The notes beneath the pieces were generated by a model. That model was not told the origin of the DNA, ran no database searches, and worked only from the letters and a program-made list of their open reading frames with translations. A stretch of 57,605 bases of DNA from Amanita rubescens (taxonomy: Eukaryota > Basidiomycota > Agaricomycetes > Agaricales > Amanitaceae): NCBI GenBank assembly GCA_015039365.1, contig WION01000327.1:1-57605 (forward strand), read 5' to 3'. This document shows positions 1 to 57,605 of the stretch, in pieces. The position numbers and the translations under genes were made by a program. How positions within the stretch are numbered: position 1 is the first letter of the stretch; each line of letters starts with the position of its first letter.

Positions 1-1252
1 TAAACTGACGCCTGTGCTCCTCCGTTTACGTCTCCCACCGCCGGATTTGATGGTGCTTGACCGTGCGCGGGAACGACTGTTGGCTGAAAAAGCCGTGTCA
101 CCGTGTGTAGGCGTTTTTTCTTGAGCTAGGTCGGATTCGGATTCAGGAACAGGCGAGAGGGCGTGGGCATCTTCCAAGTCGTCGTCATCGTCATCGTCAG
201 TTGATCCCGAAAAAGGAAAACGGCCATTGGCGAGTTCGATGAGGGAGATCCCCAAGGACCATACATCTGATTTGATGGAATACTCCGCGCCTTGGATTCG
301 TTCTGGCTGCACCGTGTTAGATAACGCAGTGCAAAGACAGAGCGTACTCACGCTCATGTATATCGAGGTGCCTACAAACGTATGTGCGATAGAGTTTATG
401 AGTTCTCCAGAGACGCCAAAATCGCATAGTTTGATTTCCCCTTTGCTATTGCAGAGGATATTGGATGGCTTGATGTCTGCCAAGGGTGATGTTTTTAGGT
501 TAGCTTTTTGCAAGAAAACGGGGGCAACGCACCCCTGTGAATGATTCTGTGAACGTCGTAGAGATACGTCAGGCCTTCCAACACGGACAAGGCAACCTTG
601 GCAACGACGGCAATGTCGATAGCTCCCATCTTTTTGTATATTCCGTCAAAAGAACCTCTATCCATGTACTCGATGCATATGCAAATGTTGGGTTCCGCCA
701 AAAATGCCCCATAAGACGAGACGATGTAAGGAGAGTTGCACTCGTAGAGGATTTGGAGTTCTCTGACGATCTGTTTGCGGACAGCTGGTTTGGCGTCTAT
801 AAGGATGATCTAGGAGGTTAGATTTAGTGACCATTCCAGCTTTTGAAGGGAACGCGCGCGCGCACACACACCTTTTTCGCCATGATCGTACCGCTGGGGA
901 CATGTCGAACCTTGACGACGCTCCCTCCATTGCCATGGCCCAACTCTTGCAGACTCGTAAGATCCTCGTTCCTCAAATCGAACCGTGGAGAACCCATGAT
1001 GTCTAACCTAGCCAAGTGGCTCGTAAGCGACGCTTGGATAGCGCTTCGAGTGCGCCCTGTTCCTGGCGTGCCCGCAGTCAGCGGCGAGCCTGGATCAGCT
1101 TGGATCGGCGGCGGTCTTTTCCTGCCAGGCTGAGGCGCAGGACGAGTTGGAAGAGGTTCTGGAGGCTTTTGGGCGGCATCTAGGTCAAGCTCTGGAAGTT
1201 GGAGCGCCTTAAAATTGCGCTTAGTCCTGAGCGGCGTCGGAGACTTGAGCAT
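1..1252 (-). CDS. STE7: MAP kinase kinase, Ste7/Fuz7 type (3' end outside window)
   Basis: Dual-specificity kinase that activates a Fus3/Kss1-type MAPK in the fungal mating/filamentation cascade (family knowledge). Four exons are visible: 872-1252, 533-809, 352-476 and 1-306, with introns of 62, 56 and 45 nt. I chose the ATG at 1252; the frame is open upstream only through a TTG. The N-terminal part is proline-rich. The kinase domain starts near residue 100 with the glycine loop GHGNGG and the MAKK lysine. Exon 2 ends at the HRD-equivalent IIHR, and exon 3 carries DIKPSN, DFG and the activation segment SIAHTFVGT, whose Ser and Thr are the expected MAPKKK targets. Exon 4 has the PERIQG and SDVWSLG motifs, then an insertion of seven Asp and a Ser/Arg-rich stretch. 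The C-terminal lobe lies beyond position 1. Confidence 0.9.
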
Positions 1253-1310
1253 CACCGTGAGAGTTCGTCGTACCAAGGTCGGCTCATACGAATCTTATCT
1301 CTCAACTACA

Positions 1311-1320
1311 GCTATAAATA
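1311..1320 (+). promoter_or_regulatory. TATA box of the 1405 secreted-protein gene
   Basis: The sequence reads GCTATAAATA and lies about 90 nt upstream of the ATG at 1405. Paralogues at 35681, 41382 and 43244 have TATAAA-type boxes 100-133 nt upstream of their ATGs, which supports a shared promoter design. Confidence 0.6.
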
Positions 1321-1404
1321 GCATACCCGTGTAGCGCGAATTCGAACGTCTCCTTGCAACGTTTCTCGATAAAAAATCCTATGCTTTGAGTCTCTTCCTC
1401 AATC

Positions 1405-2603
1405 ATGTTGTTCCTTCTTTTCTTCTTCCTTGGTACTTCTTTTGTAATTGCAGATCCTCCGGGAGGTAGTAGAGGTAATGATCGTGTTCAAGGAGCTTCG
1501 CGAGTTCAAAAACCTCGACAAAAACCGCGAGTAGTACCCCCACTCCGCACCCAGTTTCAACAGGTACCATCAACTAGCTTAGCTCACCAAAAACTAGTAT
1601 TCCCAGAAATCAAAAATCTCGGCCGTTCTTTCAGCGGCACTTATTACCGGAAACCAACCAAAGTGAGTGAACCAAAAGTCTTTTATGTCAACGTTTCTGA
1701 CACTACTGTGTCTCAGCACGTTAAGAAATACTATGCCAACGACGTGATCGATATCCTTCTCGATGGGACTATAATCCCTTACAGTTTGCCAGACCAATTT
1801 GGGGGACCTCTGGTGCAAAACGGTTTCGTGCCAGGGGAAGAGAGGGAGCGTCTTGTGGGCGATTGGTCTCTGATGCCTAGCGTCAGTAATCTATTCCAGG
1901 TTTTTAGAACGTTGCCTCACTTGCTCCTCATAGGCTCTGAACGAAATTGGTCGCCGTTACGATCATTTGGTTTTTATAACATCGAATGACGGTAAACTTC
2001 ACGTTAACCCTCTTCGGCGTGAAGTTACCATGCTTTCGTCGCCTAAAGAGACGAGTAGGTCGATTGAGCAAGCGCCTCCGCCGAATTGTAATTGTAAAGG
2101 GTTATGGTATCGGTTACCAACAAAGGTCACTCAAGTCTGCTCCTTTACTTCGTTTCTCAAACTTCACACACCTCTCAGGACGCGTATAAAGGCTACGCCA
2201 AAGATGTTGCTGAAATCTTTCCCGAATCAGGAGTGGTGGACATTTACGAATTAACCGATAAACCTGGAATGTTTAAAGCAGGTTATGGTCGCTTGAAACG
2301 CTACGAACGATCGCGTCTCGTCGGCATCTGGCTTCGGATGCAAAGCGTTAGTTTAACTATCCCACTTCCTCGAGAGCTTACTTAACGGGACTACGGTAGG
2401 CTAAACTCAAAATTAATCATCGCCGCGACCAGTTGACCGTTGATTACGATAAAAATGGGAAGTTGCGTTATCAAGTTTTTCGACAGGCGGTGGAAATGCT
2501 CGGAGATATCTCCCCGAAACCGTTCCCTTGGACTGGGGATGTTCAAGTTCCAGAACCACAAGACGTCACCAGGCTCCCACAGGCGGTGATGCCCGTGCCA
2601 TAA
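1405..2603 (+). CDS. Secreted modular protein, phase-0 exon family (member 1)
   Basis: Function unknown. Exons are 1405-1881, 1934-2125, 2179-2346 and 2400-2603, with three introns of 52-53 nt. Every junction falls between codons (phase 0), giving 346 residues. The first 17 residues (MLFLLFFFLG...) form a signal peptide ending near VIA-DP, followed by a basic, proline-rich linker. The rest alternates two module types seen in the paralogues at 35-43 kb. Type A exons end with a pattern like RLVGxWxxxPS and a GTCAGT or GTTAGT donor. Type B exons end with a G-x-W stretch. The repeated RLVGDW and RLVGIW show an internal duplication. It lies some 33 kb from the other members and on the opposite strand. 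No catalytic motif is recognised; a secreted effector or structural role is only a guess. Confidence 0.75.
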
Positions 2604-3105
2604 GGAAGACCTGGGGTTCTAGCGTTGTTGTAGTACTAGTCTCTGCTTGTCGTCGTTAGGGCGAAATATGAAGCATGGATATTGTTGTCCCACAGAATAT
2701 CTTGATATCCTATGATCATCGTCATGTAATGATGGTACCACCGTTTGTTGTACTAACGGTCCCGTCCCTTGTTTGAGATCCTATCGAAGGATGGCTCAGG
2801 AGACGGTATAACATGACCAAATTTGTCTTGTGAGATCGAGGATAGTATTAGTGACAATCAATATTACAAATAGAGGTTCTCAGAATATTGCGATTACAGC
2901 TAGCTGATGTATATGGAACCCGGTAACCATGCCCGTGGCTCACGGGGGCCATGAACAGACGTTTCAATAGCGGCCAGAACTCCTAAGACAGCATGCAAGA
3001 TCAATTTTGCAGCTCTCGGTTATCGGTATCACTTACCCCCAAGATCAGGCTCTCCAGGTTTGTCCTCAGATCCTGAGCGACTTCCGCCTGACAAGGGATG
3101 CAGCG
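2604..3105. other. Convergent intergenic region
   Basis: These 500 nt separate the 3' ends of the secreted-protein gene and the Crinkler-like gene. I see no coding frame, RNA gene or repeat here. Confidence 0.5.
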
Positions 3106-4887
3106 TCATTCATAATGTAGTACTGGTGTGACTTCACGTGGTACTAAGATAAGCATATCATTCTCTTTGCCTTCATATTCTTCGTCGCCCTCAGCTTCAG
3201 CTTCTGCCTGGGCAAATCGTCCCGATCAGAGGCAGAAATGGAAATGGAACACAGCTTACAATGTATCTGGCCAGGGTATCTAGCTCCACATCATCAAGTG
3301 TACGACCAATCATGAAGGTGCATGAGTAAATAACCAGATTTTCCCAGCGCTCAGGAAGGGTCGTGTTCTGATCACGCAACGCTTGAGCGCTCTCTTCTGT
3401 CGAGGTAATGAATACAAGACACCAGTTACGCCTCTGAAACCTTTCGGGGAGACCGTTGCGGATGGCATCTAGCCCCGATACTTTCACCGTATGTTTTGAA
3501 GAGACAGTTGCCTGAACCAGAATAATGTCCGAATCGGTACAAATAATGCCATCGATGCTGGTAAATGAGGTGGAAGTTGGTCGCCAATAGAACGGGAGCG
3601 CATATTTATTCGCTTCCCTTAGGCCTGTTATGCCATTGAGAGGACGTGTAATACCACATACAGGAATCAGGAGGGACTCTCTTCCGACGTCGGCAGGGAC
3701 GCACGTAAGCGGCGGGGCAGCGGTGGATGCCAGTCTAACGTGTACAAATTTTTCGAACATCCAACCCGCGGGGGTCTTGGTCCAGGGGTGCGAGGAAATC
3801 AGGCTGAAAAACATCGACTGTTGGGCTGCATCGACCCTCGCGACCGCGAGAGCAAGGATGCCGATGAGATGCTTTGTCGGGACTTCCGCTCTGATCGTAC
3901 TTGCCGAATCAGCCGAACGTTTCTCCGGTCGCACAAAAAAGAGAACGTGCGATACTTCATCTGAGTTAAACTCAGTAACCAACCCGAAGAGCTTCCGGGG
4001 GTCCGAGGCAAACTTAGCTGCGGCAATTGAAACATTATGCCTGTGCTCGTCAAGGTCCAGGTTGCCTTCAACCAGCTTTACGCATGTGCGTGCACAAGGA
4101 CCCCAGGTCCAGTAATATGACAGGAGCTTATCGGTGTCGAGTTTGAGTAGTTGGCTGATTGACGATTGACAAAGTCAGAATTTAGAAAGCACCTGAAACC
4201 ACGTATCGTGTACTCACCCGAGTACCTCCAACTCATTGGGAGGGAAACAGTCCATTACATAACACCTTGCGCTATGCTGCTTACTCCATTCATACCACCT
4301 GGATCGTTTCGGCGAGGTCGCCTGGATAATCCAGGCCCGACGCCGTGAGGACAAGAACGCGCTACATGGCTGCTCGATTAAATCGCCTGAGTTTGTAAGA
4401 GCCCAAGTTCCAGGAGGGAGTTTCAAGCCAGATTTAGCCACGACATCAAGTTCCTCAGCGCCGGTCTCGGTAAAGAGAAAGAACCTGTCGTCGAACACTT
4501 GAAAAGCGGTGGGTAAGCCTGCACTCAGGCGGTGGAGCAGAACATAGAAGAGGAAGATAGTTTTGCCTTGGATATTGGTTAACTCAGTATCATTACGGAA
4601 TCCAAGTAGGACGTACCAATGCCAGGTTGGCCTGTGACGACAACGCCCCCACTCTTCCTTACTAGACTCCAACGTTTGAATGTGTCAAGCGCAGTATCAT
4701 ATTCCTTGCGAATCAGGAGAACATCTTCTTCGTAGTTCATGGAAGTTAATCCCAGATCCTCAAGCACGGAGAGCGAAATGTACTTGAGGACTGATCCGCT
4801 GGCACTGGCAGGAGCATCAAGAAGTATTGAATCGAGAGGCTTGTTCCAAAGAGCGCCGTACAGCGTCTGGAAAGGTTGTGAGCTCAT
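3106..4887 (-). CDS. Crinkler/RHS-like protein: P-loop NTPase plus C-terminal nuclease-like domain
   Basis: Member of the Crinkler-RHS class, P-loop NTPases joined to PD-(D/E)xK-type domains that are expanded in fungi and oomycetes (family knowledge). Exons are 4617-4887, 4218-4566, 3260-4154 and 3106-3207, about 538 aa. The ATG at 4887 gives MSSQPF. The Walker A motif GQPGIGKT near residue 87 is interrupted by the first intron, after GI-G. The second exon encodes the family-typical stretch FQVFDDRFFLF and the WIIQATSP motif. The C-terminal domain has SIDGIICTDSDIILVQAT followed by a conserved His, which fits a D...QxT nuclease core. The last exon is acidic (repeated Glu-Ala). No N-terminal secretion or ubiquitin-like header is evident. 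The role could be host defence, inter-fungal conflict or selfish DNA; the sequence does not decide. Confidence 0.8.
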
Positions 4888-5180
4888 CTTTGTAAAGCTT
4901 AGTCAGCACCGACTACGTTCATTGCATTGTAGACAATTGTAATAGATCGCACCTCACCAACCTCACTCCCTCGCTCGTCACCCGAAAATTGAACGCCTGC
5001 TCACTGGCAACGCCGTACTCGTCTACCACTCGCGTCTCAACGTCGACAGGATCTCGTCCCGCACGGTGCAACGGAGTCCGGACTGTTCACGTTCAACGCT
5101 TTCTCCAGCTTTGCGCACCTAGCCCTTTTCCATCATCACGCTTTGGGCCACAACCTTTCAATCACGCCCGCGTCAAAAAT
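4888..5180. other. Upstream region of the Crinkler-like gene
   Basis: About 290 nt with no supported feature. It separates the Crinkler-like gene from the decayed region to its right. Confidence 0.4.
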
Positions 5181-6122
5181 GAATACTCCCTTGCTGGTAC
5201 AAGTGGAAAGCCTGGTCGAAGCGGTTGATGCTATCGTTGATCTTATCGCGCGTGCAAGGAGCAGGTGAGGGAACGAGAAGATACGGAAACGGTGGAAAAG
5301 CTGACGAGGGTCAGGATGGACATGGAGGATTCTTCTCTTCGGGTGAATTATCATTCCGAGATGAATTGGGATGGCAACGAAAACGAAAACGATGAATAGA
5401 ACTTGGGAAACTTCCGCCAACTCACCCATGGACATCCCAACGTCAAATTGGAACAGGACACCTTATGCCGCATTCGGACCCAACACTCAACGGCTGTCCA
5501 CTCGAATTCTCGAGCAAAGAAGGCTAGAATTAGTACTTCGACGACAAAGGAAACGTGGGCAAACTGCGTAACCGCTCGCGGTAAGAAGACGAATCGGATT
5601 CTTGGCCCGCGCCATGCAAAGGTGCCGTTGGAAATGACATCTGACGATAATGACCTACCGATGGTGTTATCGTCTGGATCTAAAAGCCTGGATCCAGACC
5701 TGCGGTTTGCGTGATGGGACGAGGTTAGGAAGGATCCAGAATCGGTCATTGTTCAAGAACCGTGGTTCTCTCTACTCGATTTGAGCCAGGAAAAGGACAA
5801 AGCGGAAGGAGCAGGAGGAGCCGAAAGCGCCCGCCACGTATTAGCCGAAATGGTACTGGGACTTGACGAGACCCAAGAAAGGTTTACCTCCCGGTACGAT
5901 CTATCTCACGCCTCGAAGCCGAATTGCACTGCTCTTGCTCAAGAGTTGGCGTGGAGAGGCTACCCTTTGTTTTGGCATCGCGTTCCTTCTTCCATCTCGG
6001 AACATTCCAAGCGCGGATCGTCTCTGTTGTCCTCTAACCCTGCTGGTTCGACTCTCGCTACTTCTTCATCACGGTTCCCAAGTCGCCTCATAAAGATGGT
6101 GAAAAAGCCGGGTCAGAACTGA
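5181..6122 (+). pseudogene. Decayed coding region, unknown family
   Basis: Coding-like text in several frames that I cannot join into one clean gene. An ATG at 5180 opens about 29 codons (MNTPLLVQVESL) ending at a GTGAGG donor-like site. A second frame is open from 5403 to 6122 apart from one TGA at 5712-5714; on both sides of that stop it reads like protein (LSSGSKSLDPDL, then WDEVRKDPESV). This looks like a gene with a nonsense change, or one needing introns I cannot place. The right end joins the tandemly duplicated unit at about 6057. Family not recognised. Confidence 0.3.
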
Positions 6123-7897
6123 AAGTAATGGTCTGTGCACCGCCCGGCTGGCGGCTACACGATCGTCTGTGTCAATACGGATTCATAAGAGCTGTGGATC
6201 CCGGGTTCGCAGTTTGGTATGCACAATGCGACGACATTGGGGTGGAAGGGACGAAAAGTGCTGGAACGGATTTGCATTCGTATCTCCACAAAGGGCCGCA
6301 ACAATTACCAATCCGACCTGTTTTATCGAAAGTTTCGGAGATTGCGAGAGCTTCGTGTTTAACAAGCTCGAGGAGATTGTGAATTCAGAGAAGCCTAGGA
6401 TGCCTGCGTTGGGATGCGGCGTGACGTACACATTGAGCAAGGAGTACCCCCGAACGAATTCGGATCGGATCATATACCTTCAAGCTGGGTCGTCCAATCC
6501 TCGGGTGTGGATTACCTCCACATGCTGATCGTACTATCCTCATCAAGCGGTACCATATCCGAGCGCGATGCCTCATCTCGGTGCGGGACGAACTGCGGTA
6601 CCTCGTCAAAGAGGAAGACAAGTACTGCGCTGGGCTGGCATTTCAAATTTGTGGGCGAGAGCAATGGTTGCATATATGCTCAGCTCGGTATGGACGATTT
6701 ACAAGGGGCATCGCCTTTTTCTTCGGCGGTGGATGTGGATAAGTGGTTGGGGAAGGAAGTGAATATGGAATGCGTGACCCCTAGTCAACCCGTGCCAATT
6801 CCGCCCAGGGAGTGTCAACATTGAGGGTGTGTTGGAAAAGATGAGAGGAAGTTTGGCCGAGGAACACGGAACTGAGTACGAGTATAGCGGACTTGACGAG
6901 TATCATTATCAGTGTAATTTTTGTTAATTTTTCGAAATCAGGAAGTTGTTGTACAGTCTATACAAAATACCAGAGCTAAGACCCAGGCACTTCCTTCCTT
7001 GTGAAAACATTCACCAAGCATAGCGAAGGGAGCATTCAAGAACGATGCGAATGTCTTCTGGACTGAATGTATCATGGACTAAGGGCGACGTCGACTTCAA
7101 CAGAGTTTTCTTTTCCTATTTCCTTGTGACTGTACACGGCAGGAAGAGAAGGAACAGGCGGTTCATAAGCAGAATGGAATGCGCGAGAGGCGTAGGAAGT
7201 GCCGGCTGTATGACAGAATCTGTGGAAGGGCGAGGTCGGTAGCAAAGAAGACACGGGTAGCAATATCAGAACGCGAGATACACGTTCACCGGAAGCAATA
7301 GTATCAGCCAGAGCGGCGTTTCGCGGACCTATACCTCAACAGCGGATCTAAGCCGTGTCGGGTGAGGGGGAAGTAAGGTCTCCAATCATGCGGGGGGACA
7401 AGGAGGAGGAGAGGAAGTAGGATGGCAACGACGATTTTTTCCGTGGGAAGAAGATTGCCAATGGGAGGCAGCCGAGGAAGATGAGGCCGTGTTGAGAGAC
7501 ATGTCTGCAGCAGCAGGGACCAAACTAGATGGAGCGGAGTAGGCGGCAGGCAGACATGAACGACGCTGGTAACTGGATTACGTTCGATGACATCCCCTGG
7601 GCCTGTGCGCGTCGGTATTTTTCAGGTTGGATCGTGACGTACCGATATCGGGTAGGAGATGGCGCCGATATGGAGTTTATAGACGTTGACGGGCGCATGA
7701 AGGAGATGACTCGGAAGCCTGAGGAAGGGGTCAGTCAAGGTGTTGATACGGTAAGAGATGAACGCACTTTCGTAATTGTTGGTCCCCCACTGTCCATCTC
7801 CGTCGTTGTACGGCCTGTTCGGAACAGCTCGCATACCCTGTCCGTTAGTCTTATCCTCCGCATATCGCCAGTAGCTCGATTATAAGATTGGTTAGGT
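6057..7897. repeat. Direct tandem duplication, copy 1
   Basis: Copy 1 of a large direct duplication. Landmarks shared with copy 2 are CCTCATAAAGA near the left end, GTCTGTGCACC near 6131, ATTTTTCGAAAT near 6925, and GCTCGATTATAAGATTGG at the right end. The copies are clearly diverged, with substitutions and indels. Copy 1 lacks about 250 bp after the first landmark that copy 2 keeps. No target-site duplication or transposase is seen, so segmental duplication is more likely than transposition. Confidence 0.75.
7045..7870 (-). pseudogene. Unknown minus-strand gene remnant, copy 1
   Basis: Coding-like segments on the minus strand. One near 7650-7830 reads AVPNRPYNDGDGQWG and continues LLHAPVNVYKLHIGAISYP, with a GTGCGT donor between. 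A second near 7072-7150 reads YSHKEIGKENSVEVDV. The same segments occur at 9197-10172 in copy 2, but frames and indels differ, so at least one copy is broken. I do not recognise the family. Confidence 0.3.
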
Positions 7898-7917
7898 TGC
7901 AATGAAATTCTTCGACC

Positions 7918-10082
7918 CTCGCTTCTTTTTCATCACAGTTTTTCCGAGTTCCCCAAGTTGCCTCATAAAGACGGTGAAAAGCCAACGTGGGTCTCCCTCG
8001 ACAGGATGAGATGCTGCCAACGAGTCCGGGTGGAGGCGTTGAACGCGCTGTGTGGGTATTGGATGTGCTTGAGAGATAGGATTATGGACCAGATCGTTTG
8101 GGAGGACCGTGGGCGGAAGTTGGGTTCCGAGAACGTGGAGGATAAGCATGAAAGATTCTCCCTCGAGTCATCCTCAGGGGCACCGTCACCTGCCGCGCGT
8201 TCAACGTTAACTGCTTCCAACGTGAAAAAGAACGACAGAACTGAAAGCAGTGGTCTGTGCACCACCCGGCTGCGGTATGGATTCAGAAGAGCTGTGTGGA
8301 TCTCGGGTTGGGAGACGCGCAGTTTGGTATGCACAATGCGATGGCATCGGGGCGGATGATACTCGAAGGGACGAAAAGCGCTGGAATCGAAAGATACTCA
8401 GCACTCATCACAGCCAACGCGATGATGTGACGATGTCAATACCAGAAGCTATAGGCTTCCACAAACGGCTACTCGGGTGTGGATTATTTCCACATACTGA
8501 TCTATACCTCATCATGCGGGACCATATCCGAGCGCGATGCCTCATCTCGGTGCACAATAAATTGCGGTACCTTGTCAAAGAGAAAGTACTGCGAGAGGGA
8601 GTTTGGGTGGGGGTTCACAGAACTGAGTGTCGGTAGTTCGTCGACCCAAGACGACAGCTTGAAAGCGCAGGCAGCTCGGGGGTTTGTACAAAAGTTCATG
8701 GTGTCAAGTCTGAAGGTGGGATTGGGGGTGGACAGGGAGCAAAAGGCAAAAAGGGGAGGGACGGGGAAAAGGCTGGGATGGGGCCTTCGGGAAATGGGGA
8801 GGGGCCTTGATTGGCCGAGTGAATACGAGTTATGGCGGAATGAGTATCGTTATTGGTGTAATTTATGTTAATTTTTCGAAATAAGGAAGAAAAAGTTGTT
8901 ATACAGTCTGTACATAATACAAGAACCGAACTAACTATTGAGATTGGCGTTTCGTATGACCGGTGCATCGGGTAGCTCTTCCGATTCACGAGGCGACAGC
9001 GGGAAGACACGGGTGCGGTCTCAGTAGTCATTGGGGACTCGTATCTGGCATAGTAATGGGGCAGGGAGGAAGGAGGTCGTCGGCCGACTATTCCTTGATT
9101 TGGACCATAAAAGAGAATCAGTAGGCTGGGATTCGGAAGGGATCTTTCGTAGAGGCACATGATCCGGTGTGCATCACTGAGGTAGTGGATTAGGCATCAT
9201 GGACCATCCATTGTACGAGGAGTAAACGACTTACTGTCTAGAGTTGTCATCGTCTTAACCACTCTGCATCTCGACGCGATATCTTCTGGGGTGGATTTGT
9301 CATGGACTAGGGTGACGTCGACTTCGACCGAGTTTTCTCTTCCTATTTCCTTGTGACTGTACATGGCAGGAAGAGAAGGGGACAGCCGGTGCATAAGCAG
9401 AATGGAATGCGCGAGAGGCGCAGGAAGCGGCTGTATGACGGGATCTGTGGAAGGGCGAGGTCAGTAATCTGCGAATGAAACGGGAGATACGCGTTTACCG
9501 GAAGCAATAGCATAGCCAGAGCGGCGTTTCGCGGACCTGTACTTCGACAGCAGATCTGAGCTAGTAGGGTCGGAGGGAGGAGGAAGAGGAGAGTAAGTAG
9601 AATGCGGCAGCGATGAGTTTTTTCCGTGGGAAGAAGAAAGTTGGGAGGAAGCAGAGGAAGATGAGGCCGTGTCAAGAGATATATCTGCAGCAGCAGGGCC
9701 AAACCAGATGGAATGGAGTAGGCGGCAGGCCGACATGAACGAGGCTGGTAGAGGCTGGATTTCGTTCGACGCCTGCCATGCGCATCGGTATTTTTCAGGT
9801 TGGATCGTGACGTACGGATATCAGGAGATGGCGCCGATATGGAGTTTATAGACGTTGATGGGCGCATGAAGGACATGACTCAGGAGGCCTGAGGAAGGGG
9901 TCAGTCAAGATTTTGAGACGGAAAGAGATGAACGCACCTTCGTATGTGTTGGTCCCTACTGTCCGTCTCTGTCGATTTGCGTGTAGCGCCGTAAAGCCTG
10001 TTCGGAACAGCTCGCATGCCCCGTCCATTAGCCTTATCCTCCGCATATCGCCAGTAGCTCGATTATAAGATTGGTTAGGTTT
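7918..10082. repeat. Direct tandem duplication, copy 2
   Basis: The second and longer copy of the 6057-7897 segment. It includes the segment missing from copy 1, where one frame reads KPTWVSLDRMRCCQRVRVEA on the plus strand. The right boundary is the repeated GCTCGATTATAAGATTGG at about 10050-10080, after which the copies share nothing. Confidence 0.75.
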
Positions 10083-10172
10083 CAATGAACTGGCCGAGAC
10101 GCGAATAGAAGATGGCGGTTGGGGTGGACAATTTGTAGTAGTCTCTGGAAGCACGGTCAATGAAGGGAGCAT
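9197..10172 (-). pseudogene. Unknown minus-strand gene remnant, copy 2
   Basis: Paralogue of the remnant at 7045-7870. The best segment is near 9197-9370, reading YSHKEIGRENSVEVDVTLV and then STPEDIASRCRVVK. Another, near 9461-9736, is Ser/Pro-rich. Frame breaks between segments prevent a single model without invoking unproven introns. It could be a real multi-exon gene with this copy as the better one. Confidence 0.3.
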
Positions 10173-10777
10173 TCGTAGGCGAGCGCCCGTCCGTATTGTT
10201 GCATAACTTGCCTGATAGTCCGTAGTCTCGAGAAAGAGCTAGAATGGCCTCAGGAAGACCCACGTTGCCAAATGGAGAAGTTATCTAAATATGTATGACT
10301 GGGCCCTGAGAGCAGGCCTGGTTCCTGGGGTCAGTGCTGCCTCGCTTATAGTAGTCCTGCGCGCTCTCAATCCTTTGACAAGACGACCATTTGATTTCGC
10401 TTGTACCCAGAGTGCACTCGCATCGCTCCGTGCGCTCTCAAGTCTTAACCAACAGCAAACGCATCATCTCTAACCAGCTCTTGCCTTTCACACGGTCATC
10501 TGACTGTATTGCAACTCACTTTGCCCGCACACACCAGTCTACGCCTCACGAACTAGTAGGTCAAGCCACATCATGGAACCACCATGGCTGCTTGCTGATC
10601 TCTTGATCCAGGATCCAGACACATCATCCATTTCCTCATCCAAGTCTCCAGTACACAATCCCCTCTTGATTCACACACCCAGCTATCACTGCTTTTTCCA
10701 TATCTCCAGTGGCAAGCATCATTTCCATTTCACCACCCCCTCAATCAAACAATCTGATCTTGATCCTAGCTCAAGCT
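10173..10777. other. Upstream region of the G-domain gene
   Basis: No feature beyond probable promoter and leader. A frame opening with ATG at 10573 (MEPPWLL) lacks protein-like composition and overlaps the true start in another frame, so I read it as leader sequence. Confidence 0.4.
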
Positions 10778-12049
10778 ATGGCAGCCACAACTGGTGTACC
10801 TGGATCTTTGAGTAGGCTAATTTATCATTTTATGTGAATCAGCATCTCTAATCCTTGACAATAGCAGATCAAGATGAGACACATCTTCAAATAATCAAAG
10901 AACGCTATCTATGCCCACACTTTCGCATCCTTGTCATTGGGAGGGCTAATGCAGGCAAGACAACCATCCTTGAGAAGGTTTGTGGTGTAGCCAAGGGGAC
11001 AAAGCCCATCATATATGGCAAGGATGGTAAGTCAATCTGAGTTTTGTGCTTCCAAGTTTGGCTGCTGAGTTTCTTGCAGGTAATCAGCTTGAACAGTCTG
11101 TGAATCATTTGATGCCATCAATTGAGGTGAGTCAGATAATGATGTATGGATATACCCATTTACATGCAACAATATCAGAGAGGCCTGCATGATATTGAGC
11201 ATCAAATTACATACCCTGGAAGTAACTTTATCTTCCATGACTCTCAGGGTTTTGAATCTGGTTCAACTGAGGAATTGGAGATTGCTTGGAAGTTCATTGA
11301 AAAGAAGTCTGGAGAAACTGAGCTGAAAAACCAGCTGCATGCAATTTGGTATCTTGCTCTATCCCTTTACAGTACTGGCTGACCTGGCTTCCTCTAGGTA
11401 CTGTATACCCATGGACAGTCCTCGTCCCATTCTACCTGCAGAACTTGAATTCTTCAATGAAGGGACAGGCAGAGGTAAGTCCTAATGAATTCATATCTCA
11501 TCTTGTAACTTCAAGTTGGTTTTGGAGAGATTGGTTATGTTACCTCCTTTCCATTGGCCAACTTGCCACAAATCTACTAGTACTGACTAGTAAATATTTC
11601 CTTTACAGTCCCTTTGGTGGTTATATTCACTAAATTTGATGGTCAAATAGCCAGTGAATATGTCAACTTGACTGATGCAAAGGATGAGGATAAGTGGGAG
11701 AGAGCCAGGGAAATTGCTGAAATCACTTTTCAGAAAGTTTATCTTCCTAAAGTTTCAGATACCAAATATCCTCCCAAGGCATATGTGCAATTGGAAGGTG
11801 AGAATGATGAGGATTTCTTCCTGAAAAACAGGAGTAATGTTGTTTCATAGACATGGATTTACCAGAGAAGAATTGTGCTGAATTAACTCAGAAAACTGCT
11901 GATGCAATAGATGATAACAGCATACATGAGCTGTTTGTTTCAACACAGATGAATAATCTTGACCTTTGTGTTAAATCTGCACTTCAGTGAGGGTCACATT
12001 CACATCTTTGTCACTTACTAACATTGACATTGTTCAGACATGTTCTGAA
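10778..12049 (+). CDS. G-domain (AIG1/dynamin-like P-loop GTPase) protein; 3' end unresolved
   Basis: GTP-binding protein of a family expanded in Agaricomycetes; cellular role unknown. Exons are 10778-10811, 10868-11026, 11080-11126, 11179-11348, 11398-11474, 11609-11797, 11851-11986 and a 12-nt exon at 12038-12049. All splices keep the family reading frame. G1 is GRANAGKT at residues 36-43, G3 is DSQG at 101-104 and G4 is TKFD at 170-173. The C-terminal part (MDLPEKNCAELTQKTADAID, then LFVSTQ) matches the family pattern. I chose the ATG at 10778 because it splices cleanly into NQDETHLQ. After residue ~190 the gene enters the intron-like array, and the next protein-like exon is at 16025. The mature C-terminus is therefore uncertain, and the gene may be broken. 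Confidence 0.75.
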
Positions 12050-13209
12050 GTATAGAGATTGGACATGGAATGATGTCATTATCATAGTTTTTTCAAAATT
12101 TCCACATTTTTGGGTATGCATTTTTGTCAAACTGCACATAGCATAGGAAAATCTAAATGGAAATAGGTGGACAGGGAGGTAGGTGACCTTCATATGGAAT
12201 GATAAATACTTGCAAATGTTCATCAGGTGGTAAGTAACACTCCAATGCCTTCACATGAAAACAAAATTAGTCATGCTTCAGATGGCCAATGAACAACTGA
12301 GTGAAGCACAGGTTAGTCACTGTCACCATATTCAAGTTGGCAGCAGGATCTGATGATATTGATCTCAGTGGGTAAGTGGCATTGGACTACATATAGATCT
12401 GGTATATTGTCTCATGACAACAGTTTGTGAGTAATGCTTCCTTTTGTGATCAGCACTCTTGTCCCATAATCTACAGGAAGTGAGTGACATGACTCAATTT
12501 TGATTTTTGGTAAATGATCCCATGGTGCACCATATGCCAATAGCAAGTGAGTTGATCTATCATTGTAAGCAGACTTGTCAATCCAGTCTCTCATGGACAG
12601 GGAGTGAGTAATACAATGTTCCTTCACACTACATCTGACCTGCTTAAAGAAAGTAAGCAACATTGATGTTTGCACAGCTTATCAGACATACTACTCAATG
12701 AGCAACAGAAAGTTGGTAACATATTATTATCTGAAAGAGAGTCTCAACAAATTTCATTGGATTAATAACAGGAAGTAAGTAACATTTCCTTTCTGTCTGC
12801 TTATAAACATTATATGATGTCCCAAAACAACAGACAGTAAATATTTCTCCTTTTCAAAGTCTCTTCACAAGCTATTGTGAAATAAACAGGATGTATGTGA
12901 TCCTTCTGTGACATGTGAATTCATCATATGAAATACAGCAAAAGAGAGTCAGTGGCATTGTTTTCTTTTTTTTCAACTCCTCATGATACTAATTCATTCT
13001 AAAAGGAAGTGAGTGATGCTGGCCATTTGGCTAGAGGACAATTTGGACACATTATTTTGTTCTACAGATTGTGGGTGATATTGCAAGTTTTGTGAAAAGC
13101 AGTGAAATCACATCTTTTCCTATAAACATAGGAAGGTTAGCAGCATGTCATGCTGATTTAGTGGTTCAAAAGATGACCTTACCAAATTTTCGCCTATGTC
13201 TAACAGTAT
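11987..13209 (+). repeat. Diverged intron-like units, upstream part of the array
   Basis: A chain of 49-74 nt units, each starting with a splice donor (GTGAGT, GTAAGT, GTAAGC, GTATGT, GTCAGT or similar) and ending with an acceptor AG. From 12372 onward donors begin at 12372, 12427, 12480, 12547, 12604, 12653, 12712, 12775, 12837, 12893, 12948, 13009, 13071, 13136 and 13210. The gap from acceptor to next donor is 3 nt in almost every case (TTT, GAA, CAA, GGA, AAA, GAA, ACA, GAT, AGA, GAA, ATT, TAT); before 13136 it is 4 nt. Before 12372 the pattern is looser, though the first intron (11987-12037) has a perfect TACTAAC branch site. Unit bodies share little sequence, so they are old. Confidence 0.8.
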
Positions 13210-15552
13210 GTGAGTGACATTGCACATTTTGTGAAAGGCAGTCTCATCACATCTTTTCCTATGACCAACAGGGAGTGAGTGACATTGCACATTTTGTGAA
13301 AGGCAGTCTCATCACATCTTTTCCTATGACCAACAGGACGTGAGTGACATTGCACATTTTGTGAAAGGCAGTCTCATCACATCTTTTCCTATGACCAACA
13401 GGAAGTGAGTGACATTGCACATTTTGTGAAAGGCAGTCTCATCACATCTTTTCCTATGACCAACAGCTTCGTGAGTGACATTGCACATTTTGTGAAAGGC
13501 AGTCTCATCACATCTTTTCCTATGACCAACAGCGAGTGAGTGACATTGCACATTTTGTGAAAGGCAGTCTCATCACATCTTTTCCTATGACCAACAGCTA
13601 GTGAGTGACATTGCACATTTTGTGAAAGGCAGTCTCATCACATCTTTTCCTATGACCAACAGCTAGTGAGTGACATTGCACATTTTGTGAAAGGCAGTCT
13701 CATCACATCTTTTCCTATGACCAACAGCGAGTGAGTGACATTGCACATTTTGTGAAAGGCAGTCTCATCACATCTTTTCCTATGACCAACAGCTTGTGAG
13801 TGACATTGCACATTTTGTGAAAGGCAGTCTCATCACATCTTTTCCTATGACCAACAGCGAGTGAGTGACATTGCACATTTTGTGAAAGGCAGTCTCATCA
13901 CATCTTTTTCTATGACCAACAGCGAGTGAGTGACATTGCACATTTTGTGAAAGGCAGTCTCATCACATCTTTTCCTATGGCCAACAGATCGTGAGTGACA
14001 TTGCACATTTTGTGAAAGGCAGTCTCATCACATCTTTTCCTATGACCAACAGATCGTGAGTGACATTGCACATTTTGTGAAAGGCAGTCTCATCACATCT
14101 TTTCCTATGACCAACAGCAAGTGAGTGACATTGCACATTTTGTGAAAGGCAGCCTCATCACATCTTTTCCTATGACCAACAGCGAGTGAGTGACATTGCA
14201 CATTTTGTGAAAGGCAGTCTCATCACATCTTTTCCTATGACCAACAGATCGTGAGTGACATTGCACATTTTGCTGAAAGACAGTCTCATCACATCTTTTC
14301 CTATGACCAACAGGATGTGAGTGACATTGCACATTTTGCTGAAAGGCAGTCTCATCACATCTTTTCCTATGACCAACAGGGAGTGAGTGACATTGCACAT
14401 TTTGTGAAAGGCAGTCTCATCACATCTTTTCCTATGACCAACAGGCAGTGAGTGACATTGCACATTTTGTGAAAGGCAGTCTCATCACATCTTTTCCTAT
14501 GACCAACAGCGAGTGAGTAACATTGCACATTTTGTGAAAGGCAGTCTCATCACATCTTTTCCTATGACCAACAGGGAGTGAGTGACATTGCACATTTTGT
14601 GAAAGGCAGTCTCATCACATCTTTTCCTATGACCAACAGGGAGTGAGTGACATTGCACATTTTGTGAAAGGCAGTCTCATCACATCTTTTCCTATGACCA
14701 ACAGCAAGTGAGTGACATTGCACATTTTGTGAAAGGCAGTCTCATCACATCTTTTCCTATGACCAACAGCGAGTGAGTGACATTGCACATTTTGTGAAAG
14801 GCAGTCTCATCACATCTTTTCCTATGACCAACAGCGAGTGAGTGACATTGCACATTTTGTGAAAGGCAGTCTCATCACATCTTTTCCTATGACCAACAGC
14901 GAGTGAGTGACATTGCACATTTTGTGAAAGGCAGTCTCATCACATCTTTTCCTATGACCAACAGGAAGTGAGTGACATTGCACATTTTGTGAAAGGCAGT
15001 CTCATCACATCTTTTCCTATGACCAACAGCAAGTGAGTGACATTGCACATTTTGTGAAAGGCAGTCTCATCACATCTTTTCCTATGACCAACAGATCGTG
15101 AGTGACATTGCACATTTTGTGAAAGGCAGTTTCATCACATCTTTTCCTATGACCAACAGCTCGTGAGCGACATTGCACATTTTGTGAAAGGTAGTCTCAT
15201 CACATCTTTTCCTATGACCAACAGGGAGTGAGTGACATTGCACATTTTGTGAAAGGCAGTCTCATCACATCTTTTCCTATGACCAACAGCTCGTGAGCGA
15301 CATTGCACATTTTGTGAAAGGCAGTCTCATCACATCTTTTCCTATGACCAACAGCGAGTGAGTGACATTGCACATTTTGTGAAAGGCAGTCTCATCACAT
15401 CTTTTCCTATGACCAACAGCGAGTGAGTGACATTGCACATTTTGTGAAAGGCAGTCTCATCACATCTTTTCCTATGACCAACAGCTTGTGAGTGACATTG
15501 CACATTTTGTGAAAGGCAGTCTCATCACATTTTTTCCTATGACCAACAGCTT
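13210..15552 (+). repeat. Homogeneous array of 36 intron-like 65-bp units separated by single-codon triplets
   Basis: Thirty-six tandem units, 65 bp each; three carry one extra base. Every unit starts GTGAGT (two start GTGAGC, at the donors after the CTC triplets), has a body ending TTTTCCTATGACCAACAG, and is followed by a free triplet before the next donor. The 37 bounding segments are CGA x11, GGA x5, ATC x4, CTT x3, CAA x3, CTA x2, CTC x2, GAA x2, and one each of GAC, GAT, GCA, TAT and the 4-mer CTTC. The body is nearly invariant apart from isolated substitutions. TATGACC could serve as branch site. The period is not a multiple of 3, so no open frame runs through the unspliced array. Confidence 0.95.
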
Positions 15553-16024
15553 GTGAGTTCCTTTGCAATTTTTTTGACCTGCATTCTCAGCATACCTCAA
15601 TTCATGAATGTTTGATATATCATTACATCCTATTTACACATATCAGAAAGTGAGCATATTGCCTTATCTTTTCCATGTCATCCTTTTACATTATTATCAT
15701 CATAGAATGTAAGATTTCATTTCAGCTCACCCACTCCCACCTCATGTGATTATTCTGTATTCTCTATCTCATACTACATAACTAGCATGAATTTTTCTCG
15801 ATGTTTGGAAACAGGCAAAGGAACTTTGCAGTCAAGGTGTTTTTCTTTTTTCTTTTTGGGTAATACAAAACTGATGCCATTGCAACAAGCCTACTGGTTG
15901 CCAGGTCTTAGTTTGTAAATCACTCCTTTTCATGTACTGAATTTATGCTTAAACCTTGGAGCAATTATTATCATTGCCAAGCTATCCTTTTGGATCAATA
16001 AACCATTTCTGCCATCAGTCACAG
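15553..16024 (+). repeat. Diverged intron-like units, downstream part of the array
   Basis: After the last homogeneous unit the pattern continues with diverged members. A donor at 15553 leads to an acceptor TATCAG, triplet AAA, then donor GTGAGC at 15650. Next come acceptor CATAG, triplet AAT and donor GTAAGA at 15709. Further AG sites occur around 15815-15835 without a clear 3-nt rule. The last acceptor, CACAG at 16020-16024, precedes a protein-like exon. Confidence 0.65.
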
Positions 16025-16153
16025 AGGCCTTGGATCAATACAAGCAAAAAGGCTATGCTCAGAAGCTGAAGACTGACATTACTCCTGACTTTATGCACTC
16101 TGGTCATCAAGATTTTGTCACATTACTCAATAGGCAGGTGTCTCACATTGATG
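16025..16153 (+). CDS. Candidate downstream exon of the G-domain gene
   Basis: An isolated 129-nt coding-like segment with a clean acceptor (CACAG) before it and a GTATGT donor after it at 16154. In frame it reads ALDQYKQKGYAQKLKTDI and continues with MHSGHQDF. It is hydrophilic, has no stop and stands out from the surrounding AT-rich text. I infer it is the next exon of the G-domain gene beyond the array. The distance (about 4 kb) is long for a fungal intron, so this is tentative. No further exon is found before the transposon block, so the gene may be truncated. Confidence 0.4.
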
Positions 16154-16682
16154 GTATGTGCTTCGTCTAGTCATGCATTAGTTATGAACAATTCATGGCA
16201 GGGTGAAACACACAGTATGATATCCAGTCAGTGATATATTGGCTGCATTGCCTTTGCATTGAGATCATATTTATTTGTACATAGTAGATCACTTCTCATA
16301 TGCATTCTCATATGCATTCCCTTTGTTGTTCATGCATCTGTAATATTTTCTTCCTGATGTACTAGACATTAATGTGGATTACATACCTATATATGTATAA
16401 TTTTTTCCTGGAAGTAAAGATATCACATCAGGATTTTGGCTGGAGTCTGGTATAACTAGATAGTGTTATGATCACGTTGATCTCCACCTATGATGCATCC
16501 ACACTAAGAGCATTTGACAAAGTAGACTAAGTCCAATGGACAAGTCAAACAATAGGTGAATGGATAAGCTAAGTAATAAGATGAGTAGAAGAAGTCTTAT
16601 ACTTGAGAGTAATAATGAACAGAGTATGAATGGTGTTCTTAGGCGAGACAAAGCGATGTTAGCTAACAAACTAGGAGAGTTT
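16154..16682. other. AT-rich non-coding flank of the transposon block
   Basis: No gene seen. It holds a short segment near 16369-16401 (TTAATGTGGATTACATACC and following) that recurs at 22603-22635 on the far side of the repeat block. The last part, from about 16470, may belong to an older repeat split by the LTR element. Confidence 0.4.
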
Positions 16683-16687
16683 GTATT

Positions 16688-17373
16688 TGTAAGGACGGTG
16701 ATCCTAATTGGGACGGAGCCCGGGAACTAAGCCGCGGACGGGGAAGGGTGGAGTATAACGGAGTCCGGGACGTAGTGGGGAAAGGCTAGGCTTCAGCGTG
16801 CAAGCTGCGCCGTGCTAACGTACGTCTTGCCTAAACTTCTGGAGAACGCTCTGGAGTCCAGGATGGAGTCCGGGACCGGAGTCCGAAGGGCGAGCGGTCT
16901 GGATGAGGTTGAGACGATGAAAGACAGGGAGTCAATACGAGTTGGGGCACAATCCAAGTCGATATTCGGACTACTGTATGAATACAAGTGAGGCCTTATA
17001 TACATAGTCCGACAAGGGGTTCTATGGCCGTGTTCTGATAAGCGAGGAAACCATAGAGATATGGAACAGGAAGTGGAGTAGAGCATATGGTACGAAGGGA
17101 TAATGATACCAGTGATACCCAAGATGAAACAAGAGGTGAAACAAGTATGGAAAATATGTAGAAAGGAACTTAGCGAATATGCACGGAGTTGTGACGGAGT
17201 TGTGACGGAGTCCGTCACGGAGTTTGTCACGGAGTTGTCACGGAGTTTTCGGAGTTTTGGCATAGGCTTGATATGAGATGCAACATGGGTGGAAAGTGGT
17301 CATGGGTATAGTCAGGAGTCCATCGGGGTCCGAGGTCATGGAGTTTGGGTGGAGTCTGGAACAGGATATGACA
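16688..17373 (-). repeat. Left LTR (3' LTR of the minus-strand element)
   Basis: A 686-bp LTR starting TGTAAGGACGG and ending GATATGACA on the plus strand. Compared with the right LTR it has an expanded run of GGAGT-TGTGAC/TGTCAC short repeats near 17193-17240. Confidence 0.9.
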
Positions 17374-18362
17374 GTATTCCCCCTTTAAGGCCGAGCCCTC
17401 GAGGCCATTGTCGATGAGAGAATGAGTACGAGGTTCAATAAGTCGCAACAAACATTGCCAAAGAGAGAATGAGAGAGGATGAGGGAGGATAAGAGAGGAC
17501 AAGGGAGGATGTCAGAACAGTGAAGTCCGGAGTTTTTCGGGGTTTTTCGGAGTCCAGAGATGTCCTGTATGGAGGTCTGGGAATTTCCGGAGTTTTTTCG
17601 GGGTTTTTCGGGGTTTTTTCGGAGTTGTTCTGTCAAAGGGAGGTGTCGTATAAGGAGGTGTATGAAGTCTGGAAATTTCGGAGTTTTTTCGGAGTTTTTC
17701 GGGGTTTTTCGGAGTCCAGAGGACCATTGGAGATGGAGGCTGGCATTTGGGAGAAGTTGGGGAAGAAGTCGGATGAAGAAGGAGAAAAAATGGGGTCTGA
17801 AGGAGTGTGGGGTATAGTAGCTGAATGGGTCTGGGGTTTTTTCGGGGCTGTCAAGTAAGTCCGAAAATATTCAGTTACGGTAGTCAGATTAACGTCAGAG
17901 GCGTCAGGCAGCGCTGAGGTCAAGGGGATAGTAGGTAGTCGGAGCCAGAGATTAGGCTTTGACAAGGGGGGATATCCTAGGGGTGTTGGCACCGTAATAT
18001 GACAGAGGTCCGGAATATGGTGATGCTCCATCCGGTCAATCAACGGATTGTGTTGGTGGGGTCATCGGTGTCTGAGAACGAGTGGCAGTTCAGGTCCAAC
18101 GGAAAGAAGAACAATTCACCTGGGGTGAGACAACCAGCAAGTTGGCGTCAGATCCATCCACAAGGTGGAGGCAGATAGGTGATATTGGTTGTATAGGGGT
18201 GAGAGGCGAAGAGATGGGAATGGGGTTGTAACGGAGTCCAAGATAAAAAGCCAAGATAACAAGCAAGTCCGGGTCGTCGAAAATGGCCACATTGAGGTAA
18301 CCACTAGCACTAGTGACTGGAGTCGACGCAACTCCTAGTTAGTGCAATCCAGAGGACGCCAG
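17374..18362. other. Retrotransposon 3' non-coding region
   Basis: Between the polypurine tract and gag. It contains short tandem repeats of the type GGAGTTTTTCGGGG around 17520-17720 and no domain of pol. The frames open here have the composition of these repeats only. Confidence 0.7.
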
Positions 18363-19556
18363 TTATTCGTCTGAGTCAGATGACTCCAATGGGGTCATAT
18401 ACACTGATTCAGAGTCCGAAGTTTTGGAATTTGGGCTGGGGGGTGTGGGGTCCGAAGTTTCGGAGTTTGGACTGGAGGGTGTGGAGTCCGGAATTTCGGG
18501 GTTTGGGCTGGACATTGCAAAGTCCGGAATTTCGGAGTTGGGACTGGAGGGTGTGGAGTCCGAAATTTCGGGGTTTGGACTGGACGGTGCAAAGTCCGGA
18601 GTTTCAGGGTTTGGGATTGGGGAGTTGGGTGATGAATGTGAGACTGAGGAATGAGATCCGGAACTGTGAGTGGAGTGATTGTCGGGGGTAGTGGCAGAAT
18701 GGTCAGTGTCATTGGCAAGTTCATTCTTGGTCAACCAATAAGCCTGATCAATTTGTTGGGCCTTGAGACGCATCTTGACAAGTGTCTTCGGCTTGCCACC
18801 ACGGAGTAATTCAATCCGGATACGAGTCGGGAGTCCACGGAAAAAGTGATCACGGAGTGCCGGTTCATTCCATTCGGTACGAGAAGCGAGTTTGTTGAAG
18901 TCGACAATGTATGTAGTGACATGGTGATGATCCTTCATGGTGAGGTTGCTGAGTGCAGTTTCGGCGTCCCCACGGAAATCGTAAGGTCCGAAATGGTCCG
19001 TGAGCTCTTTGACAAAAGCATTAAAATCATAGAGCCAGTCGGGAATGTCATCAATATCACCCATAATGACAGGTTCAAACCAATCTAAAGCCGCACCTTT
19101 GAGGTAGGAAATCGCATAGCGGACCATCCTTTCATCTTTCCTGAACAAGTCTGGACGGTCTGAGAACACAAGACTGCATGAAACTAGAAATTCTCGGAGT
19201 TTGCTGGGGTCCGTGCCATCAAATGGCTTGGGGTCCGGAATTTCGGCAGATGAAGGGTGCTGGAGTTTTCGGAGTCCACGGTTAAGATTCTGAATGGCGT
19301 TGGCTAGTAGGAGGTTGGAATTCGGAGGGTTGGTTGGTGGAGGAGGATGGTTGTCTTCTTGGCCGGAGTCTGAGATGTCTGTGTGCACGGAGTTGGGCGA
19401 TTTCTCACCTTTGGAGCTGGAGTTTCCGTGTACAGAAGGAGACAACCTGGGCTTGCCTCTGCGACGAAAGAGCACTGAGATTGAAGGGGCAGAGACATTG
19501 GAGATGGCATAACGGCCAACGAGGGAGGGGCCTGTCTTTGATTGAGTGTTGGGCAT
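18363..19556 (-). CDS. Retrotransposon Gag protein
   Basis: A 397-aa protein of the Retrotrans_gag type. I chose the ATG at 19556 (MPNTQSK) just inside the LTR; upstream in-frame codons are non-ATG. The core at about residues 115-260 has KPFDGTDPSKLREFLVSC, then ALDWFEPVI and RGLPTRIRIELL, typical of Ty3/gypsy gag. The C-terminus (roughly residues 290-390) is a low-complexity array of about 11-residue repeats of the type PNPEISDSTPSS. No CCHC zinc knuckle is visible. The frame is intact, so it may be expressed. Confidence 0.85.
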   Translation of the reverse strand: MPNTQSKTGPSLVGRYAISNVSAPSISVLFRRRGKPRLSPSVHGNSSSKGEKSPNSVHTDISDSGQEDNHPPPPTNPPNSNLLLANAIQNLNRGLRKLQHPSSAEIPDPKPFDGTDPSKLREFLVSCSLVFSDRPDLFRKDERMVRYAISYLKGAALDWFEPVIMGDIDDIPDWLYDFNAFVKELTDHFGPYDFRGDAETALSNLTMKDHHHVTTYIVDFNKLASRTEWNEPALRDHFFRGLPTRIRIELLRGGKPKTLVKMRLKAQQIDQAYWLTKNELANDTDHSATTPDNHSTHSSGSHSSVSHSSPNSPIPNPETPDFAPSSPNPEISDSTPSSPNSEIPDFAMSSPNPEIPDSTPSSPNSETSDPTPPSPNSKTSDSESVYMTPLESSDSDE

Positions 19557-19588
19557 GGTTGGACGCACGCGCACAAGTCCGAATATAC

Positions 19589-20240
19589 TGTAAGGACGGT
19601 GATCCTAATTGGGATGGAGCCCGGGAACTAAGCCGCGGACGGGGAAGGGTGGAGTATAACGGAGTCCGGGACGTAGTGGGGAAAGGCTAGGCTTCAGCGT
19701 GCAAGCTGCGCCGTGCTAACGTACGTCTTGCCTAAACTTCTGGAGAACGCTCTGGAGTCCAGGATGGAGTCCGGGACCGGAGTCCGAAGGGCGAGCGGTC
19801 TGGATGAGGTTGAGACGATGAAAGACAGGGAGTCAATACGAGTTGGGGCACAATCCAAGTCGATATTCGGACTACTGTATGAATACAAGTGAGGCCTTAT
19901 ATACGTAGTCCGACAAGGGGTTCTATGGCCGTGTTCTGATAAGCGAGGAAACCATAGAGATATGGAACAGGAAGTGGAGTAGAGCATATGGTACGAAGGG
20001 ATAATGATACCAGTGATACCCGAGATGAAACAAGAGGTGAAACAAGTATGGAAAATATGTAGAAAGGAACTTAGCGAATATGCACGGAGTTGTGACGGAG
20101 TTTGTCACGGAGTTTTCGGAGTTTTGGCATAGGCTTGATATGAGATGCAACATGGGTGGAAAGTGGTCATGGGTATAGTCAGGAGTCCATCGGGGTCCGA
20201 GGTCATGGAGTTTGGGTGGAGTCTGGAACGGGATATGACA
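19589..20240 (-). repeat. Right LTR (5' LTR of the minus-strand element)
   Basis: A 652-bp LTR, nearly identical to the left LTR except for a 34-bp shorter GGAGTTTGTCAC repeat tract. Its plus-strand right end, GATATGACA, is followed by the target-site copy GTATT. Confidence 0.9.
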
Positions 20241-20245
20241 GTATT

Positions 20246-20457
20246 GGACAACTAAGTTGAACTTAGGGTTCAACTCTACAAGTACAGCAGCTTAAATACA
20301 TAGACAAGGAGTGGGGCATAGGGAAATGGAATGGGTATGATAAGGGAATGAGGTAGTCTGTATGGGGTGAACATACAGGTAGTTGAACTACAGTGTATTA
20401 AGTAACTTGCTATAGTGAACGCAGTGAGTCACTCAGGAGAAAAATCTGCATTATTTG
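20246..20457. other. Spacer between two mobile elements
   Basis: About 200 nt without coding content. It may be the right half of an older repeat whose left half lies just before 16683. Confidence 0.3.
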
Positions 20458-22040
20458 TAGTGATTGGAGGTTCAGTTATGTAACCACAAATTAACCGTAA
20501 CTTAACTGAACCTAACTGATAATTAACTGGTTGAGCAGTTAAGGTTACAGTTGTGGACAATCAAAGTCCACCTGTTTCCCCATCTCATTTCTGTGGCTTC
20601 AGAAATTATCAGAGTATGTCTATTACTGTATAATAGGCTATCTAGGATTATTATGAGGAGATTTACACGAGCCAATTGTTGATTTTCAACTTTTTTTTTT
20701 TTCACCCCCAAAAATTGGCCATCCCCCCAGATTTGCTCCAAAAATCATGAAAAAATAGCCAAATGCTTCCTTAATTCTGAAAAAAAATCAGCAATTCCAC
20801 GTAGTGATTGGAGGTTAAGTTATGTAACTGCAATTAACCGTAACTTAACTGAACCTAACTGCTTGACCAGTTAATTATCAGTTAAGGTTAGGCCCTTTCC
20901 CTAACCTTAACCGGACTGGTTATGACCGGTTAAATTGTGCAACCTTGTAGAGCTGGTCCTTAGCTTCATTTTGAGCCCTTATTCATGTAATTTGGCCCAG
21001 TGGTTCATGAGATATGAAGTATTTTGTGAAGGGATGTCAAAATTATTGTGTTTCTCATTAGCAATGTGGTCCATGACATGCAAAAAGCAATATACAATTA
21101 GTTTCTCATGTTCAATCTGCTAGCTATTTCCCTCACCACACTCAGAAACATAGTTCTCTGGGATGCTGATGAGGAGCAAAGTTTTGCATGGCTGTTGTGA
21201 GGCTCTAATTTGTATGCAATTTTCATTATGTTTATCATTCTGTATTGGACAATATACTTCTGACTTAGGCTGTTGGCATTTGGGACTTGTTTCTGACTTA
21301 TATTGATCAGTTATGTGTTACAAACGTACGTCATGGCCTATCTTTTTTTATCTTATCATCTATGTCATTCCTCCTATTTCATTATTTGCATATGCGTTCC
21401 TTCCGGAACATTCATCGTTTATCATATGCCAATTACTTTTATCACATGTATGTCGTTTTCACATGTTAACCGTTTCATTATCACATGTAACCGTTTTCAT
21501 TATCACATGTGTATATACTTACCATATTTGCGTATGTACTTTGTACTATATAAATCACGCAAATATACGACTAGACCTCAGTCTAGTTTTAACAGTCAAA
21601 ATCTGTCTCGTTATCGTCTAAGTTCCCTTGAGGACTTATCCGATAACACTCTTATTCTTTGAACGTTCTTAAGTGCCGGAACTCCCTTGAGGAACCTACG
21701 GTACCTGATAAGCTTGACTTATCAGTGAACGAACAAACGTAACATTATGAGCATCATAGACAACATTGCTAATGGGAAACCAATCATCTTGACATCACTC
21801 ACAAAACACTTCATATCTCATGAACCACTGGTCCAAATTACATGAATAGGGGCTCAAAATGATGCTAATAACCTGCTCTACCAGATTACATAATTTTAAT
21901 CAGTTATAATCGGTCACAACCGGTCATAACTGGTCCAGTTAAGGTTAAGGAAATTCTGGGTCATCGGTTAATTGATCAGTTACAGTTAATCATTGAATTT
22001 TGGGGCAATTAACTGGACTTAACCTAACCTCACAACACTA
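20458..22040. mobile_element. Fold-back hAT-like non-autonomous DNA element
   Basis: The ends are inverted: the left reads TAGTGATTGGAGGTT and the right, reverse-complemented, reads TAGTGTTGTGAGGTT. Flanking 8-mers are ATTATTTG (20450-20457) and GTTATTTG (22041-22048), matching at 7 of 8, as for a hAT 8-bp target duplication. The arms are long and mutually inverted: the stretch around 20935-21090 (CATTTTGAGCCC..., GGTTCATGAGATATGAAG) is found reversed at 21780-21900. The left end is duplicated inside at 20802. Arms are rich in GGTTA/AACTGG repeats. There is no transposase. A solo LTR sits in the middle. Confidence 0.7.
21316..21744 (+). mobile_element. Solo LTR, copia-like
   Basis: A 429-bp sequence starting TGTTACAAACG and ending AACGTAACA, flanked by the 5-bp direct repeat TTATG (21311-21315 and 21745-21749). 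It contains a CTATATAAATC promoter-like motif near 21546. Short TGTTA...TAACA termini and the size fit a Ty1/copia solo LTR. It inserted into the loop of the fold-back element, so it is the younger insertion. Confidence 0.8.
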
Positions 22041-22048
22041 GTTATTTG

Positions 22049-23802
22049 GCCTAGCAGGCCCACTAGGAAAATGGCAACTAGTAATTGGTAGTAGGATAGC
22101 ATCTTGAGATTATACTGTTACAAACATGACATGTCACATCTTTTCCTCAGCCACCACAGCCACCATTCTCTCTTATTCTGAGGACGACTGAAAGGAGTAA
22201 TTGGTTTTTTTAACGACGTGTTTTGTAACACTTTAACCTGCCATTGATGGCCGAGACCTTCTAAAAAAAACAAACTAATTAAAATGCTTTTTGCCGATGT
22301 TACTTGCATCTGTTCCTCACAAAAGTTATACATATAGGTCTACAAATTTATATAATAAGATCTAGCTAGTCATATTTAGAGATCATAAGTTTTCCGAGCC
22401 TCATTTTTTATTTATTTCATTCTGGAATCGCTTCCAAACTGTAGTGGCAAATACTGACTCGCGACTTGGCAAGCATGATCAAATAGTGTTGTGTGGTAGC
22501 GTTGCCGTATCACGTCAGCAGCCATTACGTCCCTGCTGCCATAAAATATTAGTAAGGATGTCCTCGGACGTGCCACACGAAGTGGTGGCCCACATCACCA
22601 AGTTAATGTAGATTTTATACCTATATATGTATAATAAAGAACCATTATACAGCTTTTTATAACACTAATGCTATAAACATATCATCAATTTTTTCAAATG
22701 TTATTGTATCAATGAAAAGGTATCATATACCACTTACTAACCCTGCAACAGCTAAGAAATCAGGGGTCCAGTTTGTCAGTTATTGAGCCTTCAATATTGG
22801 CCAAGTTGTGACTTGTACTAGTGACATATAGGTCACAACAGCAGGAGCGCTTAGTACCCTCTGCTCTCCACTGCTGCCACACCCCTCTGAACTGTTCAAT
22901 TAGAGTGTATTGTATAAGGAAATGTCCTTTTTTGATCAGAAATAAATGAGGAGGTGTAGAAATGGCAGCAGCAATGGTGAAATGCTAAGAGGCAGTCAAT
23001 GTTAAATATACAGTGTACACTACAATGGCTGGACTATCTCAAACTTATCAGATATGTCATTGGGATGTCCTCAATCAAGATTACAATGGGTTTGAGGTGT
23101 AAGGAGTGACCAGAAAGGGAATGACATTTTGCTAAGTTAATAAGGAACTGATGCATCAATGATGCAAAGTTATTGTTGTGTAAGTGGGAGGACAACAGTG
23201 GCTAATTAGTGAGGATTAAGCATTACAGGATGTGTCTAATTACAGAGATTGATGTCCTTTTCTTGTCAACATAGTGACAGTCTCAAAAAGGACTGTAAGG
23301 ACTGTCACCATGGCAGAGTTTGAAGAAAAAATCCCCATTATTTGCCATGTTTTTCATCTGCAGTGCCTCCATTGTGATATTCTTACATACATGAAGGCAG
23401 CTACTTAACCATCTGGACATCCCATCCATCTCAGTAAGAATGTTACAATTGGGGGAGTATCCCAGCAGTTTCCTAGTGTCAATCATCAGTGATTTGCCAT
23501 ACATACACCACAATACCTATGGTCTCAACTTTTCTTTCACTATGATTATGAAGAAGTCTCATCTGAGCCTAAGGTTCAGAGGGGCAAACACTCATAAGTT
23601 GTCACACACCTTAAGTTAATTAACAAGGTTCTCAAAGATGGCATTTTGGGCCTTGGCTGACACTAGTACTCATAGGGCCAAGTTGATTAAAGGCAGCTTC
23701 ACTGTTGCTGCCAAGCCAGGCTGTACAATTTCGAGTATAAGGATCAGGTGGGACAGGGGAGTTGAAATCGAATTAAATCAAAAGTTATACATATACATTG
23801 AA
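22049..23802. other. Gene-free AT-rich region
   Basis: 1.75 kb with only short meaningless frames. It contains the 22603-22635 copy of the 16369-16401 motif. I see no tRNA, domain or clear transposon terminus. It probably holds old repeat debris. Confidence 0.4.
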
Positions 23803-24789
23803 CTAGATATATGATTTATGTGTTTGCGCTTTGCTCCAGAACAGATGTGACCACCACTCTCCAGGTAGTTTGACAGGTCTCGTCTTCCTCCCACCCGTGT
23901 TTGGAATCTTGCATTCCTCCAAATACCAAAGATCTTTGACGCCAGCCGATAGCAAATACTCTTTCGTCAAATCATAGTTGAGACCGACTGCGTGTGGACC
24001 ATGTGAATCATCCGACAACGTAAGTCTGCCTCCTTCCTGAAGTATAATCTAATCACGGGCGTTACCCTTCTGACTATATGGACGTGAAGAAAAACTCACC
24101 TCGAGCACGTCTCTTCCCGGATACGGCGTCTTCCAATTCTTCCTAAACGCAGCCGCGTTGACTTCAAACAACGCTCCATACCGTATCGCATACCGGACAT
24201 TTCTCGTCAATTTTTCCAGTGCTCGAGGAAAAGAGGAAAAAACCAGATCGGGGGTGTACAACCGGCATAGATCGATATGGCCGATGATTTCAGGGTGGAA
24301 GCGGTCTAACAGCTCGTATTGTGCGTCGAGATACGATACGAGGAAATCTTCCAGGCTCGAGCGGTCTACGGCCCTCTGGTAGGTCTCCACGTCAAAATCG
24401 ATCGGAATCTCGTTCACGTGGTGCACCGAACCGACGAGGTATTGAATCCTCTCTCCATAGGTTTGGAGAGTGAGATGTAACATGTCCAAGTCTAGGGTAG
24501 TGATGTACTCCGTTTCGAGGCCGACGAGGAGGGAGATTTTGGGTTCGTAGAGAGATTTGAGGCGGTGGGCTTCTTGTACGAAGTCGTTGAATTGTGAAAC
24601 TAGTTGAGTTAGCGCCTGCTCGGACTCTCCTCTCTCCTCTGGATAGAGATCTTGAGATCTGTACCTCGGAACATGTTCAGAAAGGCCGTAAACTTGGAAA
24701 TCGCTTTTTATGGCAGAGAGAACGACTTGCTCAAGATCGCCCTTTGCGTGTTTGCAGAATTGACCCGAGTGAGAGTGTTGACTGATCAT
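23803..24789 (-). CDS. HIS2: Histidinol-phosphatase (PHP family)
   Basis: Removes phosphate from L-histidinol phosphate, the penultimate step of histidine biosynthesis, in the cytosol. Two exons, 24100-24789 and 23803-24036, with a 63-nt intron, give 307 aa, normal for the family. The start is the ATG at 24789, producing MISQHSHSGQFC: the PHP metal motif HxH sits immediately after the start as in other fungal HIS2 proteins. In-frame codons further upstream are non-conserved. Other PHP motifs are GLSEHVPRY, GLETEY, GSVHHVNEIPIDF, IGHIDLCR and, in exon 2, LSDDSHGPHAVG. It is divergent with SSU72, 227 nt apart. Confidence 0.93.
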
Positions 24790-25016
24790 TTGTTTACATT
24801 TGTTTGTTTGTCTCTCACTCTTTCCCAGGTACATTCCATTTCTCTGTTCTTTTGGACGAACGTGATGATTCAGAGTGGAAACTGTCATCAACCCAATCTT
24901 GGGGTTGCAAAGATGACCACATTGTTCTAGATACTGCTGATTTTCTTCTGTCTTCGAGCCTTGTTTCGTAACAGAAGCCTTCGCTAACTGGGTCTTTTTC
25001 TTTTTTGCTTAGGAAC
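24790..25016. promoter_or_regulatory. Shared divergent promoter of HIS2 and SSU72
   Basis: 227 nt separate the two ATGs. No clear TATA box. On the SSU72 side a pyrimidine tract (TCTTTTTCTTTTTTGCTTAG) lies just before the ATG and could instead be the end of a 5'UTR intron. Confidence 0.5.
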
Positions 25017-26066
25017 ATGGACCCCCGTCGTGCCCGCGACCCAAGACTAGCCAGAGCCGATCCCCGTTTGCAGCGCGTCCCATCAAATCCGCCACCAGCA
25101 GAAACCAACTACACCAATTGGTCAGAGAATGATGGAACGCCCGCGGAACCTATGCAGGAAGACAACACCCAAGAAAGTCTACCGCAAAACCTTAACGCCC
25201 CAGAGCCTTACAGAGCACGTCCCCTTTTCTGCATAGTCTGCGCCAGCAATCAGGTACCGTCTCTCCGACGATCATCGGCCGAGGTTCGCTTACCGCCTCA
25301 CTCTTCAAGAATCGATCTATGGAAGGCCATCACGTGTTAGCGTAAGCACCTTCTTATTGACACGCATATCAAAGTCATAACCACCGTTTTCTTCAAAGAA
25401 AAGCAGGTTATCGCGTCATTTCGTCCGGGACAGGTTCGGCCGTACGTTTACCTGGTCCGTCAATAGACAAACCCAATATATACCCTTTTGGAACACCCTA
25501 CAACACGATTTATGAAGAATTGAATGGCAAGGATTTTCGCTTGTGAGTCGTGCCTATCAAGGTTCATCACGCGGATCTTGTTTGACCCAGCCCTAGGTAC
25601 ACCGCAAATGGTCTTTTGCAGATGCTCGACCGCAATCGGAGAATCAAACTTGCGCCCGAACGATGGCAGGAGAACAGGACGGTTGCTGATATCGTGATCA
25701 CCTGTGAAGAACGATGTTTTGATGCCGTTTGCGATGGTTCGTTGCAATTTCTCGTTCCAACCCCAATGTCCCCTAATCCCGATCGCAGACCTGATGGCTC
25801 GAGGAGGCGAATTCAACAAGCCTGTACATATCATCAATATGGAAATCAAGGATAATCACGAGGAAGCTTTGATCGCAGGGAAAGCAATGCTAGATCTAGC
25901 CTCGGCGGTGAGTCTCTTTCCGAACATCACCGGTCTCTGATCGAAAGGGGATCGTCTTACTCAGATTGAGGGCGCGGATGATATCGATGAGAATATTGAC
26001 CACATTTTACTTGCCCAACAAGAGAAACACCCTCACAGTCTTGTACACGCCGTCGCGTATTATTGA
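25017..26066 (+). CDS. SSU72: RNA polymerase II CTD phosphatase Ssu72
   Basis: Dephosphorylates Ser5/Ser7 of the Pol II C-terminal repeat and works in the cleavage/polyadenylation complex (family knowledge). Six exons: 25017-25253, 25310-25341, 25399-25542, 25597-25736, 25789-25907 and 25965-26066, giving 257 aa. The signature CX5R is CASNQNRS at Cys75-Arg81 and is split by the first intron after Gln79. Conserved blocks are [48 protein letters not shown] and the C-terminal HAVAYY. A proline/Arg-rich N-terminal extension of about 65 residues precedes the catalytic domain, as in other basidiomycetes. The ATG at 25017 is the first in frame. Confidence 0.93.
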
Positions 26067-26282
26067 GCCTATATGCGTCTCAGGAATTCCCACTGTATAC
26101 CACCCATCAGTAATATGTACATCATCTGTCGTTGATAAGGGGTCAGGTGTCGTTTTTAAACTCAAGATTACGGTCGATCACGCAATATAAACGCAAGTGT
26201 CTGAAACAAACGTGGGAAAGCTCTTGGCCGCTCCAATGTATTTAATACAACTCGCTCCATAGGAGCAAATCAAAACACAAAA

Positions 26283-27292
26283 ATGCCTTCTCTCCGTCTT
26301 GGAAGCATCGCGCCCGACTTCGAGGCTGTAACCACGCAAGGACCTATCCGATTCCACGAATGGATCGGTGATTCCTGGGTGCGAGCCCGATTTTAACTTT
26401 GAGCTTTAAAAGTTTATGACTCACGAAACGCCCGCCAGGCCATCTTGTTTTCTCACCCAGCGGATTTCACCCCCGTATGCACAACGGAACTAGGCGAAGT
26501 CGCCCGTCGCGCACCTGACTTTGCGAAGCGCAACGTCAAAGTGATCGGAATTTCTGCGAACAAATTGGACGATCACAATAAATGGCTCGAGGATATCAAC
26601 GATTATGGGACGAAGAACGTTGGACCGACGAACGTCCAGTTCCCCATCGTGAGCAGAGCCAAGCCCCCTTTGTTTGAGCTAACAAAATCGGTGTGTATGC
26701 ACTAGATCGCCGATCCGGATAGGAAGATTTCGGCTCTTTATGATATGCTTGACGCTCAAGATATCACCAACGTCGACGCCAAGGGCATTCCTTTCACCGT
26801 GAGTATACCGAATCTCCCATACGTCCGACTGACCCTTTCGTCCAGGTCCGAACCGTATTCGTCGTTGACCCTAAGAAAGTCATCCGATTGACCATCTCTT
26901 ACCCCGCTTCGACTGGACGCAACTTTGACGAAGTCATTCGGTAAGCCACCCCCTCCCTACTGATGACGTCAACCTAAACGAGAATTTGACTTTTCTCTTG
27001 TCCAGGGTCATCGATTGTGAGAACTCGCGGGTTTCATTTCTTCGAGATTCGACACTGACAGGGTGTTACAGCTCTCCAAGTCGGCGACAAGCACCGCATC
27101 ACTACGCCCGTCAACTGGAACAGGGGCGACGATGTCATCGTTCATCCAGGTGTCTCCAACGAAGAGGCAAAGACGCTCTTCCCCGGTTACACGATTCACA
27201 AGGTGACTGTTTTTTTATGGTACTGCTGACCCGAAGCGAACCTGACCGCGTTGTAGCCATACTTGAGGACTACGCCCCTCAAGATAGACTAA
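26283..27292 (+). CDS. PRX1: 1-Cys peroxiredoxin (Prx6 type)
   Basis: Reduces hydrogen peroxide and alkyl hydroperoxides. Seven exons: 26283-26378, 26439-26648, 26706-26798, 26846-26940, an 11-nt exon 27006-27016, 27072-27202 and 27257-27292, giving 223 aa, the usual length. The peroxidatic cysteine is Cys46 in FTPVCTTE. Other conserved blocks are [44 protein letters not shown] and the C-terminal [10 protein letters not shown] with PGYTIHKPYLRTTP, typical of the 1-Cys group. No mitochondrial presequence is seen, so it is probably cytosolic. The very small fifth exon is supported by family sequence running through it (VIDSLQ). Confidence 0.93.
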
Positions 27293-27484
27293 GCCAACCC
27301 GCTCGCGCATATCACAAAAAGCTTTTTGTATTATTACATATGTATAAATGAAAAAGTGATCAGCCAGGGGACTGGTGTGCATTGACGCTATATATAACCT
27401 TCCTTATCGAAGACTACCATGCGGTGCCCCGGCCGGCACCCCATTCAAACCCTTTTCCTCTTGTGCAAAAAGATATTTGTTCCG

Positions 27485-27687
27485 TTAGTGGGCCCGGCCC
27501 ATAGTAAGATTCTTGATTTCTTTTGCTTTTATGTCTTGCGGAGGACTCTTCTCCTGTTTCAGTAGCTATATGTACGTACTTCATTAAGCAAGCTTTCGAC
27601 TGTAACCTGACTGTGGTCGGAGCCTACAGGCAGAGCGAACGCGACGGAGAAGATGATAAAGAGGACTGCAATAAATGAGAAGCGCAT
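27485..27687 (-). CDS. Small secreted protein, short paralogue of the 44.9-kb gene
   Basis: A 58-aa precursor: exon 1 27580-27687 encodes a signal peptide (MRFSFIAVLFIIFSVAFA, cleavage near ALPVG), exon 2 27485-27553 encodes EKSPPQDIKAKEIK and ends HLTMGRAH-like at a TAA. The paralogue at 44486-44991 has the same signal-peptide style, the same GTACGTACATAT donor and the same TGAAACAG acceptor, and its exon 2 begins with a similar stretch (EHYPNQPLEAVESK). Here the intron would be only 26 nt (27554-27579) against 59 nt in the paralogue. Without splicing the frame stops after LNEVRTYSY. So this is either a gene with an exceptionally short intron or a decayed copy. Function unknown. Confidence 0.5.
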
Positions 27688-28181
27688 GTTTGGGTATTTC
27701 GCAGTGGGGGTGAATGAGCTGTGCACCTGGTTTGTAGTCGATTGCTAACCTCGCATATATGGAACTTTGTATTTTGGCATGCATATTCCTTTTCTCAGTC
27801 GTCGTGTTATTGATCGAAGCTGGGTGAATTTAAGTCGAGGTTCAGCCCAAGAACGCCCAAGACCTTGGTGCTGGTCATACCGCCAAGCAGGAGACGATTC
27901 GCATCTGACAAGATGTCACCATCATCGTACATTCTATCTCCATGATTTAGTACTGTTCTTTATGTAACAGACATTTGACGACGTACGAAGGTGTCCGTTG
28001 TTAGTCAATTGACGCATTTTGACGTGGACAGCGATGATGTTAACATTATCCACCGTTGTCATCCGAGTCCTCTCTTCCCCTAATTCGAGAAAAGCCCACG
28101 TATAGGTAAAACAACTATAATGTAGTGCGAGAAATGGTGATGTAGCCTACAAAGTACGTTTGGAATCACGATCGAAGAAAG
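27688..28181. other. Intergenic region
   Basis: About 490 nt between the small secreted gene and the 28182 gene. No supported feature; the plus-strand frame at 27767-27967 lacks protein character. Confidence 0.4.
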
Positions 28182-29757
28182 TTAAAGTCGAGAGAACAAG
28201 CTTAGATCGAAGAACTGAATGTACACAATTGGATCTATGAGTCCCTTGATCATTAAGATGTCATTGGTGCTCATGCCACCAATGACACCTCTCTCGAAGG
28301 AACCAGGGATTAGAGGGAGGGGTTCTGGCACGGATTCGGTAACTTGCTCATACCATGATAAGATATCTGAAGATGAGGGGCCAGTTGAAGGTTTTTCCTC
28401 GACGTCCTCCATGCCATCGATGTCGTCGGAAGTCGAGTCCGTGCCCTCGATGGTCTGAACATCCCAAGTCCCGGATGTCACTGGTGAGCTCATGGCATCA
28501 GTAACGATTCCCGTGTCTGCGCACTGTACATCCCCCGTCTCCGCTAACCCTTCGTGCCTGGGTGTGAACAGCAGCCTGCCTCCGTCCCAGGAGAGGGAAG
28601 GGATCGTTCCAATAGGTTGCTTCGTTAAGAATGGGGTACCATTGCGGGATTGATGATGTATAGGATAGGGTTTGGCGCTTCGAGTGCCGTCACACTGGTT
28701 TTGGGCATTTTTCTGAAGACGGATTTTCTCTGATTTTTCGATCAGGTCAGGCGGCGGATCCCACCACCACAAACTGACAATTTCGAGGCCCATTGTAACG
28801 AGTTGCCGTTGGTAAACACTGGTTGGCACAATTGCAGCCAAGCGAGGAAGGTAGTGGAGAAGGGAGAATGGTATAGAAAGAAGGGTATCGATGATAGGGA
28901 ATGGCTTCCGACTGGTTGGGTCATCGATGCCAGGACAATCCTGGTGCTCATAGACATGTAATGCTCTGACTTGGCCGTTGCCCTCATTCCTTAAGAAAGG
29001 GCTAAGGCTGTTTGCGGCGTGGAAGCGATGTTGTGTGGATTGTGTACCACCGAATACCTGAAGTACTGGTGAGGCATGACACCCGAATGAATGAAGACGA
29101 CCACTCGCCTCTTCGTATGTTGGTCTGCCAGGATCACCTCGCCCAGCTTCCAGTTCTGTAATCCTCCACTGATGTAGGTCCTGCTCGTAGGCAAGAGTGC
29201 GTGCCAAGATATCTTCGTGAAGGAAGAGCGTCGCGAGCGGCGGCCACTCATCCAGAGCACTGTGGTGGTCGGCTCTAACTTTCCCCAGTCAGAAACCAAC
29301 CGCCTTGAAAAGAAATAAGGATGTACGCGGCACAACATTTTCCTGCACTTCAGCGGCATGTCGGGGATGTCGATCCTGACGCAGTTTGCGCACAAGCATC
29401 TGCGAAAGCTAATAGGTACATCTTCAGCGTCATCGCACAAGATAACATGAGAGATTGACTCGCGCGTTCATTGCAAGGGTGTAGAGACTGCGAAACGTCA
29501 CCGCTGGGTTCAACACCCGTACACTCTGGCTTGAAGCTATTATCGGGTCCAACAATCCATTCCCTTACCCGCTTCGGATTCAGCATCGCCAACTGTCGTT
29601 CGGAACTGCGATCGACTGCATCCAGGATGTGAGACCATTCCACGCTACCCGACATCAACGAGATGACACATTTTTTGCCGCCGTAAAAATTTGTCATTGC
29701 GTCGATCTCAGCATGAGGGTAGGTGTGGGTGGTCGTTTGGACTGATGGGATTGTCAT
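28182..29757 (-). CDS. Conserved protein of unknown function, family A, copy 1
   Basis: Three exons: 29464-29757, 29327-29408 and 28182-29278, giving 490 aa. The splices are confirmed by alignment with the inverted paralogue at 30685-32227. The N-terminus (after MTIPSVQTTTHTYP) has TNFYGGKKCVISLM; the middle has HEDILARTLAYEQDLHQWRI and LWWWDPPPDLIEKS; the C-terminus is acidic and Ser-rich, ending near FERGVIGGMSTND. There is no signal peptide, membrane segment or recognised domain. The first intron has a GC donor (GCGAGT) where the paralogue has GTAAGT, and this copy carries about 45 extra residues before it. The second intron is 48 nt in both copies and ends in AAAG here. It lies next to a MYND-finger gene on the same strand. 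Confidence 0.7.
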
Positions 29758-29906
29758 GATGAATGAATTCAAGCGAAAATGTTAAACAACCACCCCCGAA
29801 GGTATTGGCATTTGTTTGTACAATGTCACAGCTACACTGTCGGTGAAACAGTTGAACAAACACACATAGAATATACATACAACGGAAGGAAACTTCTGTA
29901 AGGACG

Positions 29907-30530
29907 TCAATGCCCATATACCTGCTCTGCTAACATGCGCAACGTCATCGGCATCATATTATCGTTGTAATGTTCTTGAATATCCGGCTTCTCCACGACA
30001 TGATGAATGCAGGACCATTTCGTTTTGTCTACCGCGCGCTCCTCACAAACCCTACGTTTCTCTGCATTCCACCACTTTGGCAAAACACCAGTCCTGCTCT
30101 CGGCAAGGTTGAGAAAGGAATGAAAGTCGAGTATGGGATTCTTGGGCTCGCCATATAAGCCGTGACATTCGCCCCGATACATACAGTCGTCCTTGACGCG
30201 CAGTCTGTATGCGTCAATCAACCGGTTCATCGCTTCCTTCTGTGTCGGGACGGTATCGAGATAGATGTTGGTTGCAAGCGCCTCAATCAGGCACTGAAAC
30301 TTGTGGTACCGCTTCCAGTCTGCAGATTGACACTCGCGCGAACAATAGAGGGCGTCGCGGCAGTGGGAGCACACTTTGAGCTTCTGCTTTGCAGTGGGGG
30401 TCTTTGGTTCGCGTTTTTTGCAGTGGCGGCATGCACGCTTAGCCTTCCCTGGGTTTTTAGGGAGAGGAAAGCCGAGCTCTGCTGCGATCCTCTCTTGAGC
30501 TGCTGCGATCCTCTCCTGAAAATTGCTCAT
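29907..30530 (-). CDS. MYND zinc-finger protein, copy 1
   Basis: 207 aa, single exon. The start is the ATG at 30530 (MSNFQERIAAAQ), matching the position of the start in the paralogue; in-frame sequence upstream does not look coding. The MYND finger at about residues 34-80 has the expected Cys/His spacing: CRHCKKRE, CSHCRDALYCSRECQ, ADWKRYHKFQC. The C-terminal half is conserved with copy 2 (AMNRLIDAYRLRVKDD, TGVLPKWWN, MPMTLRMLAEQVYG). MYND fingers mediate protein-protein contacts, often in transcriptional repression, but the partner is unknown here. It lies between the two inverted family A genes. Confidence 0.85.
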   Translation of the reverse strand: MSNFQERIAAAQERIAAELGFPLPKNPGKAKRACRHCKKREPKTPTAKQKLKVCSHCRDALYCSRECQSADWKRYHKFQCLIEALATNIYLDTVPTQKEAMNRLIDAYRLRVKDDCMYRGECHGLYGEPKNPILDFHSFLNLAESRTGVLPKWWNAEKRRVCEERAVDKTKWSCIHHVVEKPDIQEHYNDNMMPMTLRMLAEQVYGH

Positions 30531-30684
30531 CCTGGAAGTCTTATAGAAACTGAAATGCAACAGGTGAACACGCTTACAGTTAATGACGAAATGTAGTTTG
30601 TACGTATTTGGATCCAACTTTAGCTTTCGCGCCATTTCAGAACTGAGAGAGACGCGGGGCTAAACCCCTGAATCTTCATTCATC

Positions 30685-32227
30685 ATGACAACCCCATCAG
30701 TCCAAACGACCACCCACACCTACCCTCAGGCTGAGCTTGACGCAATGACAAATTTCTACGGCGGCAAAAGATGTGTCATCTCGTTGATGCGCACATACGT
30801 GGAATGGTCTCACACTCTGGACGCAGCCCTAGAGTCCAGCCATGAACGCGTAAGTCAATCTCTCATTTTATCCTGTGCGATGACGCTGAAGATGTACCTA
30901 TTAGCTTTCGCAAATGCTTATGCGCAAACTGCGTCAGGATCGACATCCCCGACATGCCGCTGAAGTGCAGGAAAATATTGTGCCGCGTACATCCTTATTT
31001 CTTTTCAAATAGGTTGATTTCTGACTAGGCCGAGTTAATATCCACCACCATAGATCTGTGGATCACCGGCCGCCGGGCGCGACGCTCTTCCTTCACGAAG
31101 ATATCTTGGCACGCACTCTTGCCTACGAGCAGGACCTACATCAGTGGAGGATTACAGAACTGGAAGCTGGGCGAGGTGATCCTGGCAGACCAACATACGA
31201 AGAGGCGAGTGGTCGTCTTCATTCATTCGGGTGTCATGCCTCACCAGTACTTCAGGTATTCGGTGGTACACAACCCACACAACATCGCTTGCACGCCGCA
31301 GACAGCTTTGAGCCTTTCGTAAGGAATGAGAGCGGCCCAGTCAGACCAGTGTATGAGCATCAGGATTGTCCTGGCATCGATGACCCAACCAGTCAGAGGC
31401 CATTCCCTATCATCGATACCCTTCTTTCTATACCGTTCTCCCTTCTCCACAACCTTCCTCGCTTGGTTGCAATTGTGCCAATCAGTGTTTACCAACAGCA
31501 ACTCGTTACAATGGGCTCCGAAATTGTACGCTTGTGGTGGTGGGATCCGCCGCCCGACCTGATCGAAAAATCAGAGAAAATCCGTCTTCAGAAAAATGCC
31601 CAAAACCAGCATGACGGCACTCGAAGTGCCAAACCCTATCCTATACATCATCAATCCCGCAATGGTACCACATTCTTAACGAAGCAACCTATTATTACCT
31701 ATGGCACCCCATCCACGCACTCTTCTAACCAAGATGCGCGCACCTTCGAGCTTCCCTCAGGCCAGATTTTACTTGGAACGATCCCTTCCCTCTCCTGGGA
31801 CGGAGACGGGCTGCTGCTCACACCCGGGCACGAAGGGTTAGCGGAGATGGTGGATGTGCAGCACGCAGACAAGGGAATCAATACCGGTGCCATAAGCTCA
31901 CCAGTGACATCCGAGGCTTGGGATGTTCAGACCATCGAGGGCACAGACTCGACTTCCGACGACATCGGTGGCATGGAGGACGTCGAGGAAAAACCTCCAA
32001 CTGGCCCCTCATCTTCAGAAATCTTATCATGGTATGAGCAAGTTGCCGAATCCGCGCCAGAACCCCTCCCTCTAATCCCTGGTTCCTTCGAAAGAGGTGT
32101 CATCGGTGGCATGAGCACCAATGACGTCTTAATGATCAAGGGACTTATAGATCCACCTGTGTACATTCAGTTCCTTGATCTAAGCTCGTTCTCTTTCTTC
32201 GATCGTGATTCCACATGTACTTTGTAG
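30685..32227 (+). CDS. Conserved protein of unknown function, family A, copy 2
   Basis: Three exons: 30685-30849, 30905-30986 and 31035-32227, giving 479 aa. It is closely similar to 28182-29757 and inverted relative to it, about 0.9 kb apart. Differences are that the first intron keeps a normal GTAAGT donor, exon 1 lacks about 45 residues, and exon 3 carries an extra segment around ITYGTPSTHSSNQDARTF. The 48-nt second intron (30987-31034) ends CCGAG, without a pyrimidine tract directly before AG, yet skipping it restores the conserved frame in both copies. No domain recognised. It is followed on the same strand, 128 nt later, by a MYND gene. Confidence 0.7.
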
Positions 32228-32355
32228 TCTACATCACCATTTCCGATGATCTGCCACCCTGAATGTGGGAAACTCATGCCATTACATATTCTTTCTCAAC
32301 TCGAGGCCAACACGCTCACCTCCTTGCGTCTCCAGCTCGCAGATCTTCTTTCAAC

Positions 32356-33030
32356 ATGGACGACTCTAACCTCCTTTTCGCCAAAATGCTCGCAGAGGAC
32401 CTCGACCTCCCTTTCGACTCGTCCTTTCTAGAACCCATATGTGCCCATTGCCGAAAACGCGAACCGGAGAACGCCACCAGGGAGCAAAAGCTCCTAAAAT
32501 GCTCTCGTTGCCAAGACACCCTCTACTGTTCGCGCGAGTGTCAAGTCGCAGACTGGAAGCGTGGTCACAAAGTGAAATGCAAACTCATAGTGTCCGCGAA
32601 CAAAGCTTTCAACGAAGCTGTCCAAAGAGAGGAGGAGGAGGTGATGCCGTCTAGCCCAAACATCTCTTACCTGGATTCCATCCCGACAGAGGAGGAAGCG
32701 ATGGACCGACTCATCGATGCGTACAGACTGCGCGTTGAGGACGATTATGTCTACAAGGGTGACAATCGCGGTTTATATGGGTTAGAGGACCCATACCCCG
32801 ACTTTCGTCATTTTCTCAACCTCGCCGAGAAAAGGACAGGTGTCTTGCCAAAGTGGTGGAACAAAAAAAAGCGCAAGGAATGCGAGAGGCGTGCGCTCAA
32901 TGAGGATAACTGGTGTTGTATTTCGTATGCCGTCGAAAAATCGGATATCCAGGAACACTACAAGGATAATTTCATGCCGATGACGTTGCGGATGTTGGCG
33001 GAGAAGATATATGGGCAAAGTTTGATGTGA
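32356..33030 (+). CDS. MYND zinc-finger protein, copy 2
   Basis: 224 aa, single exon, start ATG at 32356 (MDDSNLLFAKML). The MYND finger is intact: CAHCRKRE, CSRCQDTLYCSRECQ, ADWKRGHKVKC. The C-terminal half shares AMDRLIDAYRLRVEDD, RTGVLPKWWN and MPMTLRMLAEKIYG with copy 1, while the N-terminus before the finger is unrelated. The copies are more diverged from each other than the two family A genes are, so the pair probably did not duplicate in one step, or the MYND genes evolve faster. Confidence 0.87.
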   Translation: MDDSNLLFAKMLAEDLDLPFDSSFLEPICAHCRKREPENATREQKLLKCSRCQDTLYCSRECQVADWKRGHKVKCKLIVSANKAFNEAVQREEEEVMPSSPNISYLDSIPTEEEAMDRLIDAYRLRVEDDYVYKGDNRGLYGLEDPYPDFRHFLNLAEKRTGVLPKWWNKKKRKECERRALNEDNWCCISYAVEKSDIQEHYKDNFMPMTLRMLAEKIYGQSLM

Positions 33031-33371
33031 ATCTTTTACGTTCTATACCAGACACTTGCGCATTGTTACCTTGACAGTAATACCTTTTTTTTTCTTGACA
33101 TGTAGTTTGTTTATGTAAAATGCGACGCATCCTCGGCTATATCCTTCCATGTCCAGGTGACTATCCGTCATTCTTTTCCTCCCGGGCAAACGGGGAATAG
33201 CAGACCATCCAGTGAACGCGTAGATCAGCCTTCCCGATGTTTACTTGACATGTTTGACCTTTTGTAGATGTAATGACTCTCACTCTAGCTTTTACTCTCT
33301 CACACGCGGCATCGCGGAGCATTATAGATTATAAGGTTTTCTGTCTAGTCACGAGAGCTCACACCGGCGAT
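33031..33371. other. Convergent intergenic region
   Basis: About 340 nt between the 3' ends of the MYND gene and UBA3. No feature seen. Confidence 0.5.
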
Positions 33372-35044
33372 TCAAGTATATACGATACGAAGGGAAAGAC
33401 TAAACGGTAACGTACTCGCCGTGACGGTAATCTCTCCCCCCGGGGGTACGAGCTCCGATACCTTCTTTGCCAAATTCGGCCGGGTAGCTTCTTCCAACTG
33501 CGGCGGAGCTTGGAGATAAATCTGCTTGTTAGGTGTAGACAATGACGGTTTCTTGATTTGGCTAACGGGGGTGAAGAAAGAAAAGGCCGCGTCAGGAAGG
33601 TTTTAGAGATTGAATGTACCACCGGACGTACATGTCTTGCTTCTCAATTAGCATATTGATCAAGTCTTCTACCGTGAGATCGGGGCTGATGGATATGTCG
33701 ATGGCTTCACCCCCACAAACTGGACAGTCGGCGCGTTTCTCGTATTCAAACGTGTACGAGTATACGCCGTCTGTGCCGATTAGCATGAAGTAATTGTTCA
33801 AATAGGCCGCTGAGCTTGTGGCGATCTTGAATGCCTCATTGCAGCAGGATGCTGAGGAGGGGGGGTATGTAGATATTCAGCTGTATGTAGCTAGACACGT
33901 ACCGGCAATGATCGCGTTCGTAGACGCGATGGCAGGAATGATATTCTTGACGACGCCTTGAGTGAGCGACCACGTCACGCCCTCGATCTTAAACTCTTGC
34001 GCACGATTCAGCGCAGTTTTATACAACCAAGTGATATGTTCCGGATCATCCGTATCCATCTTTTTATCTAAAAAGAAAAACGTTCAATCATCGCCACCGG
34101 TGAGCGCATACACGTACCCCCATGTACTCGCGACCACTCCAACACAGATGCCCACTCTATACAATGTTCAGGGAGCCTAGGCGTATTGGCAATCGTGCAA
34201 ATCGGAAAAGCGGTAGGTTTGTTCAACATGTCCAACGAACATTCATAGCATGACGTTATAGTCGGGAGGATTACCCTCGCTTGGCCTTTAAATCCTGAAA
34301 GCCACGGTCGTTATGTTGCCGAGAAAACGCGGTTGAGAGTTAGTACGCACCTTCAGTTCCACCATCAATAAGTGGCTTCAAGCTCTCTGGGTTATCGGGG
34401 TCCACCATATTGACCAAAGTCGCGTTTATCCACCGCCTTGCCTCGACAGAGTCCAAACCGCATATAATGAGGTTAAATTGCAGATAGTAGTCCTCTCCCT
34501 TATCTTGTATCTTTCCAAAGTATCTGCGATGGTTCGTTTGTCTCGCGATAGTGATAACGAACGGGACTAGTAACTTACGGAGTGACATTCACACCTGGAA
34601 CGCGCTTCATAATAAACTCAGCTGCAACAGTCGCTTTGGGTTTACCGACGTCTTTCTGCCTACGATGCAATTCAGCATTTTATACTCGCAGCGACTGGCG
34701 ACGCACGCACCTGAACAGAAACTGCCGATTCAGATTACTGATATCAATCGTGTCCATATCTATAACGTGAATATCCTTGAATCCGGTTAAAGCCAAGTTC
34801 GCCAAGATCTCGCAACCCAAGCCACCAGCGCCGATGACGAGGATTTTGGCATTGTTCCGGAGAAAGTCTTTGACCTCGATTAAGGGAATGAATTTGGGTG
34901 TGGTAAGAGGGATGGGAAATCTATACTACGCACTTCGTTTCCAGCAGAGAACTGAGGGTCTGTGCGAGGCCCTGGAGCGTCGAGGATTTGGTCAATGTGG
35001 TGGTATCGACCAGGCCAGTCTTGTGTTGAAGCAAGTGATGCCAT
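33372..35044 (-). CDS. UBA3: NEDD8-activating enzyme E1 catalytic subunit
   Basis: Forms a heterodimer with Ula1/APPBP1, adenylates NEDD8/Rub1, carries it as a thioester and passes it to Ubc12 for cullin neddylation. Eight exons: 34934-35044, 34711-34874, 34579-34659, 34351-34523, 34118-34294, 33903-34067, 33632-33851 and 33372-33561, giving 426 aa. The ThiF-type nucleotide motif is [17 protein letters not shown], followed by [16 protein letters not shown]. The catalytic cysteine lies in [11 protein letters not shown] near residue 209. Zinc ligands are CYEC and CPVCGG. The C-terminus has [14 protein letters not shown] and [12 protein letters not shown] of the UBL-like domain. The 3' end is set by TLPFSLSL before the TGA. 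Confidence 0.93.
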
Positions 35045-35088
35045 CGTCGTACATAAAGACAAATAATGTATTATATTACGCAATACAA

Positions 35089-35681
35089 CTATACTTTTAA
35101 TCCGCGCACGAAAAATTTATTCCCCTGTGTGAAGATTTCAATCTCCCTCGGAGGGTTAGCGGAGTATTCGTAACTCTCATGAGCCTGATTATGCGTGTGA
35201 GACACGTCAAAGAGAACAAGTTATAGTCTACCAACCTCTTCTTTAGCGAACTTCCACACCCCATTAATCGCCGTCGCCGTCGCCCGTTCCCAAGGGTCTA
35301 CTTGATAAGTCGTTTCCCCTCGCGATTCCCACTTCCCACTACTTTTAGACATTCGGTTGTGGATCACCGATTGAATAGAACTGTAGTGGCTATTCGGCAG
35401 GAACAGGATATACGTCATTGAGTCCTGTCGAGTCGAAAGTATGAGCGTGCTAGTTTATTTTGAAAACAACAAGGAGTGGCACTGACCCCGTCTTTCCTCC
35501 CATAACGAGCTTCAGTGAGCAAGGTTGCCTTGGACAGCGCGATAGGGTTAGGTTCAAACTGTTTATGTGGCACTTGTACGTCACTCCGCGCGGTTATATC
35601 TCGAGAGCCACCGCGACCGTCAATAGGAGCGCCCATCGAAGTGCCAAGCAGGAATAAAAGAAGAGAGTACGAGAACAACAT
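35089..35681 (-). CDS. Secreted modular protein, phase-0 exon family (member 2)
   Basis: Exons 35487-35681, 35236-35424 and 35089-35184, all junctions in phase 0, give 159 aa. Exon 1 encodes a signal peptide (MLFSYSLLLFLLGTSMGAP). Exon 2 is a type A module (YILFLPNSHYSSIQSVI, then NGVWKFAKE). Exon 3 is a short final type B module (AHESYEYSANPPREIEIF). It begins 45 nt upstream of UBA3 on the same strand. An alternative acceptor 25 nt earlier would give an early stop, so I used the one that keeps the module. Function unknown. Confidence 0.65.
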
Positions 35682-35784
35682 GGTGAATTTGGTTGGAGAA
35701 GTAGACGGTAAGTAGAAGTACGACGTGCGTAGGGGAGTTTTCAATGGAGACCTGCTCTGAGGTACAGTTGAGAGATCATGGTGA

Positions 35785-35791
35785 TTTTATA
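35785..35791 (-). promoter_or_regulatory. TATA box (TATAAAA) of the 35681 gene
   Basis: TATAAAA on the minus strand, 104 nt upstream of the ATG at 35681. Confidence 0.55.
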
Positions 35792-36158
35792 CCTTTTTTT
35801 TTTTGCCGAGCACCTGCAGCCGTGCCGGTAGGGTAAAATGTTATTGACGAAGTTGTTGCGAAAATGCTCTCCTAGCCGCTGAAACAGGGAAGGGCACAGT
35901 GCTCGCAATGCGTTTCAGTACGGGCATGGGTGCGGCTGAAGGACAGAGTTGGCAACCTGGTAGTCACGCACCGCCACTATGTATATGATCGTCAGACAAC
36001 GGATGATATGGTAAAATGCTTTCGAATGTCTGATGAGTAATAATGATACAAATTTTCCTGGGCATCAAGCGTCAACCGGGCCTCCTGCTGCCCGTCCCAA
36101 GAATACTAATATTGTACACAAACAGATACATAGTAACATACACTCTACCCATAGATCA
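35792..36158. other. Intergenic region
   Basis: About 370 nt between the secreted gene's promoter and the 3' end of the NADAR gene. No feature seen beyond a T tract at 35793-35804. Confidence 0.4.
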
Positions 36159-37882
36159 CTAATTATAACCCTGTTCTCTCAATCTATCCCTAACCCTCAT
36201 CAGCGCCTTCCCCATCTCATTCGAACCATTTCCATCATCGCCATCACCCCACCAAGAATCTGTATAATCATGAAAGACCAGCTGTGCATGACCCGTATCG
36301 AGGAGAAGCCTCCTCACAGACTCATGTTGCTCCATTTTCGACTGCAACACTTGTTCCATCTGTCAAATAACACCCTTCAGAACAAACCCAGCGCAAAACA
36401 CGACAACACTTACCGCGGGTAAAAACACTCCAGGATCCCTCCTCCACTCCAACATTCCTTTACCCTCATCCCTTGCTCTCGAAGTCGCTCTAAACACCCC
36501 CGTCAAATCTGTCTGAGGTATTTGCCGGATCGCCTCCGCCGTCTCTGGGAACCGGTTCATAAACTCCATAGCGTGGAAGAGGTGCATCGCAGTCGGGTAA
36601 TCTTTGCCTTGGTACGTGATAGAGTGCGGAGAGCGAAGAGAGAGGTCAGAGTTGGGTCCCGTATTGCTATAGCGAAGTGGCGGTTGGGGTGATGTCGACG
36701 TCGCAGCAGCAGTAGATGCGGATGTGGATGGGTTATTGGAAAGAGCTGCCTGCGAGACGAACGAACTAGTAGGAACAGCACTAGTCGAGGCTTGCATACC
36801 ACTGCCGCTAGCCATCACGGCAACGGGTATAACCCTCGCCACGGGTATCAACGACGCTAACCCACCGCTATTCTCCGGCATTTTCTGCTGGGCTTTACTC
36901 CGCCTACTAAACACGCGCATCAACCCCGATCTCTGTTTTTGCGTCCCTCCACTACCACCTGCTCCGATTCCCGCGATTCCTGCATCACCAATAGCAGGAC
37001 CAAGAGTGGTAGCAGTGGCCGCTGTCAACGCCGTAAGCGTCGAGTTCACAGCAGCCACGTACGGAGGCCCACTGATAGGCAGATCCGCCAAACGCTTGAA
37101 AGGTGTACGTTCGAACAAAACTTTCGGCGGTTCAGGAAGTGGGTTCGGTCGTCTCTGAGGAGGAGGGTTATAAGTCGGTACTTGGAAAAGCATAGGAGCG
37201 GGCATCGATGCAGTTTGTCGGTGTCTGCTCCTATTATGACCGGTCATGGACGGTATGACGGGAGCAGAATCAGCACTATCAGAGTCGGACTCGTCATCTT
37301 CGTCATCCTGTGGTTGGCGAGGTACAAAAGGTGTAGGTGCTCTTCGGCTAGGTCCGTGACCGTGACTGCTGCTAGCTCCGGGTACAACGTTGGCTGCGGG
37401 TATCTGTGGAGAAGGGAAACTGGTGAGGTGTTGAGAGTTGTTGGGACCTGGGGTGAACAGAGGTGGTGGTTGCCCCTGGGAGGTAGTGCGGCTCATGGAA
37501 GTGGGGATAACGGGCTGAGACCCAGACTGTACAAAACCATTTGGAACTGTGGACATTTTGTGCGTATGGATTCGGTGGACAGCTAATCTGCTAGTTATAA
37601 GCGCTTACCGAAGCCAACAGGTAGACCCGACGTAGTCTGATCACGATCCCGTTTTCGTCCGCTCCGTCTGCGTGTCCGTTTTCTTCTCCGTTTGTATGTT
37701 GGTTGATTCGCAGGCCATGGAAGGGTCGATGGTACGAAACCTGGATGAACATATCCGGGTGGAACTACACCCATCTGTGGGCCAGGCCAGTAGCCTGGAT
37801 ATGGTGGATATTGATACGGTGGATAAGAGTGTTGGCCATGACGGTTTCCGTCTTTTTTGGTGCGAGAGAGTTGGACACCCAT
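36159..37882 (-). CDS. NADAR-domain protein with long low-complexity N-terminal region
   Basis: Three exons, 37609-37882, 36414-37546 and 36159-36359, give 535 aa from the ATG at 37882 (MGVQLSRTKK). NADAR (DUF1768/YbiA) domains are N-glycosidases or binders acting on ADP-ribose or riboflavin-related metabolites (family knowledge). The domain is C-terminal: HSITYQGKDYPTAMHLFHAM, then MNRFPETAEAIRQIP and, in exon 3, HESVRRLLLDTG with DSWWGDGDDG, the conserved acidic/Trp motif. The first 380 residues are disordered: Pro/Tyr-rich, a KRRRKRTRRR basic run, then Ser/Pro/Ala-rich with a DDEDDESDSDSAD acidic patch. An internal ATG at the first intron's 3' end (MSTVPNG) could start a shorter isoform that retains part of the intron. 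Confidence 0.85.
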
Positions 37883-38125
37883 GAGGATGCGTGAGAAGGT
37901 TCGAATCGGAATAATGCCCACGAGGCGTGTAATCAATCGATCAAAAATGACGTTGTTTCAGCAGAGTAACCTCTAGTAACCTTGGTCAACCTGCTAAGCA
38001 ACCAACATCGAGCTGGCAGGAGTTTGAGAACCCTGGCGACCAAACAAAAAAACTATGCACCGGCACCAAACGTGATGATAAGTAAAATATATTTCATTTC
38101 ACTGAACCACAGTCGCTAGTATGTA
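37883..38125. promoter_or_regulatory. NADAR gene upstream region
   Basis: Short spacer between the NADAR ATG and the 3' end of the next secreted gene. No defined motif seen. Confidence 0.3.
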
Positions 38126-38721
38126 TCACCCAAACACCGCAGTGCCAGGTGATAATCGGAAGGGCCTCGAGCGATTTCCCGGCGGCGCGACGTCCGGATT
38201 GATAAGGGTCATCGTGATTCCCGTTTGGCTCGCCTCCATGTGAATCATGAAGTTACGATACTCCAAGGGAATGTCAGCCTGTAAATTTGCCGTTAAGTGA
38301 GGCCCTAAGATTGTCGAATTGCACTGGACCACTGACAGTTGGCATCCGAGTCCAGACGTCGACCAGACGGATTAATTGTCTCCTTGTTGTGAGGCGATTT
38401 ACCTTGAGGGTCAGGACCCCGAGCCTATTAGTCATACGATACAGCTGCAGCCGCGCTTCACCGATGTATAAAACATCGTAACGGCCGTCCGCTGGTGTAG
38501 TCTGTCACATGAGTGGAAACACGTTCAAACTCGGTTTGACTTAAAGTTGAGCTTACAGCTGAGATTCTGCGAACCCAGTAACCGTCTATTCGTGCATTAT
38601 GCCTAGGTTGACCCATAACTGGAACCGGACCATCATGACGGATGGAACTTTGACCGCGAGGAGGAACCGCGACCACAAAAGTGCCGAATAGGAAGAAAAG
38701 CAAAACTTGCGATAATAACAT
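38126..38721 (-). CDS. Secreted modular protein, phase-0 exon family (member 3)
   Basis: Exons 38557-38721, 38337-38501 and 38126-38278, introns of 55 and 58 nt, all in phase 0; 160 aa. Exon 1 has a signal peptide (MLLSQVLLFFLFGTFVVAVP) and ends IDGYWVRRISA, the signature that closes leader and type B exons. Exon 2 is a type A module (DGRYDVLYIGEARLQLY, ending LVDVWTRMPT before a GTCAGT donor). Exon 3 is a final type B module (LEYRNFMIHMEASQTGITM). Function unknown; secreted by inference. Confidence 0.75.
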
Positions 38722-39243
38722 TGATATCTGTAATAAACATTGCCAGTTAGTCGAAGGCGGAATGAGTATCGAATTACTCGCAAGCTGGTGGACAACGAGA
38801 TTTTAAGAGTAACGAAGGCCAGCTCCGCAGTGAGTGACGGGAAATGAAACGCAGATAATGATATATATAATAATATTCGTTGCTTAGCACGTGCCGCTGC
38901 TTATGTTTAAAACGTTTATCTGTCTTGAATGTCGCGGGTAACAAGAGGCAACAAGGGGCAATTTCCAAGGCTAGATCTGGCGCGAGACGGCACGGTGGTA
39001 CATTGCACCGTAGCATATGGTACTGGTCTTCGATTATCCCCTTTCGGCACCTTGAGCAGGGGTACTTGAACCAAGCCTGATGCAGAATCGCGAGCCATTC
39101 AGTCGATTCCTAACGATTGATCAATCCTAAGGCGTTGAACGACTTGAACGTACTACCATCTTCTGCTCATCAGGTTTTGGGAACCTCCCTGAAACAAGGA
39201 TACGATGAACGTGCAGTGATGTATGCACAGAGGAAAGCGCGAG
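38722..39243. other. Upstream region of member 3
   Basis: Contains an AT-rich TATATATAA at 38862-38870, about 140 nt upstream of the 38721 ATG, the likely promoter. The rest shows nothing. Confidence 0.4.
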
Positions 39244-40200
39244 TCAGGCCAGGGTCAAGCCGTCGTCTTCACGTTTCTCAATCAACCAGGCCGTGACAGA
39301 GAGTGAAATTTTAGCTGATGTCTTTTTCCCTAATCCAAGGCTAGCTAAATGTTCGACTTGCCGATTTGTGGCTTCTTGATTGTAGATCCACGCAAACGCG
39401 GCGTATGATGCTAGTAAGAATTTGGAACCGAGGTGCTTGCATTGCCATGCTGTACGATTTGCAGCGTACATGAAACGCCTGCAGGATATTCAACTTGCAG
39501 TAGACCACTTACAAACGGAAATGACCACCTCCCGCCCCCGGTCCAAAATCAAATAACTCTGAATTCAGCATTTAGACGGAATAGCGTGTATGCTCCGTTA
39601 TTATTTCATTTCGGCTGGTTGTATGACCCTCCTATCATATCACCGAGGACCCAGTAACTTTTCCCAAAGTGTTCAACTTGGCGACTGTCATCGTGACGGC
39701 TGGGCATCTGAGACCGCGGTTCCCGACAGATTTCAGTAAGGCGGAGTTCAATAGTGATTCCATATCCGTTGGGGTTGATTATGAGCTCCTTGAAACGATC
39801 CGCTGATCTGTGGAAGCCTATAAAATTTGCAGGCAGGTGAGACGCTTTGAAAAATAGTCAAAACGCAGTAGACCACTGACCGTCGCTGGTGTAGACGCCA
39901 CACCAAACGACTTGAGAGGGTTTGATTCAAATATCGGATGACGTTCGGGCGGATTCGGAATCGGAGAGATCCGAACAGAGCCGAATCTGCACGATTCCCG
40001 TCATGCACTCGAACGATTGATTTTGCATGGTCCATTTGCCGAACACTATCAAGGCTTTGGCTAAGCTGCTTAAGTAGTATGGAGCTCTCCGAACGTAAAA
40101 AAGGTCCGGGAACAACCGACGAAGCGTCTGACAGAAGGTATCGAAGAGAATGATATCGTTCTCGTTACTAGCCAGCAAGATCTATGCTCTCTATTAAAGA
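39244..40200 (-). pseudogene. Decayed member of the secreted modular family
   Basis: Contains recognisable modules without a signal-peptide exon. A type A remnant near 39890-40020 reads SIVRVHDGN and later RLVWRL; a type B remnant near 39640-39828 reads ADRFKELIINPNGYGITI and SYWVLGDM; then another A fragment near 39560 (NNGAYTLFRLN). Intron signals such as GTCAGT persist, but exon frames no longer join in phase 0 and stops intervene. It lies directly downstream of member 4 on the same strand, so it may be lost modules of that gene or a separate dead copy. Confidence 0.6.
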
Positions 40201-40303
40201 ATAGTACAAAAATGCCCGCGTCTCCAGCACGTTGAACTGTAAGTATCAAAATACTAGATCGACTAGATTGCGATAGCAAGGGAAATTTTAGATGTGTCTT
40301 CGC

Positions 40304-41382
40304 TTATCGTGTGTTCCAGACGTCGACGTAATCTCCTTCCTGATTGAAGATGTTCAAAGAATAGCCCGGGTGTACGTGTATTGGTTGGTAGGTGAGGATG
40401 TCGAAACGCTGATAGGGTAGCGTGCCATCGTCGTGCTACAAAATCCGTCACGACGTGAGACACTTGAAAGATAGTAACAGAAGGCAACTGACAATCGGAA
40501 TCCGAAAATAACGGCCTGAATTAATCGCTTGTAGCGCAGAAGCACCAATGACCTCAACGACGCGATTATGATAGCGAGGAACGGTGAAAAGATCGTCCAG
40601 TTGGAAAGTTTGGTATACTCCGTTATTGACACGCAAAATTTCATACCAAGATGTAAGCGTCTGATGCTGTGACGTGCATGAGAAACCTTACACACGTAGT
40701 GTAAAAGAAAGCATTCCGCTTACTGCTGTCATATCGCCGAGGACCCAGTAACCATTTGTTTGCTGATTATTTGTTACCTCGTATCCACCGGGAGGATTCC
40801 ACCACTGAACTCCACGAGTGTCGAGGAATTGCAAAACGATGTTCCCGGGCCGCCTCTCGTCGGGGTTGATCCTGAGCTCGCGGAAACGGTGTTCAGCTGG
40901 AGTACCAAGCTGCAAAATTCGCTCGTTAAGAGACACTTGAAACATAGTCAATTTTTTGCAGACAACTGACAGTTGGAATCTGGGTATAAGAGCCAACCAA
41001 ACCCAGCTTAAGGTTCCCTGTGACCCTCATCGGATTTTGGCGGTACCTAAGCTGATTGTTTAACGTGAAAACATTATAAATTCCATCATTGATGCGTAAA
41101 ACCCGTTCAGGGTATCCATTCCCTTGCTGTGACATGAGTGAGACACTTAAAATCTCGGTTTAAATGTATTCCACTTGCCTGAGGTCTCTTTAGAACCCAA
41201 TAGCCATCCTCCGGGCGACGTTGACTGGTGGCCGGCCGATGCCCTAAACTCGTAGCTGAACGTTGAATGCCATGCCCCTGAGGACGACGCCCTTGACCTG
41301 GGGCGGGAGTATTACTGCGAAGAGGAGTTGAGACCACAGAGTTACAAAATAAGAAGAAAAGCAATGCGTAGAAAAACAACAT
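40304..41382 (-). CDS. Secreted modular protein, phase-0 exon family (member 4)
   Basis: Five exons: 41179-41382, 40971-41126, 40724-40909, 40493-40666 and 40304-40435, giving 283 aa. All four introns are in phase 0, and exons 2-5 follow the order A-B-A-B. Exon 1 has the signal peptide MLFFYALLFFLFCNSVVS and ends EDGYWVLKRPQ. A modules read ERVLRINDGIYNVF and YEILRVNNGVYQTF; B modules read AEHRFRELRINPDE with NGYWVLGDMTA, and a shorter terminal form. The first intron has a GC donor (GCAAGT). This is the clearest member and shows how the family grows by adding two-exon units. No enzyme motif seen. Confidence 0.78.
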
Positions 41383-42148
41383 GATCAATGTCCTGCGCGT
41401 GGAGTTATATACCCACAAGGTAGATGAGGGGATGTATAGAAAAGAAGGAGACCGGCTCTGAGGACTGAGGGGATTCAACACAGATTTATACAGTTTTACT
41501 CACCACATGACACATCACGATGATGTTAAGCATTGGTCTTGAAACTTGATACCAGCTCGCGCACTGGTCCATGTCGTCAAACCTGGCATCAATTGCGTCA
41601 GCGATAAGATCCTGAAACGACCTCGCGACATCTGATTCAAAAATCTTTCCTTAACCCATCGAACTCGAGGAACGTGCAGTGATGCATACACAGAAGGGGA
41701 AAGAGGAAGGCGGTTCCGAAGACGACGTTCGAGTTCGGAATCGGAGAGATCCCAGCACAGTTCCCACGCCGCGCTCTCTCAGGCTTCAACGGTTATCAAC
41801 TGGGGCTCAAACGGTTGCTCGCGGCTTTTTACATCACATAAACAAGTTTCGCCAAGCGCTCTTGGAAACCTGGATGAGCGCGTCTGGTTGACATCACAGT
41901 CAAGGGAATTACAGACGAACCTTGGCTGGCCATAGTACCAAATCTGAGAAAAAGGTTGATAAAACCTCTGGCAGCAAGAATAGTTCACAAAATTCAAGTT
42001 CGTTGTCATGGCATGATTTGTATGTAAAAAGAGTTTGCAAGTACATAATAAAGCACACATGTCTATCGAATTAAATAAAAATGAATCCGAACGTCGTATT
42101 CCGACTCGCAGCCGTCCCAAGGCCGATGATACACAAATTATCTCATTG
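41383..42148. other. Upstream region of member 4 and 3' flank of member 5
   Basis: TATAAA on the minus strand at 41485-41490, 103 nt upstream of the 41382 ATG, is the likely core promoter. A 113-codon minus frame at 41779-42120 has no family resemblance, and I do not call it. Confidence 0.4.
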
Positions 42149-43244
42149 CTACGGGATGTTGATGCCGGGTTGCGGCATGTAGGAGGTTGTCAATGAGATT
42201 CCCTCTGGCTGGGTGGCGTCGTGTCTAATGCTGAGCTTCGTGTAACGAACCTGTATTTGGAAATGGATGCCTTCCTATGAGGTTCGACGATAGGTGAGAC
42301 ACTTGAATGGTGATCAAATTGCAGTAGACCACTGACATATGGAGCCCGAACATAATCGCCAACCAAACGCGCCAACTCTTGCGGCGTTCCGAGTGTACGC
42401 GGTTGAATGCGCCTAAACTGGTCATCCAACATGAAAGTTTTATGAGATCCTGAACCGTCAATTTGCAAAATCTTCTTCCAAGCGTGATCTGATGTGTCCT
42501 GTGATATGAGGGAGAGTTTATAAGCCCGAAGCAGAAGCAAATATCCCGCCTACCCTTGTCATTTCTGTAGCGACCCAGTACCCGTCCATGGGCAGGAGTA
42601 CATTATGTTCAGGGGGATCGGGCATGATATCCAACTCAGAGAATGGGGAAGGAATAATTTGGGCAACAAGTGTAGGGACTGGATGATCGCTATGTTCATC
42701 GGTATAGATAGCGATGACCAGCTCCTTGAAACGATCGTCTGCGGGGCTATTAACCTGCAAAAACCGTCTGTAGGTGAACACTGATAGCCGAACTCCAGAA
42801 GATCACTCACAGTTGGAACCCGAACCCAGGTGCCAACCAAATGTGCCTTGTCTGCACGCGTTTCGAGCACACGACGTCGAATGATCGCGAAATTTGCATC
42901 AACACGGACAAGTATATATGCTCCGCCGTCATAGTGTAACAGATAACCAGCATGAATGAGTATAAATTCGAGTCCAAAGTAAGTATCCTGCTTACTCGTA
43001 GCAACTTGGCGGTCCAGAGGCCATTACGGCCGTCGGGGACAGGATAAATTTTCCTGTGACCAGAAAGAGCTGTTTGGGGTCTCGAGATGAGAGGGGGTGG
43101 AGTGGAGCTCTGATCGGTAGATCCGTATGAAATAACAACATTATTTTTGTTTCTTCTAGAGCTTCTGCTAGAAGATTCGCCAGCAGGTAAAGCAACCACA
43201 GAAGTGCCAAATAGGAAGAAAAGCCATGCGTATATGAACAGCAT
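42149..43244 (-). CDS. Secreted modular protein, phase-0 exon family (member 5), one junction anomalous
   Basis: Exons 42996-43244, 42811-42987, 42554-42754, 42337-42498 and 42149-42250, about 296 aa, with leader then A-B-A-B. The signal peptide is MLFIYAWLFFLFGTSVVALP. B exon 3 reads ADDRFKELVIAIYTDE and ends MDGYWVATEMTR; A exon 4 reads WKKILQIDGSGSHKTF and ends LVGDYVRAPY. Introns 2-4 are normal and in phase 0. Between exons 1 and 2 only 8 nt (GTAAGCAG, 42988-42995) separate the family-conserved exon end from the conserved start of the next module. An intact product needs another donor inside exon 1 (for example GTCCCC, phase 0) or the gene is frameshifted. Confidence 0.6.
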
Positions 43245-43376
43245 GATTGATGTCCTTGATAGACAGCGTTAATTGGGCGATGGCGGAACGCGTGTCGAAG
43301 TACGAAAAAGATAGAGGCGAAGTAGTGTTAGAAAAGAACAGAGACCAGCTCTGGGGCGTCCAAAAAACTGACACAA

Positions 43377-43383
43377 TTTTATA
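43377..43383 (-). promoter_or_regulatory. TATA box (TATAAAA) of the 43244 gene
   Basis: TATAAAA on the minus strand, 133 nt upstream of the ATG at 43244. Confidence 0.5.
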
Positions 43384-44485
43384 TTTTTTTTCGCTCAAGA
43401 TGTGCCACCCACGATGATGGTGTCACCTCCTGACATTTGATGCACGTTGCATGGGGTACTAGCGGCTGGCAGAGGACGACGGAGGAGAACGGGACAGTTG
43501 CGGGGGAGGAAACTCGGATCAGCGCACAGTGATGGCCGATTCAGATATCTCTAGCGTGACCGGTGACCATCGATTGCGCTCAGCGAAGGCTACTAGCAAT
43601 TCATGAACATGACGCCATCATTACAAGTCTGCAGGACTATTTACCGCATTGCCAGCCCGGCCCAGCCAAGGTGTAGCGTGACAATTTATAGCAAGTATTG
43701 AAGTAATGGTAACAATAAACATGGCCAGAGCGTGAGAGCATCCAAGAAAGGAAATGGTGCTCCACTTCAACTCTCGCTAGTTCTTACGTGGGTTTGCTCG
43801 CGGCCGAGGATGTCATACAACGTAGGGAATTGAGAAGTGCTCTCAGGAGTCCGATGACCAACTTTGCATCTGGCCATTGCATGCAGCATACACTGCCGTG
43901 CGTAGTTTGTTTTCGTAATTGTTTTCCTGACCGACCTTTGTTATACAGTCCCTCATTACACTCATATGATTAGGATTCAGCTTTCGCTTCCTTGAGGAAA
44001 ATCAACCGTTGGCGTTATTAATGGCATATAAAACGATACGCGCATAGTGCATGGATGGCCGGATGTCGAGGAGCTGGGTTAGAAATGACGTAGTTATCCA
44101 TCATTTCTCCCAACAGGCCTGCGCATCAAGTGTAACGCTTATGCGCTCGACTGGGATGCGAACGAGCATATCTTGCTGGAATTGTGCCCTAACCTAGCGA
44201 CACGGTTCTTTGATCTCTTTTCTTCCAAGGGCGACTCGGGAGACATTTTCGTGGACGTTTTTTGTCATTCAATGCTAGCGCTCCATCTCCGCCGGGAACG
44301 CATATAATAGCCAGGTTTCTCATTACGCTGCTCTACTGCAGTTTGATTTCTTGCTTCTCTGTTTACATTTGAAGCGTTACAAGCGCCGCAGGCTCTGTGA
44401 GGTGCACCAAGAGCACCATGTTCCAACCCCTGAACTCAAAGCATATCAAGTACGCGCATATCCGTGTTATTATCTTCAGATTCAA
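43384..44485. other. Gene-poor region with one exon-like remnant
   Basis: No full gene. A plus-strand frame at 44116-44308 follows a CCCAACAG acceptor-like site and reads CNAYALDWDANEHILLELCP, then FVDVFCHSMLALHL, before a TAA. It looks like an isolated exon of a lost gene. No donor or partner exon is found. Confidence 0.35.
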
Positions 44486-44991
44486 CTAATGCCTGTTTCC
44501 ATGAAGTACCACCTGATGTCCCCTTTGATCCTTCGAAGGTATCTGCTGAAGATAAACGACGTAACCCTTAGTCTCGTCTATCCACCAATGTATTAACCTG
44601 TCTTGAGACGCCTCGAGATAATTAAGAACTTGGTAAAATTGGTCGTGCGCCCCGACTTTCTCCTCCATGTACCAAGGGTTATTATTCATTGATACTCGGC
44701 GGTGTTTGAAAAACGAATCTTCACTCCAATATCCCTCACCATCTGATTGACGATACGTTCTCAGCAAGTAATTCTGTTCTTTCTTATCCTTCAGCATTTT
44801 ACTTTCCACTGCTTCCAAGGGTTGGTTTGGATAATGCTCCTGTTTCAATAGATTATTAATTGTTAAAGTTAATAATGGACACAACAATATGTACGTACCC
44901 AGGAAGCTTGATTCTGATCATTAGTGGGCACGGGCAAGGCGAGTCCGGTGCAGAGGGCGATAAAGAAGACAGCAATGAAAGAAAGACGCAT
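44486..44991 (-). CDS. Small secreted protein
   Basis: Exons 44899-44991 and 44486-44839 with a 59-nt intron give 148 aa. The signal peptide is MRLSFIAVFFIALCTGLALP. The mature part is hydrophilic, rich in Tyr/Trp/Asp/Glu (QSDGEGYWSEDSFF, HDQFYQVLNYLEASQ, HWWIDETKGYVVYLQQ), and has no cysteine, which is unusual for a small secreted fungal protein. The donor GTACGTACATAT and acceptor TGAAACAG are shared with the short paralogue at 27485-27687. A broken duplicate lies at 48478-48772. Function unknown. Confidence 0.75.
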
Positions 44992-44999
44992 GTTTGTTT

Positions 45000-45565
45000 C
45001 TGCAGGGCCAGCCTGTTGAAATTCCGGCTGAGCCATGGCTATTTAACTGCACCATCGCTCGCCATGGGTATGACGGATTACTTATTGAGCTTTAAACTTT
45101 AAGATTGATGGTCGCCAAGCATCTTGTTCATCATGTTCCTGGATCAGCGGTAGTGTGGGGAAGAACATCAGGAGTCATACTACACCGTCGAAGCAGTTCA
45201 ACATACTTGACCAGAAAAAAGAGAGTACAAATAAGAATCGCTGGGAAGATAAGACCACTATTATTATTGACGCACACGGATAGGGAGAGAACTGAATGAT
45301 TGATGATCACCAAGCATTCATGAATGGTTCGGGTTCGTCCGTCCATGGCCATCTATATAGTCGCCGACCTATCTCCGTCCCCGCCAATCTCCAGCGTCGA
45401 GGAGGCTGGCGATTCATAAATGTACGTTGCAGGAACCTGAGGAGGAAAAGCAAAAGGTTAGAAACCTGGCGAGGTCAGATGACGCCTCCTCCAACAGCGA
45501 AAATAAACCCGCGCTCTGAAATCAAAGAACTTGTTGATGGCAACCCTTCGTTCACGATGCATCGC
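45000..45565. other. Upstream region of the small secreted gene
   Basis: Contains sequence (near 45390-45560: CGTCGAGGAGGCTGG, CCTGGCGAGGTC) repeated at 48840-48990, which marks the left part of the larger duplicated unit. Confidence 0.5.
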
Positions 45566-46304
45566 ATGATGTGTTAAATGTGTAATATTTAGCATGTGGC
45601 CGATGAGTCGCTGACCCATCGTCTTGGGGAAAATCAATCGTTAGGGGTAGTGTTATAACCGGCATTAGGCGTCCTTGAACTCGAACGCGATGAGGTCCTT
45701 GCAATCCGCCAAGTGAAATGATAGCCAATGATATCGTGGCATGCGTTTCCCACGCCGTCCTGCCACACGTTGTGCTCGTTCGTCGACTCGCTGCAAGACA
45801 ACATCAACTCTGAACGCTCGGAGAATTCCAAATCTCAAGTCGAGGTGCCGTTAGTATCACATGATGGCCTATTTACCACTACTCAGCATTTCAGGAATGA
45901 AGAGAGACGGTCTATCTACGCATGTAGATAGATTCGATAACTTTGCCATTTCCGAATATCTTTGTGAACATTTGAACTGGGGGATTGAAGACAAGGTGAA
46001 TGGAATGCCACTTTACCCCTTCTGATTTCAGCTGCGAGCCCTTATCGTTTTCATCGATTATCTTGTCGCGGCCTTGCTGGGAGAATTAGAACAATATCAA
46101 GATAGGTGATTCGAGAACGTTCGCGATTTGGAGATGCCCTGTGTCCTCATGTCCGTTTAACCTAGACGTATGCGGAAACGCGTATGAAACTGTATGAACA
46201 GTATGACTTTGCCGGGAACATCATGACAGATTGCATGGTCAAATCCCCAGAAGGATAAGACTGGTTGTCCGACCATAAACGGTGTAATCAGTGCGCTGAA
46301 AATG

Positions 46305-46313
46305 CATAAAATA
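46305..46313 (+). promoter_or_regulatory. TATA-like element of the 46422 gene
   Basis: CATAAAATA lies 117 nt upstream of the ATG. It is kept in unit 2 (from about 47664) but altered to CACAAAATA in unit 3. Confidence 0.45.
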
Positions 46314-46421
46314 GAGGTGTATTGGCTCTATTCATCACCAAACTTTCAGACCCCTTCTACATAGTGGTGCGCTCTCTCCCGCTTCCGTACCCATACATCC
46401 GCTTATCAGGAACTTAGAATT

Positions 46422-46718
46422 ATGTCTTGCTCAGCCCCAGGTCATATGACTTGTGATGGTGCCAACGTCTCGGGCAAATTTGAGGGATTCAACGGCCAGC
46501 ACGAATTCAAGAGCAGCCTTTCCCAGCATATTCCCCAGTTTCGGGCCTCAGGGGCAGTATACACTTTTAACGACGTTTCAGACTTTAAAGGAAAGTTTAC
46601 GGGCACTGTTGGACCGGAGGAATTTCGTATTCAGTTCGCAAATTCTCGTGCGAGAATAGTTGGCACGCTTGATGCTCCTATTTCTACAACGCACGAACTC
46701 GTCGGACACTCTTCCTAG
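46422..46718 (+). CDS. 98-aa protein of unknown family, tandem copy 1
   Basis: Single exon, start MSCSAPGHMTCDG. No signal peptide, no membrane segment. The three tandem copies share a pattern of alternating short hydrophobic and glycine-rich stretches (GQHEFKS, FRASGAVYTF, GTVGPEEFRIQF, IVGTLDAP, THELVG), which suggests a small all-beta fold, possibly lectin- or calycin-like. That is inference, and I do not recognise the family. Conservation of frame across three diverged copies supports real coding function. Confidence 0.75.
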   Translation: MSCSAPGHMTCDGANVSGKFEGFNGQHEFKSSLSQHIPQFRASGAVYTFNDVSDFKGKFTGTVGPEEFRIQFANSRARIVGTLDAPISTTHELVGHSS

Positions 46719-46908
46719 CTTCTATTCCTTCGGTTGGTCTATTCCCATTAACGAGTTGCGACGCCTAATCTCAATCATACAGTGGATGACAATCTCAATC
46801 CATAGGGGTTGATATGGCAACCTGCTTTGTAAATTGAATTACATGTGAAATCTCTTGGTTTCGTATTCATGCCCTGTTGCTTGTGGACTGCATCGCCTGA
46901 AGGCCGAT

Positions 46909-48355
46909 GTGTTAAATGTGTAGCATTTAACATGTGGCCGATGAGTCGCTGACCCATCGTCTTGGGGAAAATCAGTCGTCAATGATCGTTTTATAACTAG
47001 CATTGCCCTTGAACTCGAACGCGATGAGGTCCTTGCAATCCGCCAAGTGAAATGATACGGGGTATACGTTTCCCACGCCGTCGGGCCACGTCCTGCCACC
47101 ATACCTACTACTGCCCGCCACGTTGTGACTCGTTCGTCGACTCGCTGCAGGACAACATCAACTCTGAACGCTCGGGGAATTCCAAATGCCAAGTCGAGGT
47201 CCCGTCAGTATCACATGACGGCCTATTTACCACTTCTCAGCATTTTAGAGTTTATCTACGCATGTCGATAGATTCGATAACTTTGCCATTTCCGAATATC
47301 CTTGTGAACATTTGAACCGCCGGGGATTGAAAACAAGGTGAATGGAATACCACTTTACCCCTTCTGATTTCAGCTGCGAAGTCCTATCGATTTCATCGAT
47401 TATCTTGTCGCGGCCTTGGTGGGAGAATTAGAGCATGGATCTTGTCAAATATCAAGATAGGTGATCCGAGAACGTTCGCGATTTGGAGATGGGCCCTGTG
47501 TCGTCATGTTCGTTTAAGCTAGCCGTCGTAGCAAATGCGGAAACGCGTATGAACCGTGTATGACTTCATGCCGGGAACGTTATGACAGATTGCATGATCA
47601 AATCCCCAGAAAGATAAGACTGGTTGTCAGACCATAAATAGTATAATGAATGCGCTGAAGATGCATAAAATGGAGGCGTATTGGCTCTATTCACCACCAA
47701 ACTTTCCGACCCCTTCTGCATAGTGGTGTGTTCTCTTCCGCTTCCGTACTCATACATCCGCTTATCAGGGACTCAGAATTATGTCTCGCTCAGGCCAAGG
47801 CAAGCTGACTTGCAGTGATGGTACCCACCTCACGGGCGGATTTGAAGGACTCGACGGCCGGCACGAATTCAAAAGCGCCTTTGGCGATCCTATTACCCAG
47901 TTTCGGATCTCAGCGGCAGTATTCACTTATGACAACGTTGCAAGTTTGAAAGGAGGGTATTCGTGCACCGTTGGACCGGAGGAGTTCAATATTCAGTTCT
48001 TACATTCTAATGCGAGCATAGTTGGTAGACTTGATGAACCTATGTCTACAACGCACGAACTTCTCGGATACGCTTACTAGTGTCTAGTCCTTCGGTTGGT
48101 CTATTTTTCCATTAACGAGTCGCGATGCCTAATCTCAATCATACAGTGAATGACAATCTAAATCCATAGTAGTTGATATTTGGAAACCTGCTTTGTAAAT
48201 TGAATTAAATGTGAATCGGTGCAAACATCTCTTTGTTTCGTATTCATGTCCTGTGCTTGTGGGACAATCACTATACTGAAACCGTCTGGCTAAAACACCA
48301 TCTCCAATCTTGTCAGACTCTCGGTTGTCGCCTGTGCACAACCCTACTCACATTC
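46909..48355 (+). repeat. Tandem unit 2 carrying a 99-aa gene
   Basis: Second copy, starting ATGTGTTAAATGTG. It is interrupted downstream by the 48360-48990 segment derived from the 44.5-45.5 kb region. Confidence 0.8.
47781..48080 (+). CDS. 99-aa protein of unknown family, tandem copy 2
   Basis: Paralogue of 46422-46718, start MSRSGQGKLTCSDG. Shared blocks are GRHEFKSAFG, QFRISAAVFTYDNVASLKGG, GPEEFNIQF and THELLGYAY. It differs from copy 1 by one inserted residue near position 12 and many substitutions that keep the frame. It has the same spacing to the conserved upstream CATAAAAT element. Confidence 0.78.
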   Translation: MSRSGQGKLTCSDGTHLTGGFEGLDGRHEFKSAFGDPITQFRISAAVFTYDNVASLKGGYSCTVGPEEFNIQFLHSNASIVGRLDEPMSTTHELLGYAY

Positions 48356-48359
48356 CGCA

Positions 48360-48477
48360 ACGCACCTAAATCAATTGTAAGCTGGAGTTACTGAGTCTCC
48401 CACAACGGACGATAGCGGACTCGAACCGCGCTTTAGTTCCCGGGCTGAACAAATTCAAGTCAGCATTTGGTCAGCAT
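48360..48477. repeat. Short repeat, copy 1 (second copy 50690-50805)
   Basis: Shares CCTACTCACATTCCGCAACG, GCTGGAGTTACTGAGTCTCC and GAACCGCGCTTTAGTTC with 50690-50805. On the minus strand GGTTCGAGTCC resembles a tRNA B box, but no cloverleaf forms. It may be a tRNA-derived SINE fragment. Confidence 0.45.
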
Positions 48478-48772
48478 CCGCTGAAGATAAACGACGTAAC
48501 CCTTAGTCTCATCTATCCACTAATGTATTAACCTGTCTTGAGACGCCTCGAGGTAATTAAGAACTTGGTAAAACCGGTCGTGCACCCCGACTGTCTCCTC
48601 CATGTACCAAGGGTTATTATTCATTGTTACTCAGTGTCTGAAAACCGAATCTTCGCTCCAATATCCCTCACCATCTGATTGACGATACGTTCTAAGCAAG
48701 TTATTCTGTTCTTTCTCATCCTTTAGCATTTTACTTTTCGCTGCTTCCAAGGGTTGTTTTGAATGATTCTCC
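48478..48772 (-). pseudogene. Broken duplicate of the small secreted protein gene
   Basis: Matches exon 2 of 44486-44991. The signal-peptide exon is missing, a deletion creates a TGA after EDSVFRH, and a second stop (TAG for TGG) follows RLIH. Upstream, the sequence jumps to the segment equivalent to 45390-45560, so the duplication carried an internal deletion. Confidence 0.8.
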
Positions 48773-49007
48773 TGTTTCAATGGATTATTAACTGTTAAAG
48801 TCAATGATTCAGTCATTTTCTCCGTCCCCGGCAATATCCAGCGTCGAGGAGGCTGGGGATTCATTGCAGGAACCTGAAGAAGAAAAGCAAAAAGTTAGAA
48901 ACCTGGCGAGGTCGGATGACGCCTCCTCCAACGGCGAAAATAAATTCGCGCTCAGAAATCAAAGAACTTGCTGGATCATGATGACAACCCTTTGTTCATC
49001 GCATGAT

Positions 49008-50500
49008 GTGTTAAATGTGTTGCATTTAGCATGTGGCCGATGGGTTGCTGACCCATCGTCTTGGGGAAAACCAGTCGTTAGTGGTCGTTTTATAACCAGC
49101 ATTAGGCGTCCTTGAACTCGAACGCGATGGCTCGGGGGTCCTTGCAACCCGCCGAGTGAAATGATAGTCAACTTTGATATCGATGAAGCGTGGTATACGT
49201 TTCCCACGCTGTCACCCATTACCATGCCTACTACCCACCACGTTGTGACTCACGTTCGTCGACTCGCTGCAGGACAACATCAACTCTGAACTCGAGGAAT
49301 TCCAAATGCCAAGTTGAGGTGCCGTAAGTATCACATTCCCCTACCATGCGAGCATTCGCGATGGGGGCTAAACAGGAATAAAAATAAAAAAATAAAAAAG
49401 TATCACATGACGACCTATTTGCCACTACTCGGCATTTTAGGAATGAAGCTTGAAGAGAAACGGTTTATCTCATCTATGCATGTCGATAGATTTCGATAAC
49501 TTTGCCACTTCCGAATATCTTTGTGAACGTTTGAACCGGGGGATTGAAAACAAGGTGAATGGAATGACACTTTACCCCTTCTGATTTCAGCTGCGAAGCC
49601 CTATCGATTTCATCGATTATCCTGTCGCGGCCTTGTTGGGAGAATTAGAACATGGATCTTGTCAAATATCATATAGGTGATTCGAGAACGTTTCGCGATT
49701 TGGAGATGGGCCCTGTGTCCTCATGTCCGTTTAAACTAGCCGTCGTGGCAAATGCGGAAACGCGTATGAACCTGGATGAACAGTATGACTTCATGCCGGG
49801 AACGTTATGACAGATTGCATGGTCAAATCCCAGAAGGATAAGACTGGTTGTCAGACCATAAACGGTGTAATGAGTACGCTGAAAATGCACAAAATAGAGG
49901 CGCATTGGCTCTATTCACCACCAAACTTTCAGACCCCTTCTGCATAGTGGTGCGCTCTCTCCCGCTTCCGTACCCATACATCCGCTCATCAGGGACTCAG
50001 AATTATGTCTCGCTCAGCCCAAGGCCAGCTGACTTGTGATGGTGCCAACGTCTGGGGCCCATTTGACGGACACGACGGCCAGCACGAATTCAAATGCAAC
50101 CTTAACGGTCGTATTACCCAGTTTCGGATCTCAGCGGCAATATACACTTATGACAACGTTGCAAGTTTGAAAGGAGGGTTTACGGGCAGTGTTGGACCGA
50201 AGGAGTTCAGTGTTCGATTCTTACATTCTAATGCGGCCATAGTTGGCACACTTGATGCTCCTATTTCTACAACGCACGAACTCCTCGGATACGCTTTCTA
50301 GCGTCTAGTCCTTCGGTTGGTCTATTTTCCCATTAACGAGTCGCGATGTCTAATCTCAATCATACAGTGAATGACAATCTAAATACATAGGAGTTGATAT
50401 GGCAACCTGCTTTGTAAATTGAATTAAATGTGAATCAATGCAAATATCTCTTGGTTTCGTATTCATGTCCTGTGCTTGTGGGACAGTCACTATACTGAAA
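49008..50500 (+). repeat. Tandem unit 3 carrying a 98-aa gene
   Basis: Third copy, starting ATGTGTTAAATGTG. It has an extra segment near 49340-49400 that includes an A-rich run around 49378-49396. Confidence 0.8.
50005..50301 (+). CDS. 98-aa protein of unknown family, tandem copy 3
   Basis: Start MSRSAQGQLTCDG. Shared blocks are GQHEFKCNLN, QFRISAAIYTYDNVASLKGG, GPKEFSVRFLHSNA and APISTTHELLGYAF. Intact frame. It is closer to copy 2 in the middle and to copy 1 near the N-terminus (CDGANV) and C-terminus (GTLDAPISTTHEL), a pattern that could reflect gene conversion between copies. Confidence 0.78.
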   Translation: MSRSAQGQLTCDGANVWGPFDGHDGQHEFKCNLNGRITQFRISAAIYTYDNVASLKGGFTGSVGPKEFSVRFLHSNAAIVGTLDAPISTTHELLGYAF

Positions 50501-50689
50501 CCGTCTACCACTCAAGTGTGATGAGCACATGTAAGTTTCGGTGGCCCGGGGAGCCTGGCCGCTTTGAGTTTCTTCGCGCTGTGGATGAACATGAACGGCT
50601 AAAACTTTCAAATTGTTTAGCATCAAGCTGCTAAAACACCATCTCCAATCTGGTCAGACTCTCGGTTGTCGCCTGTGCACCACCCTACT

Positions 50690-50805
50690 CACATTCCGCA
50701 ACGGACCTAAATCCGTTGTAAGCTGGAGTTACTGAGTCTCCCACAACGGACGATAGGAAACTCGAACCGCGCTTTAGTTCCTGGGACTGAACAAATCCAA
50801 GTCAG
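50690..50805. repeat. Short repeat, copy 2
   Basis: Copy of 48360-48477 at the right edge of the unit array, with a few substitutions. Confidence 0.45.
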
Positions 50806-51437
50806 CATAGCACACGATCCCCTATCGAGGGCAAATGGAGTCGATCTTCTGTCACTCCCACTTAGCTCGGTGCGGATGCAACTCCCATCCCACTTTTCCT
50901 GATAGCCACGATTCGCGATTTATCTCCTAAATTTTGTCTTCTGTGTGTTGTACAACTCTCGGGCACCTCGTACTTCCACATTGGTGGCAGGTGCAACGGT
51001 CTCCGGTAGATCATCACTGTATATACAACCCTGTAAGGCGCTCAGCTTGGGTCCCAGAATCACTGTTTCTTCAGCCAGAAGTAAATTTCAATCAGGAAGC
51101 AAGTGAACCGTCGGGGTGCTGCATCGCGGTTCTATCTATTACTGCCATGGGCCTTCCTAGTGAAAGCATCGCTCTATGCACGTTGGATATCTTCCTCAGT
51201 TCGTCACTGATAACCTGAAACAGTATGAGCTTCGCTGCAGAATTCTTTTCATGTGTCGAGAAAGCGTGGATCAAGTCAAAGGCCGATTTTATCAAGATAG
51301 GTGATTTGAGTGATATTGGCGATTCGTCGATGACCCTTCAGCGTCATATCCTTTTAATCTACGCCGGCTTTTGATGAACATATATCGTATGGCGATTTTT
51401 CCGACATGAAACACCATGACAGATAACATGGAATCCA
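50806..51437. other. Degenerate region with a fourth partial unit copy
   Basis: 51290-51440 is a weak match to the region just upstream of the 98-aa genes (ATCAAGATAGGTGAT, then ACATGACAG-like), but no gene follows it. A minus-strand segment at 51092-51230 (ISDELRKISNVHRAMLSLGR) reads like a terminal exon after a GTTTCAG acceptor; no partner exon is found. Confidence 0.35.
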
Positions 51438-51900
51438 TCAAAGATTAGACCACGTGTCCTGCGGCATATTCTGTAAGATGAGTAAGCTTACGAACTCACA
51501 GTTAACCTGCTCACCGGTGTCATAAGGCCGAGAATCCAACAACCGTTTATCGGCCGATTCTCTGGTGAAACTCTCAAGAGGGACATCAGCGGGAGCGAGG
51601 GAGCGAGTCGAGAAGATTCCGTGGGGGGAAAAGCCCGAACGTATTTCCATCCAGCCCGATGATGAGCTCCTCGTTCCAAAATTCAGTGTTTGTTCCAGCC
51701 TTTACATAAATTCGTCGGTACACGAAACGCTTGAACTTGTAGTGGAGCATCTGACAGCTGGAATCGGATGCTGGACACCAGCCAAAAGTACCTTGACTTG
51801 CGGATATGCCATGAAGATTGCCATCTGGACGGAAAAGGGCGAATTCTCCAAAGACATCACACCATACAATGGAATGGTTCACTTCTTGGTTTCTTGTCAT
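51438..51900 (-). pseudogene. Decayed member of the secreted modular family
   Basis: One A-B module pair without a leader. The A end reads LLAGVQHPIPA before a GTCAGA donor; the B start reads NEELIIGLDGN and the B end NGCWILGLMTP before a GTGAGC donor, exactly the family pattern. The A and B exons each need a frame change, so it is not expressed as a whole. Confidence 0.65.
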
Positions 51901-51986
51901 CGTCGGGGTGATATCGTGGGACCTCGGATCAGCCTATATGACGATCCGATTCCGCGTTTCCCACGCTCTGCTACTTGCTGTTCGCC

Positions 51987-53027
51987 ATGTCGACGATGCG
52001 GTCAAGAATGGAGGAGTTTATCTACTCTCTGCAAGACGAGATAGTATCCTCTCTCGAAAACCTCGATCCGTCCGCACCACCCTTTCTCAGGGATGCTTGG
52101 CAGCGCCCTAAAGGCGGTTCAGGCAAATCTTGTGTCTTCTCCAGCCAATCACCCAACACCATCCTCGAAAAAGCGGGAGTGAACATCTCTATAGTCTACG
52201 GCACTCTCCCACCAGCAGCAATCAAGCAGATGCGCGCAGATCACACCTCTATCCCACTCCAAGAAGGTCCCGAGGGCCTCCCTTACTATGCTGCCGGAAT
52301 CAGCCTTGTTATCCATCCCAGAAACCCTCACGCACCAACCGTACACGCAAACTACCGCTACTTTGAAATAACAGAATCTTCTACTTCTGAGTCTACCCCC
52401 AAAATCATCACATGGTGGTTCGGAGGAGGTTCAGACCTCACTCCTTCCTATCTCTACGAAGAAGACGCAATCCACTTCCACTCGACGATCAAAGCGGCCT
52501 GCGATTCGCATGGAACCTTGTTATACCCCGCTTTCAAAAAATGGTGCGACGAGTACTTTTACATCACTCATCGCGGAGAGTCGAGAGGTATCGGAGGATT
52601 CTTCTTTGACGATCTTCACGACGGCGAGCATAAACGCATACCTTCTTCCTCCGTCTCTTCGCCTGCCACGCCTCCCGACCGTCCGCGAACGGCAGATGAA
52701 ATATTTGCTTTCATCCAAGACGCAGGTCGCGCGTTCCGCCCTTCCTACCTCCCCATCCTCTCAAAGCGCCACGCTATGCCATACACAGATCATCATCGCC
52801 GATGGCAGCTCCTCCGTCGCGGACGATACGTAGAGTTTAACCTTGTGATCGACCGTGGGACCAAGTTTGGGCTGAATACGCCTGGAGCGAGGATCGAGAG
52901 TATTTTGATGAGCTTACCGGAGACGGCGAGGTGGGAATATATGTCTGATTTGGGACAGGAGGAAGGGACGGAGGAAGCAAATTTGTTGAAGGTTTTAAAG
53001 GAGCCCAGAGATTGGGTAGGGGTATGA
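51987..53027 (+). CDS. HEM13: Coproporphyrinogen III oxidase (oxygen-dependent)
   Basis: Converts coproporphyrinogen III to protoporphyrinogen IX by two oxidative decarboxylations in haem synthesis. 346 aa, single exon, rare for this window. The ATG at 51987 (MSTMRSRMEEFIYSLQDEI) matches the usual fungal start; upstream codons in frame are non-ATG. Conserved blocks are GGSGKSCVF, GISLVIHPRNPHAPTVHANYR, WWFGGGSDLTPSYL, KKWCDEYFYITHRGE, RGIGGFFFDDL, RGRYVEFNLVIDRGTKFGL and ESILMSLPETARWEY. There is no evident mitochondrial presequence, consistent with the cytosolic fungal enzyme. A Ser/Pro insertion (SSSVSSPATPPD) replaces a shorter loop. Confidence 0.95.
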   Translation: MSTMRSRMEEFIYSLQDEIVSSLENLDPSAPPFLRDAWQRPKGGSGKSCVFSSQSPNTILEKAGVNISIVYGTLPPAAIKQMRADHTSIPLQEGPEGLPYYAAGISLVIHPRNPHAPTVHANYRYFEITESSTSESTPKIITWWFGGGSDLTPSYLYEEDAIHFHSTIKAACDSHGTLLYPAFKKWCDEYFYITHRGESRGIGGFFFDDLHDGEHKRIPSSSVSSPATPPDRPRTADEIFAFIQDAGRAFRPSYLPILSKRHAMPYTDHHRRWQLLRRGRYVEFNLVIDRGTKFGLNTPGARIESILMSLPETARWEYMSDLGQEEGTEEANLLKVLKEPRDWVGV

Positions 53028-53300
53028 ACTTAGATGAACAAATGCTGTTTTTCATTATACGGGCATCCTCCCTAGTGCCATGATATGCATGCTATCAGGG
53101 ACAGCAGCTGCCTCAAATTCAATCTCATCGTCAGCGTCGCTTATGACCGTGAGCTTTCCGGCAAGATTCGGGAACGGAAGATAGAAAGAAGTTAAATGAG
53201 GGTATGAATCTTGCATTTATAGATGTATATACATGTATGTATGGGCAACATCTACTCCATGTTAGACTAGACCGCCTCACAGTGGATAAATCGAAAACAC
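53028..53300. other. Convergent 3' region of HEM13 and the carrier gene
   Basis: No feature seen. A TATAGATGTATATACATG stretch near 53218 lies between two gene ends and is not a promoter by position. Confidence 0.4.
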
Positions 53301-54486
53301 TCACCACTCAGAGTACTTATCCTCCGCCCGCACGGAAGGCTTCATCGACTCCATAGCCGTACTCACCCTCTCATAGACTGCAAACACGATAGCCTGCCCG
53401 GGCGCAACTCTCAGCACACGTGGAGTGATACCCTTGTAAAACGACCGAAAGCCCTCCACTTTCCACATGTCACTGGCTATGGCTTTGATACGGTCAAAAG
53501 ATGATTGACCAGGCACCGTGGTGGACTTTTGCAAGCCTGGCAGGAAAATGAGCAACGTCAACTCTGATACGATGGCTGGTACGTACGTGTCTTGATCGTG
53601 TCAATTGGCGCATTTGAAAATGGGCCCATAGCTCCTGATACTAAACCGATCATCATATGTTGGTATGAAGGTAACTCTTCGAGATCGGGTTGCATATAAT
53701 GTGCGACCTTTTTGAGCTCCTGATACGCCGTAAAGTTTGCGCCTGCAAAAAATCGAGTCGATCAAAACGGTCAATTCCAGAAAAAAAAAGCGGGCTAACC
53801 CTGGTTCGTAGCTTGCCGAAGCGCAGTGAGCGACACACCGCGGTATAGCGCCGTGAAACCTTCTTCTCTAATAATCTTATACACTGCGTGTCCCGCATTG
53901 CGGTAGCGTGGTGCTTCGAGCGGGTCAGCTAACGAATGCTGTTGAGCCTGCAGTCGAATCTTGACCACTTCCATAGGCGTGACAACCGCTACGGCTTCAG
54001 TTACACCCGCACCCAAACCAGCTACCCTCAAACACGTCAATCTCAAAATCTTCACTCTCTCGAAAAGGCATTTACACACTCACCAATAAAGATGTTTCCG
54101 ATACTCGTCTTCCCCGTATCCTCATCCGCCAAGCACCCTTTGTACGTCTCAAAACTCGCGAACCGGATCGCCATTTTGGGAACGATACCCGATAGCACCG
54201 CTCCCAACCCTTTATACAGCGCGAGAGGCGTTTCCCGTTGGACGATGTGCATACCCGTTGCGATGAACCCTCTAGCTCTCATCCCAGGTGCTCGTCCAGA
54301 CCTTGAAAGCTGCATGCGGACTTTGATGGTATCCAGAGGTTGACATACCAGCTACAAATAGCTCAAAGAAACTCGACGTGAGAGGGATAGGGGTATATGA
54401 CTCACAGCTTCGCATGCACCTGCACTTCCTCCAGCGATGATGTGAGTGGCGAAGCTGACTGGTTTTTTGTTACCGTTCCTAGACAT
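53301..54486 (-). CDS. SFC1: Mitochondrial succinate/fumarate carrier
   Basis: Inner-membrane antiporter moving succinate into and fumarate out of mitochondria, needed for growth on C2 compounds. Five exons: 54406-54486, 54084-54351, 53800-54021, 53587-53742 and 53301-53536, giving 320 aa, typical for SLC25 proteins. Three carrier signatures are visible: QPLDTIKVRMQ, TPMEVVKIRLQA and NAPIDTIKTR, each starting a repeat of two membrane helices. The HIIAGGSAGACEALVCQP start, GIVPKMAIRFASFETYKG and VSLTALRQATNQGANFTAYQ segments are those of the SFC1/ACR1 subgroup rather than citrate or oxoglutarate carriers. One donor is GTTAGC. The stop at 53301 is directly followed by a GTGAGT, so a longer spliced C-terminus is possible. 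Confidence 0.9.
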
Positions 54487-54869
54487 GACGTGTTGGGTTA
54501 GGTTAGCTCGGGGCTAGGGGAAGTAAGGGAGAGACGAGCGGGAGAGACTCTCGAGACATTGGATTTATTCCGGGCCGTTGTCGATCGAAACGGGTTAGAT
54601 ATTCACGTGCTTCCTTTCCGAACGCGACGAAATGGTGTACTGTGGCGCGCCAAGGGTCGGCTGACGATGTGGGAGTTTTTTTTTATATCCGACGCTTTAA
54701 CAGCAATGAATGCTGAAGCGCTGAAGGGTGTAGTATGATGCAGCAAACGTACTTTACGGGACACGGTGAAGTAGCCGACCATCAATCACCCCCGATGACC
54801 ACCGACCAACGTGCTACCTTCCCGCTCGTCTCCCCGACACGAAAAGAAACTCTCCGCAAGGTATACTCG
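54487..54869. promoter_or_regulatory. Upstream region of SFC1
   Basis: About 380 nt before the 3' end of NC2-beta. Contains short T/A runs but no clear TATA. Confidence 0.35.
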
Positions 54870-55523
54870 TCACCTCTGCTGTTGATTTGATTCAAAAATA
54901 GCCCGACTTTGCGCGAACAGTTTTTGTTGAGCTTCCAATAATTCTTCTTCCGTCATTCCAGATTGTTCCAATTTGGACACTTTCTTTTCACGGTCCTGTG
55001 CTCCTTTAGTGCTGTATGGTTCTCAGCGCCTCGGAAGCACGTACCTTTTGTTGCTGTTTGTGATCTTTCAATACATCTTCCACTTCCGCTGTGAATGAAT
55101 CAAAACCAAGGCGCTACATGCAAGGCACAACATCAGTCATGTCACATGCCACAAAAATAACCGTACCTTTAAAGCCCCAATTATATGCTCCGGCGCTATC
55201 GTCTTTTTCGACTCTTGCTCACATATCTCATTGGCTTCGGACGATATCAAATGTATAAACTCTGGGGGAAAAAGCACAAAATGAGCACGACGTCAAAGAT
55301 GCATACAGTGACCGTGTTAACCTACGCAACATTCAATCACCAAATCGCGCGTTTCTTTAGCGCATATCACATCATTTGGTAGCAACTCTATCAGTACTCT
55401 TCAGCAAGAGGGTGAGATAGATTGTATGCACGTACCTCCAATCATCTTCGCCACCGTCGCTTTTGGTAAAGAGAGATCATCATCGGTTGGAGGCGCGCCT
55501 ACATGTCCTTCCCGGTCTGACAT
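54870..55523 (-). CDS. NCB2: Negative cofactor 2 beta (Dr1), histone-fold TBP regulator
   Basis: With NC2-alpha (Bur6) it binds TBP on DNA and blocks or redirects pre-initiation complex assembly. Five exons: 55436-55523, 55322-55387, 55167-55261, 55045-55113 and 54870-54995, giving 147 aa, normal for the family. The histone fold begins with LSLPKATVAKMIGELLPNDV, continues AKETRDLVIECCVEFIHLIS, then SSEANEICEQESKKTIAPEH and IIGALKRLGF. The tail has KDHKQQQKDREKKVSKLEQS and a terminal Gln/Arg stretch. One donor is GTTAAC, chosen because it alone keeps CCVEFIH in frame. It is divergent with SmF, 162 nt apart. Confidence 0.93.
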
Positions 55524-55685
55524 CGTCAGGGCAATGTCAAGGAAGGTTTTGCCAAATAAAACCATACAACAAGATCAAGATGAAACGTCACGTGAAACTC
55601 GAGAAATTAATTTTGAATTGTTTCATTGGTCGCGTTTTCAGAGTCCGACGCTGCGTTTGATCAACATCCCCGTCGTTCAACAAAT
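55524..55685. promoter_or_regulatory. Short divergent promoter of NC2-beta and SmF
   Basis: Only 162 nt between the two ATGs, so the core promoters must overlap. No TATA box is evident, as usual for such housekeeping genes. Confidence 0.5.
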
Positions 55686-56169
55686 ATGGCTGCAGTGAGT
55701 AGACTTCATCGTACGCGACAACAGACCTGAACTGACTAATAGTACTCAAGGTCAGCCCTGTCAATCCCAAACCGTTCCTTCAGGAACTCACTGGAAAGCC
55801 TGTGTTTGTTCGGTTGAAGTGGGGGTTGGAATACCGAGGATTTTTGGTTAGCACGGATGGATACATGAACCTTCAGGTGATTACTTTCTTCTCCTCGCCT
55901 TTTTGATCAAATCGTGACGTGCAATCAAAGCTGGCCAACACGGAAGAATTTCAAGATGGTCAATCGAATGGCGCATTGGGTGAAGTGTTTATCAGGTTCG
56001 TCATCGCTCGATCCATAATATAAGCCCATCTGATACCCATCTTTTTTCACTATAGGTGTAATAACGTTTTATACATTATAAGTCTTGATTTATCTCGTCC
56101 ATCATTCTGGTAAACTAAAACATCGCGTTTTTTTTTTACAGAGAGGCACCTCCGGATTCGGATTCGTAG
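55686..56169 (+). CDS. SMX3: Sm protein F (spliceosomal snRNP core)
   Basis: Part of the seven-member Sm ring on U1, U2, U4 and U5 snRNA. Exons: 55686-55694 (9 nt, MAA), 55751-55876, 55931-55995, 56056-56077 and 56140-56169, giving 83 aa, normal for SmF. The Sm1 motif is [20 protein letters not shown] with DGYMNLQLANTEEF; the Sm2 motif is [13 protein letters not shown]. The last junction is unusual: the family sequence YIREAPP is restored exactly only by removing 56078-56139, which starts ATAAGT and ends AC. With no splicing there the protein would read YIISLDLSR and stop shortly after. The tiny first exon is supported by [10 protein letters not shown] continuing in frame. Confidence 0.88.
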
Positions 56170-56424
56170 AGCACCCGAAAAAAAATTGTATTTGGAATAC
56201 GAATATTCTTTTGTAACCGTGAATTCATGGATTTTTTTCCACAAAACGTAACCGCGTGATGTGAATATATGCTATCGCTCCAGTGCTTCACGGGCCTCTC
56301 GTTAGGGTAAGTATGCTGATTCGCGCGGCCATACGGTAGTTGAGGCTATAGGAACGAACGGCGGGGTATGACGTCACTCATTTATATAAATTGTCCGCCA
56401 AGTGAGTTTCCGTTCCCTTTAACC
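56170..56424. promoter_or_regulatory. Upstream region of the 56425 gene
   Basis: Contains TTTATATAAATTG near 56380-56395, about 35-45 nt before the ATG, a plausible TATA element. Confidence 0.5.
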
Positions 56425-57605
56425 ATGTCCACCACCAATGACAGTACCGCTCCATACCCTCCATCGTCTGTCGAGGCCCAGTGCTTCTACTATGGCCTTC
56501 CCTCCAGACCCCGTCTCATCGCTCGCTCGAGCAGCTACGTTTGGGTCGAACCTCAGGGCCTCGAGGCATACCTTACTCCAAAGGAGCTTTCTCCTCTCGG
56601 CTTTGGCCACCCGCTCAAGAATGTCTGGGAGGACAAGGTCGGACCAGAGATGATTAGCTACTTGGACGACATGGGGGTAAAGTGGTCGAGCCTGGACCCC
56701 CTCCGCATCGGCTACGCTGGCGACCCTTCCCCTCCCCCTATCCTCTGGATTGGAGTCCTTCCCGGCACCCTCACTCATGAGGTTGGCGTCAACGTCGCCA
56801 TTCATTGCAAGAATATCCTGTCTGCTAATGGCATCGATGACGTCCACGTCGAACTGCGTGAGTCGGAAGTGTTCCGCTGCGCCAAATTATACAAGCCTGT
56901 TCTTTCCTTCTCCTCCACCGTCCGCGCCATCGAGCCCTTCTCCACTGCCGTCGGTCTCCCAATCTCTACTGAGGCCCGCCCAACCGTCGGCGGGACTGGG
57001 GGTTTCTTCATCTCCGACCCCCGCTACCCCGGCGAGCTCTTCCTCGTGACGGCCCGTCACGTCGTCATATGCGACGACAACAAGCTAATCAAGTACACGG
57101 ACGACAGCCAGCCCCGTCAGAACGTCCTGCTCTTCAGCGAACCCGCCGCTGAGAAGCACCTCTCGGCCATCAAGTCCGAGATCAACGGACATGAGATCCT
57201 CATCGAGCAGCTCAAGAGGTGGTTGAAGGCTGCTGATCACCTGGAGCCGGAGTACGCTGAGGCGGAGACGGATGAGGTCAACCGGCTGTTAAAGAAGGCG
57301 AATAATGCTATCAAAGATCTCCGGGCGTTCCTCCCAGGCGCCACCCGCGACTGGAAGGACCGCAAAGATCGAGTCATCGCCACGTCTCTCTGTCTCCCCC
57401 CATCGTTTGCAACGTTGGGGACAGTGGATTTACTGAAGATTGGGGCCGTCGTCAAGGTTGACGCGTCCAAGATCGACTCGACCAACTTCGTAGGGAATGT
57501 TATAGACCTCGGCATCGACATCCCAGTGGCCAAGTACAGCTCGTGGATGAACCCCGACCAGCCAACCCGCCTTCCTTCATATATCCCGGAAACCGTCTCC
57601 ACAAG
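56425..57605 (+). CDS. Trypsin-like peptidase-fold protein, Agaricomycete family (3' end outside window)
   Basis: Open from the ATG at 56425 to the window end, 393 codons with no intron. The N-terminal 120 residues have a conserved-looking domain (LIARSSSYVWVEPQGLEAYL, GFGHPLKNVWED, ILWIGVLPGTLTHE). From about residue 190, GGTGGFFISD and LFLVTARHVVI give the typical start of a trypsin-like fold, where TARHV carries the catalytic-position His. A helical insertion (IKSEINGHEILIEQLKRWL, then AETDEVNRLLKKANNAIKDL) follows. The Asp and Ser of a triad would lie near or beyond the end, so activity cannot be judged. GC content and codon bias toward C/G at third positions are higher than in neighbouring genes. 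No signal peptide. Confidence 0.7.
   Translation, partial: MSTTNDSTAPYPPSSVEAQCFYYGLPSRPRLIARSSSYVWVEPQGLEAYLTPKELSPLGFGHPLKNVWEDKVGPEMISYLDDMGVKWSSLDPLRIGYAGDPSPPPILWIGVLPGTLTHEVGVNVAIHCKNILSANGIDDVHVELRESEVFRCAKLYKPVLSFSSTVRAIEPFSTAVGLPISTEARPTVGGTGGFFISDPRYPGELFLVTARHVVICDDNKLIKYTDDSQPRQNVLLFSEPAAEKHLSAIKSEINGHEILIEQLKRWLKAADHLEPEYAEAETDEVNRLLKKANNAIKDLRAFLPGATRDWKDRKDRVIATSLCLPPSFATLGTVDLLKIGAVVKVDASKIDSTNFVGNVIDLGIDIPVAKYSSWMNPDQPTRLPSYIPETVST

Follow-up and report, generated by a model that had tools for sequence, protein, structure and literature searches.

The linker that joins the two domains of a GTPase of Amanita rubescens is very probably written one codon per exon, and from homology and constraint we predict that it is spliced codon by codon into the mRNA. 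The window, the whole stretch of 57,605 nucleotides that was analysed, is part of the 75.7-Mb Amanita rubescens assembly, and the tandem array that it contains lies inside a GTPase gene (RILVIGRANAGKTT). This 36-unit array is the youngest part of a longer ladder of one-codon exons, which starts near 12167, about 1 kb upstream of the array, with strongly diverged introns. The exon layout of the locus is as follows.

10778..12113, + strand: ordinary 5' exons of the host GTPase gene, chosen by eye (10778-10811, 10865-11026, 11080-11126, 11179-11348, 11398-11474, 11609-11797, 11851-11986 and 12038-12113)
12167-12178, + strand: short exon VDRE, from splice decoding without protein input
12227-12229, + strand: one-codon exon V, from the same decoding
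12282-12311, + strand: short exon MANEQLSEAQ, from the same decoding
12369..13209, + strand: older ladder of 15 consecutive single-codon positions, from splice decoding
13210..15549, + strand: young array of 36 near-identical introns of 62-63 nt, GTGAGT...CAACAG, from TRF and parsing
13207..15552, + strand: variable one-codon exons of the young array, from parsing and decoding
Codons of the young array, part 1: TAT GGA GAC GAA CTTC (4 nt) CGA CTA CTA CGA CTT CGA CGA ATC ATC CAA CGA ATC GAT
Codons of the young array, part 2: GGA GCA CGA GGA GGA CAA CGA CGA CGA GAA CAA ATC CTC GGA CTC CGA CGA CTT CTT
15647..15708, + strand: last one-codon exons K (15647-15649) and N (15706-15708), from decoding
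15786..16170, + strand: ordinary 3' exons, borders inferred by eye from reading frames
15786-15836, + strand: 3' exon HEFFSMFGNRQRNFAVK
15890-15914, + strand: 3' exon PTGCQVLV
15962-16170, + strand: 3' exon IIIIAKLSFW...HIDGMCFV, ending in a stop

Joined together, the eight ordinary 5' exons form one open frame of 297 amino acids, ending ...VFSKFPHFW at 12113, and a hand-typed translation of the first seven is 93% identical to the NCBI protein P0001 of Amanita rubescens. The three short exons at 12167-12311 have counterparts in two homologues, VGRD-E-MANKQLSEAQ in P0046 and VDRAVTNEQLSETK in P0005. At the other end of the gene, the C-terminus of P0052 matches 15940-16149 (tblastn), and many paralogues share a ladder end that reads L-K-I or L-K-N. 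The automatic decoder put the two final exons of the window in the wrong place, and it replaced the 4-nt exon at 13132 with a false CAT at 13144. Elsewhere in the window lie GAGTCCG-type tandem repeats (17182-18615), a Ty3-type retrotransposon gag domain (18366-19604, minus strand) and Pfam matches to a PHP domain, two MYND-finger proteins and a coproporphyrinogen III oxidase, in the regions 24052-25008 (-), 29910-30659 (-), 32263-33027 (+) and 51942-53024 (+).

Tandem-repeat analysis of the young array returned a 65-bp period at 13210-15572 with 36.3 copies and 96% matches. The sequence-only reading had described 36 intron-like units of this period, and parsing recovers them all at 13210-15549; they measure 62 nt in 34 cases and 63 nt in the remaining two, and 26 of the 36 are identical to the consensus GTGAGT...CAACAG. 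Its counts of the spacers were equally borne out: exactly 3 nt separate the units with the exception of one 4-mer (CTTC, 13467-13470), and the triplets take 12 different values, none of them a stop codon, if the first spacer TAT (13207) is counted. The near-invariance of the unit bodies holds for the young array only, as introns in older arrays of the family are 80-90% identical to each other. Apart from CTTC, the window copy carries a second 4-nt exon (GAAG, 13132-13135), and both positions are 3 nt long in the near-copies L009 and L015. The window copy may therefore be disabled or misassembled; unless the two 4-nt exons are assembly errors, its frame is broken.

The older ladder follows a strict grammar of an AG, one codon and a GTRAGT, with strongly diverged introns mostly 46-64 nt long. 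Between 12114 and 13207, AG-N3-GTRAG occurs nine times, and the same motif with any other spacing from 0 to 12 does not occur at all; in 2000 Markov shuffles the 3-nt form had a mean of 0.18 and a maximum of 3. A splice decoder that used no protein information placed 15 one-codon exons in this segment, whereas none of 100 shuffles yielded more than 3 and none of 88 other segments of the window more than 2. The introns here are better called strongly diverged than unrelated to the young body, since five of the 15 outscore every shuffle when compared with it, one of them clearly (25.5).

Decoded codon by codon, the older ladder reads W F E Q G K K E T D R E I (x) Y, written WFEQGKKETDREI.Y, where the position before Y is GAAG in the window and AAG in L009 and L015. 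At the same place, after FPHFWV..., the homologue P0005 has WFEKGKKESDREIEY, within a longer stretch ...WFEKGKKESDREIEYDG, and P0046 has WFEHGKKDTDKQIVY, within ...VGRDEMANKQLSEAQWFEHGKKDTDKQIVYDG. The core of the window is identical to the intron-free P0005 at 12 of 15 positions and to the intron-free P0046 at 10 of 15, scores that none of 200,000 shuffles reached in either comparison. This agreement is a property of the family, as at least nine of the 15 core codons are identical to P0005 in 32 of 34 loci. Both homologues are encoded on short JGI contigs that we infer to be cDNA, because they are open through a region that holds seven introns in the window gene; their source genes may or may not carry the ladder themselves. 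Beyond the core, the amino-acid vocabulary of the P0005 tail favours the ladder over ordinary exons by +19.8 bits, where ordinary windows score -17.1 or lower; for the P0046 tail the fit is weaker (+7.8 bits, ordinary windows -4.5 or lower). A search with the P0005 tail matched P0005, P0046 and P0002 only. The P0046 tail departs from the expected frame after YDG.

Among the options raised beforehand was the insertion of a variable string of codons, one per exon, and this option now has strong support, as the older part decodes to a peptide of the homologues and the ladder is under both coding and splicing constraint. The same reading had also considered a recursively spliced super-intron, in which the units would be removed serially, the triplets lost and the ladder left untranslated. 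As such recursion would have it, every junction creates a fresh donor 3 nt further on; however, the triplets avoid stops and those at 12369-13209 encode conserved residues, and zero-exon AG|GT sites number only 21 against 563 at a spacing of 3 nt in 12 loci, so that we regard this account as scarcely credible. A single 4-kb splice is disfavoured by the same conserved residues. What survives of the recursion idea is an altered form without triplet loss: the donor recreated 3 nt past each junction could let sequential splicing resolve the steric problem that a 3-nt exon would pose. A stwintron arrangement was considered and rejected, as complete GT...AG introns stand side by side, 3 nt apart, and none is nested within the splice signal of another.

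To follow the structure through the genome, we took the window, 14 further contigs bearing the 65-mer and 20 paralogues selected because they have the exons on both sides. The 65-mer has 476 matches in the genome, and consecutive pairs of the form ACAG-NNN-GTGAGT number 2361 genome-wide, whereas the reversed control pattern gives 0. The FPHFW exon is present in 34 of the 35 loci, the window included, and all 34 of these carry a ladder. Thirteen of the 14 fetched 65-mer contigs contain this exon; the exception, L017, is cut by the contig end and overlaps a match to the 3' exon of the family. The exon region has 94 listed matches in the genome, and the 34 FPHFW loci were decoded. In 33 of these (L018 left out), 3-nt exons make up 1808 of the 1931 that were decoded, and ladder introns are mostly 46-73 nt. 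The longest runs of consecutive one-codon exons comprise 78 (L023), 76 (L011 and L020) and 73 (L041) exons.

Individual members depart from this plan in several ways. All 15 core exons are 3 nt long in 30 of the 34 loci, the odd core exons being found in L027, L028, L038 and L039. L029 and L039 are without most of the conserved core and have variable codons in its place, which suggests that the ladder can invade the conserved part. L043, a more distant relative, has ladder-like units upstream of its C-terminal exons. On contig C124, about 1.7 kb interrupts the array of L018 between two unit blocks. In L040 and L041 (contigs C332 and C8) there is another type of young intron, about 53 nt long, whose right half alternates between two versions, and the linker of L041, judged by eye, resembles a coiled coil. 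A ladder stretch of about 8.5 kb at G000:C3:127059-135641, in which AAA codons are frequent, is longer than any that was decoded. In the second half of L010 (contig C749), many spacers are 2, 1 or 0 nt long and most intron bodies are still perfect; the assembly may have collapsed arrays that differ in their codons here, or the copy may be free of constraint.

Coding constraint is most apparent in the absence of stops. Among 939 variable codons from 24 non-duplicate loci there is no stop, where 48.5 would be expected under positional independence; for this test and the NAG test, 24 of the 34 loci were used and L009, L014, L015, L018, L020, L024, L026, L027, L035 and L040 were dropped. Across all 1808 triplets a single TGA was found (L027). 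Within the ladder, codons for E, K and Q are NAA rather than NAG at a ratio of 258:2, compared with 29:31 in the ordinary exons of the window gene (P=4e-24). NAG codons would be avoided because a NAG right behind the acceptor could itself serve as an acceptor and compete with it.

Constraint on splicing is seen in the spacing and in the splice sites. In the same 12 loci, the 563 cases at a spacing of 3 nt compare with 0-21 cases at each other spacing. When diverged units were located by their interior sequence, GT was kept in 99-100% and AG in 96-97%, compared with 87% for the interiors; these fractions are slightly raised, as a unit was counted only if its flanks matched at 5 or more of 9 positions (left) or 4 or more of 7 (right). 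The one-codon exons of the core differ by 7.8%, compared with 14.3% for intron interiors, in 21 of the 34 loci (the set drops L009, L014, L015, L020, L022, L024, L026, L027, L029, L035, L038, L039 and L041). In this set none of 273 core exons deviates from 3 nt, a result that is partly by choice, since the dropped loci include L027, L038 and L039 with their odd exons. Third codon positions of the core vary less than positions 1 and 2 (0.044 vs 0.095), which is not the classical coding pattern and is attributed to the neighbourhood of the splice site.

The variable part behaves differently from pair to pair. Between L025 and L026, only 2 of 123 one-codon exon bases changed (1.6%), compared with 4.1% of intron bases plus 83 gap columns. 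In the three other aligned pairs the codons changed more than the introns, at 8.4 vs 3.5% in L023/L024, 3.6 vs 2.3% in L035/L036 and 27.6 vs 2.1% in L040/L041. As codons outpace introns in three of four pairs, the variable part is not generally under purifying selection.

We weighed these constraints against an inert minisatellite within one long intron, where the exon ending at 12113 would be joined directly to about 15786. Public annotation lends this account some colour: of 11 Amanita rubescens gene models examined, seven (P0001, P0003, P0009, P0010, P0015, P0018 and P0021) end before the FPHFW exon; among the public models of the family, those of P0002 and P0028 run slightly past the ladder start, and P0089 joins across the linker. 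The young arrays also resemble a VNTR. However, the older triplets encode residues of spliced homologues, the splice sites, the spacing, the freedom from stops and the avoidance of NAG all show constraint, and P0052, P0053, P0121 and P0122 hold a linker at this place, which together make an inert repeat very improbable.

These four proteins are intron-free, full-length homologues, and their linkers at the ladder position differ widely, while the rest of the proteins is similar. In structure predictions, the position of the ladder corresponds to a linker, predicted to be disordered, that connects the G domain with a helical domain. The P0121 model is confident in the G domain and the C-terminal helices; residues 315-359 have pLDDT values below 50, and the linker values are 36-39. 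Foldseek returned 21 matches at E<=0.001, which are structures of Irga6/IIGP1, GM4951, IniA and DRP1, with TM-scores of only 0.20-0.42, so that the predicted likeness to immunity-related (IRG) GTPases, whose fold combines a G domain with a helical domain, is a hint and no family assignment. The best Pfam match is MMR_HSR1 in 29 of 34 members, the A1 profile gave one weak match, and P0052 has no sequence match in the PDB.

The codons of the young arrays turn over quickly between gene copies. The window, L013, L021 and L031 are 98.4-99.4% identical in the upstream region and 99.0-99.2% in the older ladder, and they share the same intron body, yet they carry mutually unrelated codon strings. Upstream, L009 and L015 show no difference over 1200 bp, and within the array they differ in two adjacent codons. 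Codon diversity is already full in the youngest arrays: the per-site codon difference is 0.33-0.74 whether the intron bodies are identical or 20% diverged. An alignment of codon strings across loci, some of them shortened by the decoder (L018, L024, L030, L033, L037 and L040), revealed no convincing sharing outside near-copy groups. The two best cross-group pairs were reached in 1.5% and 0.5% of 200 shuffles, and they are the best of several hundred pairs.

Artefacts of assembly or polishing in a repetitive array might be held responsible for this diversity, and odd spacers of 2 or 4 nt in L010, L021 and L022, as well as the two 4-nt spacers of the window, would agree with it. Against this, long codon strings recur on separate contigs (window, L009 and L015; L011, L014 and L020; L025, L026 and L027) and arrays with diverged introns share the structure, which renders an artefact extremely improbable. 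Introners, stwintrons and recursive splicing are known sources of near-identical short introns or of one intron beside another, and the ladder bodies do share an introner-like feature, being near-identical within young arrays and between loci. A second hallmark of introners is their dispersal through many unrelated genes. A burst of a mobile intron into every codon boundary of an ordinary linker exon would leave old codons between new bodies. Such a burst fits the codon diversity that does not rise with intron divergence, as well as the conserved core residues that form a contiguous peptide in the homologues. It is nevertheless improbable, as paralogues that share the body and are 98-99% identical in their flanks have unrelated codon strings and different lengths, and the array bodies that were checked are confined to the GTPase family (14 of 14 fetched array contigs, out of 476 matches).

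Two patterns fit the copying of units together with short-tract gene conversion, as far as the sequences tell. In L020, codon identity correlates with the variant of the neighbouring intron (P=0.001), although block duplications may inflate the test, and in L023/L024 the introns before changed codons are more mismatched than others (4.4 vs 1.7, P=0.0001). The identical introns probably let recombination duplicate, delete and swap codons in frame. Recombination accounts for the shuffling of codons, not for the equal diversity of arrays with identical and with 20% diverged introns, and the origin of that diversity is possibly strong diversifying selection on ordinary mutations or a process focused on the junctions. 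A process of the latter kind, for example a nuclease with fill-in at unit ends, would rewrite the 3-nt junctions independently of the introns. It would agree with triplet differences per site that exceed intron differences 34-44-fold in six of 34 loci and 3-14-fold in the other 28, saturated in every age class, and with the clustering of non-3-nt spacers in L010, where most bodies are intact. The linkage of codons to intron variants in L020 and their joint change in L023/L024 are instead as copying predicts, and L010 may be a collapsed assembly; we consider junction rewriting unlikely, though the least unlikely of the rival accounts.

We postulate that the one-codon exons of the linker could be joined as follows. 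The short introns (about 62 nt) would be recognised one by one through intron definition, and the removal of each would join the growing exon to the next codon plus its donor, so that 50-80 sequential splices would build the linker. As every exon is a single phase-0 codon, a unit that is skipped, gained, lost or swapped keeps the frame. Among near-identical young introns, unequal crossing-over and short-tract conversion would duplicate, delete and exchange single codons in frame, and the linker of each copy would change fast while the GTPase stays the same. More tentatively, at somewhat under an even chance, the whole may act as a single-codon diversification system, in which recombination would use the identical introns that surround each codon of the GTPase linker as handles, codons would be gained, lost and swapped in frame between dozens of copies, and exon skipping would multiply the linkers, to give the mushroom a rapidly renewable repertoire of recognition GTPases.

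Fungal WD40 and TPR repeat proteins are a familiar case of repeats that are homogenised while selected codons are hypervariable. There the homogenised repeat codes for protein, whereas in the ladder the homogenised repeat is the intron and the codon is the sole coding part. The micro-exon genes (MEG) of Schistosoma consist of many tiny and mostly frame-neutral exons, encode variable proteins and are hard to annotate automatically (PMC10526429). They have 10-20 exons of 6-81 bp (3-81 in the abstract), mostly 15, with introns of 0.1-5 kb, and their products are secreted (PMC10526429). The ladder likewise builds a protein region from many frame-neutral exons shorter than about 80 nt; it differs in having up to 78 consecutive 3-nt exons and often identical introns of about 62 nt inside a GTPase, and no introns of 0.1-5 kb. 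In aphids, the bicycle and megacycle genes are reported, in the excerpted text, to encode fast-evolving proteins from many micro-exons, of which the megacycle gene has more than 100 (PMC9168663). Bicycle genes average about 17 exons, nearly all starting in phase 2 according to the same excerpt (PMC9168663), whereas the one-codon exons of the ladder are in phase 0. The excerpted descriptions speak of small exons, without one-codon exons or tandem identical introns (PMC9168663).

That a 3-nt exon can be spliced is documented for Drosophila homothorax and mouse Ncam in the accessible passages of two papers (PMC7392893, PMC8042270); the exons described there are isolated, whereas those of the ladder stand in runs. 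In Cryptococcus, near-identical introns within one gene were ascribed to unequal crossing-over, conversion or slippage (PMC2395259, available text). That text concerns two gained introns in one gene and does not mention one-codon exons (PMC2395259). The Trichoderma gene Xlr2 has a functional microexon that acts as a switch, and the abstract states that none functional had been described earlier in filamentous fungi (PMC11121469). Xlr2 has one microexon and the ladder has long runs. Within the literature covered, which includes few subscription journals and some sources in part, neither runs of one-codon exons nor introns homogenised around single codons are described. On this partial coverage, the one-codon exon ladder is rated as a new kind, with the micro-exon gene as the nearest known kind.

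Gene predictors can miss linkers of this type, and how codons turn over faster than the surrounding introns is a testable question. If transcripts confirm the predicted splicing, a coding exon of the least possible length would recur in unbroken runs of up to 78, and would do so in dozens of genes within a single genome. The ladder would then test how the spliceosome handles 3-nt exons by sequential intron definition. It would also mean that the unit homogenised in a repeat gene can be an intron instead of a protein domain, and that a protein can be changed one whole codon at a time without a frameshift.
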